A DNA stretch of 64,000 bases from Anaerolineae bacterium (GTDB taxonomy: Bacteria > Chloroflexota > Anaerolineae > Promineifilales > Promineifilaceae). Below, piece by piece: positions 1 through 64,000 of the stretch. Each line of letters starts with the position of its first letter. Position 1 is the first letter of the stretch. A program made the translations under genes and the position numbers. A model generated the notes under the pieces. It saw only the letters and a list, made by a program, of their open reading frames with translations, was not told where the DNA came from and did no database searches. Location of the stretch: NCBI GenBank assembly GCA_023954475.1, contig JAMLHW010000001.1, positions 1-64,000 of the forward strand, given 5' to 3'.

Positions 1-1515
1 ATTTTCGCACTCTGCAATCACAGCACGACCCAAATCGACAGCACCGGCACCACCTTGCGCCCAATGGTTGGACATGACAGCGTCACTCGCTCCGGCTGCC
101 AGCGCTTTCTCGCGCACGAGGGCGACTTCAGCCGGCGTATCGGTATGGAAGCGGTTGACAGCTACGACAACCGGCACACCAAAACGACGGGCATTGCGAA
201 TGTGCGCAGTCAAATTAGCGCAGCCGGCTTCGAGCAGTTCCAGATTTTCCTCAGTATACGCTGCGTGAAGCGGTGCTCCAGCGCTCACTTTAGGGCCGCC
301 GCCGTGCATTTTGAGTGCCCGAATGGTGGCAACAAGAACGACACAATTGGGAACGAGACCACTGTAGCGACATTTGATGTTGAAGAATTTCTCCATACCG
401 ATGTCTGCGCCAAATCCGGCTTCGGTGACGACGTAACCGTCCTGGCCGACAAGCTTGAGGGCGATTTGATCAGCGACAATGCTGGAATTGCCGTGAGCAA
501 TATTGGCAAATGGTCCGGCGTGGACGAGGGCCGGTGTGCCTTCAAGTGTCTGCATCAACGTGGGCTTGATCGCGTCTTTCATCAGGATGGTCAACGCGCC
601 GGTGACGCCTAAATCATCAGCGGTGACAGGATCGCCGGCATGGCTCGTGCCGATAACAATTCGGCCGAATCGCTCTCTCATGTCAGCCAGATCGGTTGCC
701 AGCGCCAAAATCGCCATGATTTCGCTGGCGACGGTAATATCAAAACCGGTCTCGCGCGTGCGGCCTTTTTCTGCCGGCCCCTGGCCGACTGTGATACCGC
801 GCAGCAGCCGGTCATTTGTATCAACGACGCGCCGCCAGGTGATCGTATCGGGATCGATGTCGAGGCGTGCAAATCGGCCGATTTCTTCTTCAGTCAGGTC
901 ATCCGGGTTCGTCTTGTCGATCCCCAATTTTTGCAGACGCTTTAACATGATTGGTGAAAATTCACTATTGCCGTCCTTATCTGACGGACACAGACGACGG
1001 AACAGCGCTGCGTCCGACTGCATCGACTCGTGGAACATGCGCGTATCGATGGCGGCGGCCAGCAAGTTGTTGGCGGCTGTAATCGCGTGCAGATCACCCG
1101 TCAGATGCAGGTTGAAATCCTCCATCGGAATGACCTGACTGTAACCGCCCCCGGCGGCACCGCCCTTAATACCAAACGTAGGCCCCTGGCTGGGCTGACG
1201 AATACAGGTGAACACTTTTTGATCGAGGTGAGCGCCAAGCGCCTGACAGAGACCGACCATCGTCGTCGATTTGCCTTCGCCGAGTGGCGTGGGGGTAATG
1301 GCTGTGACAACGATGTATTTTCCATTCGGCCGATCGGCCAATCGCTTGCGTACATCGAGTGAAACTTTGGCCTTCGTCGCGCCATAAGGCTCTAGTTCAG
1401 ATAGCAAGATACCCGCTTCCTCGGCAATCTGTGTGATCGGTAATGGTTTAGCCGCCTGGGCGATTTCGATGTCAGATGGCACATCGGAGAGGATGTTTTC
1501 AAGTTTGTGAGGCAT
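1..1515 (-). CDS. fhs: Formate--tetrahydrofolate ligase, partial (C-terminus outside window)
   Basis: ATP-dependent ligation of formate to tetrahydrofolate, giving 10-formyl-THF for one-carbon metabolism in the cytoplasm. The frame is open from the ATG at 1515 to the window edge (505 codons). The visible protein starts [20 protein letters not shown]. It carries the family P-loop [11 protein letters not shown] near residue 70, then [20 protein letters not shown], and later [17 protein letters not shown] and [17 protein letters not shown], all typical of Fhs. Family length is about 550-580 residues, so a short C-terminal part is missing. A CAGGAG ribosome site lies just before the start. The gene is divergent from modA with about 190 bp between them, and that gap holds one TCGGCCGA palindrome at 1594. 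Identity is very sure. Confidence 0.96.
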
Positions 1516-1709
1516 GGTTGCGGACTCCTGTTTGCAATAGATTTCGCGGTTGGTATGTTGTTGTAAGGATGCAGATGTCATCATAGCGTGAAATCGGCCG
1601 ATAAGCACGGAAAAATGTCACCTATTTGATGTTACAACCGGGCAAATCGATTGGCTCAGATTAGGCAACATTGCATCGCGTGCAGTTTACCATACAATCT
1701 CAGGCCGTT

Positions 1710-2507
1710 ATGAGTAAAATGACTCGTATGAAATGGTTTTGGCCGCTGGCGCTGCTGTTCCTGTCTGCTTGTACACAGCGCGAACCACACACTCTGACGG
1801 TTTTCGCCGCGTCGTCACTCACCGATGCATTCGGTGAAATCAGCGCTGAATTTGAAGCCGCACACCCTGAAACCCGGATTGTGCTCAATTTTGCCGGCTC
1901 GCAAGCACTGCGCAGCCAGATCGCTTTTGGCGCTGAGGCGGATGTGTTTGCTGCGGCCGATTTTAAGCAGATGGATGCACTGGTCGATGCCGGACTGGTT
2001 TCGGCCGAAGCGGTCACGCCATTCCTCACCAATCAACTTGTCCTGATCACGCCACCGGACAATCCGGCAAATATCACAGCACTCGGCGATTTGGCAGGGG
2101 AAGGCGTCACGATTGTCATGGCCGCGCCGGATGTGCCTGCAGGCGCATACACATTGGCTACATTGAATGCATTGGCGACAGACCCTAGTCAACCGCAAGC
2201 TGTGCTGGCAAATGTCGTTTCCGAAGAACTGAATGTGCGTCAGGTGTTGGCGAAAGTTGCGTTGGGTGAAGCCGACGCCGGATTTGTCTATGCGTCCGAT
2301 GTGGTTGCGGCAGGTGCCGGTGCTGTCAACATTATTTCGTTGCCCGTGCCTAGTGAGCTGCGCCCTGCTTATCCGATTGCGGTCCTCGACAACGCCTCAT
2401 CGGCCGAATCCGCGGCAGAATTCGTCGCGTTTGTTCTCTCAGAAGCAGGTCAGACAATCCTGCGCAAATGGGGGTTTGACGAGCCGCCCCGCGCTTCAGC
2501 TCCATGA
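1710..2507 (+). CDS. modA: Molybdate ABC transporter substrate-binding lipoprotein
   Basis: Captures molybdate (possibly tungstate) outside the membrane and delivers it to the ModB permease. From the ATG at 1710 the protein begins with a short basic stretch, a hydrophobic core WFWPLALLFL and a lipobox LSAC with Cys21, so it should be lipid-anchored, as expected for a cell without a normal outer-membrane periplasm. Then comes LTVFAASSLTDAFGEI and NFAGSQALRSQI, the ModA/WtpA oxyanion-binding signature with Ser and Ala-Ser-Ser residues. The frame is open further upstream, but the hydrophobic signal fits the 1710 start best. The stop overlaps the modB start by 4 bp (ATGA). About 265 residues, normal for the family. 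Confidence 0.93.
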   Translation: MSKMTRMKWFWPLALLFLSACTQREPHTLTVFAASSLTDAFGEISAEFEAAHPETRIVLNFAGSQALRSQIAFGAEADVFAAADFKQMDALVDAGLVSAEAVTPFLTNQLVLITPPDNPANITALGDLAGEGVTIVMAAPDVPAGAYTLATLNALATDPSQPQAVLANVVSEELNVRQVLAKVALGEADAGFVYASDVVAAGAGAVNIISLPVPSELRPAYPIAVLDNASSAESAAEFVAFVLSEAGQTILRKWGFDEPPRASAP

Positions 2508-3325
2508 AAACGCCTCCGACCATGCCGCAACACACCCGACGCAGCCGTTTTCGCTGGCTGTTTGCCATTGCCGGCGGTCTGCTAGCCGCATTTTTGATCG
2601 TACCGCTGGCCGCGGTCGTCTGGCAGGTGGTGATGGGCGGATCGTTCGCCGGGCTGGATTGGCATGCCGTACGCGACGCGCTGTGGTTGAGCCTGGTGAC
2701 CAGCATCGTTGTCGTCATTATCTCTCTGCTACTGGGCACGCCACTGGCGTACAGTCTGGCGCGTTGGCAATTTCGTTTCAATGGGTGGCTGACAACGCTG
2801 ACCAGTTTGCCGATTGTGTTACCGCCTTCTGTGGCCGGATTAGCGCTGTTGATCGCATTCGGCCGAAATGGTCTCTTAGGTCGTTCGCTCGACACAGTTT
2901 TCGGTCTCACCATCCCGTTCACCTTGCTGGCTGTCATTCTGGCGCAACTATTCGTATCTGCACCGTTTTACGTACGGGCCGCCCGTTCGACGTTTGTCGA
3001 GCAGGATTTGCCGCTCGAAGAAGCCGCCGTCCTCGCCGGAGCCAGTGAATGGCAGGTCTTTCGCTTCATTCTGATTCCGCTAGGTCGGCGCAGTCTGTTG
3101 GGCGGAATCATCCTCTGCTGGGCGCGGGCACTGGGGGAATTTGGCGCGACATTGATTTTCGCCGGGAATTTACCGGGTCGCACCCAAACAATGCCGCTGG
3201 CAATTTATGTCGGGCTTGAAAACAATATTGAGGGGGCACTGTTGTTGGCGCTGCTGCTCATCATGCTGGCGGCGATTTTGATCCATTTGCTCTGGCGGCT
3301 TGAGCAAAACGGCTCTGATGATTGA
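2504..3325 (+). CDS. modB: Molybdate ABC transporter permease
   Basis: Membrane channel of the molybdate importer, 273 residues with about five or six hydrophobic segments, the first at residues 15-38. The cytoplasmic EAA loop that contacts the ATPase is clear: LEEAAVLAGASEWQVFRFI followed by LPLGRR-like residues. A later ARALGEFGATLIFAGN segment is characteristic of ModB/CysT-type permeases. It is coupled to modA by an ATGA overlap. No modC ATPase follows: the next gene is on the other strand and is unrelated, so the ATPase must be encoded elsewhere or be shared with another importer. Confidence 0.93.
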   Translation: MKTPPTMPQHTRRSRFRWLFAIAGGLLAAFLIVPLAAVVWQVVMGGSFAGLDWHAVRDALWLSLVTSIVVVIISLLLGTPLAYSLARWQFRFNGWLTTLTSLPIVLPPSVAGLALLIAFGRNGLLGRSLDTVFGLTIPFTLLAVILAQLFVSAPFYVRAARSTFVEQDLPLEEAAVLAGASEWQVFRFILIPLGRRSLLGGIILCWARALGEFGATLIFAGNLPGRTQTMPLAIYVGLENNIEGALLLALLLIMLAAILIHLLWRLEQNGSDD

Positions 3326-3357
3326 GAACCGGCAATTTCTGCTTTTCGGCCGAAGCG

Positions 3358-3975
3358 CTACACGCCCGGTTCGTCCACCAACACCTTGAGTCGATCATAG
3401 ACAGTCTGGCAACCAATCGCCATGATCAATGTGGGTCCGCCAATTAGCAGAATGACCACAGTGCCAAAACTGATGATGATCAATACCACGGCGAGGAACA
3501 AATACAGCAAAGATGGTATCGGTGATTGGATCAACAGCACGAAGGCATTGCGCCACGCCAACGGCAACGACGGTTTTTCCTGTCGCAACAGTACCGGCGG
3601 GGTGTAAAGCTGCATAGTGATCCAGAAAATGAGGATGACGCCGATTAACAGGGCAAACCAGATTCCCCAGACCGTTCCGATATTGAGATAGAAGTTCAAA
3701 CTGACAATTGCGACAAACAGTGCGACGAGATTGCTCAATGCCCACAGCCAACTGACGACAAATTGTTTCTTGTAGCTGCGCAACATGGCGCGAGGTGACG
3801 GCACTTCTCCTTCAGCGAGGCGATTATTCTGCTCGTAGAGTGCGAATGTTGCCGGTGGCCCCAATAGAATCGTCATGCAACTGACGAGCCAGACAAAATT
3901 CATGATGAACTGGCGTCCCCATTCTTTGGCCCATTCTTTTATGGCATTGACAAGTGAGATCGTGAATTGTTTCAT
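3358..3975 (-). CDS. YesL/DUF624-like membrane protein
   Basis: About 205 residues from the ATG at 3975; the frame extends to a TTG at 4011, but MKQFTISLVNAIKEWAKEWG is the more natural N-terminus. There are about five hydrophobic segments: FIMNFVWLVSCMTILLGPPATFAL, WLWALSNLVALFVAIVSLNFYL, WGIWFALLIGVILIFWITM, SLLYLFLAVVLIIISFG and VVILLIGGPTLIMAIG. The pattern of an early amphipathic helix, a GPPATFALY turn after the first span and paired spans resembles YesL (DUF624), a family often near sugar-uptake genes whose role is unknown. No sugar transporter is adjacent here. It is convergent with modB, with only about 30 bp between the stops. No function can be assigned. Confidence 0.6.
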   Translation of the reverse strand: MKQFTISLVNAIKEWAKEWGRQFIMNFVWLVSCMTILLGPPATFALYEQNNRLAEGEVPSPRAMLRSYKKQFVVSWLWALSNLVALFVAIVSLNFYLNIGTVWGIWFALLIGVILIFWITMQLYTPPVLLRQEKPSLPLAWRNAFVLLIQSPIPSLLYLFLAVVLIIISFGTVVILLIGGPTLIMAIGCQTVYDRLKVLVDEPGV

Positions 3976-4086
3976 GCAATCGGCTCGCAACAAATCACAG
4001 AAAATCCGCAAACACGTGGAAACAGGCTCACTGTGCGTGATGGCTGCTGTGTCAAATCAACGTATTCGAGACGATTATGCCTACGA

Positions 4087-4389
4087 TTAGGCACGCCCTT
4101 TGCCGTCAAATAGGCGGCTCAGCAGTGATGGTTTCTCAATGCCCAATTGGCGACGGAGTTCGCGAAAGCCCGGCTCAGTGAGTTGTGTGCCATCCGGAAA
4201 AACCAGGGTCGGTACACTAGCGTAACCGTTGCTGAGTGCCATCAATTCGGCACGTGCTGTCGGGTTACCGTCAATGCTGATTTGGTCAACGGCGATTGCG
4301 TTGCGCCGCAAAAATCGGGTCACCGCCCATGAATGCGGGCAAGTGCTCGACGTGTATAGTTTGATCTTGTCGTTCTGTTGGTCTCCCAT
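4087..4389 (-). CDS. Glutaredoxin-like protein (CPxS active site)
   Basis: A 100-residue thioredoxin-fold protein. It begins with a strand KIKLYTSSTCPHSWAVTRFLRR, where CPHS sits at the place of the glutaredoxin CPYC motif with the second Cys replaced by Ser. The cis-proline strand YASVPTLVFPDGTQL and the final helix FRELRRQLG follow. The family (NrdH/YfcG-like small glutaredoxins) reduces disulfides or glutathionylated proteins; a single-Cys site suggests monothiol chemistry. The start codon overlaps the stop of the upstream Cys-rich gene by one base (TAATG), so the two are translationally coupled and may act together in thiol or metal handling. The partner and reductant cannot be read from the sequence. 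Confidence 0.8.
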   Translation of the reverse strand: MGDQQNDKIKLYTSSTCPHSWAVTRFLRRNAIAVDQISIDGNPTARAELMALSNGYASVPTLVFPDGTQLTEPGFRELRRQLGIEKPSLLSRLFDGKGRA

Positions 4390-4847
4390 TAGTCAAATCC
4401 CCTTTTACCACCTCCGCTACTGTTATCACTGTCGTTTTCGGCCGAATCCTGTTCTTCTGCCGATGCCTCTTCCGCTGCCGCCCGTTCTGCCGCCGCCTTG
4501 GCCACCTTATCCTCAGCTTCCAGCCTGTCAAACTCGCCAAGCGTGAGATAGCGACCTTTTTCCAACTCATAAGTGGCCACATTGAACTTGCTGTCAAAGT
4601 GTACGACCGTCGGCATGCGGCGGAAGCAGCGATTGTTGTTGCACACCAGCGTTTTGTGCCAGGTATAGCCGGCCCCATCGTTCTCGAGATCGCGTTCTTT
4701 GTCGATACGCAGGCGCATTCGTCGTTTACATGTGCCACATTCCGGATGAATGAAAATACCCGTACCTTCAACATATGTCAGCATTTCGGCCGAATGCTGC
4801 TTCTGGGCGTCGTTTTGTCCACCGAAAAGTCTTCTTAAAAAACCCAT
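4389..4847 (-). CDS. Uncharacterised Cys-rich protein with acidic tail
   Basis: About 152 residues. The ATG at 4847 is supported by a GAGGAG ribosome site 9 bases upstream; a longer reading to 4877 has no such site. The N-terminus is MGFLRRLFGGQND. The core holds two Cys pairs, HPECGTCKRRMRLR and CNNNRCFRRMP, consistent with a zinc-ribbon-like metal site. After residue 100 the sequence becomes a charged Ala/Glu-rich helix and ends in an acidic, Ser/Gly-rich disordered tail. I do not recognise the family. One-base overlap with the glutaredoxin gene downstream argues for a shared thiol- or metal-linked role, which is inference only. It is the fourth gene of the 8522 to 4087 minus-strand run. 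Confidence 0.7.
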   Translation of the reverse strand: MGFLRRLFGGQNDAQKQHSAEMLTYVEGTGIFIHPECGTCKRRMRLRIDKERDLENDGAGYTWHKTLVCNNNRCFRRMPTVVHFDSKFNVATYELEKGRYLTLGEFDRLEAEDKVAKAAAERAAAEEASAEEQDSAENDSDNSSGGGKRGFD

Positions 4848-4895
4848 GATCCAATTCTCCTCAAGCAACGCGACCACACAACAAACACCAAACCA

Positions 4896-5642
4896 TTACC
4901 CTAGCACAGCCGCCATTGCAGCACCAACAATGCCCGCCTGATTACCCAATTCCGCATGCGCCAGGCGACACGGCACAGTCAGGTAAGGCATGTATTTGTG
5001 CGTTTTCTTGGCACCGCCACCACCGAGAATAATCAACTGCGGCGAAAAAATATGGTCGATATGGTTGAGGAATTTATCCAGATTCTTGGCCCAGGCCTGC
5101 CACGACAACTTCATTTCGAAGCGTGCACGTTCTGCCGCATACCGCTCCGCAACCATATCCCAACCTTTGAGCCAGAGATTGCCGAACTCCGTGTTGGGCA
5201 GCAACATGTTGTTCACAAACAACGCACTGCCTAAACCGGTACCTAATGTGAGCAGGATCACCGTGTCATTTTCTCCTTTACCGTGTCCAAATTGCATTTC
5301 GGCAATGCCGGCCGCGTCAGCGTCATTGAGCAGCGTCACTTGACAACCGGTCGCATCACTCAGCCGCGCCGCGACTGGAAAACCAACCCATTCCATGATG
5401 CGATGTGATGTGAAATGGGTTTTAGGCACGCCGTTGACGACGACGGCCGGAAACCCGATGCCGACCGGCCCTTGATACTCAAAGTAATTGATCACGTCCG
5501 CGACGACCGGTAGTACATCGCCCGGCAGGCGTGATTTCGGTGTGGCGAGCTTGTATCGTTCCGTAACCATGTCACCGGTTTCTGTATCGACAAGCGCGCC
5601 TTTGATACCTGTGCCACCAATATCAATCCCCAGTACGTGCAT
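4896..5642 (-). CDS. ppgK: Polyphosphate glucokinase (ROK-type)
   Basis: Phosphorylates glucose, most likely with polyphosphate and/or ATP. The 248-residue protein opens with the ASKHA phosphate-1 loop VLGIDIGGTGIKGALVD. Next come PVGIGFPAVVVNG, the sugar-site LLNDADAAGIAE and the phosphate-2 loop LLTLGTGLGSALF. The HxCGxxGCxE zinc loop of ordinary ROK kinases is absent, as in polyphosphate glucokinases, and the length (about 250) also fits PPGK. The Lys-rich WAKNLDKFLNHIDHIFSPQLIILGGG segment before the final glycine loop is also PPGK-like. It lies 28 bp after the patatin gene and 48 bp before the Cys-rich gene in a co-directional run. Real phosphate-donor preference is unknown. Confidence 0.8.
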   Translation of the reverse strand: MHVLGIDIGGTGIKGALVDTETGDMVTERYKLATPKSRLPGDVLPVVADVINYFEYQGPVGIGFPAVVVNGVPKTHFTSHRIMEWVGFPVAARLSDATGCQVTLLNDADAAGIAEMQFGHGKGENDTVILLTLGTGLGSALFVNNMLLPNTEFGNLWLKGWDMVAERYAAERARFEMKLSWQAWAKNLDKFLNHIDHIFSPQLIILGGGGAKKTHKYMPYLTVPCRLAHAELGNQAGIVGAAMAAVLG

Positions 5643-5670
5643 GATATTTACTCCGCAAATGATCCGGTGC

Positions 5671-6504
5671 TTACCGGTTGATTACCCGAGCAATCTCGAC
5701 TTCGTGATCTTTAACTGCTTCACGGCCGACCAGGATACCTTCTTCGAGCCTGTGGAAGTCAAACAAGCCAATCGTACTCAAATTCGGCCGAATCAGAACA
5801 TCCGGCGCAGTCAACGCCAATTTCGCCTCAACACTGTTTTGTACCGCAATGTCAACCGTATTGAGCATAATTTGCCAAATCGGCTGCCGTGCCACCCGCA
5901 CCAACGTACGGACAAAAAGCCCGTGCCCTTCAGCACTGGGCAACTCGTCAACGTCACCGTATTGCACCCTGTTTGACGTAATGTCAATGGCAATGGTGAT
6001 GTCCGCTCCCATGGCAACCGCGACATCAACCGGAACATTGTTGAGCACGCCACCGTCGATCAAGATGCGGTCATTGCGCTCAATCGGCGGCAGCGCCGGT
6101 GGAATAGCGCTCGTCGCCAAAACGGCCGAAATCACATCACCTTCACGCAAAACGACCTCTTCGCCTGTGCGCAAATCGGTGGCAATGACAGCCAGTGGAA
6201 GCGCCAGGTCGCTGAAATCCGGTCGGCCGATTGCAGTCTCGAGCATGCCCCGCAGCTTGTTGTTGGATACCAACGACGAGAAATTCTCCGGGCGCTCATA
6301 AACTTGCCCAAACGTGAAACCGGTAAAGAAGCGGTAAATGTCCTGCAACGGCAATCCCGCAGCTACCAGCGCACCGACAATACCGCCGATACTCGTGCCA
6401 GTGATCACATCGGGACGGATACCCATCCGTTCCAGTTCGAACAGCACACCAATGTGTGCCGCTCCACGTGCTCCACCACCGCCCAAAACCAACCCGAGTT
6501 TCAT
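5671..6504 (-). CDS. Patatin-like phospholipase / RssA-type hydrolase
   Basis: A cytoplasmic or peripheral lipid acyl hydrolase of 277 residues. The oxyanion loop GLVLGGGGARGAAHIGV is at residues 4-20. The nucleophile elbow GTSIG places Ser38, and the Asp of the catalytic dyad is in LIDGGVLNN (Asp150). The dyad is therefore complete. It is a stand-alone patatin domain without the cyclic-nucleotide-binding or membrane regions of NTE-type proteins, closest in layout to bacterial RssA/YlbK. Its start overlaps the stop of the upstream deaminase-CYTH gene by one base (TGATG), so it is in the same operon. Substrate unknown. Confidence 0.88.
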   Translation of the reverse strand: MKLGLVLGGGGARGAAHIGVLFELERMGIRPDVITGTSIGGIVGALVAAGLPLQDIYRFFTGFTFGQVYERPENFSSLVSNNKLRGMLETAIGRPDFSDLALPLAVIATDLRTGEEVVLREGDVISAVLATSAIPPALPPIERNDRILIDGGVLNNVPVDVAVAMGADITIAIDITSNRVQYGDVDELPSAEGHGLFVRTLVRVARQPIWQIMLNTVDIAVQNSVEAKLALTAPDVLIRPNLSTIGLFDFHRLEEGILVGREAVKDHEVEIARVINR

Positions 6505-8522
6505 CAGCCGCTGCCTATTGCCTCACGCGCCGGTCGCTGTAGTTCAGAGGTGATGGCGACATATTCTCGCCTTTCGGCCGAATCCTGTGCCACATTGAAT
6601 AAAGCCAGTAAATTCTTGATCATTGCCGCCTTGCGCTGCGCATCTGATCGTGACCAGGTACGCGCCTTCACTTCCATAAAATAGCCGGACATGGCCGGAT
6701 CAGTCAACTGATCGAGATTGATCGCAAACTCCGTATCCTCAAACAAAATACGCCAGCGTCGCCGCTGCTTCGATACCACAATCTCCTCACGCGGTGCAAA
6801 ATACTCGCGGTAAAAGCGCAAACTATGTGTCGCCGGAGCCAACCAACGAGACCGGTACAACATAACCGCGTTGTCGTATTCCTCATGTGCTGTCTGACCG
6901 AGCAGCGTCAGGCGTGAACGGGTCTCAAACGATTTACCCTTCTCATCCACAAATGCATCTTCTCTGTGACGCAGACGCGCTGCATCCTCATCCTCATCGC
7001 CGAAATTAAAGTAATGATCAAATTGACGATACCGCGTCGATTTTGTAATCTCAATAGCAGGGTGGTTCTCAATGATCTCAATAACGGCTGAAACATCATC
7101 CAGACGGACTTTTACCTGAACTTCATAGCTCTCCTGGCGCTGCACACCTTCCAGAACAACCAGTTTGTTGAACGGCGACGATTCGCGTTCAGTGACGAAG
7201 GCATCGATCTGTTGTGCAACGATGGCAGCTTCTGCCTGCGCCGCAGCCTCATCCACAGTGAGCAGCACGCGATCACGCAACAACCAGCGTCCATTGCACA
7301 AAACATGGCTGACATCCGTGCTTTTGGCAGCATAGACAAGGCGTGAATAGACGGCATCGGCGTTGCTCTGAAATGGCGGCCAATTATGCACGCCGCTCAT
7401 GGCAACGATTGTGATGTCGGCGCGTTTTCCCGGTTCAAGACTGCCGGTGAGATCACCCATGTGCATTGCCCGTGCTCCGCCAATGGTTGCCAGTTCCAGC
7501 GTCTGTCGCGCAGGCAAATCGGTCGGATCGTTGCGTTTGATCTTGGCAAGCAGTGCGGCCAGCCGCATCTCCTCAAACATGTCCAAATCATTGTTACTCG
7601 CCGGTCCGTCAGTGCCAATACCGACATTGAGTCCAATTTCGAGCATTTCAGCAACCGGCGCAACACCACTGGACAATTTGAGGTTGCTGGTGGGATTGTG
7701 TGCGACACCGGCGTTGCTGTCTTTCAACATCGACATTTCGCCATGCGAGACGTGAACGCAATGTGCGGCGAGCAGTTTTGTGTTGAGAATGCCGTTTTTT
7801 TCATTCCAGGGCACGACTTCCATGTGATTTTGTTCCCGGCAATCGCGCACTTCTCGGGATGTTTCGCTGATGTGTGTGTGCAGCGGTACATCAAAGGCAC
7901 GAGCCAGATCCGCACAGGTGCGTAACAAGTCAGGCGTGTTCGTATACCAGGCATGAGGCGCTACGGCCGGTTGTATCAGCGTGTGACCGTTCCATTTTTC
8001 GATAAAACGGCGACAATTGACCACTGCGTCTTCATAGCTCGCTGCGTCAGGTGCAGGAAACATGAGAATTGTCTGACCGAGCAGGGCGCGCATGCCGATA
8101 CGAGCTGTTTCATCAGCAATGGCGTCTTCAAAGTAGTACATATCGGCGAAGGCGGTGATGCCGGAGCGGATCATTTCGGCACAAGCCAATCGCGTACCGA
8201 GCCGCACAAAATCAGGGGTAACGAATTTGCGTTCAACCGGCATGAGATAACCGAGCCAGACATCAAGGCGGAGGTCATCGTTGAGTCCGCGCAGGAGGGT
8301 CATGGGGACGTGTGTGTGGGCGTTGACGAGGCCAGGAATGATGACGTGATCGGGGCAGGTAACGGTTTCTTTTGCTGTGCAGGTAGCCAGGATCGTTTCG
8401 GCCGAATCCACTGCAACAATCGTATCCCCTTTAATCGCGACGGCACCAGGAGTATAAACGTCATAGGTAGCATTCATAGTGACGACGGTGTCACCCGTCA
8501 CGATCAGATCGACCTCAATCAT
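6504..8522 (-). CDS. Fusion: MTA/SAH-type deaminase (amidohydrolase) + CYTH domain
   Basis: 672 residues from the ATG at 8522, chosen because a GAGG site lies about 8 bases upstream and the protein then starts MIEVDLIVTGDTVVTM. Residues 1-440 are a complete metal-dependent amidohydrolase of the MtaD/TrzA group: NAHTHVPM (His69, His71), HTHISE, HCVH and IGTDGPASNNDLDMFEEM. Residues about 465-665 are a CYTH (triphosphate-tunnel) domain: it opens with EVQVK at 467-471 in place of the usual ExExK, followed by YRQFDHYF, ARLRHRED, RRWRILFEDTEFAINLD and YFMEVKAR. The deaminase half should act on an adenosine-like nucleoside or another purine/pterin; the CYTH half on a triphosphate or polyphosphate. 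First gene of a five-gene minus-strand operon; its promoter is the palindrome at 8578-8601. The fusion is unusual; whether the altered CYTH motif is active is unknown. Confidence 0.85.
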   Translation of the reverse strand: MIEVDLIVTGDTVVTMNATYDVYTPGAVAIKGDTIVAVDSAETILATCTAKETVTCPDHVIIPGLVNAHTHVPMTLLRGLNDDLRLDVWLGYLMPVERKFVTPDFVRLGTRLACAEMIRSGITAFADMYYFEDAIADETARIGMRALLGQTILMFPAPDAASYEDAVVNCRRFIEKWNGHTLIQPAVAPHAWYTNTPDLLRTCADLARAFDVPLHTHISETSREVRDCREQNHMEVVPWNEKNGILNTKLLAAHCVHVSHGEMSMLKDSNAGVAHNPTSNLKLSSGVAPVAEMLEIGLNVGIGTDGPASNNDLDMFEEMRLAALLAKIKRNDPTDLPARQTLELATIGGARAMHMGDLTGSLEPGKRADITIVAMSGVHNWPPFQSNADAVYSRLVYAAKSTDVSHVLCNGRWLLRDRVLLTVDEAAAQAEAAIVAQQIDAFVTERESSPFNKLVVLEGVQRQESYEVQVKVRLDDVSAVIEIIENHPAIEITKSTRYRQFDHYFNFGDEDEDAARLRHREDAFVDEKGKSFETRSRLTLLGQTAHEEYDNAVMLYRSRWLAPATHSLRFYREYFAPREEIVVSKQRRRWRILFEDTEFAINLDQLTDPAMSGYFMEVKARTWSRSDAQRKAAMIKNLLALFNVAQDSAERREYVAITSELQRPAREAIGSG

Positions 8523-8577
8523 ACGTGTTGCCTCATGGAAATGTAATATTGTTGGTGCTCTGCCCACCTAAAAGCGG

Positions 8578-8601
8578 ATTATAACAGGAAACTGTTATAA
8601 T
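8578..8601. promoter_or_regulatory. Palindromic divergent promoter/operator
   Basis: A perfect inverted repeat with arms ATTATAACAG and CTGTTATAAT and a GAAA spacer. Each arm contains TATAAT, one reading right towards the nucleoside phosphorylase (8596-8601) and one reading left towards the deaminase-CYTH operon (8583-8578). No good -35 box is visible at 16-18 bp on either side, so an activator, or a repressor binding the palindrome, is likely. Role as a shared operator is inference. Confidence 0.55.
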
Positions 8602-8791
8602 GTGCGTGCGGGCAAATGGGCGGGACAAACTGTATTCATAACACGTGAACGGGCTGATAGCCGGCAAAACATCTTTCTTGGAATCATGTTTCAAGCAAAT
8701 TGCCGGTTCCAGTATTAATACAACGGATGCTATTTCCGCGAGACCACTTTTTACAGACCACATGAGTACCGTAAGAGCTACAGGCAAGAAT

Positions 8792-10099
8792 ATGAACATC
8801 ATCGACATTATTGCGCAGAAACGGGATGGAAACGCACTCTCTACTGAGCAAATAAACTGGTTTATCGAGCAGTACACGAACGGCAGCATCACTGATTATC
8901 AGGCGTCGGCGCTGCTCATGGCGATTTACATTCGCGGGATGTCACGCAACGAGATAATCGATTTGACGCAAGCGATGGCTGATTCCGGTGATCAACTCAG
9001 CCTTCATGACGTAGCTGACTATATAGTCGACAAACATTCTTCTGGTGGCGTAGGCGACAAGACATCGCTGGTCGTTTTGCCGCTGGTGGCAGCGTGTGGT
9101 GTGCCGGTGGGCAAAATGAGTGGACGCGGACTGGGATCGAGTGGCGGTACACTGGACAAAATGGAGTCGATCAGTGGCTGGTCCGGCGAACTGTCGTTGC
9201 AACAGTTTCGCACCCAATTGCGCGAGATCGGCATTGTGCTGGCAAGCCAATCGGCCGATTTTGCCCCCGCTGACGGAAAATTGTACGCCCTACGCGACGT
9301 CACAGCGACCGTCTCCAGCATCCCGCTGATCGCTGCTTCGATTATGTCCAAAAAACTGGCCGCAGGTGCCGATGGCATCGTCCTCGATGTCAAAGTCGGC
9401 AGCGGCGCTTTCATGAAAACGCTCGAAGAGGCCCGCGAACTCGCCGAGATCATGGTTACGCTAGGCAAAGACGCCGGGCGCGAAGCAATCGCCATCCTCT
9501 CCGACATGAATCAGCCGCTCGGCCACGCCGTCGGGAATGCACTAGAAGTGCGTGAAGCCATTGCAACCTTGCGCGATCATGAACCACCGGCCGATTTCTG
9601 GGAACATTGCCTGCTCATCGCCGCACACATGCTGTATCTAGCCGGCAAAGCCGATACACTTGACAAATGTCGCGACCTGGTCCGCTCAGCACGGGACAAA
9701 GGGAAAGCGTTCAGCAAATTCCGCGCCATGGTGGAAGCACAAGGTGGCGATATTGCTCAAGTCGATCATCCGGAACGCCTGCCGCAAGCAGTTATGGAAG
9801 AACCGGTTTACGCACCGCGCTCTGGTTATGTGGCAGCCATCGACACGGAAGCAATTGGCTGGGCCGGAGTGCATCTGGGAGCGGGGCGGCTGACCAAAAG
9901 CGACCGCATCGATCACGCTGTTGGGCTGGTAATGCCAGCCAAAATCGGCATGCAGTTTGCTGAAGGGGATGTCATCTGTACTATTTTTGCCAATGATACA
10001 GAGAAGCTGGACAAAGCACATGGTGCTGTGCTGGGTGCTGTGTCCTGGTCTGACACACCGGTTACCGCTTTGCCAAACAATTACGGAACGGTTCCCTGA
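8792..10099 (+). CDS. pdp: Pyrimidine-nucleoside (thymidine) phosphorylase
   Basis: Cleaves thymidine, uridine or deoxyuridine with phosphate to base plus (deoxy)ribose-1-phosphate. The family signature SGRGLGSSGGTLDKMESI is present near residue 110, with KHSSGGVGDKTSL before it and KKLAAGADGIVLDVKVGSGAFMK after it. The ATG at 8792 gives a 435-residue protein starting MNIIDIIAQKRDGNALS, the usual N-terminus. The open frame runs further up to 8645 but that part is not family-like. The C-terminal hammerhead domain EEPVYAPRSGYVAAID and LGAGRLTKSDRIDHAVG are complete. It is divergent from the deaminase fusion across a palindromic promoter, suggesting joint control of nucleoside salvage. Either deoA or pdp naming could apply; the broad-specificity pdp type is favoured by overall look. 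Confidence 0.92.
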   Translation: MNIIDIIAQKRDGNALSTEQINWFIEQYTNGSITDYQASALLMAIYIRGMSRNEIIDLTQAMADSGDQLSLHDVADYIVDKHSSGGVGDKTSLVVLPLVAACGVPVGKMSGRGLGSSGGTLDKMESISGWSGELSLQQFRTQLREIGIVLASQSADFAPADGKLYALRDVTATVSSIPLIAASIMSKKLAAGADGIVLDVKVGSGAFMKTLEEARELAEIMVTLGKDAGREAIAILSDMNQPLGHAVGNALEVREAIATLRDHEPPADFWEHCLLIAAHMLYLAGKADTLDKCRDLVRSARDKGKAFSKFRAMVEAQGGDIAQVDHPERLPQAVMEEPVYAPRSGYVAAIDTEAIGWAGVHLGAGRLTKSDRIDHAVGLVMPAKIGMQFAEGDVICTIFANDTEKLDKAHGAVLGAVSWSDTPVTALPNNYGTVP

Positions 10100-10170
10100 G
10101 CGCTGATAGGCTGTACTGACTACGTCTCTCTGAAGCAACTTGTTCTTACATATCTCATACTAAAGACAGG

Positions 10171-10199
10171 TTGACATTTGTGACGCAGTGCGTTATTAT
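10171..10199 (+). promoter_or_regulatory. Sigma-70-type promoter of the phasin-like gene
   Basis: TTGACA at 10171-10176 and TATTAT at 10194-10199 with exactly 17 bp between them. Transcription would begin near 10206, about 70 bases before the phasin start codon. The -10 box lies inside the inverted repeat 10181-10223. Confidence 0.75.
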
Positions 10200-10223
10200 C
10201 TTTTCAGATAACGCGTTGCGTCA
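10181..10223. promoter_or_regulatory. Inverted repeat (operator candidate) over the phasin promoter
   Basis: Outer arms TGACGCA (10181-10187) and TGCGTCA (10217-10223) and inner arms GCGTTAT (10190-10196) and ATAACGC (10208-10214) are perfectly complementary, with two mismatched bases between them on each side. The centre is at 10202. The repeat covers the -10 box and predicted start point, the position expected of a repressor site. A regulator is not encoded next to it. Confidence 0.6.
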
Positions 10224-10276
10224 TAAAACTAATCGAGTTCGCGCCTACAATGGCGTTAGAAACGGAGAAATGTAAG

Positions 10277-10756
10277 ATGTTGAACCAAGTTAAAGAAGTA
10301 CCCAATACAGTTGGTCAAGGTGTTGGCGCGGTCGCCGGTACAGCGCACAAAGCGATGCAAGCCGGTCTCGGTGCTGCCGTATTGATTCAGGAAGACGTAT
10401 CTACCCGTATTGGTGGCACGAAAGAAGAAGTTGAAATTGTTGTCGAAGAATCGGCCGAATCCACCAGCCGTCTGACTGATAAGCTGATCGCTCGTGGTGA
10501 TGAAGTCCAAAAAGAATGGATGGACACCTTAAATGGTTGGGTTGAGCCGCGTCGCAAACAAGTAGAGGACACGGTCAAAGATCTGGCGAACAAAGCGGAA
10601 ACACGCTTGCAAAAAGGCGTAGAAGGTTTCCTGGTTCGTGCCAATGTACCAACTGCCACCGACATTCAGGATTTAAACAAGAAAATCGGGGCGTTGGGCC
10701 GCAAGATCGATCGCTTGCGCCGCGCACAGGAAGATGCGCTAAAGAAAGAAGCGTAA
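10277..10756 (+). CDS. Phasin-like / PHA granule-associated protein
   Basis: About 159 residues from the ATG at 10277, which has GGAG nine bases upstream; an in-frame ATG at 10250 lacks such a site. The protein is almost wholly helical and rich in Lys, Glu and Ala, with a Gly/Ala-rich N-terminal helix (TVGQGVGAVAGTAHKAMQAG). Its end, VPTATDIQDLNKKIGALGRKIDRL, is the C-terminal coiled coil typical of the polyhydroxyalkanoate granule-associated phasin family (PhaI/PhaF type). Such proteins coat storage granules; in organisms without PHA they may bind membranes or DNA. No PHA synthase is in the window. It is monocistronic, with its own strong promoter, an inverted-repeat operator and a terminator. 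Confidence 0.7.
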   Translation: MLNQVKEVPNTVGQGVGAVAGTAHKAMQAGLGAAVLIQEDVSTRIGGTKEEVEIVVEESAESTSRLTDKLIARGDEVQKEWMDTLNGWVEPRRKQVEDTVKDLANKAETRLQKGVEGFLVRANVPTATDIQDLNKKIGALGRKIDRLRRAQEDALKKEA

Positions 10757-10793
10757 CACGCTACTTTTACCAGCGCCAAGCTTTAGCAACATA

Positions 10794-10827
10794 AAACGGC
10801 CCACCAGAATTTTCCGGTGGGCCGTTT
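10794..10827. terminator. Rho-independent terminator between convergent genes
   Basis: A 12-bp stem AAACGGCCCACC / GGTGGGCCGTTT with a 10-base loop, followed by TTCTT on the plus strand and TTTTATG-like sequence on the minus strand. It lies between the stops of the phasin-like gene and ssb and probably serves both. Confidence 0.85.
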
Positions 10828-10894
10828 CTTATTGACAATCAGGTAAGCGATCTAGCAATTTGTCGCTATCAACCCGCAACTTATCTGACAACCA

Positions 10895-11308
10895 CTAGAA
10901 TGGAATATCGTCTTCTTCGATTGCCGACGATCCGAAATCAGCGTCGCCATCACCCTGATCGTATCCGGAATCTTCGCCACGGCTGCTCAAGAAAGTGAAG
11001 TTCGATGCAGTCACCTCAAATGATGATCCCACCGTACCGTCTTGTCGGGTCCACAACTTGGGGCCACCGGTCTGAGGATCGCCTTGCATACGACCTTCCA
11101 CAAGCACCTTGCTGCCTTTCGATAAATATTGATTAGCTGTCTCAGCCCGCTTACCCCAGATGGAAACGCGAAACCATAAGGTGCGTCTGTTATCGCCCCA
11201 GCCGTCGTTTACTGCGATACTAAAGCTGGTCACTGCCGTCCCATCCGGCATATAGCGCATTTCCGGGTCTCTACCCAAATTACCTGCGATAATTATTTTT
11301 TGATACAT
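10895..11308 (-). CDS. ssb: Single-stranded DNA-binding protein
   Basis: Binds single-stranded DNA in replication, repair and recombination. The 137-residue protein has the OB-fold start KIIIAGNLGRDPEMRYMPDGTAVTSFSIAV, then TLWFRVSIWGKRAETANQYLSKGSKVLVEG, and ends with the acidic partner-binding tip EEDDIPF. The ATG at 11308 has AGGAG six bases upstream. It stands alone, not in the usual rpsF-ssb-rpsR operon. A minus-strand promoter is visible at 11382-11411, giving a leader of about 65-70 bases with a small hairpin (GGTGC/GCACC near 11373). Confidence 0.96.
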   Translation of the reverse strand: MYQKIIIAGNLGRDPEMRYMPDGTAVTSFSIAVNDGWGDNRRTLWFRVSIWGKRAETANQYLSKGSKVLVEGRMQGDPQTGGPKLWTRQDGTVGSSFEVTASNFTFLSSRGEDSGYDQGDGDADFGSSAIEEDDIPF

Positions 11309-11381
11309 CGATTACTCCTTTTTTGTGTGGTCTGTCTATAGCCATTCAAATCTATAAACCGGGGTGCTAAGCACCAACTGT

Positions 11382-11411
11382 ATTATATCACAAATAGCAC
11401 TAATGTTCCAA
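11382..11411 (-). promoter_or_regulatory. Probable ssb promoter
   Basis: On the minus strand TTGGAA (11411-11406) and TATAAT (11387-11382) are separated by 18 bp. This is the only good sigma-70-like pair in the 276-bp gap before ssb. Confidence 0.5.
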
Positions 11412-11528
11412 ATAATTTTGACCAATGTGGTTGTTTGCAACCCCTGTTTACTGATGGCGAGTCTATGATAAATGGAAATCAAATGGTCGTCAAAAAAACG
11501 CTGGTTTTTCTACAAAACACGGGCCATT

Positions 11529-11580
11529 TGGCATGAATCCCCCGAAAACTTTGAACGAGGGATTCGTACACATGGCCCAG
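11529..11580 (-). terminator. Nested hairpin after the sugar-dehydrogenase gene
   Basis: Just past the stop at 11585 the minus strand can form an outer stem GGGCCAT/ATGGCCC around an inner stem GAATCCC/GGGATTC. No good T run follows (GTGTTTTG), so it is a weak terminator or an RNA-protecting structure. Confidence 0.35.
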
Positions 11581-11584
11581 CATG

Positions 11585-13468
11585 TTATGGCACATCAAGG
11601 CTCTGCATCGTCGTGCCTATGGTCGAATCAAACCAGTACCCATCTTTGACAATATCGGTCACCTCAATCGTATACGTACCTTGTGCCGCATTTGAGGTCT
11701 GGAATACGGCTCTGCCTGTAGCCGACGTGGCGGCAATCTGGTTTTCTGTACTGCCGTCAGGCTTGGTCCAGGTCACGTGCACATCAGCTCCGGAGACGCG
11801 TGCGCCCGTTTCGTCGCGCACTATGACCAGAGCCCGTGCGATCGTAGAGCCACCGCCGACCACGCGACCGCGCATGAGAATACCAGATGACGCCATGCGG
11901 ATGTCTTCTGCACCGACTGTGAGTGTCAGGGGCACTTCGACCAGAGGCGTCGCGGGATCGTTGCTGTGGACGCGCAGGATTCCGGTGTAGGTTCCTTCAA
12001 CCAGACCGGTAGAATCGAATGTGACATCAACGACGGAAGTGCCGGCTGCCGGTGTTGTACCGGTTTCGGCCGAAACTGAAACCCATGCAATTTGATCGGC
12101 CGCCGTATTTTCGACAATGTGGAAAATCTTGCCGTTTGAAATATTGGCGACATACAGTTCACCATCAGCTCCTTGCCCAAACGTAACAAGCCCGAACCCG
12201 TATGATCCCGGCAACTGCGTCGTCGTCCAGCCGCCCAGACTATTAGCGGTCATGCTCCAGAAATTGCCCGTGCAATAATCGGTGAAAAGATAATGCCCGA
12301 TCATCGGCGGCTCTAAAGTGCCACGATACAGATGCCCACCGGTTACCGAACAGCCCAGTGCGTGCGAATATTCAAAAACCGGGAATTCATAATCACCTAT
12401 CGGCCCACATCCGGAAGTATTGTAGGCGTGATTGCCTTCGTAACAGCGCCAGCCGTAATTCTCGCCGCCGAGGCTGCTCGCCAGCTGCACGTTAATCTCT
12501 TCCCAGGCAGACTGCCCCACATCGGCAATGATCATATCGCCGGTGACACTGTCAAAGGTGAAGCGCCATGGATTACGCACACCAATATTCCAGATTTCGT
12601 CACACGTATTGCCGGCACCATCGACAAACGGATTTGACGCCGGCACGGTATAGTTGCCACTACCGGAGCCAACACAATCAGGGGCAGAACCGCCGGACGA
12701 ATCCACATCGATTCGCGCAATTTTGCCTAGCAAAAGCGTCTCATTTTGTGCGTTGTTTAGTGTATCGCCGCTGCCGCCGCCATCACCGAGTGGGATGTAC
12801 AGGTATCCATCCAGCCCAAATGCAAGGTCGCCACCATTGTGATTGGTAGCAGTTTGATCAACAGTAAGCAACACAACCTCGCTGTTCGGGTCTGCAACGT
12901 TGGGATTCGCTGTCACGCTAAAGCGCGAGATGACTGTGTCACCACTATTGTCAGTATAGTTGACGAAAAAGTAGCCGTTGGACGCGTAATCGGGGTGGAA
13001 TGCGAGTCCAAGCAGCCCTTGTTCACTGCCGGATGAGCCAACACGTGCATTGATGTCGAGAAACGGGGTAGGCAAAACAGCGCCGGCGTCGAGAATGGCA
13101 ATCGTGCCGTCTTTCTCGACTATGAACAGGCGGCTGTCGCCTGCATTGGCCATATTGACCGGTTCGTCAAGGCCAGTCGCGACTTCGACCAGCGTGATGT
13201 CCAGCGCACTCGGTGATGTACTTTGCTCGGCAATGACCCACTCCAAATCGGCCGAACCGAGATTCTCAATTGTCAGCGAATGGACTGAAACTGTATCCGG
13301 CGCTTGTGTGACATCCAACGACGGCGGTGACACTTGAATTGTCGGCGTTTGCAATGCATCACCTGCTCCACGTGCAACACCTGCCATACCCGGACCCCCA
13401 GCCAGAAACAGCATGATAACGGCAAAAACAGTTCCCAACACAAATGTACGAGTTGACAGCAACTTCAT
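11585..13468 (-). CDS. Secreted PQQ-type sugar (glucose/sorbosone) dehydrogenase-like protein
   Basis: 627 residues. The signal peptide (FVLGTVFAVIMLFLAGGPGMA) ends near residue 35. An Ig-like segment follows at 40-85 (IQVSPPSLDVTQAPDTVS...LTIENLGSADLEW). Residues 90-440 form a GSDH-type six-bladed propeller: LDEPVNMANAGDSRLFIVEKDGTI, GLLGLAFHPDYASNGYFFVNYT, NHNGGDLAFGLDGYLYIPLGDGG and GVRNPWRFTFD. A second Ig-like/BACON-type stretch lies at 445-520. Residues 524-627 form a C-terminal domain also found in the neighbouring secreted protein at 13683. The family oxidises sugars outside the cell with PQQ, but many such proteins are not enzymatically proven. An AAGGAAGG site precedes the ATG at 13468. 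It lies 214 bp downstream of its partner and could be co-transcribed with it. Confidence 0.82.
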   Translation of the reverse strand: MKLLSTRTFVLGTVFAVIMLFLAGGPGMAGVARGAGDALQTPTIQVSPPSLDVTQAPDTVSVHSLTIENLGSADLEWVIAEQSTSPSALDITLVEVATGLDEPVNMANAGDSRLFIVEKDGTIAILDAGAVLPTPFLDINARVGSSGSEQGLLGLAFHPDYASNGYFFVNYTDNSGDTVISRFSVTANPNVADPNSEVVLLTVDQTATNHNGGDLAFGLDGYLYIPLGDGGGSGDTLNNAQNETLLLGKIARIDVDSSGGSAPDCVGSGSGNYTVPASNPFVDGAGNTCDEIWNIGVRNPWRFTFDSVTGDMIIADVGQSAWEEINVQLASSLGGENYGWRCYEGNHAYNTSGCGPIGDYEFPVFEYSHALGCSVTGGHLYRGTLEPPMIGHYLFTDYCTGNFWSMTANSLGGWTTTQLPGSYGFGLVTFGQGADGELYVANISNGKIFHIVENTAADQIAWVSVSAETGTTPAAGTSVVDVTFDSTGLVEGTYTGILRVHSNDPATPLVEVPLTLTVGAEDIRMASSGILMRGRVVGGGSTIARALVIVRDETGARVSGADVHVTWTKPDGSTENQIAATSATGRAVFQTSNAAQGTYTIEVTDIVKDGYWFDSTIGTTMQSLDVP

Positions 13469-13682
13469 GAATACACCTTCCTTGTAATAGTCTTTACAAT
13501 GTTGATTTTACAGTGTGCGGCAGCTTGCCGCTTTATGGTTGAACGCGGTATACACACAGCACCCCCAATCCTGTTCGCTACAGGACTGAGGGTAACTGAC
13601 GCATCGGCTGCGTGGCCCCGATTCAAGCCGGGATGCGCGCAAATGCCAGGAATTGGCTCCCTTTTCTGACCCCAATTTTGTT

Positions 13683-15611
13683 CTACGGGACAGGCAAACT
13701 CTTCGTCGTGACGCCAAACGTCGGTTCGAAGTAGTAACCATCGCGCACAATGTCCTGCACCGTGATGGTATACGTACCCTGTGCCGCGTTGGCTGCCTGG
13801 AAAGCAACGCCGCCGTTGGCTGCCGTCATCCCTGTTGCTGTCGTAGTGCTGCCATCCGGCAATATCCATTCCACCGTTACATCGGCGTCGGCGATCCGAT
13901 TACCATCAGCGCCGCGAACGATAATAAATGCCTGTGCCCGTGTCGAATTGTTGGGTAGCACGCGACCACGCATTTGAATAGAGGAGGAACTCATGGCAAT
14001 GGCGCCGTCGCCGTCAATCACATGGAACATTGGACCAGTAAAGCACGGGTAGGTTTCTGGATTGGGTTCGCCGGAAATGGTCCAGCAATAATAGTGGCCG
14101 GGATTGGCATCAGTCTCCATTTGCGAGACATACCAGAGCACAATGTTTTGATCGGCGGCAGCTTCTCCATTCACGTATTGATCCGGACCCTGACGATGGT
14201 CGTCGAAGCAACAATCACCAATGATGCCCAAATCGCTATCACCTTCGGCCACTTTGTGTTGCGTGAGATAAATATATGCATTATCACCACGTCCACCATC
14301 ACCGAAAGTACCATTTTGTCCCGGTTCAATATAGAAGCCGGCGCCTGATTGATCCGTTACACGCCACAGATAGCCTTCGCCGGTATACGGGCCGGCTTGC
14401 AACCACCAATTCTCAGTTGATTGATCGACCCATTGCGCCCCGTCCCATGTGGCAAACGTATCGTTGTCATCTCCGTCTACGGCGATGTCAATGCGGACAA
14501 TCGGCCGATAAATCGCATTCGAGCCACAACCTTTTCCATACGCGCCGCTCACAACCCGGAAACGCCCGTCGGTGTAAAACTGCAAATGCTGTTCGTAGCG
14601 ATAATTGCACCAGTTGCCCCAACTGCCCATGCGGAAATCCTGAATCACCTCAAAACCAATGATTTGCAGGCTCATATTGCGAATATCTACGATCCGGGTG
14701 TCACCATACGGGCTGATCGGGAATCCGCCACCGCCGCCACCGCAACCGGTATAATCTTCATAACCGGAAGAACCGTAATCGGCATGCCATTCCAGCAATT
14801 TGATGCTGGTGGCGACATCTTGACCGTTGTAACGCACATTGGCGGCGCGCAAGCCATCTGTGCCTGTGACTTCATAGTCGAGTGTCCAGCCGTCGCGGTC
14901 GACGCTACCGGGTGTTGTACAACCGTCCGGCTCAAACAAAGTGGCGTCGTCAGGACCGTTGGGAGCCATATCGGTATAGTTGATACCGGCCAGCGTTTCA
15001 TCAGTCAGGTCGACGATTGCCCACAAGACACGGTCGCCGAGTTCAAATGTCGGACCAACGCACAGATGGCCTTCAGCACACGCCGTGCCGAGCAAACTTG
15101 AGTCCACCGGTGCCATATCAGCACCTATCGGCCGAAAACCAAGCTCATCAATGACATCGGGGTGGTTGAGAGCGATATCCAATGCCAAATCGGACAACCG
15201 CTTGTTGATGCCTGGATGTACCCCAGGTTGGCGCAACACGTCGAGGACTTCTTGCGTATCGACGTTGACGATAGCCGAGACTGCCACATCTTCGTCAAAA
15301 TTATAAATTTCCACCTGCCGACAATCGGCCGATGCACATGCCGCCGCACTTGCCGGAAAATGGTTGCCGACAGTGCGCACACCGAACACTTCCGAGCGGC
15401 GACCAACGGTATAATCCTGCACACGTACATCAGAAAGTGCCAAATCTTGCGCCAACTGTTGTTCGGTACTGAGTTGATCAGTCAATGGCGTAGCCGACGA
15501 CTTGCCGCGCACGATGCCCGTCGGTTGGGAAAAACCGTAGACCAACAGGGCGATTGGAATCAACAAAACCAACGCCAGCCCAATTATTTTTACAGATAAA
15601 CGTTGTCTCAT
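13683..15611 (-). CDS. Secreted copper-amine-oxidase-like protein with shared C-terminal domain
   Basis: 642 residues from the ATG at 15611 (a GTG at 15614 is also possible; AAGGAG lies 7-10 bases upstream). An N-terminal membrane/signal helix is IIGLALVLLIPIALLVYGF. Residues 45-215 resemble the N-terminal domains of copper amine oxidases, ending GPTFELGDRVLWAIVDLTDE. The middle part, residues 240-400, follows the catalytic-domain order: LDYEVTGTDGL, YNGQDV, PYGD, then NYRY at 336-339 where these enzymes carry the topaquinone Tyr (N-Y-x-Y), and RIDIAVDGDDN. Just before RIDIAVDG the usual copper-binding HxH is replaced by YRP. Residues about 539-642 are the Ig-like C-terminal domain shared with the protein at 11585. 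It may be a degenerate, non-copper member. The family call is moderate. Confidence 0.5.
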   Translation of the reverse strand: MRQRLSVKIIGLALVLLIPIALLVYGFSQPTGIVRGKSSATPLTDQLSTEQQLAQDLALSDVRVQDYTVGRRSEVFGVRTVGNHFPASAAACASADCRQVEIYNFDEDVAVSAIVNVDTQEVLDVLRQPGVHPGINKRLSDLALDIALNHPDVIDELGFRPIGADMAPVDSSLLGTACAEGHLCVGPTFELGDRVLWAIVDLTDETLAGINYTDMAPNGPDDATLFEPDGCTTPGSVDRDGWTLDYEVTGTDGLRAANVRYNGQDVATSIKLLEWHADYGSSGYEDYTGCGGGGGGFPISPYGDTRIVDIRNMSLQIIGFEVIQDFRMGSWGNWCNYRYEQHLQFYTDGRFRVVSGAYGKGCGSNAIYRPIVRIDIAVDGDDNDTFATWDGAQWVDQSTENWWLQAGPYTGEGYLWRVTDQSGAGFYIEPGQNGTFGDGGRGDNAYIYLTQHKVAEGDSDLGIIGDCCFDDHRQGPDQYVNGEAAADQNIVLWYVSQMETDANPGHYYCWTISGEPNPETYPCFTGPMFHVIDGDGAIAMSSSSIQMRGRVLPNNSTRAQAFIIVRGADGNRIADADVTVEWILPDGSTTTATGMTAANGGVAFQAANAAQGTYTITVQDIVRDGYYFEPTFGVTTKSLPVP

Positions 15612-15682
15612 CACGGATCATCTCCTTGCAAACATTACCATTCCCATCAATTCACATTTGCACTGCGCTCATGAACGCCAGG

Positions 15683-15711
15683 ATAATAAGGTGTATGGAT
15701 TCACAAGTCAA
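15683..15711 (-). promoter_or_regulatory. Sigma-70-type promoter for the secreted protein pair
   Basis: On the minus strand TTGACT (15711-15706) and TATTAT (15688-15683) are separated by 17 bp. It lies about 70 bases before the ATG at 15611. Confidence 0.65.
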
Positions 15712-15735
15712 TATTGAAACAATTTTCACAAGTCA
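15700..15735. repeat. Two direct repeats TTCACAAGTCA overlapping the -35 region
   Basis: Identical 11-mers at 15700-15710 and 15725-15735, 25 bp apart start to start. The first overlaps the -35 box of the promoter at 15683-15711 and the second lies just upstream of it, a layout expected for an activator. A short hairpin, CAGCTTG/CAAGCTG, follows at 15734-15748. The rest of the gap 15612-16157 shows no convincing gene. Confidence 0.45.
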
Positions 15736-16157
15736 GCTTGTCAAGCTGGCGATGATCTGACGGCTTACCGGAGTCGATTCGTTGGAACATTATAATTGAT
15801 CGAGTGCGCAGTTCACGTCGATACACATTTAACGCTACAATACCATTAGTCTGTTGAGCCGAGCTGAATGCAGACGATTGAGCAAAATGTCTCTGGAATG
15901 TATCAGCACAGCGTGCGATTTCTCCAGCAACATAGGACCTCGCTGAAAGAACTGATGCGAGCAAAAACTGCACTCTTTTATGCTATATAACGTCCGTGCA
16001 GTCTGCTTGACTTGTAGCTTTTCAGCAGAGCAATCATATTCAACAACGTGACTATTATTATTTTTCAGACGGCACACAGGAAGCTGGTGGGGGCACGCGT
16101 TATTCGCACAGAAACGCCATGTGATTGCCGACTGTCTATCTGTGCGAGGAGCTATGC

Positions 16158-19061
16158 ATGAGTTACGATGATATCCCGGAAGTATTTCGCCGGGCATTTG
16201 AAGAAGCGGAACGCCGCGCAGGTCGTGGACGTGGTGATGAGCCGCCAAATGACTCAACCCCTAAACGGCGCGCCGGGTCGGGGAAACCGTGGTGGCGCGA
16301 TCGACGCGTGTGGATTATCGCCGCAGTGTTGCTCTTCATTCTCAGCATCAACGGCATCATTACGCTCTACACTGAATGGCTCTGGTTTGAAAATATCGGC
16401 TATGCATCTGTTTGGGCGACACGTTTCAGCGCACAAATCATCGCGTTTGTTCTGTTTTTTGCCATTGCCGCGACTGTCTTGTTGCTCAATGCCTGGATTG
16501 CCATGCGCGGTGCGCGAAGATCAAGCAATGCGTTTGGGTTTCAGCCAACCAGCTTTCGCGAGTTCAACGGTTTAGTCATTGTCGGATGTCTTTTTCTGGC
16601 GTTTCTATTTGCAGGCGCCGTGTCCAGCCAGTGGGAGTTGTTGCTGCGCTATGTGAATCGGGTTGAGTGGGATCTGGTGGATCCGGTTTTCGGCCGAACC
16701 ATGTCCTTCTATCTGTTTGAACTACCGGTGCTGCGCTTTATTCAGGGCTGGTTTGTTCCACTGCTCCTGCTTACCATTCTTATCGTCATCGGCCTGTACG
16801 CCGCACATAATATCGAAGACATCCGCCTCGGCCGATGGAAACCCCAACAACTCGATCCCCTGCGTCGTCACGTCGCCATACTGGGTGCGCTTTTGGCGCT
16901 GACAATCGCCGCCGGCTACCTGCTTAGTCGCTTCGAATTGGTCTACTCGCCACGAGGCTTTGCCTATGGTGCCAGTGCTACCGATTTGCGCATTGTTGCT
17001 CCCATCCTGCTTGTGAACGCAACTTTGATGATCATTCTCGCGATTGCCTTCATCTACAACTATTTCCGATTCAATTGGCGCCCTATTGCTGTCGTCTTCG
17101 GCTTGTGGCTACTGTCAATCTTTGTGCTCAACGGCATTCTACCCGGCATCTACCAACGCTACGTCGTTTTACCGAACGAAGAAGAGTTGGAACGCCCGTT
17201 CATTCAATCCAATATCGAATTCACGCGTCTGGCTTATGGACTTGACAAGGTTCGCGTCGAGGATTTTGGTCAAGTCACCAATCTCGATCAAACTGACCTA
17301 GAAGACAATGCCGCTGCCCTCGAAAACATTCGTCTATGGGATTATCGCGTGTTGCCCGAAAACTACGAACAACTCCAGGCCCTGCGACCTTATTACACAT
17401 TCTCCGACGTAGATATTGATCGCTACATGATCGACGGCGAAATGCGTCAGGTTATGCTGGCCGCACGTGAACTAGACATGCGCAACCTGCCCAACGACTC
17501 GTGGGTCAATCGCAGACTGGAATTCACACATGGGTACGGCATCGTCATGAATCCGGTGGATCGCTTTTCCAATGACGGACAGCCTGAGTTTTTTATCAGC
17601 GATTTGCCGCCTGTCAGCACTGTTGATTTGAATGTAACCCGGCCCGAAATATATTACGGCGAATTGATTTCCGAACCCGTTTATGTCAACAGCCGCCGTC
17701 CGGAATTCAACTATTCGAGCGGATCGCAAAATGTACGCACCAGCTACGACGGCAACGGCGGGGTCCAGCTCGATAGTTTCCTCAAGAAACTGGCTTTGTC
17801 GATTCGCTTCGGTGACATCAACTTGATGCTCAGCGATGACATCACGCCAGAAACGCGGGCGATTTTCCATCGCCAAATTGAAGAGCGTATTCGTCAGATC
17901 GCGCCGTTTCTGGAGCTGGATTACGACCCGTATCTGGTTCTCGATGAAGATACCGGTGAGCTTGTGTGGATGGTCGATGCCTACACGGTCAGCGACCGCT
18001 TTCCGTACAGCGAACCTTCCCGCATTGGCAGTGGAGATGTACCTGCAGGCATCAATTACATCCGCAACGTGGCCAAAATTACGGTCAATGCCTACGATGG
18101 GACAGTCAACTTTTACTTGGTTGATGACGAAGAGCCATTGGCACTGTCCTATGCAGCCATATTTCCGGATTTATTCCAACCGTTTGAAGCAATGCCGGAA
18201 TCATTGCAGAAGCATGTGCGCTATCCGGAGTCGCTCTTCCTGATCCAGACGCGTCAATATCTGAAGTATCACATGACCAATTCGAGCGTGTTCTATAATC
18301 AGGAAGATTTGCGCGCTATTCCTCTGGAACAATTCGCAGACGGCGCACCGCAGTTAATGGAACCATATTACGTCATTTTCAGCCTGCCGGACGAGGAAAA
18401 GACCGAATACCTGTTGATTCAGCCTTACACTCCAGTGGAAAAAAACAATATGGTATCCTGGCTCGCGGCCCGCAATGAAGGGGATAGTTACGGTGAACTG
18501 GTGTCGTATGAATTACCCAAGCAGCAGCTCGTATTTGGGCCGATTCAGGTTGAGGGTCGAATCGACCAGGAACCTGATATTTCTCAGCAATTATCGCTGT
18601 GGGATCAGCGCGGATCGAGTGTGATTCGAGGCAATTTACTGGTTGTGCCGCTCAATAACAGTTTTTTGTATGTGGAACCGCTGTATCTGAAGTCTGATAC
18701 GAGTGCTTTGCCGGAATTGCGTCGGGTGATTGTGGCGTCGGGCAGTACGGTAGCGATGCGTCCAACGCTGCAAGAGGCGCTGGTTGCGCTGCTCGACAAG
18801 GCTGTGGCGGATGCAATTGAGGTGGCGCCGACGATTGAAGCATTGCAGGATTTGGCTGATGCACAAGGGGAAAGCGCAGATTCGGCCGATTCCACGCCGG
18901 CCCTCGTTGGTGATGAAACTATCCAATCACTGGTCGAATCAGCCAGCGCCCATTACGATGCTGCCGAAATCGCCATTCAAAACGGCGACTGGACAACGTA
19001 CGGCAACGAACTGGAAGCGCTGAAGCGTGATTTGGACCTGTTGTCGCAACTAATCGAGTAG
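16158..19061 (+). CDS. UPF0182 family large membrane protein
   Basis: 967 residues; the ATG at 16158 has GAGGAG six bases upstream. The cytoplasmic N-terminus is charged (FEEAERRAGRGRG). It is followed by about seven membrane spans within residues 50-330 (for example VWIIAAVLLFILSINGIITLY, FVLFFAIAATVLLLNAWIA, ILGALLALTIAAGYLLS and LMIILAIAFIYNYF) and a long exported domain with the UPF0182 features ELERPFIQSNIEFTRLAYGLD, NDSWVNRRLEFTHGYG, YGELISEPVYV and VWMVDAYTVSDRFPYSEP. The acidic C-terminal 90 residues are helical. The family is widespread in Actinobacteria, Cyanobacteria and Chloroflexi; its function is not established. Two bases separate its stop from the next gene, so it forms an operon with a membrane-anchored gluzincin, which suggests a joint envelope role. 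Confidence 0.92.
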   Translation: MSYDDIPEVFRRAFEEAERRAGRGRGDEPPNDSTPKRRAGSGKPWWRDRRVWIIAAVLLFILSINGIITLYTEWLWFENIGYASVWATRFSAQIIAFVLFFAIAATVLLLNAWIAMRGARRSSNAFGFQPTSFREFNGLVIVGCLFLAFLFAGAVSSQWELLLRYVNRVEWDLVDPVFGRTMSFYLFELPVLRFIQGWFVPLLLLTILIVIGLYAAHNIEDIRLGRWKPQQLDPLRRHVAILGALLALTIAAGYLLSRFELVYSPRGFAYGASATDLRIVAPILLVNATLMIILAIAFIYNYFRFNWRPIAVVFGLWLLSIFVLNGILPGIYQRYVVLPNEEELERPFIQSNIEFTRLAYGLDKVRVEDFGQVTNLDQTDLEDNAAALENIRLWDYRVLPENYEQLQALRPYYTFSDVDIDRYMIDGEMRQVMLAARELDMRNLPNDSWVNRRLEFTHGYGIVMNPVDRFSNDGQPEFFISDLPPVSTVDLNVTRPEIYYGELISEPVYVNSRRPEFNYSSGSQNVRTSYDGNGGVQLDSFLKKLALSIRFGDINLMLSDDITPETRAIFHRQIEERIRQIAPFLELDYDPYLVLDEDTGELVWMVDAYTVSDRFPYSEPSRIGSGDVPAGINYIRNVAKITVNAYDGTVNFYLVDDEEPLALSYAAIFPDLFQPFEAMPESLQKHVRYPESLFLIQTRQYLKYHMTNSSVFYNQEDLRAIPLEQFADGAPQLMEPYYVIFSLPDEEKTEYLLIQPYTPVEKNNMVSWLAARNEGDSYGELVSYELPKQQLVFGPIQVEGRIDQEPDISQQLSLWDQRGSSVIRGNLLVVPLNNSFLYVEPLYLKSDTSALPELRRVIVASGSTVAMRPTLQEALVALLDKAVADAIEVAPTIEALQDLADAQGESADSADSTPALVGDETIQSLVESASAHYDAAEIAIQNGDWTTYGNELEALKRDLDLLSQLIE

Positions 19062-19063
19062 TA

Positions 19064-20581
19064 ATGGGGATGGATAGCGCGATGCGTAAACTTTTACTGC
19101 TTCCTCTCTTCTTGCTGCTGGTGCTGTTGGCACCGCGACCGGCTGCGGCGCAGGATGCGGTGCGTTTTGGCCCAACGACCATCGAAAATCGCTTTCCGGA
19201 TTCGCTGGAATTCACTGTTTCGGCCGAACTACCTAACAGTGATTTAACAGCCGCCTTTTTAGTCATCCGTCCGCGAACTTACATCGGATTTGCCAATCCG
19301 ATTACAGTACCGGCCACCGTATCCGGCTCAAATACAGAGTTGACACTTGCCTTCCGACTGGAAAGCAACGGCATCACAATTCCCAACCTGCCGCTGCGGG
19401 TCAGTTGGCGCATCCTCACGGCCGACGGCAACCAGTATGATTCGGAAGAAACGGTCGTCATTTACGAAGATACCCGCTTTGAGTGGCAAACGTTGACAAG
19501 TGATCTGGTGCTGGTGCAATGGCACGATCGCCCGGCACCATTCGGCCAGGCTGTGTTTGACCTCGCCAACACGGCGATTAAAGAGCAGCAGGAATTGTTC
19601 AGCGAAGCGCTGCAATTCCCCATCACCATCATCATTTATAACGATCTGGACGAGTTTGAGGCGTGGAATCCGCTGGCTGAAAGCGAGCGCATTGGCGGCC
19701 AGGCTTTCCCGGAGTATGGCATCACGGCTCAGATCGTGTCGCTTTTCGGCGATCCGCAACCGTGGCTGGTGGAAGTGATTCCCCACGAAATCTCACATCT
19801 CTATTTCTCGCAGGTGACGTATTCGACCTCGATCCCGCCACAGTGGCTTGATGAGGGCCTGGCCACTTACCACGAATACACGGACAACGGCGATTTGCTC
19901 GACTTCGCCCGGGATGCCGCCATAAACGGCAATCTGATTCAATTGGGACAACTCGATCGGCGTCTAGGCGATGTAGAGCGTACTGATTTGCTCTACGCGC
20001 AAGGTATGAGTGTGGTCACGTACCTGATTGAGACGTACGGTGCTGACGGATTTGCGACTTTACTGGCGGCGTTTGGCGATGGGCAGAACACAGAAACGGC
20101 GTTACAAACTGCTACTGGTAAGGGCTTGGGCGCGATTCAGGCGGATTGGCTGGCGTGGATGGGTGTTTCGGCCGAAAATTATGCCACACCGACCCCCTGG
20201 CCGTCACCGACCCCTTTCCCGTCACCGACCCCATTTGTCCCGCGCGACTTCGCTACCGACACGCCAACAGCTACGGCCACAGCGATGCCGACAGCCGTCT
20301 CCCACACGCCAACCGCTACGGCAATAGCCACAGCCACACCCTTACCGACCAACACACCCACACCCATCGCTGTAGCCGCCATCGACGATAATCCTGCTGC
20401 ACCTTCCCCACCGGATATTTCCAATCCTAACCAGAGTGCAGAAGACGACTCCATCACCGAAAGCGTATTCCCCATTGGCCTTGCCCTTTACGTTATCATC
20501 ATGCTGGCGTTTTTTCCTGCGATCGCTGCCGGGATCATGTTGTTTTTCAAGCGAGCAGCGGATCGCAGACGGCTCAGATAA
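19064..20581 (+). CDS. Membrane-anchored gluzincin (Peptidase MA-like)
   Basis: 505 residues. The signal peptide LLLLPLFLLLVLLAPRPAAAQ is followed by a beta-rich exported region (30-140) and a zinc peptidase domain: HEISH at 241-245 with the third ligand Glu264 in WLDEGLATYHEY, the HExxH-(18)-E spacing of the MA clan. Residues about 375-455 are a Thr/Pro/Ala-rich linker whose DNA contains short tandem coding repeats (SPTPFPSPTPF, then TPTATATA). One membrane span follows (FPIGLALYVIIMLAFFPAIAAGIMLFF) and then a basic tail, so the peptidase faces outwards. ATGs at 19064, 19070 and 19082 are all in frame; the first is given, the last is possible. It is coupled to the UPF0182 gene. Substrate unknown. 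Confidence 0.82.
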   Translation: MGMDSAMRKLLLLPLFLLLVLLAPRPAAAQDAVRFGPTTIENRFPDSLEFTVSAELPNSDLTAAFLVIRPRTYIGFANPITVPATVSGSNTELTLAFRLESNGITIPNLPLRVSWRILTADGNQYDSEETVVIYEDTRFEWQTLTSDLVLVQWHDRPAPFGQAVFDLANTAIKEQQELFSEALQFPITIIIYNDLDEFEAWNPLAESERIGGQAFPEYGITAQIVSLFGDPQPWLVEVIPHEISHLYFSQVTYSTSIPPQWLDEGLATYHEYTDNGDLLDFARDAAINGNLIQLGQLDRRLGDVERTDLLYAQGMSVVTYLIETYGADGFATLLAAFGDGQNTETALQTATGKGLGAIQADWLAWMGVSAENYATPTPWPSPTPFPSPTPFVPRDFATDTPTATATAMPTAVSHTPTATAIATATPLPTNTPTPIAVAAIDDNPAAPSPPDISNPNQSAEDDSITESVFPIGLALYVIIMLAFFPAIAAGIMLFFKRAADRRRLR

Positions 20582-20619
20582 TACCGGACACCGGTTTGGC
20601 AAGGCTTTCCTAAATGAGT

Positions 20620-20648
20620 TTGCAATTGATTTCTGACTATGCTAATAT
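20620..20648 (+). promoter_or_regulatory. Promoter of the 6S-like RNA
   Basis: TTGCAA at 20620-20625 and TAATAT at 20643-20648 with 17 bp between them; TGC before the -10 makes it an extended -10 type. The start point would be about 20655, exactly where the RNA's closing stem begins. Confidence 0.65.
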
Positions 20649-20654
20649 CGTTTT

Positions 20655-20830
20655 ACCCTGCAGTGTTCGTGATGCACGTTACGTGTTGAGCCAACGTTTT
20701 TGCCTTGGGGACGGCATACGGATGATGGAATGTAGTAACCTTTTCGGGTCAGACAAACCATTCCGGCAAAAGACCCCACCTGTCTAGGTGCAGGTTCAAA
20801 CAATAGCGTTCACACGGCATAGCGGGGTTT
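20655..20830 (+). ncRNA. ssrS: Probable 6S RNA
   Basis: About 175 nt with no protein frame. The ends pair: ACCCTGC (20655-20661) with GCGGGGT (20822-20828), followed inwards by GTGTTCGTGA facing TTCACACGGCA. These are the usual 6S terminal-stem sequences (GUGUUCGU at the 5' side, ACGGCA near the 3' side). GAGCCAAC and GCCTTGGGGAC occur in the 5' arm, again 6S-like. 6S RNA mimics an open promoter and holds the housekeeping RNA polymerase in stationary phase. The promoter, start point and downstream terminator all fit an RNA gene. It lacks the conserved cores of the signal-recognition RNA, tmRNA and RNase P RNA. The family call rests on motif and pairing, not on a covariance search. Confidence 0.75.
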
Positions 20831-20846
20831 CGTCGATAAAGTCAGG

Positions 20847-20878
20847 AGCCTCTGATGTAAGTCAGAGGCTTTATCTTT
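20847..20878 (+). terminator. Rho-independent terminator after the 6S-like RNA
   Basis: Stem AGCCTCTGA / TCAGAGGCT (20847-20855 with 20862-20870), 6-base loop, then TTATCTTT. A TATAAT at 20883-20888 directly after it may be the -10 of the next gene. Confidence 0.8.
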
Positions 20879-20936
20879 ACTGTATAATTCAGTCGTTTAC
20901 GGCCCCATTCGGCCGATGACACGAAAGGAACAGCAT

Positions 20937-21794
20937 ATGATTCGTGAGCGTATCGCCGATGACATCTACGTCTTCACCAGCAAGCGATATGCCCAGGTAA
21001 CAGCTGGGGCGATTTTGACCAAGGACGGTATCGTTTTAATCGATACCTTGTTCTATCCTGACGAATCGAGAGCTATTCGCGATTTTTTGCAGGATAAACT
21101 GGGGCATCGCGTGCGCTATGTCATCAATACCCATTATCACGCCGATCATACGACCGGGACCTGCCTGTTTCCCCAGGCAACGGTGATCAGCCATGCACTG
21201 TGCCGCGATTATCTCGACGATATCGGCCGAAGCGGTCTCGAACAGATGAAACAGCAATACTCCGAATTTGCCGACATCGAAATCGTACTGCCCAATCTAA
21301 TCATCTACGACGGCACACTCGACATCAATATCGGTGGCAAGACATTGCGCATGATGCAGTTGCCCGGCCATAGCGCCGACGTGATCGGCGTTTTTGTCGA
21401 CAACAACAGCACCCTCTTCGCATCCGATACCATGATGCCTGTGCCAACCGTGTTCGACGGCAATTTCGACGACATGATAGCATCCATGAAAAAATTGCTG
21501 GACTACGAACCGGAAACCATTGTGCAGGGACACGGCGAAGTCATCTTGCGCGGAGAAATCGAACGTGCCATACAGGACAATATCGATTATCTCCATACCA
21601 TCCGCTCCAAAGTAGCCAAGCTAGTCGCTGCCGGCAAGCCGGAATCGGCTCTGGACTCCATTACAGTTGAAAGCTGCGGCAAATCCCGTATCGCGCTCAA
21701 CGGCCTTGTCACCGAACTCCACTATGCCAATCTGCTCGACATGTACCGGCAGATGACAGAACAAAAGGAACAAGGCGTAGCACTTGCTGCCTAA
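20937..21794 (+). CDS. Metallo-beta-lactamase-fold hydrolase
   Basis: 285 residues; the ATG at 20937 has AAGGA seven bases upstream, better placed than the in-frame ATG at 20916. The zinc motif THYHADHT (HxHxDH), the later LPGHSAD, FASDTM and QGHGEVI give the full set of metal ligands of the fold. The C-terminal 70 residues are helical (ERAIQDNIDYLHTIRSKVAKLVAAG), similar to glyoxalase II- or sulfurtransferase-linked MBL proteins, but the exact reaction cannot be read. It is monocistronic: a TATAAT at 20883 and a TCGGCCGA palindrome lie upstream and a strong terminator downstream. Confidence 0.85.
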   Translation: MIRERIADDIYVFTSKRYAQVTAGAILTKDGIVLIDTLFYPDESRAIRDFLQDKLGHRVRYVINTHYHADHTTGTCLFPQATVISHALCRDYLDDIGRSGLEQMKQQYSEFADIEIVLPNLIIYDGTLDINIGGKTLRMMQLPGHSADVIGVFVDNNSTLFASDTMMPVPTVFDGNFDDMIASMKKLLDYEPETIVQGHGEVILRGEIERAIQDNIDYLHTIRSKVAKLVAAGKPESALDSITVESCGKSRIALNGLVTELHYANLLDMYRQMTEQKEQGVALAA

Positions 21795-21818
21795 CCTCTT
21801 TTCCCAGCCTGAAAAAGC

Positions 21819-21846
21819 AAAGCCACCTTCTCGCGGTGGCTTTTTT
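21819..21846 (+). terminator. Rho-independent terminator
   Basis: Stem AAAGCCACC / GGTGGCTTT with loop TTCTCGC, followed by a T run TTTTTTGTTT. It ends the metallo-beta-lactamase-fold gene. Confidence 0.9.
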
Positions 21847-21929
21847 GTTTGATAACGCCTTCTATCCCGAGCGACGGTCGCTTGCCAACTTGCCCACGCT
21901 AACATCAACGGTGTGCAGGCGCGTTGTTC

Positions 21930-22820
21930 TTAAGGGATGAGGAGGGTCAGTTTTCCCGGCATAATCTCATAGCGCACGGCATGGGTTGAAGTGGTCAGAA
22001 CCTCCCCATCGGCATGAATAGCAGTGCCCGGCTCACTGGTGAGCGTGAGGACACGCGTGCGATGGTAGGTCACCTGAGGAGCCAGCACATGCGTGCCGCC
22101 AAACAACTTCGGCAGCAGGCGCAACACCGTCATTTTGGATACATTCGGCAGCAAGACGAAGTCGAACAAGCCGTCGTCGACCTGTGCATCAGGAGCCATC
22201 ATAAACTGTCCCCCGGTGCGCGGCCCGTTGCACACCGAGAGCAAGATTGTCGGCCCTTTGTAACCGCCATCGTCCCAGGTGATGTCCATATCCCACGCCT
22301 TGAGCTTGAGCAGGCCAATTGCCAATGCGGCCATGTAGCGTGCCTTGCCCTTTAACCGCTTGATCTTGACGTTCTCGATGGTGATCATCGGTTCCATTGC
22401 TACAGCGCAATTGTTGGCAAAGTAATGATCGTTGACTCGGCCGAGATCGAGTTGGCGGGTTTTGCGGTTAGACACCATGCGAGCAACGCCTGCCGGATCG
22501 GTTGGATTACCCAACATTTCGCTCAAATCGTTTCCCGTGCCGATGGGCAGCACGGCCAGCGGGACGGTAGGGCCGTCGCCCGCTGCCGGAACCAATCCGT
22601 TGACAATTTCATTGACTGTACCGTCTCCACCTGCGGCTACCACAGCATCAAATCCCTGCTCGACAGCAAGTCGCGCTTCTTCTGTTGCCTGACCTGGGGA
22701 GGAGGTGATGACAATGACATGTTCTACATCCACTTCGTCAAATGCTTTTTGGATGGCGGGAATGCGCTTCTGCGCCCGCCAACGATTGGCATAAGGATTG
22801 ATGATGATTTTGACTCGCAT
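21930..22820 (-). CDS. Diacylglycerol/sphingosine-kinase-family lipid kinase
   Basis: 296 residues of the YegS/BmrU/DgkB family. It has an N-terminal INPYANRWRAQKRI segment, the nucleotide motif VVAAGGDGTVNEIVNGL (GGDGT at 64-68), LPIGTGNDLSEMLG, and the C-terminal beta domain with DGEVLTT near the end. It phosphorylates a lipid diol such as diacylglycerol, ceramide-like lipid or phosphatidylglycerol, at the membrane. It is the last gene of the pyk-gdpD-lipid kinase run, only 7 bp after the glycerophosphodiesterase, a pairing that points to lipid head-group turnover. Exact substrate unknown. Confidence 0.88.
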   Translation of the reverse strand: MRVKIIINPYANRWRAQKRIPAIQKAFDEVDVEHVIVITSSPGQATEEARLAVEQGFDAVVAAGGDGTVNEIVNGLVPAAGDGPTVPLAVLPIGTGNDLSEMLGNPTDPAGVARMVSNRKTRQLDLGRVNDHYFANNCAVAMEPMITIENVKIKRLKGKARYMAALAIGLLKLKAWDMDITWDDGGYKGPTILLSVCNGPRTGGQFMMAPDAQVDDGLFDFVLLPNVSKMTVLRLLPKLFGGTHVLAPQVTYHRTRVLTLTSEPGTAIHADGEVLTTSTHAVRYEIMPGKLTLLIP

Positions 22821-22827
22821 AGTGTGA

Positions 22828-23547
22828 TCAGGTAAGGCCCAATTCGGTACGCAGCGCTGCCGGCCGATTGGTGATTAAGGCGTTCACACCCAATGCTTGA
22901 AGTCGCTGCGCTTCGGCCGAATCGTCGACCGTCCACACATTGACACGTTGCCCTGTCGCGCGCGCCATATCCATCGATTTCTCAGTCACCAGTGTGAAGT
23001 GAGGGTGATCAAATTGACCTTTGAAAAACCGATGGGTGTAGGTGTACGAATTATCGCGCAACAAAGCCAGTCCGACGCCGGGCGGCATGACGCGCCGCGC
23101 ACGACGCATGACGCGGAAATCGAACGAAGATACGACAACATGGTCAGCCAGATTGTGTTTGGCGATAACCGCAGCAACCGCTTTCTCACAACCTCTGTTA
23201 AACCAACCATATAACTTTATCTCGATATTGAGCAACCAGTTGCGCCCGAATGTGTCGAGAACCTGGTCAAGTGTAGGAATTGTCTCGCCGTCACCGGCGT
23301 CGAGCTGTTGCAATTGCGCGGCTGTCATGCTTTTGACCGGGCCGGTACCGTTCGTTGTACGGTCAAGCGTGTCATCGTGAATGACAATGGGAATCGCATC
23401 GGCCGATAACAAAACATCAAACTCGATCCCATCTGCACCCTGCTCACAGGCTAACTGAAACGCCCGCATGGTATTTTCCGGTGCATCGGCGCTGGCGCCC
23501 CGGTGTGCGATTATCAACAAGCGCTCACCGCACGCCCATTGGTTCAT
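22828..23547 (-). CDS. Glycerophosphodiester phosphodiesterase
   Basis: 239 residues, no signal peptide, so cytoplasmic (UgpQ-like). The catalytic signature is complete: LLIIAHRGASADAPENT with His15 and Arg16, ADGIEFDV with Glu42 and Asp44, and PIVIHDDTLDRTTNGTG. It hydrolyses glycerophosphodiesters to glycerol-3-phosphate and alcohol. Its start overlaps the stop of pyruvate kinase by four bases (ATGA), so translation is coupled, and the lipid kinase follows after 7 bp. Confidence 0.9.
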   Translation of the reverse strand: MNQWACGERLLIIAHRGASADAPENTMRAFQLACEQGADGIEFDVLLSADAIPIVIHDDTLDRTTNGTGPVKSMTAAQLQQLDAGDGETIPTLDQVLDTFGRNWLLNIEIKLYGWFNRGCEKAVAAVIAKHNLADHVVVSSFDFRVMRRARRVMPPGVGLALLRDNSYTYTHRFFKGQFDHPHFTLVTEKSMDMARATGQRVNVWTVDDSAEAQRLQALGVNALITNRPAALRTELGLT

Positions 23548-24980
23548 CCCAGCGCCTCGATATCCTGCGCACCTATCTCGTGGACCTTGGCAAAATTGGT
23601 CAGCCCGGTAACATTAAAAGGCACGCCCCCGGTAATCACAATTTTGTCACCAACCTCCAAACCATTTCTACAAACAGCAGCAATCGTTCCGGCAATCATA
23701 TCATCTGTGCTGTGGAAGTTGGGGACAATGAGCGATTCGACACCCCACTGCAATGCCATGCGCCGTGCCGTCGTTTCCAGTGGTGTGACGGCGATTATGG
23801 GCGTTTCCGGCCGGTTGCGGGAAATAAAACGTGCTGTCCGCCCCGACATCGTCGTCGTCACGATTGCTTTCGCCTCGACACGCGCCGCAATAGCACACGT
23901 CGACGCGCTGATGGCGTTGGTGATGTCTGGTGTGTGCTTCACACGTTCGCGCCGCAGTTCAACCCATTGTTCCCACGGAAAATGGAGCCGCGTCACTTTA
24001 GCAATGCTGCGCATGGTCATGATGGCTTCAACCGGATATTTGCCGCTAGCCGTTTCACCGGAAAGCATGATGGCGTCAGAACCATCCAGAATTGCATTGG
24101 CGACGTCACTCGCTTCGGCCCGTGTCGGGCGCGGATGATCAACCATCGACTGGAGCATTTGCGTTGCTGTTATTACCGGCTTACCGACCTCATTGCAGGC
24201 TTCGATAATCTTTTTCTGAAGAAAAGGTACTTCCTGGGCAGGCAAATCGATACCCAAATCACCACGAGCAACCATCATACCGTCAGCCACTTCGCGGATT
24301 TCATGCAAACAGGCTACTGCTTCGCTTTTTTCGATCTTGGCAATAATCGGTATTTCATTGCCGAAGTGGCGCATCAAATAGCGCAATTCCAACACATCTT
24401 GTGCAGAGCGTACAAACGACATCGCCACAAAGTCAACGCCGAGTTTGCACACAAATTCGAGGTCTCGCCGATCTTTATCCGTAATGGAGGGAATAGGCAA
24501 TGTGGTTCCCGGTAAATTGACACCTTTCCGCGACCCCAGAGCGCCAGATAAAGCAGCACTGCAAACCAGGCGAGTCGCGTCTTTGTCCATGACGCGCAGC
24601 TCCATTTCACCGTCACCGATAACCAGTCGCGCACCAGGCTTGATCACGCCCCATAATTCAGGATGTGGAAACGGGATGGCGTCACTGTTTTCCACATCGT
24701 GACTCAATTCGAGCAGTTGCCCAATTTCGAGTTGTAGTTCGCCGTCGGCGATGTCTCCGAGACGCAATTTGGGGCCTTGCAAATCGGCCAGAATGGCAAC
24801 GGTCTTGCCAAGCTCTGCAGCTACAGCGCGAATCCGCTGGAAAACGGCAGCATGCGTTTCGTGTTCGCCATGTGAAAAGTTGAGGCGGGCAACATCCATT
24901 CCGGCCATCATCATGCGCCGCAACATTTCGGCCGAATCAGATGCCGGCCCAATAGTCGCCACTATTTTCGATCTAGGCAT
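23544..24980 (-). CDS. pyk: Pyruvate kinase
   Basis: Converts phosphoenolpyruvate and ADP to pyruvate and ATP, the last step of glycolysis. The 478-residue protein starts RSKIVATIGPASDSAEMLRR and shows DVARLNFSHGEHE, the active-site IIAKIEKSEAVACLHEI, MVARGDLGIDLP and the ATQMLQSMVDHPRPTRAEASDVANAILDGSDAIMLSGETASGKYP block. The C-terminal allosteric domain is complete and ends GAQDIEALG. Expected length. First gene of the operon with gdpD and the lipid kinase. No clear promoter was identified in the 25.0 kb gap. Confidence 0.97.
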   Translation of the reverse strand: MPRSKIVATIGPASDSAEMLRRMMMAGMDVARLNFSHGEHETHAAVFQRIRAVAAELGKTVAILADLQGPKLRLGDIADGELQLEIGQLLELSHDVENSDAIPFPHPELWGVIKPGARLVIGDGEMELRVMDKDATRLVCSAALSGALGSRKGVNLPGTTLPIPSITDKDRRDLEFVCKLGVDFVAMSFVRSAQDVLELRYLMRHFGNEIPIIAKIEKSEAVACLHEIREVADGMMVARGDLGIDLPAQEVPFLQKKIIEACNEVGKPVITATQMLQSMVDHPRPTRAEASDVANAILDGSDAIMLSGETASGKYPVEAIMTMRSIAKVTRLHFPWEQWVELRRERVKHTPDITNAISASTCAIAARVEAKAIVTTTMSGRTARFISRNRPETPIIAVTPLETTARRMALQWGVESLIVPNFHSTDDMIAGTIAAVCRNGLEVGDKIVITGGVPFNVTGLTNFAKVHEIGAQDIEALG

Positions 24981-25124
24981 AAGTCACTGTATCGTTTTTG
25001 TTAAAAATGTATAACTCTTGCTTTATGAAACACCGTTAGGCGCAAAGAGTTGTACGCCTACACACAAAAAAGGGGAGCATGCAACACGCAGCAATCCCCA
25101 ACGAAGTGATTCAAACCCAAGCAG

Positions 25125-26201
25125 TTACTCGACCGGTTCTAACGCAATATCGATCGTGTCATCCAAATGCTTGGTAGCAATCACATTGATCTTCTCGTCC
25201 GCTCCGAAGTGCTCACGTAACCATCTTTTACCCTTGGGGCCAAGCATCAGGCGAGCCTGATCATGTGGAGACAAACGCCATACGTTGCCTTCCGGGTCGG
25301 ATTGATTCTCGAAGAAAACGGTGACAGGACGCGTGGTCGTACGCGCGTTGACGGCAAAGAACGGCCACTCATTAGGCGTCATGTTGATAAATCCTTTGCG
25401 CAAATGCAATGGCTTGAGCGTCGCAATGTAGGAAAAACGCTCTTTTTGATCGGCTGCCACTGTATCGGCCGATTCGGCTTCAACTACGGCTGCTGTCACA
25501 ACACTCTTCTTTGGTTTCTTGGTCGGTTTCGGCATCACACGATCTGCCGGTTTGCTCAACGCAAACAACACCGTGCGCAACGAGTCCAGTTCTTTGACCA
25601 TCTCACTGACAACCTGTACGCCCATAGACGCTACAAATTCAGACGGATAGCTGCGCGACATATAAAAAGGAGCCAACCAGCGATCTTTCTCACCATTCAG
25701 ATACTCAGCCCGCATGACGACTTCATCCGTTTTTTCCTGAGTAAGTTCTCCGACCGGGCCTTTGAACACATCTTTGTAATGCGTAGCCGTCTGGTTCTCG
25801 GCATCATATTCCATTTGCTGGAATCGCACCGACCACTCCGGGTCGAGTCGAATGAGACCACGGTAAAACTGCGCTGTGTCCTGTGCCAGACGTTGAAAAC
25901 CTGACAGCAATACAGCTCGGTCAGTTAAATTCACATCGATACGAAACGCCATTGGGCGTGTATGAAAGGTGACATACAAATCGCTTTCCACAGATTCGTT
26001 ACGCGCCAAATAAGCGCACTGGCTCTCTTTATCGACGCCATAATGCGGAAAATAGCTTTGCATCTCTCGAGGAAAAGCCTGGTGTATTGCTTGAACAAAC
26101 AGTTGCAAATTCGTATATGCGTACTTGATAGCGGCTTCTTCGCCTGCCCAGCCAAACGCTGTAAACACAGGCATTGTTAAGCCATTAAATGTTGACTCCA
26201 T
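25125..26201 (-). CDS. Uncharacterised 358-residue protein
   Basis: I do not recognise the family. The ATG at 26201 has GAGG eight bases upstream; the frame also reaches a GTG at 26207. There is no signal peptide or membrane span. Residues 1-215 form a compact alpha/beta-looking region (for example ESDLYVTFHTRPMAFRIDVNLTDRAVLLSGF and YMSRSYPSEFVASMGVQVVSEMVKELDSLRTVLFALSKP). A Lys/Pro-rich and Ala/Val linker (KPTKKPKKSVVTAAVV) separates it from a C-terminal domain beginning FSYIATLKPLHLRKGFINMTPNEWPFF and ending in a charged strand pair. It is alone, with 0.54 kb of non-coding DNA upstream. A two-domain cytoplasmic protein of unknown role, perhaps binding nucleic acid through the basic linker (inference). 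Confidence 0.75.
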   Translation of the reverse strand: MESTFNGLTMPVFTAFGWAGEEAAIKYAYTNLQLFVQAIHQAFPREMQSYFPHYGVDKESQCAYLARNESVESDLYVTFHTRPMAFRIDVNLTDRAVLLSGFQRLAQDTAQFYRGLIRLDPEWSVRFQQMEYDAENQTATHYKDVFKGPVGELTQEKTDEVVMRAEYLNGEKDRWLAPFYMSRSYPSEFVASMGVQVVSEMVKELDSLRTVLFALSKPADRVMPKPTKKPKKSVVTAAVVEAESADTVAADQKERFSYIATLKPLHLRKGFINMTPNEWPFFAVNARTTTRPVTVFFENQSDPEGNVWRLSPHDQARLMLGPKGKRWLREHFGADEKINVIATKHLDDTIDIALEPVE

Positions 26202-26740
26202 CCTCACAACCTCATCGATTCATTAAATCTGTAAGCGTCTCTATAGCCACAAATGGTAAGAAACGCAGTTAAATAAGTTACAAAAATGTTTTACGGAAGT
26301 AGAGCAGTTACTGTCGGTTACTGACAACCTGGTAACAGAATGCTGCTTGGTTTCGGCCGAAAACAGGTCTGTTCTGATCTATTACAACTCACTTTCTGCA
26401 ATCGGACATCCGCACGACAAAGCAAACCATACACACCATTTTCATGGTTGATGACCGATGCATGGCAACCACTTTGACACACTCAAATATCATTGCCAAC
26501 GGATCGGGCGCTCCCGGTCATCCAAAACCAGGCAAAGAGAGGGCATTCTCCGGTACAGTCAGAAAACCGGGGTGCACGTTACCGGGGTCGTACATCTCTT
26601 ATGGTAGCGTTTCTGGAGTGAAATAGCAAGCATGAGGCGACTTTAGGCCACCTTCATTGTCAAAGACTTACCTGGTCTATTTGTGAAGAGAATAACTGCG
26701 TTTACCACTCTACTTATACGTGCCTTCTGACCAGCAACCG
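26202..26740. other. Intergenic region, no gene seen
   Basis: 539 bp between an unknown protein and thiolase. It holds one TCGGCCGA palindrome (26353). Loosely repeated GTTA motifs occur at 26268-26333 before the unknown gene. A GC-rich stretch at 26500-26600 has small hairpins (ATCGGG/CCCGGT) and a repeated ACCGGGG. A 60-codon open frame in it has no ribosome site and odd composition. A small RNA or leader is possible but not shown. Confidence 0.4.
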
Positions 26741-27985
26741 CTAGGTCGTCAACTCCACTGCCAGCGCGACGGCCTCACCACCACCCAGGCATAACGCGGC
26801 AATACCGCGCCGCAAACCACGCGCCTGTAATGCATAGAGTAGCGTCACCAAAATACGCGCACCGCTGGCACCAATCGGATGCCCCAGCGCAACAGCACCG
26901 CCGTTGACATTGACCTTGTCCCAACGCCATTCATAGCCTCGTCGTATGAGTTCGGTGCCGTTTGCCAATACTTGTGCGGCGAATGCCTCATTCAACTCGA
27001 TCAAATCCACGTCATCCAGTGTCCAGCCGATCCGGTCGAGCAAACGCGGTATCGCGCGAGCCGGCGCGGCAAAAATCCATTGCGGATCGACTGCCGCATG
27101 GGTATAGCCGACAATCCGCGCCAACGGTGTCAGCCGCTGCGCTGCAGCCGCTGCGCGACTCATTACCACCAGCGCCGCTGCGCCGTCGTTGAGTCCGGGC
27201 GCATTACCTGCTGTGACCACGCCATCGCGCTCAAAAGCCGGAGGCAGCTTGGCCAGTAATTCCAGACTCGTACCCAGTGTGTAGTCGCCATTGTCGTAAG
27301 TTGCACGAATGGATTCGTCACGGTCGACGATGGTGACAGCGCCTTTGCGATCCGGCACTTCTATGGGAACGATCTCGGCCGAAAATCGACCTTCTGCCGT
27401 TGCCGCCGCCGCTTTTTCATGACTGGCAAGCGCAAATTCATCCAACTCACTGCGCGACAACTCAAACTGCTTCGCAATGAACTCGGCGGCATTACCCATG
27501 CCCCAATCCTGAAATGCGCACCAAAGTCCATCGTGAAGCAGCGCATCTTTGACTTGGCTATCGCCGTAGCGCAAACCACCGCGCACTTTGGGCAATAAAT
27601 ACGGTGCGTTGCTCATACTCTCCATACCGCCGGCTACATAGACATCAGCTTCGCCGGCCATGATGCCGTTAGCTGCCAGCATGACCGCTTTGAGGCCTGA
27701 GCCACATACTTTGTTGACGGCAGACGCACCAACAGAATGCGGCAATCCGCCACGGATCGCGGCCTGGCGGGCAGGTGCTTGACCGGCTCCAGCAGCGACA
27801 ACATGGCCCATAATGACTTCATACACTGAATCCGGTGCAACGCCGGCTCGCTCAACGGCGGCACGGACAGCATGGGCACCCAGCATGGGGGCCTCGAGAC
27901 TACTCAATCCGCCCATAAATCGGCCGACAGGCGTGCGGGCGGCGCTGACAATGACAACTTCCTGCGAATTGTGGTTTGTACTCAT
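26741..27985 (-). CDS. Acetyl-CoA acetyltransferase (thiolase)
   Basis: Condenses or cleaves acetoacetyl-CoA. 414 residues with all thiolase signatures: VIVSAARTPVGRFMGGL, NKVCGSGLKAVMLAANGI with the acyl-accepting Cys94, GGMESMSNAPYLLP, NVNGGAVALGHPIGASGARI with the catalytic His, and LCLGGGEAVALAVE with the second catalytic Cys. The start overlaps the glycosyltransferase stop by four bases. That pairing has no obvious metabolic logic. It could feed polyhydroxybutyrate synthesis (a phasin-like gene is in the window) or fatty-acid or leucine breakdown; the sequence does not decide. Confidence 0.94.
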   Translation of the reverse strand: MSTNHNSQEVVIVSAARTPVGRFMGGLSSLEAPMLGAHAVRAAVERAGVAPDSVYEVIMGHVVAAGAGQAPARQAAIRGGLPHSVGASAVNKVCGSGLKAVMLAANGIMAGEADVYVAGGMESMSNAPYLLPKVRGGLRYGDSQVKDALLHDGLWCAFQDWGMGNAAEFIAKQFELSRSELDEFALASHEKAAAATAEGRFSAEIVPIEVPDRKGAVTIVDRDESIRATYDNGDYTLGTSLELLAKLPPAFERDGVVTAGNAPGLNDGAAALVVMSRAAAAAQRLTPLARIVGYTHAAVDPQWIFAAPARAIPRLLDRIGWTLDDVDLIELNEAFAAQVLANGTELIRRGYEWRWDKVNVNGGAVALGHPIGASGARILVTLLYALQARGLRRGIAALCLGGGEAVALAVELTT

Positions 27986-29061
27986 GGGGTTAAGTCCTGT
28001 TGTAGAAAATCGGGTTGTGTTTGGGGTGTCGTATCGTACGTTGACCGGTTTTCGTGTGTGCGTTTATCTACGAGATAACCGGTGATGTAGCCGTGGGCAA
28101 GAGCAAAGGCACGCAACAAGAGCAGCGGCGGCGCAATCACTGTTGCCGGGAAATCACGACCTATACTTTTGATCAGGAATGGGTAAGTACTGACCTCGAA
28201 GATGCCGAGCAAGGCAATGACAAACAAGCGAGCCGGACGCCAGAATAATGCCAGCGGCAGTATGGGTGTCAGCAGCAAAGCAAGGCCGAATTGTATTTTC
28301 AACGACAAGGGAGTCCGCGAATCGCTGTGGATACGCTCGGGATAACGGTGCAAAATGGTGACTTTGGATCGGCCGATACCGAATTTACGCCGGTAATATC
28401 CACGAAACGACGTCAAATGGTGATGGTAAACGAGCGCGTCGGGAACGAAAAGCAATTTATACCCCTGCGCAGCCAGCTTGAATGAAAAGTCCTGATCCTC
28501 AACAGGATCATGGCTCAATCGGCGATCAAAACCGCCATGCGCGTTAAACAGGTCACGCCGGTATGCTGCAGAATAGGTATCAATAAAAGCGATTTGCTGT
28601 TGTCGCCGCATCTCGTCGTATTTGTCTTCGAGTTCGAGTTGTGTAAATCGAGCAATTAGATTGGTCTGCCGCGAACGATAAGCACCTTTGACACCAACAA
28701 CTTCCGGATCGCGCTGGAATGGGGCTGTCATATGGGCGATCCAATCGGGAAATGGTTCGCAATCAGCGTCGGTGAACAGCAAAATTTCGGCCGAACTCAC
28801 TGCAGCGCCGGCGTTGCGCGCCACCGACCACCCTTGATTGACCGGCAAACGGACAACCCGCGCACCCATGCGCTGCGCAATTGTGTGGGTATCATCCGTA
28901 GAGCCGTCATCGACGACGATGATGTCATAGCTTTCGGCCGAAACTGTCTGATTGTGCAGCGCACACAAACAGGCAGGCAACGTTTCCGCCGCGTTGTATG
29001 CCGGAATGATTACGGAAGCGTATGGCGTCATCAAGTGTGGATGGTTGTTGGATGTCGTCAT
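27982..29061 (-). CDS. Family 2 glycosyltransferase, membrane-associated
   Basis: 359 residues from the ATG at 29061; ATG 29031 is also possible, and the frame reaches a TTG at 29103. The GT-A fold is clear: ASVIIPAYNAAETLPACLCAL, YDIIVVDDGSTDDT, GWSVARNAGA, LLFTDADCEP (DxD metal site) and DPVEDQDFSFKLAAQGYKLLFVPDALVYHHH. After residue 265 two or three hydrophobic segments (FGLALLLTPILPLALFW, FVIALLGIFEVSTYPFLI and ATVIAPPLLLLRAFALAHGYI) anchor it in the membrane, as in lipid-linked sugar transferases. It is followed, with a 4-bp overlap, by thiolase. Sugar and acceptor unknown. Confidence 0.88.
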   Translation of the reverse strand: MTTSNNHPHLMTPYASVIIPAYNAAETLPACLCALHNQTVSAESYDIIVVDDGSTDDTHTIAQRMGARVVRLPVNQGWSVARNAGAAVSSAEILLFTDADCEPFPDWIAHMTAPFQRDPEVVGVKGAYRSRQTNLIARFTQLELEDKYDEMRRQQQIAFIDTYSAAYRRDLFNAHGGFDRRLSHDPVEDQDFSFKLAAQGYKLLFVPDALVYHHHLTSFRGYYRRKFGIGRSKVTILHRYPERIHSDSRTPLSLKIQFGLALLLTPILPLALFWRPARLFVIALLGIFEVSTYPFLIKSIGRDFPATVIAPPLLLLRAFALAHGYITGYLVDKRTHENRSTYDTTPQTQPDFLQQDLTP

Positions 29062-29272
29062 GGATCGATGCCGATTGCGGTGAAAACAGCCGACTTTGGG
29101 CAAGAAAACTACGCCTTCATTATATCATAGTGGACACTGCGCCGGGTTCATGTCTTGCACTGTCATTCGCGCAAACAGATGATGCAGCAAGGTGCTGACG
29201 AAGTGTAAAAACAGAACGGGCGCGGCCATTTGACCGCGCCCGCTTGCAAAGGAGGTGCCGTAATACGTCGTA

Positions 29273-30355
29273 TTAGTCGGTCGATGGCGCCGACTCGGCA
29301 TCCGGCGGCATCGTGTTCAACACATCTTGCATCTTGTCAGGATCGGGCTGCACCATACGTGGATAGGGTTTTCGGCCGAATTTCGTCAGCGTCACAGCCC
29401 CAAGCCCAATTGCACCGACAACAACCGTCATAATCCCGGCGATCCATTCACCCACGGCAAACGTATTCAACGCAGCCATCACAACTGTCAGTACCACCGT
29501 ACCGAGTACAGTGCGCAGAACCAGCGATGTGTCAGGGCGTCTGAACAATTCCATCAATCTGTCACCAAGCAGTTTACCGACAGCGATCCAGCCGATCAAA
29601 ATAGCAGCTACAAAGCCAATAGCCAGCAAAAGCAGCAGAGGAATTCCTAACAGCCCGATACAAACAATAATCAACAACGCCGATACGATAGCCAACAGCA
29701 CCATCAATGCCGGAACAGCAATGACAGTCAAAATGCCAACTGTGCCACTGGCAACCGGCTTTTCGCGCGCTGCATCAGCAACACGTCGCAAATGGTCAGG
29801 TGCCAACACAGCCATCAACAAAGCCAGTACGCTAATGACCAAAACATTACCGAATGCAGTCAGGGCGCTGCCAATTGTCGACTGAGTCGATCTCTCACCC
29901 CTGCCAAGTTCAGGCACAGCAGGGATAACGGGAAAATCCGGTGTTGCAGGCTTATCAGGCACAGCGAGGGCCGGCAAACCACCTACCGAGACACAATTGA
30001 CTCCGATATCGCCAACGCCCGATTGTTCACCGCTGAGCAACACACAATCACCGGTGATCGCTGCGCCGCTTTCCAATGTCAGATCGCCTCGGAACAGAAC
30101 CAGATCGCCATTGATCGTTCCAGCAATTACAGCATCGCCGTTCAGCACAACGACATCGCCATTGACGGTCGCGCCGCGCTCTATTTCAAGATCGTCGTTG
30201 AAAACAGTTACGTCACCGTTGACAACCTCATTGGCCCCAACGGTACGCGTGTCGGCTGTACCGGCAAATGTCACGCCAACGGTCATGATCAGCAATAATA
30301 GTGCAAACAAAACGGCTGTAGTCTGTTTTCGTCTGGGTCTCATTGTTTTTGTCAA
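29273..30355 (-). CDS. Bactofilin-like polymer-forming membrane protein
   Basis: 360 residues. The TTG at 30355 is preferred because AAGGAGG lies six bases before it; the nearest ATG (30343) is too far from that site. After a signal/membrane helix (AVLFALLLLIMTVGVTFAG), residues 40-125 form a right-handed beta-helix of short repeats (VNGDVTVFNDDLEIERGATVNGDVVVLNG...INGDLVLFRGDLTLESGAAITGD), the bactofilin/polymer-forming pattern, here on the outer face. A Pro-rich linker and four hydrophobic spans follow (VLVISVLALLMAVLA, AVPALMVLLAIVSALLIIVCIGLLGIPLLLLLAIG, and others). It is the third gene of the sigma/anti-sigma operon and is probably part of the envelope response that this sigma factor controls. 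Confidence 0.8.
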   Translation of the reverse strand: MTKTMRPRRKQTTAVLFALLLLIMTVGVTFAGTADTRTVGANEVVNGDVTVFNDDLEIERGATVNGDVVVLNGDAVIAGTINGDLVLFRGDLTLESGAAITGDCVLLSGEQSGVGDIGVNCVSVGGLPALAVPDKPATPDFPVIPAVPELGRGERSTQSTIGSALTAFGNVLVISVLALLMAVLAPDHLRRVADAAREKPVASGTVGILTVIAVPALMVLLAIVSALLIIVCIGLLGIPLLLLLAIGFVAAILIGWIAVGKLLGDRLMELFRRPDTSLVLRTVLGTVVLTVVMAALNTFAVGEWIAGIMTVVVGAIGLGAVTLTKFGRKPYPRMVQPDPDKMQDVLNTMPPDAESAPSTD

Positions 30356-30370
30356 GTTGCTCCTCCTTGG

Positions 30371-30937
30371 TTAGCTGGTACGAGCCGGAACCGGCTGGGC
30401 AACTGCACGTGTCATGTAGCGATATACATTACGCCACATGGCGACAATGCCAATTAACAGGAACAGCCAACCCATGACAATCGGTTGCTTGCGGACGACA
30501 TCGGCTGCAACAACACCTACTGCACCGACAACGGCGACACCGGATTGCAGGGCAACGCCTATAGTCTGGTTTAATGCCTGGAAAATGGCAGTTTGTTGCA
30601 CCACGTCACCATAGGCCGTGAAAAACCACAAACCGGCCATGATCGGCAGCAAGCCGCCAATGAGCAGGGCAACATAAAACAGGCTGACAGCCCAGATATG
30701 TTGTCTCGACGGAGCCGGTAGCCGTTCCAGCGTACGCGCAGCAAAGCCCGGCGGCGGCGCAACCAGAGGTGTGCTACGGAATAATGTGTCGATTTGTTGC
30801 ATCGACGCCCATTCGCGGGCCAAATCGGGGAAATCGACGAGACTCGCCTGCAATTCGGCCGAATCAGTTTCAGCCAATTCCTCCCCGTCAAGCGCACTCA
30901 TCATGAGTGCGTATACACGTTCACGCTCCCGTTCCAT
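30371..30937 (-). CDS. Putative anti-sigma factor with membrane spans
   Basis: 188 residues. The N-terminal part (ERVYALMMSALDGEELAETDSAELQASLVDFPDLAREWASMQQIDTLFR) looks like the cytoplasmic anti-sigma domain of ECF systems but lacks the HxxxCxxC zinc motif. Three hydrophobic segments follow: AVSLFYVALLIGGLLPIMAGLWFF, GVALQSGVAVVGAVGVVAADVV and PIVMGWLFLLIGIVAMW. It starts 83 bp after the ECF sigma gene and ends 15 bp before the bactofilin-like gene. The role as membrane-held antagonist of the sigma factor is inferred mainly from position and architecture. Confidence 0.7.
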   Translation of the reverse strand: MERERERVYALMMSALDGEELAETDSAELQASLVDFPDLAREWASMQQIDTLFRSTPLVAPPPGFAARTLERLPAPSRQHIWAVSLFYVALLIGGLLPIMAGLWFFTAYGDVVQQTAIFQALNQTIGVALQSGVAVVGAVGVVAADVVRKQPIVMGWLFLLIGIVAMWRNVYRYMTRAVAQPVPARTS

Positions 30938-31020
30938 AATCTTCTCCCATCACAAATCTTGACTTAAATTTATCAATCAAAATAATATGTACTTAATAAC
31001 AATCAGCACAAACCAGTGGG

Positions 31021-31608
31021 TTATGCTTCCACGGCATTCTCTATCTCTGTGCTAATTCCCATATCAATGCCTGCTTGAGCCAACAGGCGACGTGCCCGAA
31101 ATAATCTGGACTTAATCGCGCTGACCGACGTCTGCATCACTTCCGCAATTTCCTCATAACTCATTTCATACCAATAACGCAACACAACAGCCTGGCGGTA
31201 ATCTTCCGGTAACTGCTGCAACAACGTCTGCACCATATCTGACAGTTCACCGTGTACAGTCTGTGCTTCCGGACTGTTCTCTCGATCCGACATCAGCGCA
31301 GGGTGCGCCGGCAACGGTTCGTCAATCGACAACAGAATTGCCCGCCTTTTGCGCAGTATATCAATGCAGTAATTAGAGGTAATCGACAACATCCACGTGC
31401 TGAACTTGTGCTGTGGATCATAGCTGTCAAGGCGCGTATAGGCGCGAATAAACGCTTCCTGCGCTGCTTCCTCTGCTTCACCTGCATGGTTTAACATGCG
31501 ATATGCCAGGTTGTAAACAGGGCCCTGATATGCTTCAATCAGCATCCCAAAGGCTGCCTGATCTCCCTGTCTGGCCTGATCGAGCCAGACTTGTTCATGC
31601 TCGTACAC
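31021..31608 (-). CDS. ECF-type RNA polymerase sigma factor
   Basis: 195 residues. A GTG start at 31608 is supported by AGGAG five bases upstream. Region 2 is FGMLIEAYQGPVYNLAYRMLNHAGEAEEAAQEAFIRAYTRLDSYDPQHKFSTWMLSITSNYCIDILRKRR. Region 4 is LLQQLPEDYRQAVVLRYWYEMSYEEIAEVMQTSVSAIKSRLFRARR, so both -10 and -35 recognition parts are complete. It heads an operon with a membrane anti-sigma protein and a bactofilin-like protein, pointing to an envelope-stress regulon. RpoE/SigW-like. Confidence 0.93.
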   Translation of the reverse strand: MYEHEQVWLDQARQGDQAAFGMLIEAYQGPVYNLAYRMLNHAGEAEEAAQEAFIRAYTRLDSYDPQHKFSTWMLSITSNYCIDILRKRRAILLSIDEPLPAHPALMSDRENSPEAQTVHGELSDMVQTLLQQLPEDYRQAVVLRYWYEMSYEEIAEVMQTSVSAIKSRLFRARRLLAQAGIDMGISTEIENAVEA

Positions 31609-31696
31609 TTTATTCTCCTGACTCTATCTGCATTACGCAGGTTGTACGGAAAAGTTGCGCAAGATTCGGTTCAGCAAAACAGCCAGGTCATCCGGC

Positions 31697-31734
31697 AAAA
31701 AAAGAAAACCAGGTTCCGCTGCCGAAACCTGGTT
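31697..31734 (-). terminator. Rho-independent terminator of icd
   Basis: On the minus strand a stem AACCAGGTT / AACCTGGTT with a TCGGCAGCGG loop region is followed by TTTTCTTTTTTT. It lies 32 bp past the icd stop. Confidence 0.88.
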
Positions 31735-31765
31735 CAAAAAAGCACTGCTCAGCGCGCAACGTGTG

Positions 31766-33007
31766 TTACATATTGGCTATGATGGCGTCAGCAAACCCGG
31801 AACAACTGAGTTTGGTCGCGCCTTCCATCTGGCGGTGCAAGTCATAGGTCACTGTTTTTGCCTGGATTGTTTTTTCCATTGCATCCACGACCAATTGTGC
31901 TGCTTCGGTCCAGCCCATGTAATCGAGCATCATGACGCCGCTGAGAATCAGGCTGCTGGGATTAACTTTATCCTGTCCGGCGTATTTCGGAGCTGTGCCG
32001 TGGGTCGCCTCAAACAGGGCAATGCCGTCGCCGATGTTGCCACCGGGCGCCATACCGAGACCGCCAACCTGCGCTGCTGCTGCGTCGCTCATATAGTCGC
32101 CGTTCAGGTTGAGCGTGGCGATTACATCGTAATCGGCCGTCCGCGTGATCAGTTGCTGAAGCATGTTGTCGGCGATCCGGTCTTTGATGACGATTTTACC
32201 CTCGGGCACGATGCCGTCATACTCGTCCCACAACTCATCTTCGGAAATGGTTTCGGCCGAAAATTCGTCCCGCGCCAATTCATAACCCCAATCCTTGAAA
32301 GCACCTTCCGTAAACTTCATGATATTGCCCTTGTGAACAAGGGTGACGCTGCTGCGATTGTGGTCGATAGCATATTGGATCGCCTGACGAACCAACCGTT
32401 TTGTACCGAATTCGCTCACCGGTTTGATTCCAATAGCTGATCCAGGGCGAACGTTTTTACCCAATGTGTTGTTGATGAAGTCGATGATGGCGTTAGCACC
32501 TTCCGATCCGGCAACCCATTCGACGCCAGAGTAAACATCCTCCGTGTTTTCGCGGTAGAGGACAATATCCATCTGATCAGGTCGCAACATGGGGCTGGGC
32601 GTACCCTTGATCCAGCGTACCGGCCGGACGCAAGCGTACAGGTCAAGCACCTGGCGCAATGTGACATTCAAGCTGCGAAAACCACCGCCAATTGGCGTGG
32701 TGAGTGGGCCTTTGATACCGACAACAAATTCGCGCATGGCGTCGAATGTCTCTGTCGGCATATAGTCTCCGTCGTACAGGCTCGCCGCTTTTTCGCCGGA
32801 ATAGATTTCCATCCATGCAATTTTGCGGGCGCCGCCGTATGCTTTTGCAACCGCTGCGTCCCAGACTTTGAGCGAGGCAGGTGTAATGTCAACGCCGATG
32901 CCGTCACCCTCAATGAACGCTACGATCGGATGATCGGGTACATGGAGTTTACCGTCAGTGAACGTGATTTTTTCGCCCTCGGGCACTTGAATTTTTGCGT
33001 AGGCCAT
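31766..33007 (-). CDS. icd: NADP-dependent isocitrate dehydrogenase
   Basis: TCA-cycle oxidation of isocitrate to 2-oxoglutarate. 413 residues with the type-I bacterial layout: [62 protein letters not shown] containing the substrate-site Ser and Arg residues, [18 protein letters not shown], and [51 protein letters not shown] precedes the ATG at 33007. It is a single gene with a strong terminator. A weak minus-strand TATAAT at 33147-33142 could be the promoter. Coenzyme call is from overall similarity to the Icd group, not proven by single residues. Confidence 0.95.
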
Positions 33008-33451
33008 CAGTTATTCATCTCCTAAATTATGGTCGATCTTGTCGTCGCTATCCGACTTTGCCGGATTCGCTGTGTGTTTTTACATGCAGATTGCTTGTTC
33101 ATGGTCACATTGTGCTGCGACAATGCGCACAACAACACTTGATTATACCGCAAGCAGGGCGATGACCATAAGCATTCTATTAGTATTGCACTCGATTGAC
33201 CGTTGACCGACGCAGGGTGATTAAACTTAAACTGTGCTGATAAGTTCGGCCGATTGCGGTGGAGCCATGTTATAATTATGCTGTCTGATGCGTGTATTTA
33301 TCGGCCGAAACAAGCAATCATGATTGACCGTTCCGCCTATAGAGTTTGCGTTGGCAAGGCACAGCAGTTGCGTCGTGATAGCGATGCCATTCGCGCAGAT
33401 AATTTAGTAGAAGAAATCGTCTTGAACCTTGTTGGCGTGTTTTGATCATCG
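33008..33451. other. Divergent intergenic region, no certain gene
   Basis: 444 bp between icd and a lipoprotein gene, probably holding promoters for both. TATAAT occurs on the minus strand at 33147-33142 and on the plus strand at 33271-33276, neither with a good -35. Two TCGGCCGA palindromes (33246, 33301) lie 55 bp apart and flank the plus-strand TATAAT. A 41-codon open frame at 33320-33445 has no ribosome site and is doubtful. Confidence 0.4.
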
Positions 33452-35215
33452 ATGACTAAGTGGCTCATTCGTCTGGGAACAATCGCCTTGCTCGCTGCAA
33501 GCGTATCAGCCTGCGTTCAATTATCATCCCCGCAACCTATATCTGTTACAACGCCTCCGCCACCGGCAACATCCGTCTTGCAGCCAACCGCAACACAGGT
33601 CGACAGCACAACTGAGACTGTAACTGAATCGATTTCAACCACAGTGCCGACTGATACGCCCATGCCAACGACAGTGGTAACCGAGGCGTTCACCGGCCCC
33701 GATCTATCCCTGGAAGATGGGCGTGTTTATCTTTACCCGACGCCACGCCTTGTTGCGGGCGATCAGGTCACATTTCAAGTGTACGCTCGCATACCGGAAA
33801 CTATCCGGCCACAAGATGTGGAACTGCAACTCCTTATCGACGGCGAGTTGCTCATCGACGGCACACTTGGCTGGCGCAATCTGGCTGACGAAGCCATTGG
33901 TCTTTACGAATGGATATGGGATACCAGCGGTATGCCCGGACAACACGAGATACAAGTTGTCCTCGACCCGCGCGACGTCATTACCTATGGCGATGAGAAT
34001 CCAAACAACAACGCAGTCGAATTGGTAGTTGATGTGGCATCGGCCGAAACGGTATCGGCCGAATGGGTCGTCTCCCGCAGTGATCTCGCTATTTTGCATG
34101 TCGTCTCCGGATCAGCAGCCGAACGCGATCTGCCCTACCTCGCAGACGCCGTCGACAATGCCATCCGCATGGCCGGTGATCGGCTCAACATGTTCCCGCC
34201 GGTCGATGTCGAAGTCTATTTCGCCGACCGCACTATCGGCAACGGCGGCTATGCCAACACAGCCATGGTGATTTCATACCCCGAGCGCAACTATGCCGGG
34301 GGAGAACTAGAGCAACTCCTCGTCCACGAAACAGTACATATCCTCGATAATGAGCATGAACCAGACCGCTCATTCCGCTTTCTCGTCGAAGGGCTGGCTG
34401 TTTGGGCAACCGGTGGGCATTATAAACTGGAAGACCTCGACCAACGCGCCGCCGCTTTGTATTTTGAGACGACCCACTACGTCCCGCTGACTGAACTGGT
34501 CGAGAACTTCTACCCGACACAACACGAAATCGGTTACCTCGAGGCAGGATCGTTCTTCAAATACCTCGTTGACACCTACGGTTGGCAGCGCGTACGCTTC
34601 TTCTATGGCGATTTGGAACCTGTTGATAATAGCACCATTGCCCAGACGATGAGCGCGTCGATGCAAACCCATTTCGGTAAAACGCTGCAACAACTGGAGA
34701 ACGATTGGCTCATTCATCTGCGCAACCAGCCACGCGATCCCAACGCGTTGAACGACTTGCTGCTTACCATCCAGTATTACGATACGATGCGGCTTTATCA
34801 GCAAACGTATGATCCCACTGCCTATTTTCTGACGGCATGGCTGCCAACGCCTGAAGTGTTGACAGAACGCGACCAAACAGCGGAATTGGCACGTCATCCC
34901 ACGACGGAGATGAATATTTGGCTGGAAACGATGTTGGTTGCAGCCAATACGGCACTGCAAGAAGGGCGGTATGATGACGCGACGGCCTTGTTGCAAAGTG
35001 TCGAACGTGTCACACGCTTCGGCGGTGTCACCGGCGATCCGCTGGCAACGACGTATCTCGAACTTGTGCGTGCCGCAATGGCGTTGGGATATGAAGTACG
35101 CGCTGTTGCAATCGATGGGACAAGGGCGACGGTTGAGGTTGTCAATTCGGCCGAAAATACCATCGACAGCCTGCAACTCTCACTGCGTGGACAAGAATGG
35201 ATCGCACTCGATTGA
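33452..35215 (+). CDS. Lipoprotein gluzincin (Peptidase MA-like) with CARDB-like domain
   Basis: 587 residues. The lipobox SVSAC (Cys21) predicts a lipid anchor. Residues 25-85 are a Thr/Pro/Ser-rich linker. Residues 85-195 form a beta-sandwich like CARDB domains (ARIPETIRPQDVELQLLIDGELLIDG...NNAVELVVDV). The peptidase domain carries HETVH at 292-296 with the third ligand Glu313 in VEGLAVW. The C-terminal third is helical with a TPR-like piece (WLETMLVAANTALQEGRYDDATALLQS). It is a second member of the zinc peptidase type seen at 19064, but lipid-anchored rather than held by a C-terminal span. Two TCGGCCGA palindromes lie 15 bp apart in it. Substrate unknown. Confidence 0.8.
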   Translation: MTKWLIRLGTIALLAASVSACVQLSSPQPISVTTPPPPATSVLQPTATQVDSTTETVTESISTTVPTDTPMPTTVVTEAFTGPDLSLEDGRVYLYPTPRLVAGDQVTFQVYARIPETIRPQDVELQLLIDGELLIDGTLGWRNLADEAIGLYEWIWDTSGMPGQHEIQVVLDPRDVITYGDENPNNNAVELVVDVASAETVSAEWVVSRSDLAILHVVSGSAAERDLPYLADAVDNAIRMAGDRLNMFPPVDVEVYFADRTIGNGGYANTAMVISYPERNYAGGELEQLLVHETVHILDNEHEPDRSFRFLVEGLAVWATGGHYKLEDLDQRAAALYFETTHYVPLTELVENFYPTQHEIGYLEAGSFFKYLVDTYGWQRVRFFYGDLEPVDNSTIAQTMSASMQTHFGKTLQQLENDWLIHLRNQPRDPNALNDLLLTIQYYDTMRLYQQTYDPTAYFLTAWLPTPEVLTERDQTAELARHPTTEMNIWLETMLVAANTALQEGRYDDATALLQSVERVTRFGGVTGDPLATTYLELVRAAMALGYEVRAVAIDGTRATVEVVNSAENTIDSLQLSLRGQEWIALD

Positions 35216-35426
35216 GCCATGCTACAATTGCCGTTTTCCGATCATTCTGACACCCAAAATAGCATCTGGCAGTGTGAACCTTTTTCCGTTTTATGCTACA
35301 ATGCTGCCATATCAGCGCAAGCGAGCAGTTTGTCAGTTCACCAGCACGAAACTGTTCGCAGCCCCATCACATTCGTCATTTCAGGGGCGCAATCAGGTGA
35401 TTAAATCGCCTGAAAGGTAATGATCC

Positions 35427-35936
35427 ATGATCGAAGTCGTAATTGACAGCATCCGCGTCAGCCTAATGTCACAGCAGCGCATTGTTATGCTGCGTGATAT
35501 TGACGGTGAACGACAACTGCCCATCTGGATTGGGCCATGGGAAGCGGAATCCATCGCCATCGAGCTACAAGATACGGAGTTGGCGCGCCCGCTTACCCAT
35601 GATTTGTTGCGCAACGTCATCGAAGAGCTAGGCGGTAAAGTAACCAACATTTTCATAAGCGAATTAAAAGACAATATTTTTTACGCGCAACTCAACGTGC
35701 AGCTTGGGAGCAGAAAACTCCAAATTGATTGTCGTCCATCGGATGCTATTTCATTAGCAGTACGCGTTAAAGTTCCAATTTATGTCGATGAAGCTGTCAT
35801 GATCGAAGCCGGCATCCTGCCCGAAGCAGATATCAATGAGGAGACAGACCTGGAACAGGAACCCGGCGAAGCGGGTGAAGAAGAGGCTCTGGACGCGTTC
35901 AAAGACTTTCTGGACACACTCGATTTCGACGAATAG
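35427..35936 (+). CDS. Bifunctional nuclease domain protein (BFN/DUF151)
   Basis: 169 residues. The BFN domain covers 1-135: MIEVVIDSIRVSLMSQQRIVMLRD, RQLPIWIGPWEAESIAIELQ, RPLTHDLLRNVIEELGGKVTNIFISEL, YAQLNVQLGSRKLQIDCRPSDAISLAVRVKVPIYV. This matches the family completely. A very acidic tail (EEETDLEQEPGEAGEEE-like) and a short helix finish it. Plant BFN1 has nuclease activity, but the bacterial role is unproven. It precedes the dnaB operon by 165 bp on the same strand. An extended -10-like TGCTACAAT at 35294-35302 may belong to its promoter. Confidence 0.88.
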   Translation: MIEVVIDSIRVSLMSQQRIVMLRDIDGERQLPIWIGPWEAESIAIELQDTELARPLTHDLLRNVIEELGGKVTNIFISELKDNIFYAQLNVQLGSRKLQIDCRPSDAISLAVRVKVPIYVDEAVMIEAGILPEADINEETDLEQEPGEAGEEEALDAFKDFLDTLDFDE

Positions 35937-36100
35937 CAGCACGAGTCAACCAACTCGGACACCATTCAAACGTGAAACGCGCGTTGCCGATGTTTCACGT
36001 TTTGCGTTTCTGACAGCAAACTGTGTGACAAAGCGTCCAGCGACGCGGTTTTCACGACCATAACTGGCAGAAATTGCCAGCCACAATCAGATACAGCACT

Positions 36101-37444
36101 ATGAGCACGACGATTGAGCGCTTGCCTCCCCACAATTTGGAAGCAGAAGAAGCCGTACTCGGTTCCCTGCTAATCGATCCTGATGCCATCTTTGAAGTCT
36201 CGTCTTTTCTAAAACCAGATGCATTTTACCGAGAGCAGAATCGCTGGATTTACGATGCCATTTTGGATTTGAATGACCGGCGCGAGCCGCTGGACTTCAT
36301 CACGCTCACGGCCATCTTGCGCCAGCGCGATCAGTTGGAAGAGTTAGGCGGTGAAGGGTATCTCATCGACTTGATCAATGCAGTGCCAACGTCAGTCAAT
36401 GCGCAATATTACGGGCGTATTGTCGAGAGCCATGCGTTGCGCCGTGCATTGCTACAATCTGCCAGCAAAATTGCCAACATGGCTTACGACGAAAAGGAAG
36501 ATGTCAATGTCATAATCGACCGTGCTGAGCAGTCGTTGTTCAGCATTAGTGAGGAACGGACGACGCGTGACTTGACGTCGGTAAAACAGATCGCTCGTGA
36601 TTACCTGGAGCGCATTGAGCGTTTGCGTGAACTAGGTGATGACGTAATTGGAGTGCCGACTGGATTTACCGATTTGGATCGTTTGTTGGGTGGATTGAAC
36701 AAATCAGATTTGTTGATTGTGGCAGCGCGGCCCGGTATGGGCAAAACGGCATTTCAAATCCGCATGGCGCTCACGGCAGCCCGACGTTATGACAAACGGG
36801 TGGCTATGTTCAATCTGGAGATGTCCGGCGAACAGTTGTTGCAGCGCATGGTGGCGATGGAAACGCAAATCGACTCACAACGACTGCGCCGAGGTAAATT
36901 GCTCGAGAGCGAAATGCCGGTTTTTTATGAAACTATCGGCCGATTATCTGAATCCCATATCTTTATCGACGACACACCCGGCGTCACACCGCGCGATTTG
37001 CGCACCAAGTGTCGCCGCCTCTACGCCGAACACGGTATTGACCTGGTTATGGTCGACTATCTGCAACTGATGCAATCCGATCACAGCAACAACAATCGCG
37101 TGCAGGAAATCAGCGAAATTTCGCGTGGTCTCAAATTGTTGGCGCGTGAACTGGATGTACCGGTGGTGGCCGCCGCACAGCTCAGCCGCGCCGTCGAGTC
37201 GCGTCAGGACAAGCACCCCATGCTGTCTGACCTGCGCGACTCAGGATCAATCGAGCAAGACGCTGACATCGTCATGTTCATTTATCGCGACGAATACTAT
37301 AATCCAGAAACAACCGAACGGCCCAATATCGCCGAAATCAGCATCGCCAAACATCGCAACGGCCCTACCGGTTCGATTGATTTGTACTGGCATAGTCAAC
37401 TGGCAACGTTTAACAATTTGCAGCGCCAGTCCGTCGATCTTTAG
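36101..37444 (+). CDS. dnaB: Replicative DNA helicase
   Basis: 447 residues. ATG 36101 gives the normal N-terminus MSTTIERLPPHNLEAEEAVLGSLL; the frame also extends to a TTG at 36074. The N-terminal primase-interacting domain covers 10-150. The RecA-like motor carries Walker A RPGMGKT (210-216), Walker B LVMVDYLQLM, ELDVPVVAAAQLSRAVE and the arginine-finger region SIEQDADIVMFIYRD. It unwinds DNA at the fork. It heads a run with a DnaD-like gene (27 bp later) and a double AAA+ loader gene, so helicase and loaders are co-expressed. No intein. Confidence 0.96.
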   Translation: MSTTIERLPPHNLEAEEAVLGSLLIDPDAIFEVSSFLKPDAFYREQNRWIYDAILDLNDRREPLDFITLTAILRQRDQLEELGGEGYLIDLINAVPTSVNAQYYGRIVESHALRRALLQSASKIANMAYDEKEDVNVIIDRAEQSLFSISEERTTRDLTSVKQIARDYLERIERLRELGDDVIGVPTGFTDLDRLLGGLNKSDLLIVAARPGMGKTAFQIRMALTAARRYDKRVAMFNLEMSGEQLLQRMVAMETQIDSQRLRRGKLLESEMPVFYETIGRLSESHIFIDDTPGVTPRDLRTKCRRLYAEHGIDLVMVDYLQLMQSDHSNNNRVQEISEISRGLKLLARELDVPVVAAAQLSRAVESRQDKHPMLSDLRDSGSIEQDADIVMFIYRDEYYNPETTERPNIAEISIAKHRNGPTGSIDLYWHSQLATFNNLQRQSVDL

Positions 37445-37470
37445 CTGCCTCCGGCAGTCAACGGTGCACT

Positions 37471-38178
37471 ATGAAAGGGTTTCCCGGTTTTCCCGACGGC
37501 AAACAACGGTTTACATCATTGCCTAACGCGTTTTTCAGCGAATTGTTGCCGATTGTGGACAATTTAGCTGAGATGAAGGTCACGCTCTATGCGTTTTGGG
37601 CGCTTTCGCAGCAAGATGGCGCCGTGCGCTATTTGCGTTTGGCCGATTTTGTCAGTGACACGATGTTCATGCAAGGGATGGGCGCTAATCCAACTGTTTC
37701 GGCCGAAAACATCGTTGACGGCATCGAACGCGCCGTCGCCCGCGGCACACTGCTACACGTCAATGTCGAAAGTAGCGACGGTCACCTCGACCTCTACTTC
37801 ATGAACACCCAAAAAGGCCGCGCCGCCGTCGATGGTATCACCACCGGCGCATGGCGACCGTATCCGGAAGCGGACGAAACCGTTTCATTGCTGCTCGAAC
37901 GACCGAATATATTCGTACTCTATGAACAAAACATCGGTCCATTGACTCCAATCATCGCCGACCAACTGCGCGATGCGGAACAAAGCTACCCAACGCGCTG
38001 GATCGAAGAAGCAATTCAACTCGCTGTCGCCAACAATGCTCGCAGTTGGCGCTACGTCACGGCCATTCTCAGCCGCTGGCAGCAAGAAGGGAGAGATAGT
38101 GGAACACATCGCCGACACAGTCAAGAACCTGTACGAGACACCGTCCCAGACCAATACAAAAACATCGTCAAGAAATGA
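37471..38178 (+). CDS. DnaD-domain replication initiation protein
   Basis: 235 residues. Residues 1-130 form an N-terminal winged-helix-like domain (FPGFPDGKQRFTSLPNAFFSELLPIVDNLAEMKVTLYAFWALSQQDG). Residues about 140-210 are the DnaD/DnaB_2 helical domain: NIFVLYEQNIGPLTPIIADQLRDAEQSYPTRWIEEAIQLAVANNARSWRYVTAILSRWQQEG, a very clear match. The tail is basic and disordered. DnaD proteins help load the replicative helicase. It sits between dnaB and a DnaC-like loader, and the loader's GTG start lies inside its last 80 bases, which implies coupled expression. Confidence 0.9.
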   Translation: MKGFPGFPDGKQRFTSLPNAFFSELLPIVDNLAEMKVTLYAFWALSQQDGAVRYLRLADFVSDTMFMQGMGANPTVSAENIVDGIERAVARGTLLHVNVESSDGHLDLYFMNTQKGRAAVDGITTGAWRPYPEADETVSLLLERPNIFVLYEQNIGPLTPIIADQLRDAEQSYPTRWIEEAIQLAVANNARSWRYVTAILSRWQQEGRDSGTHRRHSQEPVRDTVPDQYKNIVKK

Positions 38179-39517
38179 AGGATCAGCGCCGGTGAGCAAA
38201 AGCGAATGCACAATTTGTGGCGGCATGGGATTTATCATTCCCGACGTACCGCCTATCGATCCTCGTTTCGGCCGAGCTGTGCCGTGTACATGCAAACAAG
38301 GCGAACTGGAGAACAAACGCCGTTCCACCCTCTTGCGCATGAGTCAGTTGGGAGCACTGCAAAATTGCACCTTCGCCAGCTTTGCACCCGAAGGCATCGG
38401 CTTGCCGCCGGCCAAAGCACGCAACCTGACCGACGCCTATAAACGCGCCAAAACATTCGCCCAGAAGCCGGAAGGCTGGCTGATTTTCAAAGGCAGTTAC
38501 GGCTGCGGCAAAACACATTTGGCTGCCGCCATAGCCAACTATCAACTCGAACATGGGCGACAGGTGCTATTTGTTAACACCCCCGATCTCCTGGATCATT
38601 TACGGGCCACGTACAACCCATCCAGTCCGGTGACCTACGACGAGCAGTTCGAGCGCGTGCGCAACGCGCCACTGCTCATCCTTGACGACCTGGGGGCACA
38701 AAGCGCAACTGAGTGGGCACAAGAAAAACTTTACCAGATATTCAACTACCGTTACAACGCTCGTCTGCCCACTGTCATCACGACCAACATCCCGCTGGAG
38801 TCGATTGAAATTCGCATTCGCTCGCGCATGACCGATTTGAGCTTTGTGCAGATCGTCACCATTCTTGCACCAGATTTTCGGCGTGGTGGCATTTATCAGG
38901 AAGAATCAGACCTTTCATCACTCCATCTGCATAGTGACAAACAGCTTACCAATTTCAGTGTGCGCAGTGATGAGTTGACCCAAACGCTTAGCTCCAATCT
39001 GCGTCGGGCATTGGAAACGGCACAAGCATTTGCGGCACAACCTACTGGTTGGCTGGTCTATCAAAGTACGTCCTACGGCAACGGCAAAACACATCTGGCC
39101 GCCGCCATTGCCAACGAGATTACACGGCGCGGCGAATCGGCGCTGTTTATCGTCGTGCCGGATTTACTGGACCATTTACGGGCAACATTCAGCCCTGCCA
39201 GTGGAACACGTCTGGACAAACGTTTCGACGAAGTGCGCAATTCCAAGCTGCTGATACTGGACGATCTTGGTACAGAGAGTGCCACCAACTGGGCGCGTGA
39301 GAAACTTTACCAATTGTTCAACCATCGCTACAGTGCACAGTTGCCGACAGTCATCACAACGGCAACGCCTATCGATGAACTCGATCCGCGCCTGGCTGCC
39401 CGCATGTTGGACGGCAATCGCTGTGAGTTTTTTGTGCTGGAGGCACCCAGTTATCGAGGCGGCGGGCGGGATAGTGGGCGCCAGGGCGGTAATCGCAACG
39501 GTCGCCGCAGGCGGTAA
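38099..39517 (+). CDS. DnaC/DnaI-type helicase loader with two tandem AAA+ modules
   Basis: 472 residues from a GTG at 38099 preceded by GGGAG five bases away; a GTG at 38192 with AAGGA is the alternative. The N-terminus has a Cys4-type zinc site (CTICGG...CTCKQG, residues about 36-62). Module 1 has Walker A GSYGCGKT (132-139) and Walker B LLILDDLGAQS. Module 2 repeats it about 190 residues later with TSYGNGKT (324-331) and LLILDDLGTES. The two share stretches such as KTHLAAAIAN, DLLDHLRAT, EKLYQ-F and LPTVITT. In module 2 the first Gly of Walker A is Thr. Ordinary loaders have one module and about 250-330 residues. The tail is Gly/Arg-rich. Third gene of the dnaB run. It contains only one TCGGCCGA, near its start. 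Confidence 0.88.
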   Translation: MEHIADTVKNLYETPSQTNTKTSSRNEGSAPVSKSECTICGGMGFIIPDVPPIDPRFGRAVPCTCKQGELENKRRSTLLRMSQLGALQNCTFASFAPEGIGLPPAKARNLTDAYKRAKTFAQKPEGWLIFKGSYGCGKTHLAAAIANYQLEHGRQVLFVNTPDLLDHLRATYNPSSPVTYDEQFERVRNAPLLILDDLGAQSATEWAQEKLYQIFNYRYNARLPTVITTNIPLESIEIRIRSRMTDLSFVQIVTILAPDFRRGGIYQEESDLSSLHLHSDKQLTNFSVRSDELTQTLSSNLRRALETAQAFAAQPTGWLVYQSTSYGNGKTHLAAAIANEITRRGESALFIVVPDLLDHLRATFSPASGTRLDKRFDEVRNSKLLILDDLGTESATNWAREKLYQLFNHRYSAQLPTVITTATPIDELDPRLAARMLDGNRCEFFVLEAPSYRGGGRDSGRQGGNRNGRRRR

Positions 39518-39685
39518 CAACTGGCTAGTTTCACGGGTTACGGATCACTGTAAAAGCAAAAGGCAGCTCATCACTGCCTCTTGTAATCCAATTTGACTGA
39601 CCAGATTTTACAGCCGTTCGATATTGTCTGGTCGTTTGTTACCCCAGTCTGCAAGCAAAACCGGGTTTCTCGTGTCAATCTGTGA

Positions 39686-40363
39686 TCAAACGGACACAAC
39701 GGCATCCATGTCTAAATCGATCACTTCCCCTTCGACCATGTATACGATGCGTTCGCAGATGTTGATTACCCGATCGGCGGTGCGTTCCAGACTATAGGCG
39801 GCCATGATCAAATAGTTCATCTGATCCATGTGAATTGGGTCTTCCTGGACATATGCCATGGCGCGGCGAAAAATGCGATCATAAAGTGCGTCGATAGCGT
39901 CATCATCGGCCGGTATCGAACGTGCCATGTCCGAGTTGCGCTCATTGTATGCCTGGAGCGCTTGTCTGAGCATCGCGACACTAAGCTCCGCCATACGCGG
40001 GATATTGTTTAGTGGTTCTGCCAAAGGCTCATCACCCAGGCGTATGTTGAGTTTCGCGATTGTCTTGGCGTAATCGGCAATGCGTTCCAGTTCGGTGGTG
40101 ATGTATAGCGCTGTGGCAATGTCGCGCAGATCGCCGGCCAGGGGCTGTTGGGTGGCAATAATGCGCATGCATTCGGCTTCCAGTTGGTGATGCAGCGCGT
40201 TAATTTGTTCGTCTGCAATGATGATCTGCTGGGAAGCGATCATGTCGCGTTGCCGTAATGCTTGAACTGAATCGATCAAGGCGGTCTCAACGCGGCTGCC
40301 GAGGTATTGAACGCCTTGTCGCATTTCGAGTAAATCATGCTCGTAACGTCGTCTGATTGACAT
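39686..40363 (-). CDS. phoU: Phosphate-specific transport system regulator PhoU
   Basis: 225 residues from the ATG at 40363, which has GGGAGG about eight bases upstream. Two PhoU helical repeats are visible, each with a metal-binding E/D signature: ALHHQLEAECMRIIATQQPLAGDLRDIATALYITTELERIADYAKTIAKL and DALYDRIFRRAMAYVQEDPIHMDQMNYLIMAAYSLERTADRVINICERIVYMVEGE. It links Pst phosphate uptake to the PhoR kinase. phoR- and phoB-like genes follow at 40.8-42.9 kb on the same strand, but pst genes are not in the window. A run of GTTAA repeats upstream (40421-40469) looks like a Pho box. Confidence 0.94.
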   Translation of the reverse strand: MSIRRRYEHDLLEMRQGVQYLGSRVETALIDSVQALRQRDMIASQQIIIADEQINALHHQLEAECMRIIATQQPLAGDLRDIATALYITTELERIADYAKTIAKLNIRLGDEPLAEPLNNIPRMAELSVAMLRQALQAYNERNSDMARSIPADDDAIDALYDRIFRRAMAYVQEDPIHMDQMNYLIMAAYSLERTADRVINICERIVYMVEGEVIDLDMDAVVSV

Positions 40364-40420
40364 TGCAGTGTCCTCCCACCATCCCAACTGGAAGAAGCAA
40401 ATCCAATCGGCCGATGGTTT

Positions 40421-40469
40421 GTTAATAATGGTTAACAGAATGTTAACAAGTTGTTAATAACATGTCAAT
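40421..40469. promoter_or_regulatory. Array of about five GTTAA repeats at 11-bp steps (Pho-box-like)
   Basis: GTTAATA (40421), GTTAACA (40431), GTTAACA (40442), GTTAATA (40453) and GTCAATC (40464) follow each other at 10, 11, 11 and 11 bp. PhoB/PhoP regulators bind direct repeats at 11-bp spacing, with TTAACA-like units in Gram-positives. The array lies 58-106 bp upstream of phoU and close to the phoR/phoB-like genes, so phosphate control of phoU is the likely function. Confidence 0.65.
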
Positions 40470-40552
40470 CGTTTCGGCCGAATTCTCATCTATCAGCGCA
40501 CTCCCAGGCCGGCTCACCCAACCTGAGCGCAATCTTAAACTGATACGGTTCT

Positions 40553-40582
40553 TATACAATGCAAGTGAGATAACGCTATAAT
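40553..40582 (+). promoter_or_regulatory. Promoter candidate for the 46-residue gene
   Basis: TATACA (40553-40558), 18 bp, then a perfect TATAAT (40577-40582), 31 bp before the start codon at 40614. Confidence 0.5.
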
Positions 40583-40613
40583 GCGTGTATAGATATCTGA
40601 GAGGAAAGCGATT

Positions 40614-40754
40614 ATGGCAACAAACGCTCTTTTTTCTGTTTTGAATACCGCTTTATTGAGCGCAGCTGCGGCTGCAGCTGTATTTGTGCCCGTATTAGTT
40701 GTCCGCCATAAAGCCAAACAGGCGCGGCGGCAGCCGGTGCGCGCCAAACGATAA
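40614..40754 (+). CDS. Small single-span membrane protein (46 residues)
   Basis: ATG 40614 is preceded by GAGGAAAG with good spacing and by a TATAAT box, which argues that this very short gene is real. The product has a hydrophobic span from about residue 6 to 30 (ALLSAAAAAAVFVPVLVV), with seven alanines in a row, and a strongly basic tail (RHKAKQARRQPVRAKR). The Ala run and GC-rich codons suggest a helix inserted with the tail inside the cell. It lies between phoU (divergent) and the phoR-like gene (convergent, 14 bp away). No known family was recognised; a role in the phosphate system is only a guess from position. Confidence 0.6.
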   Translation: MATNALFSVLNTALLSAAAAAAVFVPVLVVRHKAKQARRQPVRAKR

Positions 40755-40768
40755 CACGAATTTGACAT

Positions 40769-42115
40769 CTAGTCGCTGGTGGGCAGCGTGAAATAAAACG
40801 TGCTGCCCTTCCCCAGCTTACTCTTGACCCCAATCACGCCACCGTGCGCCTGGACAATGTGTTTGGCAATCGCCAGACCAAGCCCAGTACCCTCTCCTGT
40901 ACGTGTGCGTGCCCGATCAGCTTTGTAAAATCGCTCGAAAATTCGTGATAGGTCGTGGTCGGCGATACCTGTTCCCGTATCCTTGACTTGAAACAGAATA
41001 AAATCATCGAAATTGTCGTCATTGGTAACAGAAATTGTAATCGTGCCGTCCGGCGGTGTGAACTTCATGGCGTTGTGCAGCAGATTGGTCACGACCTGTT
41101 GAACGCGGCTGGCGTCAGCTAACACCGGCGGCAAGCCATCGGCAATATCAACCTCGACATGTAAGTTCTGCCGTTCTGCCTGTGCGGCCAGGCGCTGAAC
41201 AGCCGGTGTGATGATATCAGATGCCGTGGTTGGGATGAGTCGCAGCGGCACTTTGCCCGATTCAATTCGAGACAACTCCAGCAATTCCCCAATCATTTGG
41301 GTTAGCGTGTCGATCTCGGCCTCTGCCCGGCTGAGAAAACGCATTGCAGTCGGCCGATCATCGAGTGCCCCTGTTTGCAGGGTTTCCATAACGGCACGCA
41401 GTGCAGCGAGAGGCGTTCGCAATTCGTGTGACAGATTTGTGATGAAGTCTTTGCGCATGGTTTGCAGGTGACGTACCTGGGTCAAATCCTGCAAAATGAT
41501 CAGGTACCCATTTAATTCCACTTCGGCCGGTGGGGTGACAATCACCTGAAGAAAAACGCCGGAACCGCTCAATACGATTGAGTTTGACTGTTCGAGATGG
41601 GTGGCAGCACATTTTTGCCACAAGTCAATCAACTCGTGATGTCGCACAACTTCAGCGAATGATCGGCCGATGGCGGTTGCAGAGGATGCATCCAGTAGGC
41701 GTGCGGCTGCCGGATTGATTTGAACCACGTGGCCGTCCGTATCGGTAATGATGACACCATCGACCATGTTGAAAAAGACATTGCCCAGCCGGTCGCGTTC
41801 GAGAGCCAGTGACTGGATCGTTTTGCGGCGTTCGTCTGTCAAGCGATTGTAGGCACGGATTAATTCATCGACGCTGTTTTCGCCGACGGGCAGGAGTCGG
41901 GCATGTGAGTCGCCGTGTAACTCACGCTCTATCGTATTGTGTAATTGACGAATCGGCCGATACCATCGCTGATAAAGCCACCATCCGATAATCCAACTAG
42001 TACCGGTGAGCGCAACAGCTAACAAGGCCCACATCTGCATCGTTTGCATGACAAATGCCAGCAACAACAGGGCAAGATTCACGAAAAAGTAGATCAGTAG
42101 ATAACGCCGCACCAT
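40769..42115 (-). CDS. phoR: PhoR-like sensor histidine kinase
   Basis: 448 residues. Two close membrane spans are at residues 5-47 with hardly any outside loop, as in phosphate sensors that act through PhoU/Pst. Then follow HAMP (48-100), PAS (105-215, [27 protein letters not shown]), HisKA with His230 in [14 protein letters not shown], and a complete ATPase domain ([51 protein letters not shown]). It follows the response-regulator gene by 35 bp in the same direction. The neighbourhood with phoU and the short outside loop support PhoR. No separate terminator is visible between the two. Confidence 0.88.
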
Positions 42116-42150
42116 GAGTTTCTATCTTTGCGCCATGCACATACCGGTTA

Positions 42151-42879
42151 TCAACCGTCAAAACGGTATCCGATGCCACGGACTGTAACGATCCGCTGCG
42201 CATACTTGGGATCCGGTTCAATTTTCTCGCGCAGCCAGCGAATATGGACATCGACGGTGCGACTGCTCGTGCCGACACTTTCCCATCCCCAGACGCGATC
42301 CAGGATCAAATCGCGTGAAACAGCCACCCCTTTATTACGCGCCAGGAACAGTAACAGATCGAATTCACGCGGTTTCATTGTGATTGGAAGATCGTTCAGG
42401 CGAACTTCGCGACGATCAATATCGATGGCAAGATTGTCAAAGTGGAACGTCGTTTTCGATAACTCAACAACTTCGGCCGAATTTTGTTGTGCGAAGCTCT
42501 CACGCATCATGCGCGTGCGGCGCAACTGCACTTTGATGCGAGCAAGCAACTCACGCATGCTAAACGGTTTGATCAGGTAATCATCGGCTCCCATTTCCAA
42601 CCCAACGATTTTGTCCACTTCGCCGCTACGCGCTGTCAACATGATGATCGGCATCATGTGTTTCTGGCGTACAATGCGGCAAATCTCGACTCCATCCAGG
42701 CCCGGCAGCATGACATCAAGCACGAGCAGATCGGGTTTTTCCTCCAGGGCCAGCGTCAATCCTGTGCGACCATGATCGGCCGAAAGCACGTTGTATCCCT
42801 GGTTTTCGAGATTGTAAACCAGGGTTTCCAATAATGTCGCGTCATCTTCAATGACCAGAATCGTGTTCGTTTCATCCAT
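42151..42879 (-). CDS. phoB: PhoB-like OmpR-family response regulator
   Basis: 242 residues. The receiver domain (8-120) has the acid pair EDD at 11-13, phospho-acceptor Asp55 in [10 protein letters not shown], and the Lys in DDYLIKPF. The C-terminal winged helix (140-242) has [33 protein letters not shown] and [30 protein letters not shown]. It would bind 11-bp-spaced direct repeats such as those at 40421-40469. Upstream of the PhoR-like kinase in the same transcript. Confidence 0.9.
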
Positions 42880-42988
42880 ACGTGTTAATTGTGCCCGCTG
42901 TCATTGTTACATTACTATACAAAAGCGGCTACCGTCTACTGTGTCGCACCGCGAGTCAATTGTAACCCATAACACCCGGCTTGCTGCG

Positions 42989-44575
42989 TCATCTACTACG
43001 TCGAAAATGCCGGATGAGCATCAATATGAATATAAGCAGCGCCAACACGCCGACACCGAGCAGAATCACGTCATTGCCCGTCAAGGTTGGTGTTGCCTGA
43101 ACGGGTGCAACACGTTCAGGCAAATCATCTGCTGCGACAGTTGCCGCCGGTGTCGGTGTCGCTACCGGCACGCTTTCCAGCACCCGCAACTTGAACGACG
43201 GTTCGGCCGATTGGTCAACTCGCTCGACCAGATACAGCGGTGGGCCACCAATAATGCACTCACCGGGACATCGGGCGGCATCCAGCGTGAGTTCGTAAAC
43301 GCCATCGCGGGCTGTAATCGATTCGGCCGAACCCATGACATCATACACCATCGCCGTTTCTGTCAACGCCGGCACAGCTACCGTTACTTGCTCCGACACC
43401 GGTGACCACAACAACCGCGTCACCTGCTTCGGTTGGACAAATGTCGCCATGACCGCCTTTTTCTGTTCCGTAATTTCGACCGAGGTAAACCCACTCAGCC
43501 GTTCGATCAACTGATCATAGGCATAAAAAGCCGGACGCTTGCTCAGATCAGTGCGCATCAAACCAAACGGCTCAGCTCCCGGCGCATCGAGAATGTCGGT
43601 GAATTTGTACACACCAATCCGTTCCGCACCCGAGCCAAAACCCAGTGCAAACGCCTGCGGCAAATACCACGCCTGTTGATCCAGGTCAACCGGAAAGCGC
43701 GGGCGCTCAATGAACACAGCCGGATCCTGATCGGGTGCGGCGTTCGTCTCTGTAATCCAAATCGCCTTCTCCAGGTCATGCTCCGCCAAAATGTCGCGCA
43801 TCGCCTCGACAATTTCGGGCACGGTGACGACGCGGAAATAGATGTGCAGTGATAGCACATCGAAAAAGTAGCCGTTGGCGGCCGCTTCCGGATCACGCGC
43901 TGCAACATCGAGCCAGCGTTTGAGATATTGTGGGCGCTTCGCTTCGATGTCATGCCAATAGGTCAAACCGGCCAGGTGAATGACCGCTTCGGGATCGACA
44001 GCTTTCATCACTTGTGAGGCGACTTTGACCATCTGATAGTAATCCTCAATACTACCGGAGAATTCGTGACCGAATGCGGACGCTTCGATATCGGGTTCGT
44101 TCCAGATGATCCAGTGATGGACGCCACGCGGCGCGTAGTATTCGGCAACTTTGCGCACGTAATTGGCCCACAGATTTTCGGGATCGTCAATCGGCCGATA
44201 CAAGCCGCGCGGTGTGCCCGTGTCGATCTCGCCATCTGTCGCCCATGCCGGTGTCTGCTTGAGCAAGCCGACGACTTCGCGGCCATTGGCTTCGGCATCA
44301 GCCAGCCAGCGATCATCGACATGCAGTGTGTTCCAGTCATCGGGGCCTGTCGGTTGAATCTCTTTCCAGTAGAACAGAATGCGTTCCCATCCCAGGTTCA
44401 TCGCCGCCGCTTCTTCGGGAACCCAGAATGTCTCAATAGCACCAAAACGCGGATCGGGATCAGATTGAGCATAGGCATTTCGGCCGAAAAGCAAACCCGC
44501 AAACGCAAGCAACACCAGGGCCGCCACAAATACACTACCTTTTTTGACTCCATCAGCTAAAATCATGCTGTTCAT
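42989..44575 (-). CDS. Secreted, membrane-anchored clan GH-A glycosidase-like protein
   Basis: 528 residues. Signal/anchor helix SVFVAALVLLAFAGLLFGRNAYA at about 14-36. A TIM-barrel domain (45-380) shows the clan-A catalytic pair: acid/base Glu160 in HHWIIWNEPD and nucleophile Glu276 in AIWITETNAA, with LSLHIYF between. The best guess is a GH39/GH5-type hydrolase; substrate not evident. Residues 385-470 form a beta-sandwich. A Pro/Thr/Ala linker and a C-terminal span (DVILLGVGVLALLIFILMLI) with RHFRRSR tail fix it to the membrane facing out. It is divergent from the cytochrome gene across about 127 bp. Confidence 0.78.
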   Translation of the reverse strand: MNSMILADGVKKGSVFVAALVLLAFAGLLFGRNAYAQSDPDPRFGAIETFWVPEEAAAMNLGWERILFYWKEIQPTGPDDWNTLHVDDRWLADAEANGREVVGLLKQTPAWATDGEIDTGTPRGLYRPIDDPENLWANYVRKVAEYYAPRGVHHWIIWNEPDIEASAFGHEFSGSIEDYYQMVKVASQVMKAVDPEAVIHLAGLTYWHDIEAKRPQYLKRWLDVAARDPEAAANGYFFDVLSLHIYFRVVTVPEIVEAMRDILAEHDLEKAIWITETNAAPDQDPAVFIERPRFPVDLDQQAWYLPQAFALGFGSGAERIGVYKFTDILDAPGAEPFGLMRTDLSKRPAFYAYDQLIERLSGFTSVEITEQKKAVMATFVQPKQVTRLLWSPVSEQVTVAVPALTETAMVYDVMGSAESITARDGVYELTLDAARCPGECIIGGPPLYLVERVDQSAEPSFKLRVLESVPVATPTPAATVAADDLPERVAPVQATPTLTGNDVILLGVGVLALLIFILMLIRHFRRSR

Positions 44576-44702
44576 AAACCGATCTTATCAGATTTGATGT
44601 ATTCTGCGCCTTTGCGCCTGCACTGCCCATTTCACGCTAACACACGCCAGGCCGACCCACTACAGGGCGCACGATCCTGAATATAAAATGGGGAGAATGC
44701 CA

Positions 44703-46574
44703 ATGCGACGTCTATCAATATTTGCTCTAATCTTTGGAATCGCACTCATTACACTGGCCACACTTGACTGGAATACCGACAGTAGCGTCGCCCATGCTCA
44801 ACTACCGGACGGTCATCCGTCCATCGCTGTGACACAGGTACCGACCACACCAAACGACTTCTTTTTGCCCGGTACGCAACCCGCAGAACTCGAAGACGAC
44901 ATTGCACCACCCTCGCAATGCATTGCATGTCACAAAAATTACAGCAGCGCAATCGACATGCCCGAAGAACACGAAACATGGCGGGCCTGGTCCGGCAGCA
45001 TGATGGCTCAGGCTGGGCGTGATCCTGTATTCTGGGCCGCACTGGACATTGCCAACGCTGACGCCAGCTTTGCCGGTGATTTCTGCTTGCGTTGCCATCT
45101 GCCGACCGCATTTATGAACGGCGACGTGACTCAAAATTCCACGATTGACGATTTCACGCCCAATCAACTCGAAGGAGTCCAGTGCGAAGTTTGCCACCGC
45201 CTCGTCGATCCGGTCTACAAAGCAGGCATAAGCCCTGAACGCGACCAGGCAGTACTGGAAGACATCGATCCACCCGTATTGCTTTCCCAAAGCGGAAGCT
45301 ACATCATAGATCCCGTCGACGAACGACGCGGCCCATTTGACTTGAGCCTGGATTACACAACAAGCCCCCATACCGGACAATGTAGTGAAAATGTCGAAGG
45401 GTACCCCGAATGCTGGCCTCTTCAATCACCTTACCACCAACAAGCGGCACTTTGCGGAACCTGTCACGACATCACCAATCCTGCATTCACCTGGGATGAC
45501 AATGCCGGTGAATACGTACTCAACGATTTGGACACCCCCAGCGATCTCGTCGACGGTTTTCCCATCGAACGCACCTACTCCGAATGGTTATTGAGCGATT
45601 ACAACACGCAGGCCGGCATCTTTGCGCCGCAGTTTGGCGGCAACAAGACATTCGTATCTACTTGTCAGGATTGTCACATGCGCGACACAACGGGCATGGC
45701 CGGATACATTGGCCTTGAAGTGATTCGCAACGATATGCCTCTGCACGACTTGACCGGAGCCAACACATGGGTTCCGACCACGCTGCCTCTCCATCCTAAC
45801 CCGACGATCAGTGGTGCGTTTGACACTGCTACCGACCCGCTTGGAGCAGATCGGCTGGAAGCACTGCAACGCGGGATCGAACGCGCCCGCTACATGCTTG
45901 AAAACGCAGCAGAAGTCACGGCAACTGTCGGCGATGGTAATCAGCTCACTGTCAAAGTAGTCAACAACAGCGGGCATAAATTGCCGTCAGGCTACGCCGA
46001 AGGCCGGCGTATGTGGCTGCAAATCGAGGGCTATGATGCGGACGGCAATCTGATCTATTCATCAGGTGCGTACAATATCGCCACCGGCGACTTGACTTAC
46101 GACAGCGACATCATGATATATGAAGCGAAACAGGGTATGACTGAAAGTCTGGCGGCGCAAGTAGGCTTGCCGCCTGGTGAATCGTTCCATTTTGTTCTCA
46201 ACAATGTCATCGTCAAAGACAATCGCATCCCGCCGCGCGGCTATGAATTTGATGCCTTTGCCGCTGCCGGTGCTGCACCGATGACCAAAAGCAATCCAGA
46301 CCCGACTCGCTACGCAGACGGACAATATTGGGATGAGGTAGTATATGAACTGCCGGATGAGGTTGTCACCGGCGTTGTCCGCTTGTTGTTCCAGGCATCG
46401 TCAAAAGAATACATCGAGTTTCTACGCGATAACAATCCCAACCCCGGCGATCCTGACAACAATGGGGCCATTTTGTTTGATCTGTGGGAGCAGACAGAAC
46501 GCAGCAAGCCGGAAGTGATGGCGGAGATCAGCTTTGGCGGCTCTCAAGTTTATCTGCCGGCTGTTTTGAAGTAG
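44703..46574 (+). CDS. Secreted multiheme (five CxxCH) cytochrome c
   Basis: 623 residues; ATG 44703 has GGGGAGA six bases upstream (ATGs at 44688 and 44697 are also in frame). A signal peptide (LSIFALIFGIALITLATL...AHA) exports it. Five heme motifs are visible: CIACH, CLRCH, CEVCH, CGTCH and CQDCH, all in the first 340 residues. The C-terminal 250 residues are a beta-rich domain with a heme-protein-like NNSGHKLPSGYAEGRRMWLQI segment. This resembles cytochrome c554/NrfB-like electron carriers of unknown partner. It is followed after 7 bp by an SF1 helicase gene, a functionally odd neighbour. Unlike nearly all other genes here of similar size it contains no TCGGCCGA palindrome, possibly a sign of recent arrival. 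Confidence 0.88.
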   Translation: MRRLSIFALIFGIALITLATLDWNTDSSVAHAQLPDGHPSIAVTQVPTTPNDFFLPGTQPAELEDDIAPPSQCIACHKNYSSAIDMPEEHETWRAWSGSMMAQAGRDPVFWAALDIANADASFAGDFCLRCHLPTAFMNGDVTQNSTIDDFTPNQLEGVQCEVCHRLVDPVYKAGISPERDQAVLEDIDPPVLLSQSGSYIIDPVDERRGPFDLSLDYTTSPHTGQCSENVEGYPECWPLQSPYHQQAALCGTCHDITNPAFTWDDNAGEYVLNDLDTPSDLVDGFPIERTYSEWLLSDYNTQAGIFAPQFGGNKTFVSTCQDCHMRDTTGMAGYIGLEVIRNDMPLHDLTGANTWVPTTLPLHPNPTISGAFDTATDPLGADRLEALQRGIERARYMLENAAEVTATVGDGNQLTVKVVNNSGHKLPSGYAEGRRMWLQIEGYDADGNLIYSSGAYNIATGDLTYDSDIMIYEAKQGMTESLAAQVGLPPGESFHFVLNNVIVKDNRIPPRGYEFDAFAAAGAAPMTKSNPDPTRYADGQYWDEVVYELPDEVVTGVVRLLFQASSKEYIEFLRDNNPNPGDPDNNGAILFDLWEQTERSKPEVMAEISFGGSQVYLPAVLK

Positions 46575-46581
46575 GTGGTGA

Positions 46582-48873
46582 GTGAAGGCACAAGACGGAA
46601 GGCCGACAGATAAACTGTTGCGGTTGCGGCCGGCGCAGGAACGTGTGCTGGCTTATCAAGGTGGCCGCATGGCTGTCAGTGCAGTGCCGGGCAGCGGCAA
46701 GACGTTTACCTTGTCGCGGTTGGCGGCGCAGCTGATCGCGGATGGACGTATTGACCCACGCGCCGGACAGGAAATCCTGATCGTGACCTACCTGAACTCC
46801 AGTGTGGAGAACTTCAAGACGGCGGTGCGGAAGCAGTTGTTGGAGCAGGGTTTGGAACCGGTCGGCTATGATGTGCGCACGTTGCACAGTCTCTCGCTGG
46901 AAATCGTCAAATTGTCGTTGAGCGGAACGGCGGCAGCTATGCCTGCGGTAATCGATGACAGCCAGAGCGGTTACTTTTTAAGCCAGGCAATTGATCGCTG
47001 GATCGATGCATTTCCGTTTGCATGGGGAGAATGGATTGCCTCGCTGCCTGCGGACAGCCCACAAATGCGGGTACGCTGGCGTGAAGTGGTTGAGCGCAGT
47101 GCGAAGGCGTTTATCAAAACGGCGAAGAATGAACGGTTTCGGCCGAATACGATCCTCGAAGCACTGACACAACAACCTGACGCTGAAGCATGGCAATTTC
47201 TACTCATGCTCACCGGCATTTACGAACGCTACCAATCCATCCTCAATCGGCAAGGCGCAATCGATTACGACGACCAAATCTGGGAAGCGACCGACTTAAT
47301 CGATACCCATCCCGCTCTGGCCGAACGTCTGCGCGAACGCTGGCCATATGTTCTCGAAGATGAAGCGCAAGACAGCGTTCCGCTTCAGGAAATCCTGCTC
47401 ACCGCACTGACCGGCCCCAGCGGCAATTGGGTGCGCGTCGGCGACCCCAACCAGGCAATTACCAGCACCTTCACCGCCGCCGATCCGCGCTTTTTCAGCG
47501 CCTTTTTGCGACAAGACGACGTGCAGGCATTGCCGTTGCCTAATTCCGGTCGCTGCGCGCCGAAGATCATTGGGCTGGCAAACCGCCTGGTCGATTGGGT
47601 TTGTGACGATCATCCGGTGCCGGAAGTTCAGGAATCGACATTTTTTCGCCAACATATCGAGCCAACCCCGGCAGGTGACGCCCAACCCAATCCGCCCGAC
47701 AGCGAAGCCAACATCGTCATCAAAGCTTACAAGCACCGTGAAGATGAGGAGATTCCGGCGGTAGCGCAACTAGCCTATCGCTACATAACCAAATTCAAGG
47801 ATCGCACAGCGGCCATTCTCGTGCCGACTAACAATATCGGTTATCTCGTCACCGAAGCGCTAGACAATATCAAATTGCCGGAAGGTCGCACAGTGCCTTA
47901 CGATAGCCTGCTGCGGGGTGGCGCCCATGAACGGCAGATCGTCGCTGCGCTTCAATCGATGCTGGCCTTGTTGGCTGACCCGCTTGACAGACGGGCTTTG
48001 CTCGACGCGTTTCACGCGCTGCGCGATCTCGAACATCCAGCAGTAATCGGGCCAATAGATGATGAAAAACGGTTTGATGCGATTCTGCAAAGTATCAATC
48101 GGCCGGAAGCGTTCTTGTTTCCCCGAGATGAAGATGAGTTTTACAGTGCATTGCCGACCGGTATCGCATCGGAGCAAGATGTGCGTCGCCTGGAAGGTTT
48201 CGGCCGATTTCTGCAAACGATCTTCAAATTGCGCCCGTTGCCCGTCGATGACCTGACCCTGTCGTTGGGAGATGAATTGTTTGCATTTAACGACGATGTC
48301 CGTGAAGGCGACCTCGCAATTGCGTATCAAATCGCCGGCATATTGCGTAGTTGGCGCGACACACGTCCCGAAATGCGCCTGCCCGATCTCGTGGCTGAAC
48401 TGGCTGCGGTAGCCAGAGGGCGGCGTTCCATCAATTTGTCAGCCAAATCCGACGAGGGATTTGCGCCCAAACCGGGCCGAATCACGTTGGCAACCCAGCA
48501 CGGAGCCAAAGGATTGGAATGGGATGCCGTTTTCCTCATTGGCAGCGACGGTTACTGGCTTCCCGGTTCACTCGACGCCTACTTTCTGGGAGTAGAAGAG
48601 TTTCTCGGAGGTGATCCGACGGCCGAAGCGGTTGCGCAACTGCATTTCTTAATGGATCGCGTCGGCCACACATTTCCGGGCCGTTCACCGACCGAAAGCG
48701 CCCATATCGGCATCATCAGCGAGCGCCTGCGCCTGCTCTACGTGGGCATCACGCGTGCCAGACGCTTTCTGCAAATCAGCCGTAGCCGCAAGACGGGTCA
48801 CTTCAATCGCGAGCGCGATGCAGAACCAGCTACCGTGATGGCAGCTCTTTATCGCTACCTTCAGTCTCAATAA
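46582..48873 (+). CDS. UvrD/Rep-like superfamily 1 DNA helicase
   Basis: 763 residues from a GTG at 46582 with an AGGTGG-type site just upstream. The SF1A motifs are complete: Q-motif/N-terminal RPAQERVLAYQGGRMAVSAVPGSGKTFTLSRL with Walker A 34-41, VTYLNSSVENFKT, YVLEDEAQDSVPLQ (motif II DEAQ), VRVGDPNQAIT (III), ITLATQHGAKGLEWDAVFLIG (V) and LRLLYVGITRARRFLQIS (VI). The 2B region and C-terminus are shorter than in UvrD/PcrA, and no nuclease domain is visible. Likely a repair or restart helicase. It may be co-transcribed with the cytochrome gene. The pair of ATPase genes starting at 49105 lies 230 bp downstream on the same strand. Confidence 0.88.
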   Translation: MKAQDGRPTDKLLRLRPAQERVLAYQGGRMAVSAVPGSGKTFTLSRLAAQLIADGRIDPRAGQEILIVTYLNSSVENFKTAVRKQLLEQGLEPVGYDVRTLHSLSLEIVKLSLSGTAAAMPAVIDDSQSGYFLSQAIDRWIDAFPFAWGEWIASLPADSPQMRVRWREVVERSAKAFIKTAKNERFRPNTILEALTQQPDAEAWQFLLMLTGIYERYQSILNRQGAIDYDDQIWEATDLIDTHPALAERLRERWPYVLEDEAQDSVPLQEILLTALTGPSGNWVRVGDPNQAITSTFTAADPRFFSAFLRQDDVQALPLPNSGRCAPKIIGLANRLVDWVCDDHPVPEVQESTFFRQHIEPTPAGDAQPNPPDSEANIVIKAYKHREDEEIPAVAQLAYRYITKFKDRTAAILVPTNNIGYLVTEALDNIKLPEGRTVPYDSLLRGGAHERQIVAALQSMLALLADPLDRRALLDAFHALRDLEHPAVIGPIDDEKRFDAILQSINRPEAFLFPRDEDEFYSALPTGIASEQDVRRLEGFGRFLQTIFKLRPLPVDDLTLSLGDELFAFNDDVREGDLAIAYQIAGILRSWRDTRPEMRLPDLVAELAAVARGRRSINLSAKSDEGFAPKPGRITLATQHGAKGLEWDAVFLIGSDGYWLPGSLDAYFLGVEEFLGGDPTAEAVAQLHFLMDRVGHTFPGRSPTESAHIGIISERLRLLYVGITRARRFLQISRSRKTGHFNRERDAEPATVMAALYRYLQSQ

Positions 48874-49104
48874 AGCCGGGAACCAGGGAACGGGGATGGA
48901 CAATCCAGATTGTGCCGCTCTTTCCGCTTGCCTTCTCGTCTGCCGTTCGTTCTCATCTAAAGTGGCAAGACCGTACAAAAATAGTGTAAACTACGTGACA
49001 TCTATTCATCGAGAGTGATCGGCCAATTTATGCCCAACACCGTGTGGCATCGTTAAAGAAGTCGGCCACGATAATATGCATTAACATTATAGGTAGTTGG
49101 CGGC

Positions 49105-50415
49105 ATGAGTTTTGACAATCCTTTCTATCATCGTGGTGCGATTCGGCAGGAAGTCCATTTTCAGGGTCGCGCAGCGGAAACCAGTCAGATTTTGGGTTTG
49201 CTGCGTAATGGACAAAGCGTGTCTGTCATTGGTCCGCGCCGCATCGGTAAAAGCTCGCTGCTCATCCACTTGTGCCGAACGCACATCCGCGAAGCACACC
49301 GTCTTCAACCTCCGCAAGCGTTGTTTGTACTGATTGACTGTCAGGAATTGGGTGGTTCTTTGGCGGAAGAAGTGTACGATGCAATTCACACGGGTTTACT
49401 TGACGCCGCCACAACGGCCGGTATTGATCTGAGCGGCTTGCCGGAATCGGGGACATATCGGGCATTGGACCGTACACTCCATCACATCTTGCAAAACGAT
49501 GCCGGCGTAGTGTTGTTGCTCGACGAGTTTGAGTTATTGGCTGCGAACGAACAGTTGACGCCCTATTTTTTCGCACGTCTGCGCGGTCTGACAACAAAAT
49601 ACGGGCTGGCGTATATCACGGCCAGCCAACGGCCATTGTACGCCATCACAGCTGATGAAGAGGTGTTGAGTTCGCCCTTTTTCAATATTTTTGTCACGAT
49701 GCAGTTGGGGTTGTTTTCGGCCGAAGATGCCTATGCGCTCATGAAGGAAAGGTTGCGCAACGCACCAATCAAGTTTGATGATGAGTTGATTGATTGCCTG
49801 ATCACGCTCGTCGGGCCCCATCCGTTTTTCCTGCATGTCGCCGGCTACCATGCATTTCAGGCTATCGCATCGGCCGAATCAGATACAGACATCTCTTTCA
49901 CCGCCATTCAGGAAGCCATAGAAGTCGAAGCTGAATCCCATCTCAGCTACTTGTGGAACAATCTCAATTCTGAGGAACAATACACCCTGGCTACTGCCGA
50001 CGGCCCCATTGACATCTTGCGCATGCTCGAACAACAATGCTTGCTGCAATCCGGCGAAGACGGTTACAACTATACGGGCAGTATTTTGCGCCGCTTCGTA
50101 CGCCGTCAACAAGTAGCCGGCTTGATTCAGGCCGATCCGTTTGTCATCGATCCCCAACGCCATCAGGTCAAAGTAAAGGGACGCGAGATCAGCCTGACAA
50201 CGTCCCAATTCCAGCTTTTGACCTGTTTAAGCGAGCGCGCCGGCCAGGTGGTACACGGTGATGATTTGGAACGCGCAGTGTGGGGTGATGTATTGCTTGA
50301 TGATCCCGATCGGCTCAAGACATTGATCAAACGCCTACGCCGCGCCCTTGAGCCTTACGGCAACTGGATCGTCAGTGAGCGTGGGGTAGGATATGCGCTG
50401 CGACCTCCGGAGTAA
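49105..50415 (+). CDS. ATPase fused to an OmpR-type winged-helix DNA-binding domain
   Basis: 436 residues, no membrane span. It opens with an NPF motif (5-7) and FQGR (19-22), then Walker A GPRRIGKS (43-50) and Walker B VVLLLDEFELL (Asp140, Glu141). The C-lobe helices resemble STAND/archaeal-type ATPases (SPFFNIFVTMQLGLFSAEDAYALMKERL, GPHPFFLHVAGYHAFQAI). Residues 346-436 are a complete Trans_reg_C winged helix: ISLTTSQFQLLTCLSERAGQVVHGDDLERAVWG and LIKRLRRALEPYGNWIVSERGVGYALRPPE. There is no receiver domain, so ATP or partner binding, not phosphorylation, would control DNA binding. The next gene starts inside its last 23 bases and encodes a receptor with a related ATPase, suggesting that the two work as a pair. 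Confidence 0.88.
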   Translation: MSFDNPFYHRGAIRQEVHFQGRAAETSQILGLLRNGQSVSVIGPRRIGKSSLLIHLCRTHIREAHRLQPPQALFVLIDCQELGGSLAEEVYDAIHTGLLDAATTAGIDLSGLPESGTYRALDRTLHHILQNDAGVVLLLDEFELLAANEQLTPYFFARLRGLTTKYGLAYITASQRPLYAITADEEVLSSPFFNIFVTMQLGLFSAEDAYALMKERLRNAPIKFDDELIDCLITLVGPHPFFLHVAGYHAFQAIASAESDTDISFTAIQEAIEVEAESHLSYLWNNLNSEEQYTLATADGPIDILRMLEQQCLLQSGEDGYNYTGSILRRFVRRQQVAGLIQADPFVIDPQRHQVKVKGREISLTTSQFQLLTCLSERAGQVVHGDDLERAVWGDVLLDDPDRLKTLIKRLRRALEPYGNWIVSERGVGYALRPPE

Positions 50416-53400
50416 GCCGCTTGCCCAAACCGGCAACGCTGCTCCTTGCGGCCTAGTGCGCCGTCTCCTGCTTTTGGCTCAACCTGTGCACCGTCCCGCT
50501 ACGGCCCTCTTTTTCTGGCTGCTCATCCTCATCGTTATCGGATTGCCGACTGCGGCACGTGCCCAAACCGACGAACGTCCCCCGGCTTACTGGCAATTCG
50601 ACGCGATTGGTCAAGTCGATAATATCGTTTCGGCCGATATTGACAAAGACGGCTTCATTGAGTTTCTCGTTTCTGCCAACAATCAGCTCGACCTTTTACG
50701 TGGTGATGGACAGTTGTTGTGGAGCTTCACGATGCCGTCGTCCGGCCTGCACATGGCTTCTATCGATAATTCGGCCGATGCTCCCCGCAACATAGCCGTC
50801 GCCGGCGAAACCGGCCTCACATTACTCGATCACGACGGCGACCCATTATGGTCGAACCCACGCGCTATTGATGCGCCTGCTGCTGCCATCGCCGGACTCG
50901 ATTACAATAACGACAACAGACAAGAACTGCTGCTGCTCATGCAAAACGGCACCGTGCAATTATATGAGCAGGACACACGCCTACTCTGGGAATTCCCCGG
51001 CGTCGATGACACAACGCACAACGCAACGCCACAGCTGATAGTGGCTGATTTCAATCGCGATGGGCAGGATGAGGCAATCGTCGGTTACTTCGACCCGCAA
51101 GGTTTCAGTAAACTGGACATGATCAGCAGTGACGGTAAGCGAATCTGGGAACGCATTATCGAAGGTCGCATCAACGCCTTGACGCCCGTTGAATTTGATC
51201 CCGATGCGCCGTTGGAAATCGGCGTCGGAACAAGCCGTGGACGGCTCCATCTGTTTTCGATCACGGGCGAGGATCGCTGGCCGCGCACACTCAATGCTCC
51301 TATAACCAGTCTGGCATCGGCCGATTGGCCGGGAGATGAACGCGTGCTGGCGGCCGGCACAAATCAAGGTCGTGTCGTCTTGTTCAATGCTGCCGGGCAA
51401 CGCGTCTGGGACAAATTTGTATGCAGTATTGAAGAGACACGGCTGGTCGATTCGGCCGAATACGAAACCTCTCGCTGTGCCGACGGGCCGGACAGCCGAA
51501 TTGATGCGATCAGCGCAGCACCGCTCGATCTCAACCGTCGGCAGCCGGTCAACCTCGTCATCACCTACACCGACAGCAACGCCACCAGCAGCGATGTTGC
51601 CAACATCTTGCTCGTCAACAACAACGGCAACATTCTCGCCGAATTCATTTCCAATTCACCGCCCGGCCTGTCGCAATTGGTCGACCTCAATCACGACAAT
51701 GTCAGCGAATTGCTCCTCACCAGCTTTGGCACCGTCGAACTGCTCAGCCCGGCGGCGACAACACGACAAAACGTCGAAAATCTGGAAGAATGGCCGTTTC
51801 GGCTACGTGCCCGCCCAACCGCTGCGATAGCCGCCGACATTGAAGGAGACGGGCAAAATGAATTATTTGTCGGGGCCAGCGATGGGCGTCTGCTGCGCTT
51901 ACGCGCAAACGGCGTCGCTGACTGGGTGACATCTCTAAGCGGCGAAATAACCGATCTACAGTTGGTAACAGGTACAACAGACGGTAGCCAGCAAACCGAT
52001 ATTGTCGTCGGCTTCAATGGGAGAGCTGAGCGCGATGGTCAGTTGCAAGGCTATCTCGATCTATTCGGACTCGATACGCAGCGCCGCTGGGCCGAACCGT
52101 TTGAACTGGCAGGTGAGTTAACGACGTTAACCGTCGCGGATACGCTGTTACAATATCCTCTGATTGTGGCCGGCTCGACGACAGGCGAAATCGTAGCACT
52201 CGACCAGGCAGGCACGCTTGTCTGGCAACAACTGCTTGACCAGCCAATAGCGCACATTGCCGTGTTACGCACGTCTGACAGCAGCGGCAACGGATCTGCC
52301 GAATCAACTGTCAGTATCATTGCTGCGCATTCGACCGGTTTCATCGCTTATGATCGCAACGGAACGCAACTCATCAATTTCTCGCGTTACCCATCGTTTG
52401 ATGAACTGCCCGGCACCGTGGCCGGCGGTGGCGAGGATGTGTGCAAGAGCGCAGCGGATTTGTTGCAATTGCTGGAGCAAGGTACGCTCAACAATGTTAT
52501 CTGTTTGGGCAGACCACTGGCTACGTGGGAACGTCTGTTGGGGCGCAGCCTGGAACTGAACAGCATGCAAACTGATGACAATGTGTATGTGCCGATTGGT
52601 TTGCAGCAATGGCGGCAAAGCGAATTCATAGGCGGGGTGCTGGACCGCGCTTCGGCCGAATTCGACAACATCACCACCGTTTATCGCGGCGACCTAACCG
52701 GTGACGGACGCGACGACGTCGCGCTCGGCAGTCTCGACGGCAGCATTTTCCTCGATCTCAGTGACGGCAGCCAATCAACTGTCGAACTGACCAGCCCCGT
52801 GTTAAATCTGACCGGCATTTCCGGCCCTAGTGGGCCTCCCGGATTGCTCGTCACAACCGAGAACGGCCTGGTCAGCCTGTACCGTTTTCAGCTCAATCAT
52901 CCACCGCTCGTCACGTCTTTGGGCATTGAAAATGATGAACGCAACAACCGCTACAACCTGGGCATGGCAATCATCGACGCCGAAGGAGACGAAGTCGGCG
53001 TCGATCTGGAATTGTACGATCCGGAACTGGATGCTTGGATATGGCAGGAACCGGCCCAATCGAGTGGCAACACTATTTTCTGGGCTATCGATCCGCCCCA
53101 ACAAGCCGATGCGCAGTATCGCATCAATTATCGTGAAGGGGCACATCTGGGGACGATTGAGCCGGGTGTATCGCTGGCAGCCGTGCCGGTTGAATCCAGT
53201 TCAGCATTGCCAACCACGTGGCTATGGTTGTTGCTGCCGATCAGCTTGATCGTCGGTTATACGGCCTGGCGGCAGACACGCTCGCCGCAGGCACAGGTGA
53301 GACGTTTCTACCGACGCCTCGTTCAGACGCCGCATCGCAGTTTGCCGCTGATCGAAGCCGAATACAATCGCAGTGGCGGGTCGCCTGATTTCCTGCTGAT

Positions 53401-55393
53401 GCTAGCCAGTACAGCCCGCAATCAGGGCAATCAAATTATTGCGGGGTTGGTGGATGGGCTTTATCTGCTGGCAGATCGGCCGAATGCCGCCGTTTCGATC
53501 ATCGACACAACGCTGAGTACCATTGCGGGACGGTCAATGACTGACTGGGAACAGTTTGATTTGTGGCATGAACTTTATCGTACCAGCAGTAAAATGTTGT
53601 CGGCAACGTCGATCACCAATATCGTCTATTTGCGTCCCCGCCTGCTGCGTCTACTCGAATTGTTTGAAAACGAACAACGCAGCGAAAATGGTTTTACCGA
53701 ATTGCAACCTATCATGAACAGTCTACGCGACAGCGAACGCGTTGAATTGGCTGAAGATCGACTCGTCTATCTCAACGAAGCGGCTGTGCTGCTGCGCCGT
53801 CTCAATATACGGTTGGGTGACCGCTTGCCGCATATGGAAAACCGTCTGGCAAGACCGATTGTGCAGCGTTGGATGGGATTGGTGACGGCTGAGATCGAAT
53901 CGGTTCGTGGCCGCGCCCGTATCTGGATCACGCTCAAAACGACCAATATCGCGCCCGTCGGTGATACTGTTTTGGCGTTGGAAGTGAAAAATATCGGCCG
54001 AGCGCCCGCCGAAGAATTGACGGTGCGCCTGGAAGAACACAATTATTGCATCAACGGAAACGAACAGGGCGTGCCGTTTTTGGCTCCCGGCCGGTCAAAG
54101 GAAGTGAATTTTGCCGTGAAACCACCGCAGGAAGAGCAGTTCCGCGTCTCATTTCAGGTGGAGTACAGCGATCGCAACCAGCGCCATCAGGTGTTTGAGT
54201 ATGCCAATGTCGTGAATGTGTTGCGCCCGGTGCGCAATTACGAACCGATTTTGAATCCCTATGCACCAGGCACACCGTTGCGCAAGAATAGTCGCTTGTT
54301 TTTCGGCCGAACCGATCTCTTTCAGTTCATCGCTGAAGAAGCCGGTCGTCTGGCCCAACAGAGCGTGTTGATCCTCGTCGGGCAGCGCCGCACGGGCAAA
54401 ACATCAGCCCTTTTGCGTCTCGACACCTACTTGCCGGACAATCTGCTGCCTGTTTATATCGATTGTCAATCTCTCGGCATTGTCTCCGGCATGGCAGCCT
54501 TTTTTACCGACATCGCCTGGCTGATTGCCGATACACTGGAAGCGCGTGGTTTAGCGCTCACTGTACCTGAAATGGAGACAATCGCGCACAATCCCGCACA
54601 TTGGTTCCAACGCGAGTTTATTCCCGAAGTGGTCGCGTTGTTGCCCGACAACATGACCATTGTGCTGGCGTTTGACGAGTTCGAAGCATTAGAAAGCCTG
54701 GTTAATGACGGTATTTTGCCGGCCACTTTCTTCACTTACCTGCGCCATCTTATGCAGCACGGCACCGGATTGAGCTTTATCTTTGCCGGTACGCACCGTC
54801 TGGAAGAAATGACCAGTGATTATTGGTCGGTTTTGTTTAACATCGCTCTCTACAAAGAAGTCCTGTATCTTTCGCGTGCGGCGGCTACTCAGTTGATTGC
54901 CGAACCAGTCGCGCCGCACATTGTTTATGACGATCTGGCTCTGGACAAACTGTGGCGCATGACGGCCGGTCATCCGTATTTTCTGCAACTCGTTTGCTAC
55001 ACGTTGGTCAAACGGGCTAATCAGGAGCGCACCGGTTATGTAACCATTTCAGATGTCAACACAGCGGTGGACGAGATGATTCAATTGGGCGAGGTTCATT
55101 TCGCGTATTTGTGGCAACAGTCGACCAAGCATGAAAGGCTGGTTTTGACAGCCACCGCGCATCTGATGGAACGCGACACGCCTGTACGTTCGGCCGAAAT
55201 TGTGCAGGCTTTGGTTCCATACGGCATACACCTGGAGCCGGCTCAAGTCTCAACCGCTCTCAACCGCCTGGTACGACGCAGCATCATGCAAAACGTCACC
55301 GACGGCCCGACATTGATGTACGAAGCACGTATTGGGCTGGTTCTCAACTGGGTAGAGCAAACGAAAGGGCTGAATCAACTGTACGAAACGTAA
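50393..55393 (+). CDS. Giant receptor: exported beta-propeller, one membrane span, inside STAND-like ATPase
   Basis: 1666 residues. Signal segment 37-57 (ALFFWLLILIVIGLPTAARAQ). Residues 60-925 outside are repeated beta-propeller/FG-GAP-like blades (QVDNIVSADIDKDGFIEFLV, IVADFNRDGQDEAIVGYF, AIAADIEGDGQNELFVGA and VYRGDLTGDGRDDVALGS), with Asp-rich calcium-type loops. A span lies at 943-961 (WLWLLLPISLIVGYTAW). Inside come a helical region (965-1200), a CARDB-like sandwich (1205-1290) and then NPYAPGTPLRK, FFGR (1303-1306), Walker A GQRRTGKT (1330-1337), Walker B LAFDEFEAL (Asp1428, Glu1429), and a helical end with winged-helix-like features (1560-1660). The ATPase matches the order and motifs of the upstream gene. 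Start overlaps that gene by 23 bp. Probable signal receptor; ligand unknown. Confidence 0.87.
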   Translation: MRCDLRSKPLAQTGNAAPCGLVRRLLLLAQPVHRPATALFFWLLILIVIGLPTAARAQTDERPPAYWQFDAIGQVDNIVSADIDKDGFIEFLVSANNQLDLLRGDGQLLWSFTMPSSGLHMASIDNSADAPRNIAVAGETGLTLLDHDGDPLWSNPRAIDAPAAAIAGLDYNNDNRQELLLLMQNGTVQLYEQDTRLLWEFPGVDDTTHNATPQLIVADFNRDGQDEAIVGYFDPQGFSKLDMISSDGKRIWERIIEGRINALTPVEFDPDAPLEIGVGTSRGRLHLFSITGEDRWPRTLNAPITSLASADWPGDERVLAAGTNQGRVVLFNAAGQRVWDKFVCSIEETRLVDSAEYETSRCADGPDSRIDAISAAPLDLNRRQPVNLVITYTDSNATSSDVANILLVNNNGNILAEFISNSPPGLSQLVDLNHDNVSELLLTSFGTVELLSPAATTRQNVENLEEWPFRLRARPTAAIAADIEGDGQNELFVGASDGRLLRLRANGVADWVTSLSGEITDLQLVTGTTDGSQQTDIVVGFNGRAERDGQLQGYLDLFGLDTQRRWAEPFELAGELTTLTVADTLLQYPLIVAGSTTGEIVALDQAGTLVWQQLLDQPIAHIAVLRTSDSSGNGSAESTVSIIAAHSTGFIAYDRNGTQLINFSRYPSFDELPGTVAGGGEDVCKSAADLLQLLEQGTLNNVICLGRPLATWERLLGRSLELNSMQTDDNVYVPIGLQQWRQSEFIGGVLDRASAEFDNITTVYRGDLTGDGRDDVALGSLDGSIFLDLSDGSQSTVELTSPVLNLTGISGPSGPPGLLVTTENGLVSLYRFQLNHPPLVTSLGIENDERNNRYNLGMAIIDAEGDEVGVDLELYDPELDAWIWQEPAQSSGNTIFWAIDPPQQADAQYRINYREGAHLGTIEPGVSLAAVPVESSSALPTTWLWLLLPISLIVGYTAWRQTRSPQAQVRRFYRRLVQTPHRSLPLIEAEYNRSGGSPDFLLMLASTARNQGNQIIAGLVDGLYLLADRPNAAVSIIDTTLSTIAGRSMTDWEQFDLWHELYRTSSKMLSATSITNIVYLRPRLLRLLELFENEQRSENGFTELQPIMNSLRDSERVELAEDRLVYLNEAAVLLRRLNIRLGDRLPHMENRLARPIVQRWMGLVTAEIESVRGRARIWITLKTTNIAPVGDTVLALEVKNIGRAPAEELTVRLEEHNYCINGNEQGVPFLAPGRSKEVNFAVKPPQEEQFRVSFQVEYSDRNQRHQVFEYANVVNVLRPVRNYEPILNPYAPGTPLRKNSRLFFGRTDLFQFIAEEAGRLAQQSVLILVGQRRTGKTSALLRLDTYLPDNLLPVYIDCQSLGIVSGMAAFFTDIAWLIADTLEARGLALTVPEMETIAHNPAHWFQREFIPEVVALLPDNMTIVLAFDEFEALESLVNDGILPATFFTYLRHLMQHGTGLSFIFAGTHRLEEMTSDYWSVLFNIALYKEVLYLSRAAATQLIAEPVAPHIVYDDLALDKLWRMTAGHPYFLQLVCYTLVKRANQERTGYVTISDVNTAVDEMIQLGEVHFAYLWQQSTKHERLVLTATAHLMERDTPVRSAEIVQALVPYGIHLEPAQVSTALNRLVRRSIMQNVTDGPTLMYEARIGLVLNWVEQTKGLNQLYET

Positions 55394-55403
55394 CGAGAAG
55401 CCA

Positions 55404-55432
55404 CAACCGGGTTTCTGTGGGTTTCCCGGTTG
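55404..55432. terminator. Hairpin between convergent genes
   Basis: CAACCGGG / CCCGGTTG stem with a 13-base T/G-rich loop, between the receptor gene and sixA. No T run on either side, so only weakly terminator-like. Confidence 0.4.
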
Positions 55433-55447
55433 CGAGTAGCGTCATAT

Positions 55448-55939
55448 CTACTCGACTTCCCGGGGAAGCCATACGGCCAGCAATTTCGCCGGGGTATCTT
55501 CATCCAATTGGGCCCACGCATCAATCGACAATTGAAAATAAGCGATAGCAGCCGTCGGCATGCGTTCATAGTAGCCCGATAATGCTTCAACGAGATATTC
55601 GATGCCGGGATTGTGTCCCACGAGCATGAGTCGCTGCTGATCTCGGCCCAAGTCGCGGGCGATTTCGAGAAATGTGTTGGGGTCGGCGTGATACAACTCA
55701 CGCGTGAGCAGGATGTCTCCTTCGTAACCGGCAGCGTCTGCCACCAATTCGGCCGAATGGCGTGCGCGTTTGGCAGTGGAACTGATGATCAAATCCGGAA
55801 CAAGGTCTTCGCGCCGCAAAAAATCACCCATACGCGGCGCATCATCCTTGCCGCGTTTGTTCAACGGTCTGTCGTAGTCAGCCAGTACCGGCTCACTCCA
55901 ACTCGATTTTGCATGCCGCAAAAGGAGCAATTCTTTCAT
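55448..55939 (-). CDS. sixA: Phosphohistidine phosphatase SixA-like
   Basis: 163 residues from the ATG at 55939 (the open frame continues upstream without family similarity). Histidine-phosphatase signature ELLLLRHAKSSWSEP with His9, the SixA-type DYDRPLNKRGKDDAPRMG, ISSTAKRARHSAELV, and the second catalytic His in LMLVGHNPGIEYLVEAL. It removes phosphate from phosphohistidine proteins, for example phosphorelay or PTS proteins. Single gene; no strong ribosome site. It is convergent with the giant receptor gene and divergent from the small-gene operon at 56091. Confidence 0.88.
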   Translation of the reverse strand: MKELLLLRHAKSSWSEPVLADYDRPLNKRGKDDAPRMGDFLRREDLVPDLIISSTAKRARHSAELVADAAGYEGDILLTRELYHADPNTFLEIARDLGRDQQRLMLVGHNPGIEYLVEALSGYYERMPTAAIAYFQLSIDAWAQLDEDTPAKLLAVWLPREVE

Positions 55940-56011
55940 ATGGCATAGTTTAGCATAATTCCGGCTGTTCAGATCGTCTGCAGTGATCTGAAAAGAATTT
56001 CGCTTGCCCTC

Positions 56012-56041
56012 TTGACAAAAGTGTGCCAATGACACTATAAT
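56012..56041 (+). promoter_or_regulatory. Consensus sigma-70-type promoter for small genes
   Basis: Perfect TTGACA (56012-56017) and perfect TATAAT (56036-56041) with 18 bp between. It is one of the best promoters in the window and lies 50 bp before a 36-codon gene. Confidence 0.8.
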
Positions 56042-56090
56042 TTCGCAATACACATTTAGTGTAAAAACAACACTATTCATAGGGTGACAC

Positions 56091-56201
56091 ATGGAACTAT
56101 CGATTGCAACCTTGATCACCACCATCGCCATCGCCTATATGTTGGGCATGATTACAGCTTTTTTGATAGCGATGAATGCATTAGCACGCTACAAGAAGTA
56201 A
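56091..56201 (+). CDS. Tiny membrane protein (36 residues)
   Basis: ATG 56091 follows an AGGG site by six bases and a consensus promoter by 50 bp. The product is one long hydrophobic helix, LSIATLITTIAIAYMLGMITAFLIAMNALA, ending RYKK, so a single-span protein with a basic inner tail. Its stop and the next start share a base (TAATG). No family recognised. The promoter quality and coupling are the main evidence that it is expressed. Confidence 0.65.
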   Translation: MELSIATLITTIAIAYMLGMITAFLIAMNALARYKK

Positions 56202-56338
56202 TGCGTGCTGCTGTGGAGCAGTTTGAACAACACCGTTTGCCCAATATAAAAGCCACAGCTCCATCTGCTGAGATTCGAACTACGTTACTTACGCCTCTCG
56301 CAATCTTTGCATTCGGGTCTGCAACTTTGCCAAAGTGA
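56201..56338 (+). CDS. Small protein coupled to the tiny membrane protein (45 residues)
   Basis: Starts at the ATG inside TAATG, one base overlapping the previous stop, and ends 40 bp before the PspC gene. The N-terminal half is polar and helical (MRAAVEQFEQHRLPNIKATAPSAE); the C-terminal part is hydrophobic (TTLLTPLAIFAFGSATLPK). It has no ribosome site of its own, so expression would depend on coupling. It could be chance, but the position inside a promoter-driven operon before pspC favours a real gene. Confidence 0.4.
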   Translation: MRAAVEQFEQHRLPNIKATAPSAEIRTTLLTPLAIFAFGSATLPK

Positions 56339-56377
56339 ACGCGTATAGAGGGTAGTTCAAAATGAGAGGAGCTTGTA

Positions 56378-56809
56378 ATGGCAAACAGATTAGTACGTAG
56401 TGATTCAAATAAAATGATAGCCGGCGTTTGTGGCGGGTTGGGTGTTTACCTGGGGATCGACCCGACGATCGTGCGCATCGCTTTCATTGTCTTGACCCTG
56501 GCCTCGGGCATTGGGTTCGCTCTTTACATTGTCCTGGCGATTGTCATGCCCGGTGCGGCATCGGCCGAAACGCCATCCGGCAAAACCATTGAGCGCAATA
56601 TCGAAGATTTGGGCGAGAACATCGTCAAGAGTGTCAACCAGTTGGAAGACAGCCGCGGTGGCCCGATCCTGGTTGCAGGCTTACTGATTGCGGCCGGTGT
56701 GTTTTTCTTGTTGGGCAATCTGGGAATCCACCTCAACCTGGGCTTGATCGTTTCAATTGGGTTGATCGGGGTTGGCGCCTGGCTGGTCTTTCGCAATCGT
56801 TCCAGGTAG
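56378..56809 (+). CDS. PspC domain membrane protein
   Basis: 143 residues; GAGAGGAG lies six bases before the ATG. The PspC domain covers 1-60: RLVRSDSNKMIAGVCGGLGVYLGIDPTIVRIAFIVLTLASGIGFALYIVLAIVMP. A polar linker with IERNIEDLGENIVKSVNQLE follows. Two further spans (PILVAGLLIAAGVFFLLGNLGIHLNLGLIVSIGLIGVGAWLVF) form a LiaI/LiaF-type pair. PspC proteins act in the phage-shock/membrane-stress response. It ends with a strong terminator. The tiny membrane protein genes upstream may be in the same transcript, which would make a membrane-stress operon. Confidence 0.9.
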   Translation: MANRLVRSDSNKMIAGVCGGLGVYLGIDPTIVRIAFIVLTLASGIGFALYIVLAIVMPGAASAETPSGKTIERNIEDLGENIVKSVNQLEDSRGGPILVAGLLIAAGVFFLLGNLGIHLNLGLIVSIGLIGVGAWLVFRNRSR

Positions 56810-56835
56810 CTTGTCCTGATTACAACGTATTTGAT

Positions 56836-56869
56836 GCCGCATGGATCGCCGGTCCATGCGGCTTTTTTT
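56836..56869 (+). terminator. Rho-independent terminator after pspC
   Basis: Ten-bp stem GCCGCATGGA / TCCATGCGGC, 7-base loop, then seven T residues. The T run merges directly into a TCGGCCGA palindrome (56869) that overlaps the end of the convergent kinase gene. Confidence 0.92.
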
Positions 56870-56877
56870 CGGCCGAA

Positions 56878-58287
56878 TCACATCTGCTGCACAGCTTGTT
56901 CGACAGACCCATCCTCCGCACCCACGCCAGGATAAACCGGCAATGTGACCGTAAACGTCGATCCCTGATCGACCTCACTGCGCACGACAATCGTTCCCTT
57001 ATGCGCATCGACAATTGATTTGCATATCGACAGACCCAATCCTGAACCACCCTGCGCCCTTGTCCGCGCCTTGTCGACGCGATAAAACCGGTCGAATATA
57101 TGCGGCAATGCATCAGGAGGAATACCGACACCGGTGTCACTGACAATGATCCGCGCCATACGGTTGGTCTTCGTCAGGTTCATGGTCACCGTGCCACCCG
57201 GTGGCGTGTACTTCGTTCCGTTTTCAACCAGGTTCAGGATAAGTTGTTTGAGCCGATCGGGGTCGCCGAGAACGCGCACTTGATCGACTTCCTTCACGAT
57301 CAATTTTACCGGGCGGTTGAGGAGCAACACCTGATTATATACGTCGAGAAAAATGGTGTCGAGATCGACGAGTTCATGGCGGATGGGCAGACCGCCAACT
57401 TCGGCACGGGCCAGCGTGAGCAAATTGTTGACCAGACGCGTCATGCGTTCTGCTTCTTCGTCAATGGCATCGAGCGATTCTTTGTCGGCCATCCCGATGT
57501 AGCGCATCACGTCGACGTTGCCCCGAATCGAGGTCAGTGGTGTGCGCAATTCATGTGACACGTCGGCCAACAGGCGTTGCTGAGCGCGGAAAAGGTGTTC
57601 CAGCCGTGCCATCAACTGATTAAAGACTTGTGTTAATCGGCCGATTTCATCCTGTGCCCCATCATAGGGAATGCGCAAACTCAGATCATTGGCGCTCGTT
57701 ATTTTGGCTGCGGCTTCAATGATCGTATCGAGTGGAGCCAACATCCGCGGCAAAATCGCATACAAAACCAGCAGCGACGCCGACAAAGCTGCCAGACCAA
57801 TAAACACCGCCGCCGTCGTCAACTGTCGATAATATTGATAATCTGTTGTGACACGCCCCACCTGCAAATAGCCGACAATCTGCATCTCGCCGCCCACATC
57901 ACGCGTAATCGGCAGCGTCAACACCTGTAATGTCTGATCCTCAAACTGTGAGGATTGCGCTACCCGGTTTGTTCCGAATCCGTTCGGATCAAGAACGCGC
58001 GAAACATTAGCCATATTGCGTGACTGACTGAGGATTTCGCCGTTCGCATCAGTCACCACCACAAATGTCGTCTCGGCCTCAATTGGATTTGACAACAACG
58101 GCTCACTGACATCCATTTGATTGATGTTGGTAGCCTGTGCGCGTATTTCATTAGCCACAGCTACCAGCTCTGTGTCGATTTCTTCGAGCACACCATTGGG
58201 CAGACGCGATACAAACAGCGCAAATGCGCCAAATGTCACGGCAAAAATTAACACAAAAAGGACAAGTAAACGATTTTGGATCGACAC
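56878..58287 (-). CDS. Sensor histidine kinase (BaeS/MprB-like)
   Basis: 469 residues with a GTG start at 58287. Two spans (8-26 and 157-180) enclose an outside sensor domain of about 130 residues (VAVANEIRAQATNINQ...TFVVVTDANGEILSQSRNM...IVGYLQVGR), PAS/dCache-like. HAMP follows (181-235), then HisKA with His245 in [17 protein letters not shown] and an ATPase domain (LVENGTKYTPPGG, DTGVGIPPDALPHIFDRFYRVD, GGSGLGLSICKSIVDAHKG). It lies 124 bp after its response regulator, separated by a terminator-like hairpin at 58374-58400. Signal unknown. Confidence 0.92.
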   Translation of the reverse strand: MSIQNRLLVLFVLIFAVTFGAFALFVSRLPNGVLEEIDTELVAVANEIRAQATNINQMDVSEPLLSNPIEAETTFVVVTDANGEILSQSRNMANVSRVLDPNGFGTNRVAQSSQFEDQTLQVLTLPITRDVGGEMQIVGYLQVGRVTTDYQYYRQLTTAAVFIGLAALSASLLVLYAILPRMLAPLDTIIEAAAKITSANDLSLRIPYDGAQDEIGRLTQVFNQLMARLEHLFRAQQRLLADVSHELRTPLTSIRGNVDVMRYIGMADKESLDAIDEEAERMTRLVNNLLTLARAEVGGLPIRHELVDLDTIFLDVYNQVLLLNRPVKLIVKEVDQVRVLGDPDRLKQLILNLVENGTKYTPPGGTVTMNLTKTNRMARIIVSDTGVGIPPDALPHIFDRFYRVDKARTRAQGGSGLGLSICKSIVDAHKGTIVVRSEVDQGSTFTVTLPVYPGVGAEDGSVEQAVQQM

Positions 58288-58373
58288 AGATGGTCAGAAA
58301 GGAGCTACTGGTTCGGTGAATAGGTGAAACTGAGTTATTCCGAAAAACTCGGTTTCCGGTATTTGAAAACAAA

Positions 58374-58400
58374 ACTGGTAGCCGTTAGCAGGCTACCAGT
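58374..58400 (-). terminator. Terminator-like hairpin between response regulator and kinase
   Basis: On the minus strand ACTGGTAGCC / GGCTACCAGT with a TGCTAAC loop is followed by TTTTGTTTTC. It lies 12 bp past the response-regulator stop and before the kinase start. It should lower kinase expression relative to the regulator. Confidence 0.75.
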
Positions 58401-58411
58401 CGTTAAATGCG

Positions 58412-59095
58412 TCAGTCCAGATCGGGTTCGCGCATCACATAACCGATACCGCGTACCGTGTGAATGATGCGAGATGCGCCTCCGGCTTCTGTTTTTTGCC
58501 GCAAGTAGCGCACGTACACTTCGATAATGTTGCTTTCACCACCAAAGTCATATCCCCAAACGCGATCATAGATGATGTCACGGGTCAGTACGCGGCGTGG
58601 GTTGCGCATGAACAATTCGAGTAATTCATACTCTTTGGCCGTCAGATCAAAGATGCGGTCATCCCGCTTGCCTTGCCGCGTACCTGTATCCAATTCCAAA
58701 TCGCCGAAACGATATACTTCCGGCTGGGTAGGTTGTGCACGGCGTAGCAGGGCGCGAATGCGTGCCAACAATTCTTCAAATGAGAATGGTTTTACCAGAT
58801 AATCGTCAGCGCCGGCATCGAGACCCATGACACGATCTTCAATTGCCTCTTTGGCGGTTAGCATCAAGACCGGCACGTCGCCACCTGCACGCAGACGCCG
58901 ACAAACTTCGATGCCATCCATGCCCGGCAGCATCACATCGAGCAAGACCAGGTCGGGTGCATTTTCTCGCGCCAATTCCAGGCCAGTCGGCCCATCTTCG
59001 GCGACATCGACGCGGTAGCCTTCATAACTCAGACCGCGATGTAGAAATTGGCGGATGCGTTCTTCATCTTCAACAACTAAAATTCTGGCTGCCAT
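58412..59095 (-). CDS. OmpR-family response regulator (MprA-like)
   Basis: 227 residues from the ATG at 59095, which has GGAG seven bases upstream; upstream in-frame sequence is not family-like. Receiver: [16 protein letters not shown], Asp53 in [16 protein letters not shown], Lys in [14 protein letters not shown]. Winged helix: [53 protein letters not shown] and ending [16 protein letters not shown]. It is the partner of the kinase at 56878. Target genes are unknown. Confidence 0.94.
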
Positions 59096-59380
59096 AATGA
59101 CACTCCGTTTACCGGCAATGCGGGCCGGAAACCGCTGAGGTATGCAGTGATTAAATATCGCTTTCAGCCAATGTAATGTAGCTGTTGCACACCGATAGTA
59201 CTGTAGCAAGATTATAGTGTGACTGTCAATCAGTGCAACGGCGACCCGGTCTTGTCTACTGTTCGCTAACGTTTCGGCCGATTGTCGATAATTGAAATTC
59301 ATAGTCATTTCAATGGTTTTCAGCCGGTTCAATTGTGCTTTTTTCGGCCGAAAGTACGCCATTTATAGAAACCATACAAC

Positions 59381-59408
59381 AAATATTGTTGAATATTCAA
59401 CAATATTT
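59381..59408. promoter_or_regulatory. Perfect 28-bp palindrome upstream of ilvD
   Basis: Two 14-base halves, the left one AAATATTGTTGAAT, with no mismatch and no spacer. It ends 26 bp before a TATACT -10-like box and 160 bp before ilvD. The size and perfect symmetry suggest a dimeric repressor or activator site, perhaps for a branched-chain amino-acid regulator. Regulator identity unknown. Confidence 0.6.
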
Positions 59409-59492
59409 ACATAGAATCGACACGCACTTTTATCTATACTATAAGTAGGTTTGTGCTAAGTGTGCGGCTCAAGGAAATAGTGGGATGTGTTA

Positions 59493-59525
59493 GAATAGGC
59501 GCTGTCCGAAAGGCAGCGCCTATTC
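59493..59525 (+). promoter_or_regulatory. Strong leader hairpin before ilvD (attenuator candidate)
   Basis: A perfect 12-bp stem GAATAGGCGCTG / CAGCGCCTATTC, topped after a one-base bulge by CC-GAAA-GG, a GNRA tetraloop. It is followed by GCATTTTCC, too short a T run for a sure terminator. It sits 45 bp before the ilvD start codon, inside the probable leader. Confidence 0.6.
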
Positions 59526-59569
59526 GCATTTTCCGGGGGCAAGTCACGGACCACAATAAGAGGGTGAAA

Positions 59570-61246
59570 ATGGGACAATTGAATACATACAGTGCTCGCA
59601 TTACACAGCAGAAGTCGCAAGGCGCTTCGCAGGCTATGCTCTATGGCACAGGTCTGACTGAAGGCGACATGCAAAAAGCACAAGTTGGCATCACCAGCAT
59701 GTGGTACGAAGGCAACACGTGCAATATGCACTTGAATGAGCTGGCAGCCAGGGTCAAAGAGGGTGTCGAAGCTGCCGGGCTGGTTAGCATGCGTTTTAAT
59801 ACCATCGGTGTCAGTGACGGTATTTCGATGGGCACGGACGGCATGAGCTTTTCGCTGCAATCGCGCGACCTCATTGCCGACTCTATCGAAACGGCGATGA
59901 GTGCCCATTGGTACGATGCCAACATCTCGATTCCCGGCTGCGATAAAAACATGCCCGGTTGTATCATTGCGATGGGTCGTCTCAATCGGCCGAGTCTCAT
60001 GATTTATGGCGGAACTATTCGCGCCGGCTGCATTGGCGACAGCAAGCTGGACATTGTCTCGGCCTTTCAGAGTTACGGTGAATACCTCGCCAACAAAATC
60101 GACGACGAAACGCGTCGCGCTATTGTGCGCAACAGTTGTCCCGGCCCAGGCGCGTGCGGCGGCATGTACACGGCCAACACGATGGCGGTTGCGATTGAAG
60201 CGCTGGGCATGTCACTGCCTTACAGTTCATCGACACCGGCTGATTCGGCCGAAAAATCGGCCGAATGCGTTCGGGCCGGTGCCGCCATCCGCCTCCTGCT
60301 CGAACGAAATCTCAAACCGCGCGACATCATGACTCGCGCCGCCTTCAACAACGCCATCACAACCCTGATCGCCCTCGGTGGTTCGACCAATGCCGTTCTA
60401 CACCTCATCGCGATGGCACGTGCCGTGGACGTGCCCTTGACCATCGACGACTTCCAGACTATCAGCAACCGCACCCCGTTTCTGGCTGACCTCAAACCGA
60501 GCGGCCAATTCGTCCAGGAAGATTTACACGCCGTCGGCGGCACACCGGCTGTCATGAAATACCTGCTTGCCCACAACATGCTCGATGGCTCCTGCATGAC
60601 CGTAACCGGCAAAACCATCGCCGAAAACCTGGCAGATCTGCCCAACCTCAAGTCCGGCCAGACCATCGTCCATCCTATTGAAAACCCAATCAAAACCACC
60701 GGCCACATCCAGATTTTGCGCGGTAACCTCGCGCCTGACGGTGCCGTCGCCAAAATCACCGGCAAAGAAGGGGAACTCTTCACCGGCTCAGCCAAAGTAT
60801 ACGATTCAGAGGAAGCTATGCTGGCCGCGCTGGAACGCGACGAGATCGGCAAGGGCAACGTCATCGTCATCCGCTACGAAGGGCCCAAAGGCGGCCCCGG
60901 CATGCCCGAAATGCTGACGCCGACATCGGCAATCATGGGGGCAGGACTGGGCAAGGATGTTGCACTAATCACCGATGGGCGCTTTTCCGGTGGATCACAC
61001 GGTTTTATTGTCGGCCATGTCACGCCCGAAGCACAGGAAGGTGGCCCCATCGCCTTCGTGCGAGATGGTGACACGATTACCATCGACGCCGTCAACAACG
61101 TACTTGACATGGCCGTGAGTGACACTGAATTGGCCCGTCGCCAGGCACAATGGGTAGCACCGCCATACAAAGTGACGCGTGGCACGCTATACAAATACAT
61201 CAAAACCGTCAAGTCGGCCACAGAAGGTTGTGTGACCGATGAGTAA
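59570..61246 (+). CDS. ilvD: Dihydroxy-acid dehydratase
   Basis: Third common step of valine, leucine and isoleucine synthesis. 558 residues from the ATG at 59570, which has AGAGGG five bases upstream; the frame stays open through the leader hairpin but that part is not protein-like. Iron-sulfur Cys residues are in [23 protein letters not shown] and [15 protein letters not shown]. The C-terminal barrel with [40 protein letters not shown] is complete. It is alone, not with other ilv genes. Two TCGGCCGA palindromes only 12 bp apart (60245, 60257) encode SAEKSAE. Expression is probably controlled by the palindrome and hairpin upstream. Confidence 0.97.
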
Positions 61247-61257
61247 TCATGTGATCA

Positions 61258-61286
61258 TTGCCGCAAAATCACAATAATCATAGAAT
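61258..61286 (+). promoter_or_regulatory. Promoter candidate for the choice-of-anchor B gene
   Basis: TTGCCG (61258-61263), 17 bp, TAGAAT (61281-61286), 37 bp before the ATG at 61323. Confidence 0.5.
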
Positions 61287-61322
61287 TTCGCTCACGACGT
61301 ATCGTTATAAGGAGTATCTAAA

Positions 61323-62729
61323 ATGTCCCACTACACTGCCCACATCAAGCGGCATTGGCTGATTACCATTGTCACAGTTACGCTATTTTGTATGGCAATC
61401 ATCGCGGTTGATCTGGTGACGGCAACGACGACCACTGAGTGTACTGATGGCATGGCAGGAGAATACGCCTGTCACAACGTCCACTTGTTGGCAAACATGC
61501 CGTTGCAAACCTTGGGCGGCGACGCTGAAATCGGGGTTCTTGCCAATGACATCTGGGGTTGGACCAGTCCCACAACCGGCATTGAATACGCTTTGGTCGG
61601 CTTGCGCAACGCGACTGCATTTGTCGATATTAGCGATCCGGTCAACCCGGTCTATCTCGGTTCGTTACCCGCACATCAAGATGGCCTATCTGACTATCGG
61701 GACATCAAAGTGTATCAGGATTATGCATTTATCGTCGCTGATACGCCGTACGATGCCCATGGTATGCAAGTGTTTGATCTCACTGAACTCGATTCGGCCG
61801 ATCGGAGTGCGACAACGACTTTTACCGAAGCGGCACATTATGATGGGATCGCCTACGGGCACAATCTGTGGATCAACGAAGCAACCGGCTTCGCCTACAT
61901 TTACCGCTCCGATACCTGTGAAGCGGCTACCCACATGGTTGACATCAACGACCCACTCAACCCGGTAACAGCAGGCAGCGGCGACGGCTGCTATATCAGC
62001 AACACCAAAGATTCCGACGCCGAATGCATTGTCTATGATGGCCCGGACACCGACTACACCGGGCGCGAAATTTGTGTTACCGGCAGCGATGAATCGGTAA
62101 CAATCGGCGATGTCACAGACAAAGATAATCCTGTCATCATCGACATCTTTACCTATCCTAATATCCAGCGCGCGCATCAGGGAGCGTTTACCATTGACCG
62201 CAACTATATTCTGATTAGCGACACAATGGACGAGATGATGCTCGGTTTTAACACGCGCACCCATCTGATCGACGCGCACGACCTCGACAATCCAGTTTAT
62301 CTCGGCTTTTATCAGCACAGCTCTCCGGCGACCGACCACAATGTCTATATTCCGGCAGGCGGTGCTTATCTGGGCGAGTTTGCTATCGAGACGAACTGGC
62401 GCTCCGGATTGCGCATCTTGAATATCGCTTCAATTCCGGATACAGATTGGGAAGAGGTTGCCTACTTCGACACCTATCCGGAAAATGACAATGTGGGTGC
62501 AAAGAGCGGAACATGGAGCAGTTACCCATGGTTCGAGAGCGGCGTGATTGCTGTCAGCGATGTAGAACGCGGTTTGTTCCTGCTCTATCCGGTCCTGCGC
62601 GGCCCGACCGATGTCACTCTCGACGCTTTCCTCGGCGAGCAAACGACGCAATGGCCGCTCGTCATTGCGCTGCTCGGCACAACGACACTGGTCGGCGGCA
62701 TTCTCGTATATCGGCGACGCTCGAACTAG
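61323..62729 (+). CDS. Choice-of-anchor B family secreted protein
   Basis: 468 residues; AAGGAG lies eight bases before the ATG. Signal helix WLITIVTVTLFCMAIIAVDLV. The exported part is a beta-propeller of LVIVD-like repeats: WTSPTTGIEYALVGLRNATAFVDISDPVNPVYLGSLP, DIKVYQDYAFIVADTPYDAHGMQVFDLTEL, ATHMVDINDPLNPV and TDHNVYIPAGGAYLGEFAIETNWRSGLRILNI. It ends with a membrane span (WPLVIALLGTTTLVGGILVY) and RRRSN, a sorting-type anchor without an LPxTG motif. Several Cys residues outside may form disulfides. Function unknown for the family. Terminated by the hairpin at 62740. Confidence 0.87.
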   Translation: MSHYTAHIKRHWLITIVTVTLFCMAIIAVDLVTATTTTECTDGMAGEYACHNVHLLANMPLQTLGGDAEIGVLANDIWGWTSPTTGIEYALVGLRNATAFVDISDPVNPVYLGSLPAHQDGLSDYRDIKVYQDYAFIVADTPYDAHGMQVFDLTELDSADRSATTTFTEAAHYDGIAYGHNLWINEATGFAYIYRSDTCEAATHMVDINDPLNPVTAGSGDGCYISNTKDSDAECIVYDGPDTDYTGREICVTGSDESVTIGDVTDKDNPVIIDIFTYPNIQRAHQGAFTIDRNYILISDTMDEMMLGFNTRTHLIDAHDLDNPVYLGFYQHSSPATDHNVYIPAGGAYLGEFAIETNWRSGLRILNIASIPDTDWEEVAYFDTYPENDNVGAKSGTWSSYPWFESGVIAVSDVERGLFLLYPVLRGPTDVTLDAFLGEQTTQWPLVIALLGTTTLVGGILVYRRRSN

Positions 62730-62739
62730 ATTGTTTGAC

Positions 62740-62777
62740 AAGGAGACTGTTGCTTGTTTCGGTAACAGTCTCCTTTT
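62740..62777 (+). terminator. Rho-independent terminator
   Basis: Stem AAGGAGACTGTT / AACAGTCTCCTT with a 12-base loop and TTTT at the end, 10 bp past the stop at 62729 and 9 bp before the next start codon. A following short gene so close behind must have its own promoter or rely on read-through. Confidence 0.85.
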
Positions 62778-62785
62778 CAGGACGT

Positions 62786-63364
62786 ATGGCAACTGCTGTT
62801 CGTGCGTTTATCGCTGTTCATTTACCCAATGCTGTGACTGCTTATCTGGGTAAGCGACAGGCGGAGTGGATGCAAACACTGCCGCACGATGCTGTGCGCT
62901 GGGTCAAACCGGATGCAATGCATCTGACTTTGCGTTTTTTGGGTGATACGCCGTCGGCCAAGATTGAGCAGATTGCGGCAGCGCTGGATACTGCTGCTAC
63001 CGTTAACAGCAACTTTGGTTTGTTTCTGGACGCGACCGGCTGTTTTCCCAATCCGCGACGGCCCCGTATTTTCTGGGTTGGGCTGCGGGGCGAACTGGCT
63101 TCGGCCGATTATCTCAAGCAAGCAGTTGACAATGCGTTGCAACCGTTGGGATGGGAACCGGAGCGCCGTTCGTTCAAACCGCATCTGACAATCGGCCGAA
63201 TCAAAGATGCCCGCAAACTGAACAACACGCTGCTGCCGCTCAATGTACTACTGGAACCACTACGCATTGATGTGGACGCCATCCACCTCATACGCAGCGA
63301 TCTGAAGCCGAGCGGCCCTGTCTACACCGTGCTGCACTCGAGTCACTTGTCCACGCCGGGTTAG
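62786..63364 (+). CDS. thpR: RNA 2',3'-cyclic phosphodiesterase
   Basis: 192 residues from the ATG at 62786. This 2H phosphoesterase has both catalytic motifs, MHLTLRFLGD and PHLTIGRIKD (HxTx twice), at the usual distance, with the N-terminal VRAFIAVHLPNAV typical of ThpR. It opens 2',3'-cyclic phosphates at RNA ends. It starts directly after a terminator, with no clear ribosome site, so its start and promoter are uncertain; the frame is open further upstream, overlapping the previous gene. Two TCGGCCGA palindromes (63101, 63192). Confidence 0.9.
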   Translation: MATAVRAFIAVHLPNAVTAYLGKRQAEWMQTLPHDAVRWVKPDAMHLTLRFLGDTPSAKIEQIAAALDTAATVNSNFGLFLDATGCFPNPRRPRIFWVGLRGELASADYLKQAVDNALQPLGWEPERRSFKPHLTIGRIKDARKLNNTLLPLNVLLEPLRIDVDAIHLIRSDLKPSGPVYTVLHSSHLSTPG

Positions 63365-63425
63365 CGACGCGTAAATTATCCCGTAAGGGGGCGCATTTGG
63401 ACGGTTTCCGCACTATCATTCTTTT

Positions 63426-64000
63426 ATGAGTCTCGCACAGCCGTTGAGCAAAGCCGAGTTTTCGGCCGAAACCAGGATCAGCACAGACCAGACAACGCCC
63501 GGTCGCTGGGTTTGGTCCCATCTCAACCACCATCGGTTGTTGTTTGCTATCCTGTTTATCGGCGCATTTGGCAATGCAGCGCTTGCGGCGCTTGTGCCGA
63601 TCATGATCGGCACCGCCTTTAATGCGGCTCAAATTGGCGATATGACGACTATTGGCTGGATTGCGGTAGGAATCGTCGTCACACAAGCAGTGCGGGCGGT
63701 GCTGCAATTGGGACGCAATTTTTCGGCCGAATTGATCGGCCAACGCATCGAACGCGACGCCCGTGAAGAATTGTACGTCAGCTTGCTCGGCAAAAGCATG
63801 ACCTTCCACGACTTGCAACCGGTAGGCGACACAATGGCGCGTGCGACGAACGATGTGCGCGAACTCAATCTGATGATCAGTCCCGGCATCAATCTCGTCG
63901 TCGGCTCGTCGATGTTTGTCATCATGCCCCTGATCCTGTCGGCGCGCTACGCGCCGGTACTCGTGCTGGCACCTTTATTTTTCGTCGTCTTTTACATCTT
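63426..64000 (+). CDS. ABC exporter (ATP-binding/permease type), N-terminal part
   Basis: The frame is open from the ATG at 63426 to the window edge (191 codons). The visible part is the membrane domain of a type-IV ABC exporter: a polar N-terminus (MSLAQPLSKAEFSAETR), WVWSHLNHHRLLFAILFIGAFGNAALAALVPIMIG (first span), IGWIAVGIVVTQAVRAVLQLGRNFSAELIGQRIERDAREELYVSLLGKSMTFHD (second span and coupling helix), then MARATNDVRELN and the next spans. The nucleotide-binding domain would lie outside the window. Substrate unknown. Confidence 0.88.
   Translation, partial: MSLAQPLSKAEFSAETRISTDQTTPGRWVWSHLNHHRLLFAILFIGAFGNAALAALVPIMIGTAFNAAQIGDMTTIGWIAVGIVVTQAVRAVLQLGRNFSAELIGQRIERDAREELYVSLLGKSMTFHDLQPVGDTMARATNDVRELNLMISPGINLVVGSSMFVIMPLILSARYAPVLVLAPLFFVVFYI

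Follow-up and report, generated by a model that had tools for sequence, protein, structure and literature searches.

An adjacent pair of receptor and regulator genes

The window analysed here is the whole of a 64,000-nt stretch of DNA from a genome of the Promineifilaceae (Chloroflexota). Two open reading frames, confirmed on its + strand at 49105-50415 and 50393-55393, encode the predicted regulator P0001 and the predicted receptor P0002 (Table 1). We refer to their ATPase domains as A1 (output side) and A2 (sensor side), labels of this analysis for two sister subfamilies of STAND ATPase.

Table 1. Features of the regulator-receptor locus, in window coordinates
Feature	Position	Strand	Basis
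Regulator P0001, 436 aa: A1-type (nSTAND2) STAND ATPase and C-terminal OmpR-type winged helix	49105..50415	+	Profile matches, alignment, family orthologues
A1-type STAND ATPase domain, residues about 4-302	49114..50010	+	PF20702, 64.6 bits; tree groups the P0001 domain with all other A1
Regulator Walker A, GPRRIGKSS, residues 43-51	49231..49257	+	Conservative changes only across 37 aligned orthologues
Regulator Walker B, VLLLDEFE, residues 136-143	49510..49533	+	DEFE invariant across orthologues
OmpR-type winged helix, residues 339-436	50119..50412	+	PF00486, 58.8 bits; mean identity to orthologues 74%
Receptor P0002, up to 1666 aa	50393..55393	+	Start perhaps at a GTG that follows the first ATG
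Signal peptide region, probable cleavage site after TAARA	50393..50563	+	Hydrophobic stretch 36-54; conserved mature N-terminus YWxY next
Predicted extracellular FG-GAP/PQQ beta-propeller region, DxDxDG-type loops	50564..53032	+	PF13517, PF13360, PF01839
Single membrane span, residues about 941-961	53213..53275	+	Constant distance from the ATPase in 35/36 aligned orthologues
Predicted cytoplasmic helical region, residues 970-1185	53300..53947	+	All-helical in low-confidence model; 44% mean orthologue identity
CARDB-like beta-sandwich, predicted cytoplasmic side	53960..54241	+	PF07705, 19.2 bits, sub-threshold; beta-strands in low-confidence model
A2-type STAND ATPase domain, residues 1286-1590	54248..55162	+	AAA_22, 38 bits; A2 clade in tree; 62% mean orthologue identity
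Receptor Walker A, GQRRTGKTS, residues 1330-1338	54380..54406	+	Conservative changes only in 37 orthologues
Receptor Walker B, VLAFDEFE, residues 1424-1431	54662..54685	+	DEFE invariant across orthologues
C-terminal helical/winged-helix-like tail of the receptor ATPase	55163..55390	+	Weak Penicillinase_R match, 13.8 bits; helical in low-confidence model

P0001 lacks a membrane span, and profile searches detected no receiver domain in it. Its nSTAND2 match covers residues 40-291 and is well above the cut-off of 24 bits, and its Trans_reg_C match covers residues 359-432. The segment bearing the recognition helix, PDRLKTLIKRLR, is invariant in the orthologue alignment. Structure models of the two proteins, predicted from 3-4 sequences, were of low confidence (pLDDT 61 and 58) and were used only for secondary structure and for the winged helix, where the P0001 model matches solved domains of the OmpR family. 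With its Trans_reg_C match and retained recognition helix, P0001 has a winged helix of the OmpR/PhoB type.

In P0002 the signal peptide falls at about residues 36-57 and is followed by the propeller region, in which strict DxDxDG-type loop matches occur five times (residues 82, 170, 219, 431 and 482). A clear span lies 393-406 residues ahead of a conserved DCQSLG motif in 35 of 36 aligned orthologues; the span of P0002 itself falls under a strict hydropathy cut-off. The sub-threshold CARDB match spans residues 1194-1259, and AAA/STAND matches cover residues from about 1300 to 1590. Several other A2 proteins likewise have a CARDB-similar domain ahead of their ATPase. Profile searches of P0002 found neither an nSTAND2 match in its ATPase nor an OmpR winged helix. 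Both architectures thus agree with the first-pass annotation, which had described a soluble ATPase ending in an OmpR-type domain without a receiver, next to an exported propeller with one span, a CARDB-like domain and an inside ATPase.

That annotation had also reported a 23-bp overlap of the two genes. The reading frames bear this out, but only if the first ATG of the receptor frame is taken as its start. Among orthologues the two genes overlap in some cases and are tens of bp apart in others. The receptor start is not conserved, the first conserved residues (YWxY) lying after the signal peptide, so that the receptor may start at a downstream GTG without any overlap. Judged from these alignments, the overlap is formal only and not a conserved feature.

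The two ATPases are related and both intact

The ATPase domains of P0001 and P0002 proved to be homologous by direct sequence comparison (31% identity over 283 aa, E 2e-16) and by profile-profile comparison (probability 100%, E 9e-42), as the annotation's claim of a shared ATPase type had implied. The motif order on which that claim drew is present in full, as DNPF...FQGR, GPRRIGKSS and LLLDEFE in P0001 and as LNPY...FFGR, GQRRTGKTS and FDEFE in P0002. Walker A and B are intact in both proteins across the 37 orthologues and in nearly all other pairs; Walker A is intact in nearly all A1 relatives and in all A2 relatives examined. Conserved arginines occur in both ATPase domains in the orthologue alignments, but the low-confidence structure models do not single out an arginine finger among them. 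Mean orthologue identity is 64% for the regulator ATPase and 62% for that of the receptor, 74% for the winged helix and only 29% for the propeller. The ATPases are thus equally conserved, with the winged helix most and the propeller least so, a pattern that we read as that of a constant switch with a diverging sensor.

Upstream region and neighbouring genes

Upstream footprinting revealed that 26 regulator orthologues have the element TTTACs-TT-N8-TT-NNN-CATTACAAT in common near the start codon. It fits a putative −35/−10 promoter of a nearly leaderless transcript, which is not separable with certainty from a plain σ70 promoter. Compared with 31 other promoters of the same −10 class its spacer shows higher conservation, so that an overlapping operator is possible. 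The element is absent from the regulator promoter of the window itself. A pattern search of 52 genomes returned six matches, of which two fall at the regulator, with no recurrent second site and no regulon.

Neighbouring genes were considered as further components and set aside. The histidine kinase and response regulator genes at 56878-59362 are on the other strand and are not conserved neighbours; an upstream UvrD-like helicase gene and a downstream histidine phosphatase gene are frequent neighbours yet look unrelated.

The pair is inherited throughout the Promineifilaceae

A regulator orthologue (54-70% identity) was found in 48 of 52 Promineifilaceae genomes. The receptor is in nearly all of them; those without it are draft or incomplete assemblies. 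The two genes are adjacent in 40 of the genomes, the co-occurrence in adjacent order by which the first-pass annotation had proposed to judge the pairing; the pair is conserved, and the regulator ATPase is neither degenerate nor unrelated to that of the receptor. This co-occurrence is far beyond chance. Four or five genomes keep both genes unlinked (G031, G044, G047, G049 and probably G034), so that linkage is not strictly required. The pair is inherited almost universally and in one copy within the family, and in the genome of the window there is a single nSTAND2 domain and a single A2 domain, each the neighbour of the other. Among 98 genomes from outside the Promineifilaceae we found no full-length match above 40% identity.

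One A1 and one A2 ATPase at each simple two-gene locus

We built a tree of 105 ATPase domains from this and other loci, which split perfectly into 63 A1 and 42 A2 domains (support 1.00). All simple two-gene loci consist of one A1 and one A2, with the genes in either order. The trees of paired A1 and A2 domains mirror each other (r 0.87 for 39 pairs, 0/2000 permutations), also after dereplication to 14 pair families (r 0.63, 0/5000 permutations). The first 20 extra loci (L113-L132) had been chosen partly for looking paired and were left out of the adjacency rate, which was drawn only from 40 rank-picked loci (L133-L172), 21 of them paired, and from a phylum sample. In that sample of 151 Chloroflexota genomes an A1 gene lies within about 6 kb of 21 of the 27 A2 genes, and two of the remaining six are at contig ends. 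STAND-OmpR regulators also occur on their own, with no A2 next to them, so that an A1-type ATPase can act alone or in trans.

The rule of one A1 plus one A2 and the mirrored trees are what heterotypic assembly, the proposal of the first-pass annotation, predicts, and this supports P0001 and P0002 as a putative cognate heterotypic pair. Alternatively, they could be co-transcribed STAND proteins that are functionally related but make no contact and act on separate targets. A shared locus is by itself no proof of contact and the two genes are separable, but the one-of-each rule, the mirroring over paralogous pair families and the A2-A1 linkage are hard to explain without joint function, and we consider this alternative distinctly unlikely.

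The modules attached to the two ATPases vary. A2 proteins carry propeller, 7TM/GAF, HEAT/NACHT or RelA/SpoT sensors, and A1 proteins carry OmpR, Ser/Thr kinase or EAD7 outputs. At the closest other pair (L115) both ATPases are kept, a Ser/Thr kinase replaces the winged helix and a multi-TM sensor with GAF replaces the propeller; the OmpR output recurs with HEAT/NACHT sensors (L118, L119) and with RelA/SpoT sensors (L161, L163, L170). These outputs bear on a further alternative, in which the assembly serves to anchor or organise membrane-bound DNA, as ORC-like ATPases with winged helices might, rather than to regulate transcription. The low-confidence models do resemble ORC/CDC6-type and archaeal AAA+ folds. 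However, the OmpR-type winged helices of characterised relatives are transcriptional, and the kinase or EAD outputs of sister pairs suggest signalling, leaving DNA anchoring highly improbable.

A proposed two-part STAND switch

We favour a receptor-regulator reading: the two genes probably encode cognate partners in a two-part switch of STAND ATPases, which would carry an outside signal to genes without His-Asp phosphotransfer. The propeller of the receptor would sense a ligand, which might be a polymer, a molecule on a surface or a cell nearby. The signal would then pass by way of the single membrane span, the helical stalk and the CARDB-like domain to A2, the ATPase on the inside. A2 would form an ATP-dependent hetero-oligomer with the regulator's A1 ATPase, or dissolve one, and this may alter how the OmpR-type winged helices cluster or where they sit, and thereby how target genes are transcribed. 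Within this model we infer the physical A1:A2 contact, the ATP dependence, the transcription output and the ligand sensing.

It is an even call whether the Chloroflexota hold a general signalling class of this kind, in which A2 and A1 ATPases serve as a dedicated heterotypic relay with the swappable sensors and outputs described above, distinct from two-component, ECF and one-component systems. The pair in the window would be its vertically inherited surface-to-gene version.

If this is right, an outside signal can reach genes by a route that dispenses with both phosphotransfer and a sigma factor, through a switch of the same kind as in animal and plant immune receptors. Paired STAND ATPases, hitherto predicted only as defence devices, would also do everyday signalling, and a single two-part switch would have been rewired repeatedly. 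The rule of one of each per pair offers a direct and cheap handle on heterotypic STAND assembly in bacteria. The Promineifilaceae are filamentous Chloroflexota of sludge, and their signalling has otherwise received little study.

Comparison with known systems

Like a two-component system with an OmpR-family regulator, the pair joins a membrane sensor to a soluble OmpR-type DNA-binding protein, often encoded by neighbouring genes; unlike one, it has no receiver, histidine kinase or HATPase domain in either protein by profile search. CadC and ToxR combine an outside sensor, one span and an OmpR-type winged helix in one chain and work without phosphorylation. The same elements are found here, but sensor and winged helix are on separate proteins with an ATPase in each. 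ECF sigma/anti-sigma pairs are likewise two-gene units of a membrane partner and a soluble transcription partner, whereas here there is no sigma factor or anti-sigma domain, and ATPases are on both sides. In MalT and AfsR/SARP, as in P0001, a STAND ATPase switch is joined to a DNA-binding domain (in AfsR also an OmpR-like winged helix). Sensing in those proteins is intracellular and within one polypeptide; here it would fall to a second, transmembrane protein that has a STAND ATPase of its own.

The first-pass annotation had called the pair undescribed, which is too strong, since two-gene nSTAND2 operons were published in 2021 and predicted to be counter-invader systems (Kaur, Iyer, Burroughs, Aravind 2021, PMC8195603, Figure 6C). 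Those operons resemble the present pair in having two adjacent genes with a STAND NTPase core in each, predicted to form a hetero-multimer, and variable attached modules (PMC8195603). A1 of the present pair is itself nSTAND2 by Pfam. The present pair might thus be a conflict system that senses invaders, with a transcriptional or recruitment output replacing the toxin. Besides the nSTAND2 membership of A1 and the likeness to the published operon (PMC8195603), this reading can point to the EAD7, TCAD9, NACHT or FGE modules found in relatives of the same pair type, modules that are typical of conflict systems. We nevertheless consider a counter-invader role rather unlikely. In the published system one of the NTPases has undergone erosion and is joined to GT4 or HEPN effectors, and the operon is described as mobile (PMC8195603), whereas here both NTPases are intact, profile searches found no GT4, HEPN or comparable effector domain in the pair, whose output is an OmpR winged helix, and the best PADLOC match was not significant (E 0.003). 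Nor is the pair patchy: it is single-copy and, as the regulator counts show, family-wide. Relative to the published nSTAND2 operons (PMC8195603), what is new is the form of a membrane receptor plus a DNA-binding regulator, the integrity of both NTPases and the inheritance throughout a family.

Architecture and conservation of the regulator-receptor pair

Both ORFs that the first-pass annotation had assigned to a soluble ATPase-winged-helix regulator and a propeller receptor with a matching ATPase lie at the positions it gave (Table), and the kinship it had proposed for the two ATPases was borne out by an alignment of 283 residues at 31% identity (E 2e-16). A domain search of P0001 found no receiver domain. 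By contrast, the 23-bp gene overlap it had described is not a conserved feature of the pair, since conserved residues of receptor orthologues begin only after the signal peptide, their start position varies and the spacing between the two genes is variable. Structure models of the proteins were weak (pLDDT 61 and 58).

Table. Features of the gene pair
Feature	Position	Strand	Remarks
P0001, regulator	49105-50415	+	Soluble protein, 436 residues
nSTAND2 ATPase of P0001	residues 40-291
OmpR-type winged helix of P0001	residues 359-432
P0002, receptor	50393-55393		Has a signal peptide
Propeller of P0002			FG-GAP/PQQ matches
Membrane span of P0002	near residue 950		Single
Helical region of P0002	between span and CARDB-like domain
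CARDB match of P0002	residues 1194-1259		Sub-threshold
Second ATPase, in P0002	residues ~1300-1590

Across 37 orthologues, mean identity to the window proteins was 74% for the winged helix, 64% for the regulator ATPase and 62% for the receptor ATPase, falling to 44% in the receptor's helical region, 38% in the CARDB-like domain and 29% in the propeller. Walker motifs are kept in both ATPases, the recognition-helix segment PDRLKTLIKRLR is invariant and the spacing from membrane span to receptor ATPase is near-constant. Taken together, these alignments give the pattern of a putative invariable intracellular switch coupled to a fast-diverging outside sensor.

Directly upstream of a UvrD-like helicase gene and the pair lies a gene (44688-46574) whose product looks secreted, contains several CxxCH motifs and weakly matches an MtrC/MtrF-like cytochrome.

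Distribution and upstream region

By its named relatives, the window's genome falls within Promineifilaceae (Chloroflexota). Searching 98 related genomes, we found regulator orthologues (54-70% identity) in 48 of 52 Promineifilaceae genomes and no full-length match above 40% identity outside the family. The four family genomes lacking a match are all drafts (completeness 78-83%). The receptor is present in nearly all genomes with the regulator, and the genes are adjacent in 40 cases, as counted by hand from search tables of draft genomes. They lie apart, with both retained, in G031, G044, G047 and G049, and probably in G034. The 5.1-Mb genome of the window holds one nSTAND2 domain and one domain of the receptor's type, each the other's neighbour. 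The pair looks vertically inherited.

A conserved element, TTTACs...CATTACAAT, precedes the regulator gene in 26 orthologues, L104 and L112 among them, and mostly ends 6-10 bp before the start codon; it reads as a putative, nearly leaderless promoter, perhaps overlapped by an operator. L112 carries four TTTACG-like heptamers in tandem. A pattern search of the 52 family genomes found no regulon.

Pairing of the two ATPase types

We examined 60 further loci with a related ATPase, 40 of them picked by rank alone; a second STAND gene adjoined the first in 21 of these 40. A separate family, made up of solitary STAND-OmpR proteins, accounts for many of the unpaired loci. Its members, found across Anaerolineae (L123-L127, L152, L153, L155, L158, L160, L166-L168, L172), mostly have a different P-loop (GxSNxGKS) and no STAND neighbour; in L124 the gene adjoins one for PspA/IM30.

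Scored against profiles built from the window pair, all simple two-gene loci combine one output-side (A1) and one sensor-side (A2) domain, by wide margins (e.g. 210 vs 32 bits) and in varying gene order; L118 and L120 are larger clusters with additional members. A tree of 105 domains resolved A1 (63 domains) and A2 (42 domains) as two groups with no member misplaced (support 1.00). Trees of paired A1 and A2 domains mirror each other (r 0.87, 39 pairs), also after dereplication to 14 pair families (r 0.63), and no permutation reached either value. Common species history is unlikely to have produced the latter correlation, because the relations among the 14 families are largely those of paralogues. 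In an independent sample of 151 Chloroflexota genomes, searched separately with each profile, an A1 gene lay within ~6 kb of 21 of 27 A2 genes (hand count); of the other six, two were at contig ends and four alone. Each genome carries one to three A1 genes, for which adjacency by chance would be expected at ~1% or less, so A2 is a near-obligate partner of A1.

The attached modules are exchanged between pairs. In L115, the nearest other pair, A1 is linked with a Ser/Thr kinase, and the A2 protein has a membrane part of several spans together with GAF; elsewhere A1 carries EAD7, and A2 carries TCAD9/NUDIX, HEAT/NACHT or TPR modules. OmpR output also occurs with HEAT/NACHT sensors (L118, L119) and with RelA/SpoT (L161, L163, L170). 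Several swapped-end pairs have a 4-bp gene overlap, consistent with coupled translation.

A second pair common in the family (L113, L114, L132-L143, L145) consists of a multi-span CARDB-STAND receptor and an nSTAND2-Ser/Thr kinase, the latter confirmed by Pfam in L113; the two genes frequently overlap by 4 bp. In three A1/A2 pairs (L161:3882-8518, L163:1694-6440, L170:7811-12605) a RelA/SpoT-A2 fusion accompanies a STAND-OmpR regulator. The fusion is an additional Rel homologue, as these genomes each hold two more; its synthetase match is shortened, and the L161 protein has HD_4, RelA_SpoT, TGS and ACT domains. The genome that the window comes from also has, beyond the window's limits, a RelA/SpoT homologue near a same-strand OmpR-family gene (G000:C1:602670-604170).

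Proposed mechanism and relation to known systems

Our best reading is that the receptor's A2 ATPase governs the A1-OmpR regulator through heterotypic assembly of the two ATPases; we infer both their contact and its ATP dependence. A signal might build the A1:A2 assembly and so cluster the winged helices or, in the other direction, might free the regulator from it.

The paired-STAND principle is already in print as a prediction, since nSTAND2 was defined from a two-gene operon with a STAND core in both proteins, which were predicted to act against invaders as a hetero-multimer (Kaur and colleagues, PMC8195603). We found no publication in the open-access literature in which a STAND receptor in the membrane has a DNA-binding STAND regulator as its partner. 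Whereas one STAND core of the published operon is eroded and its effectors are GT4 or HEPN, both NTPases of the window pair are intact and the pair is without an effector.
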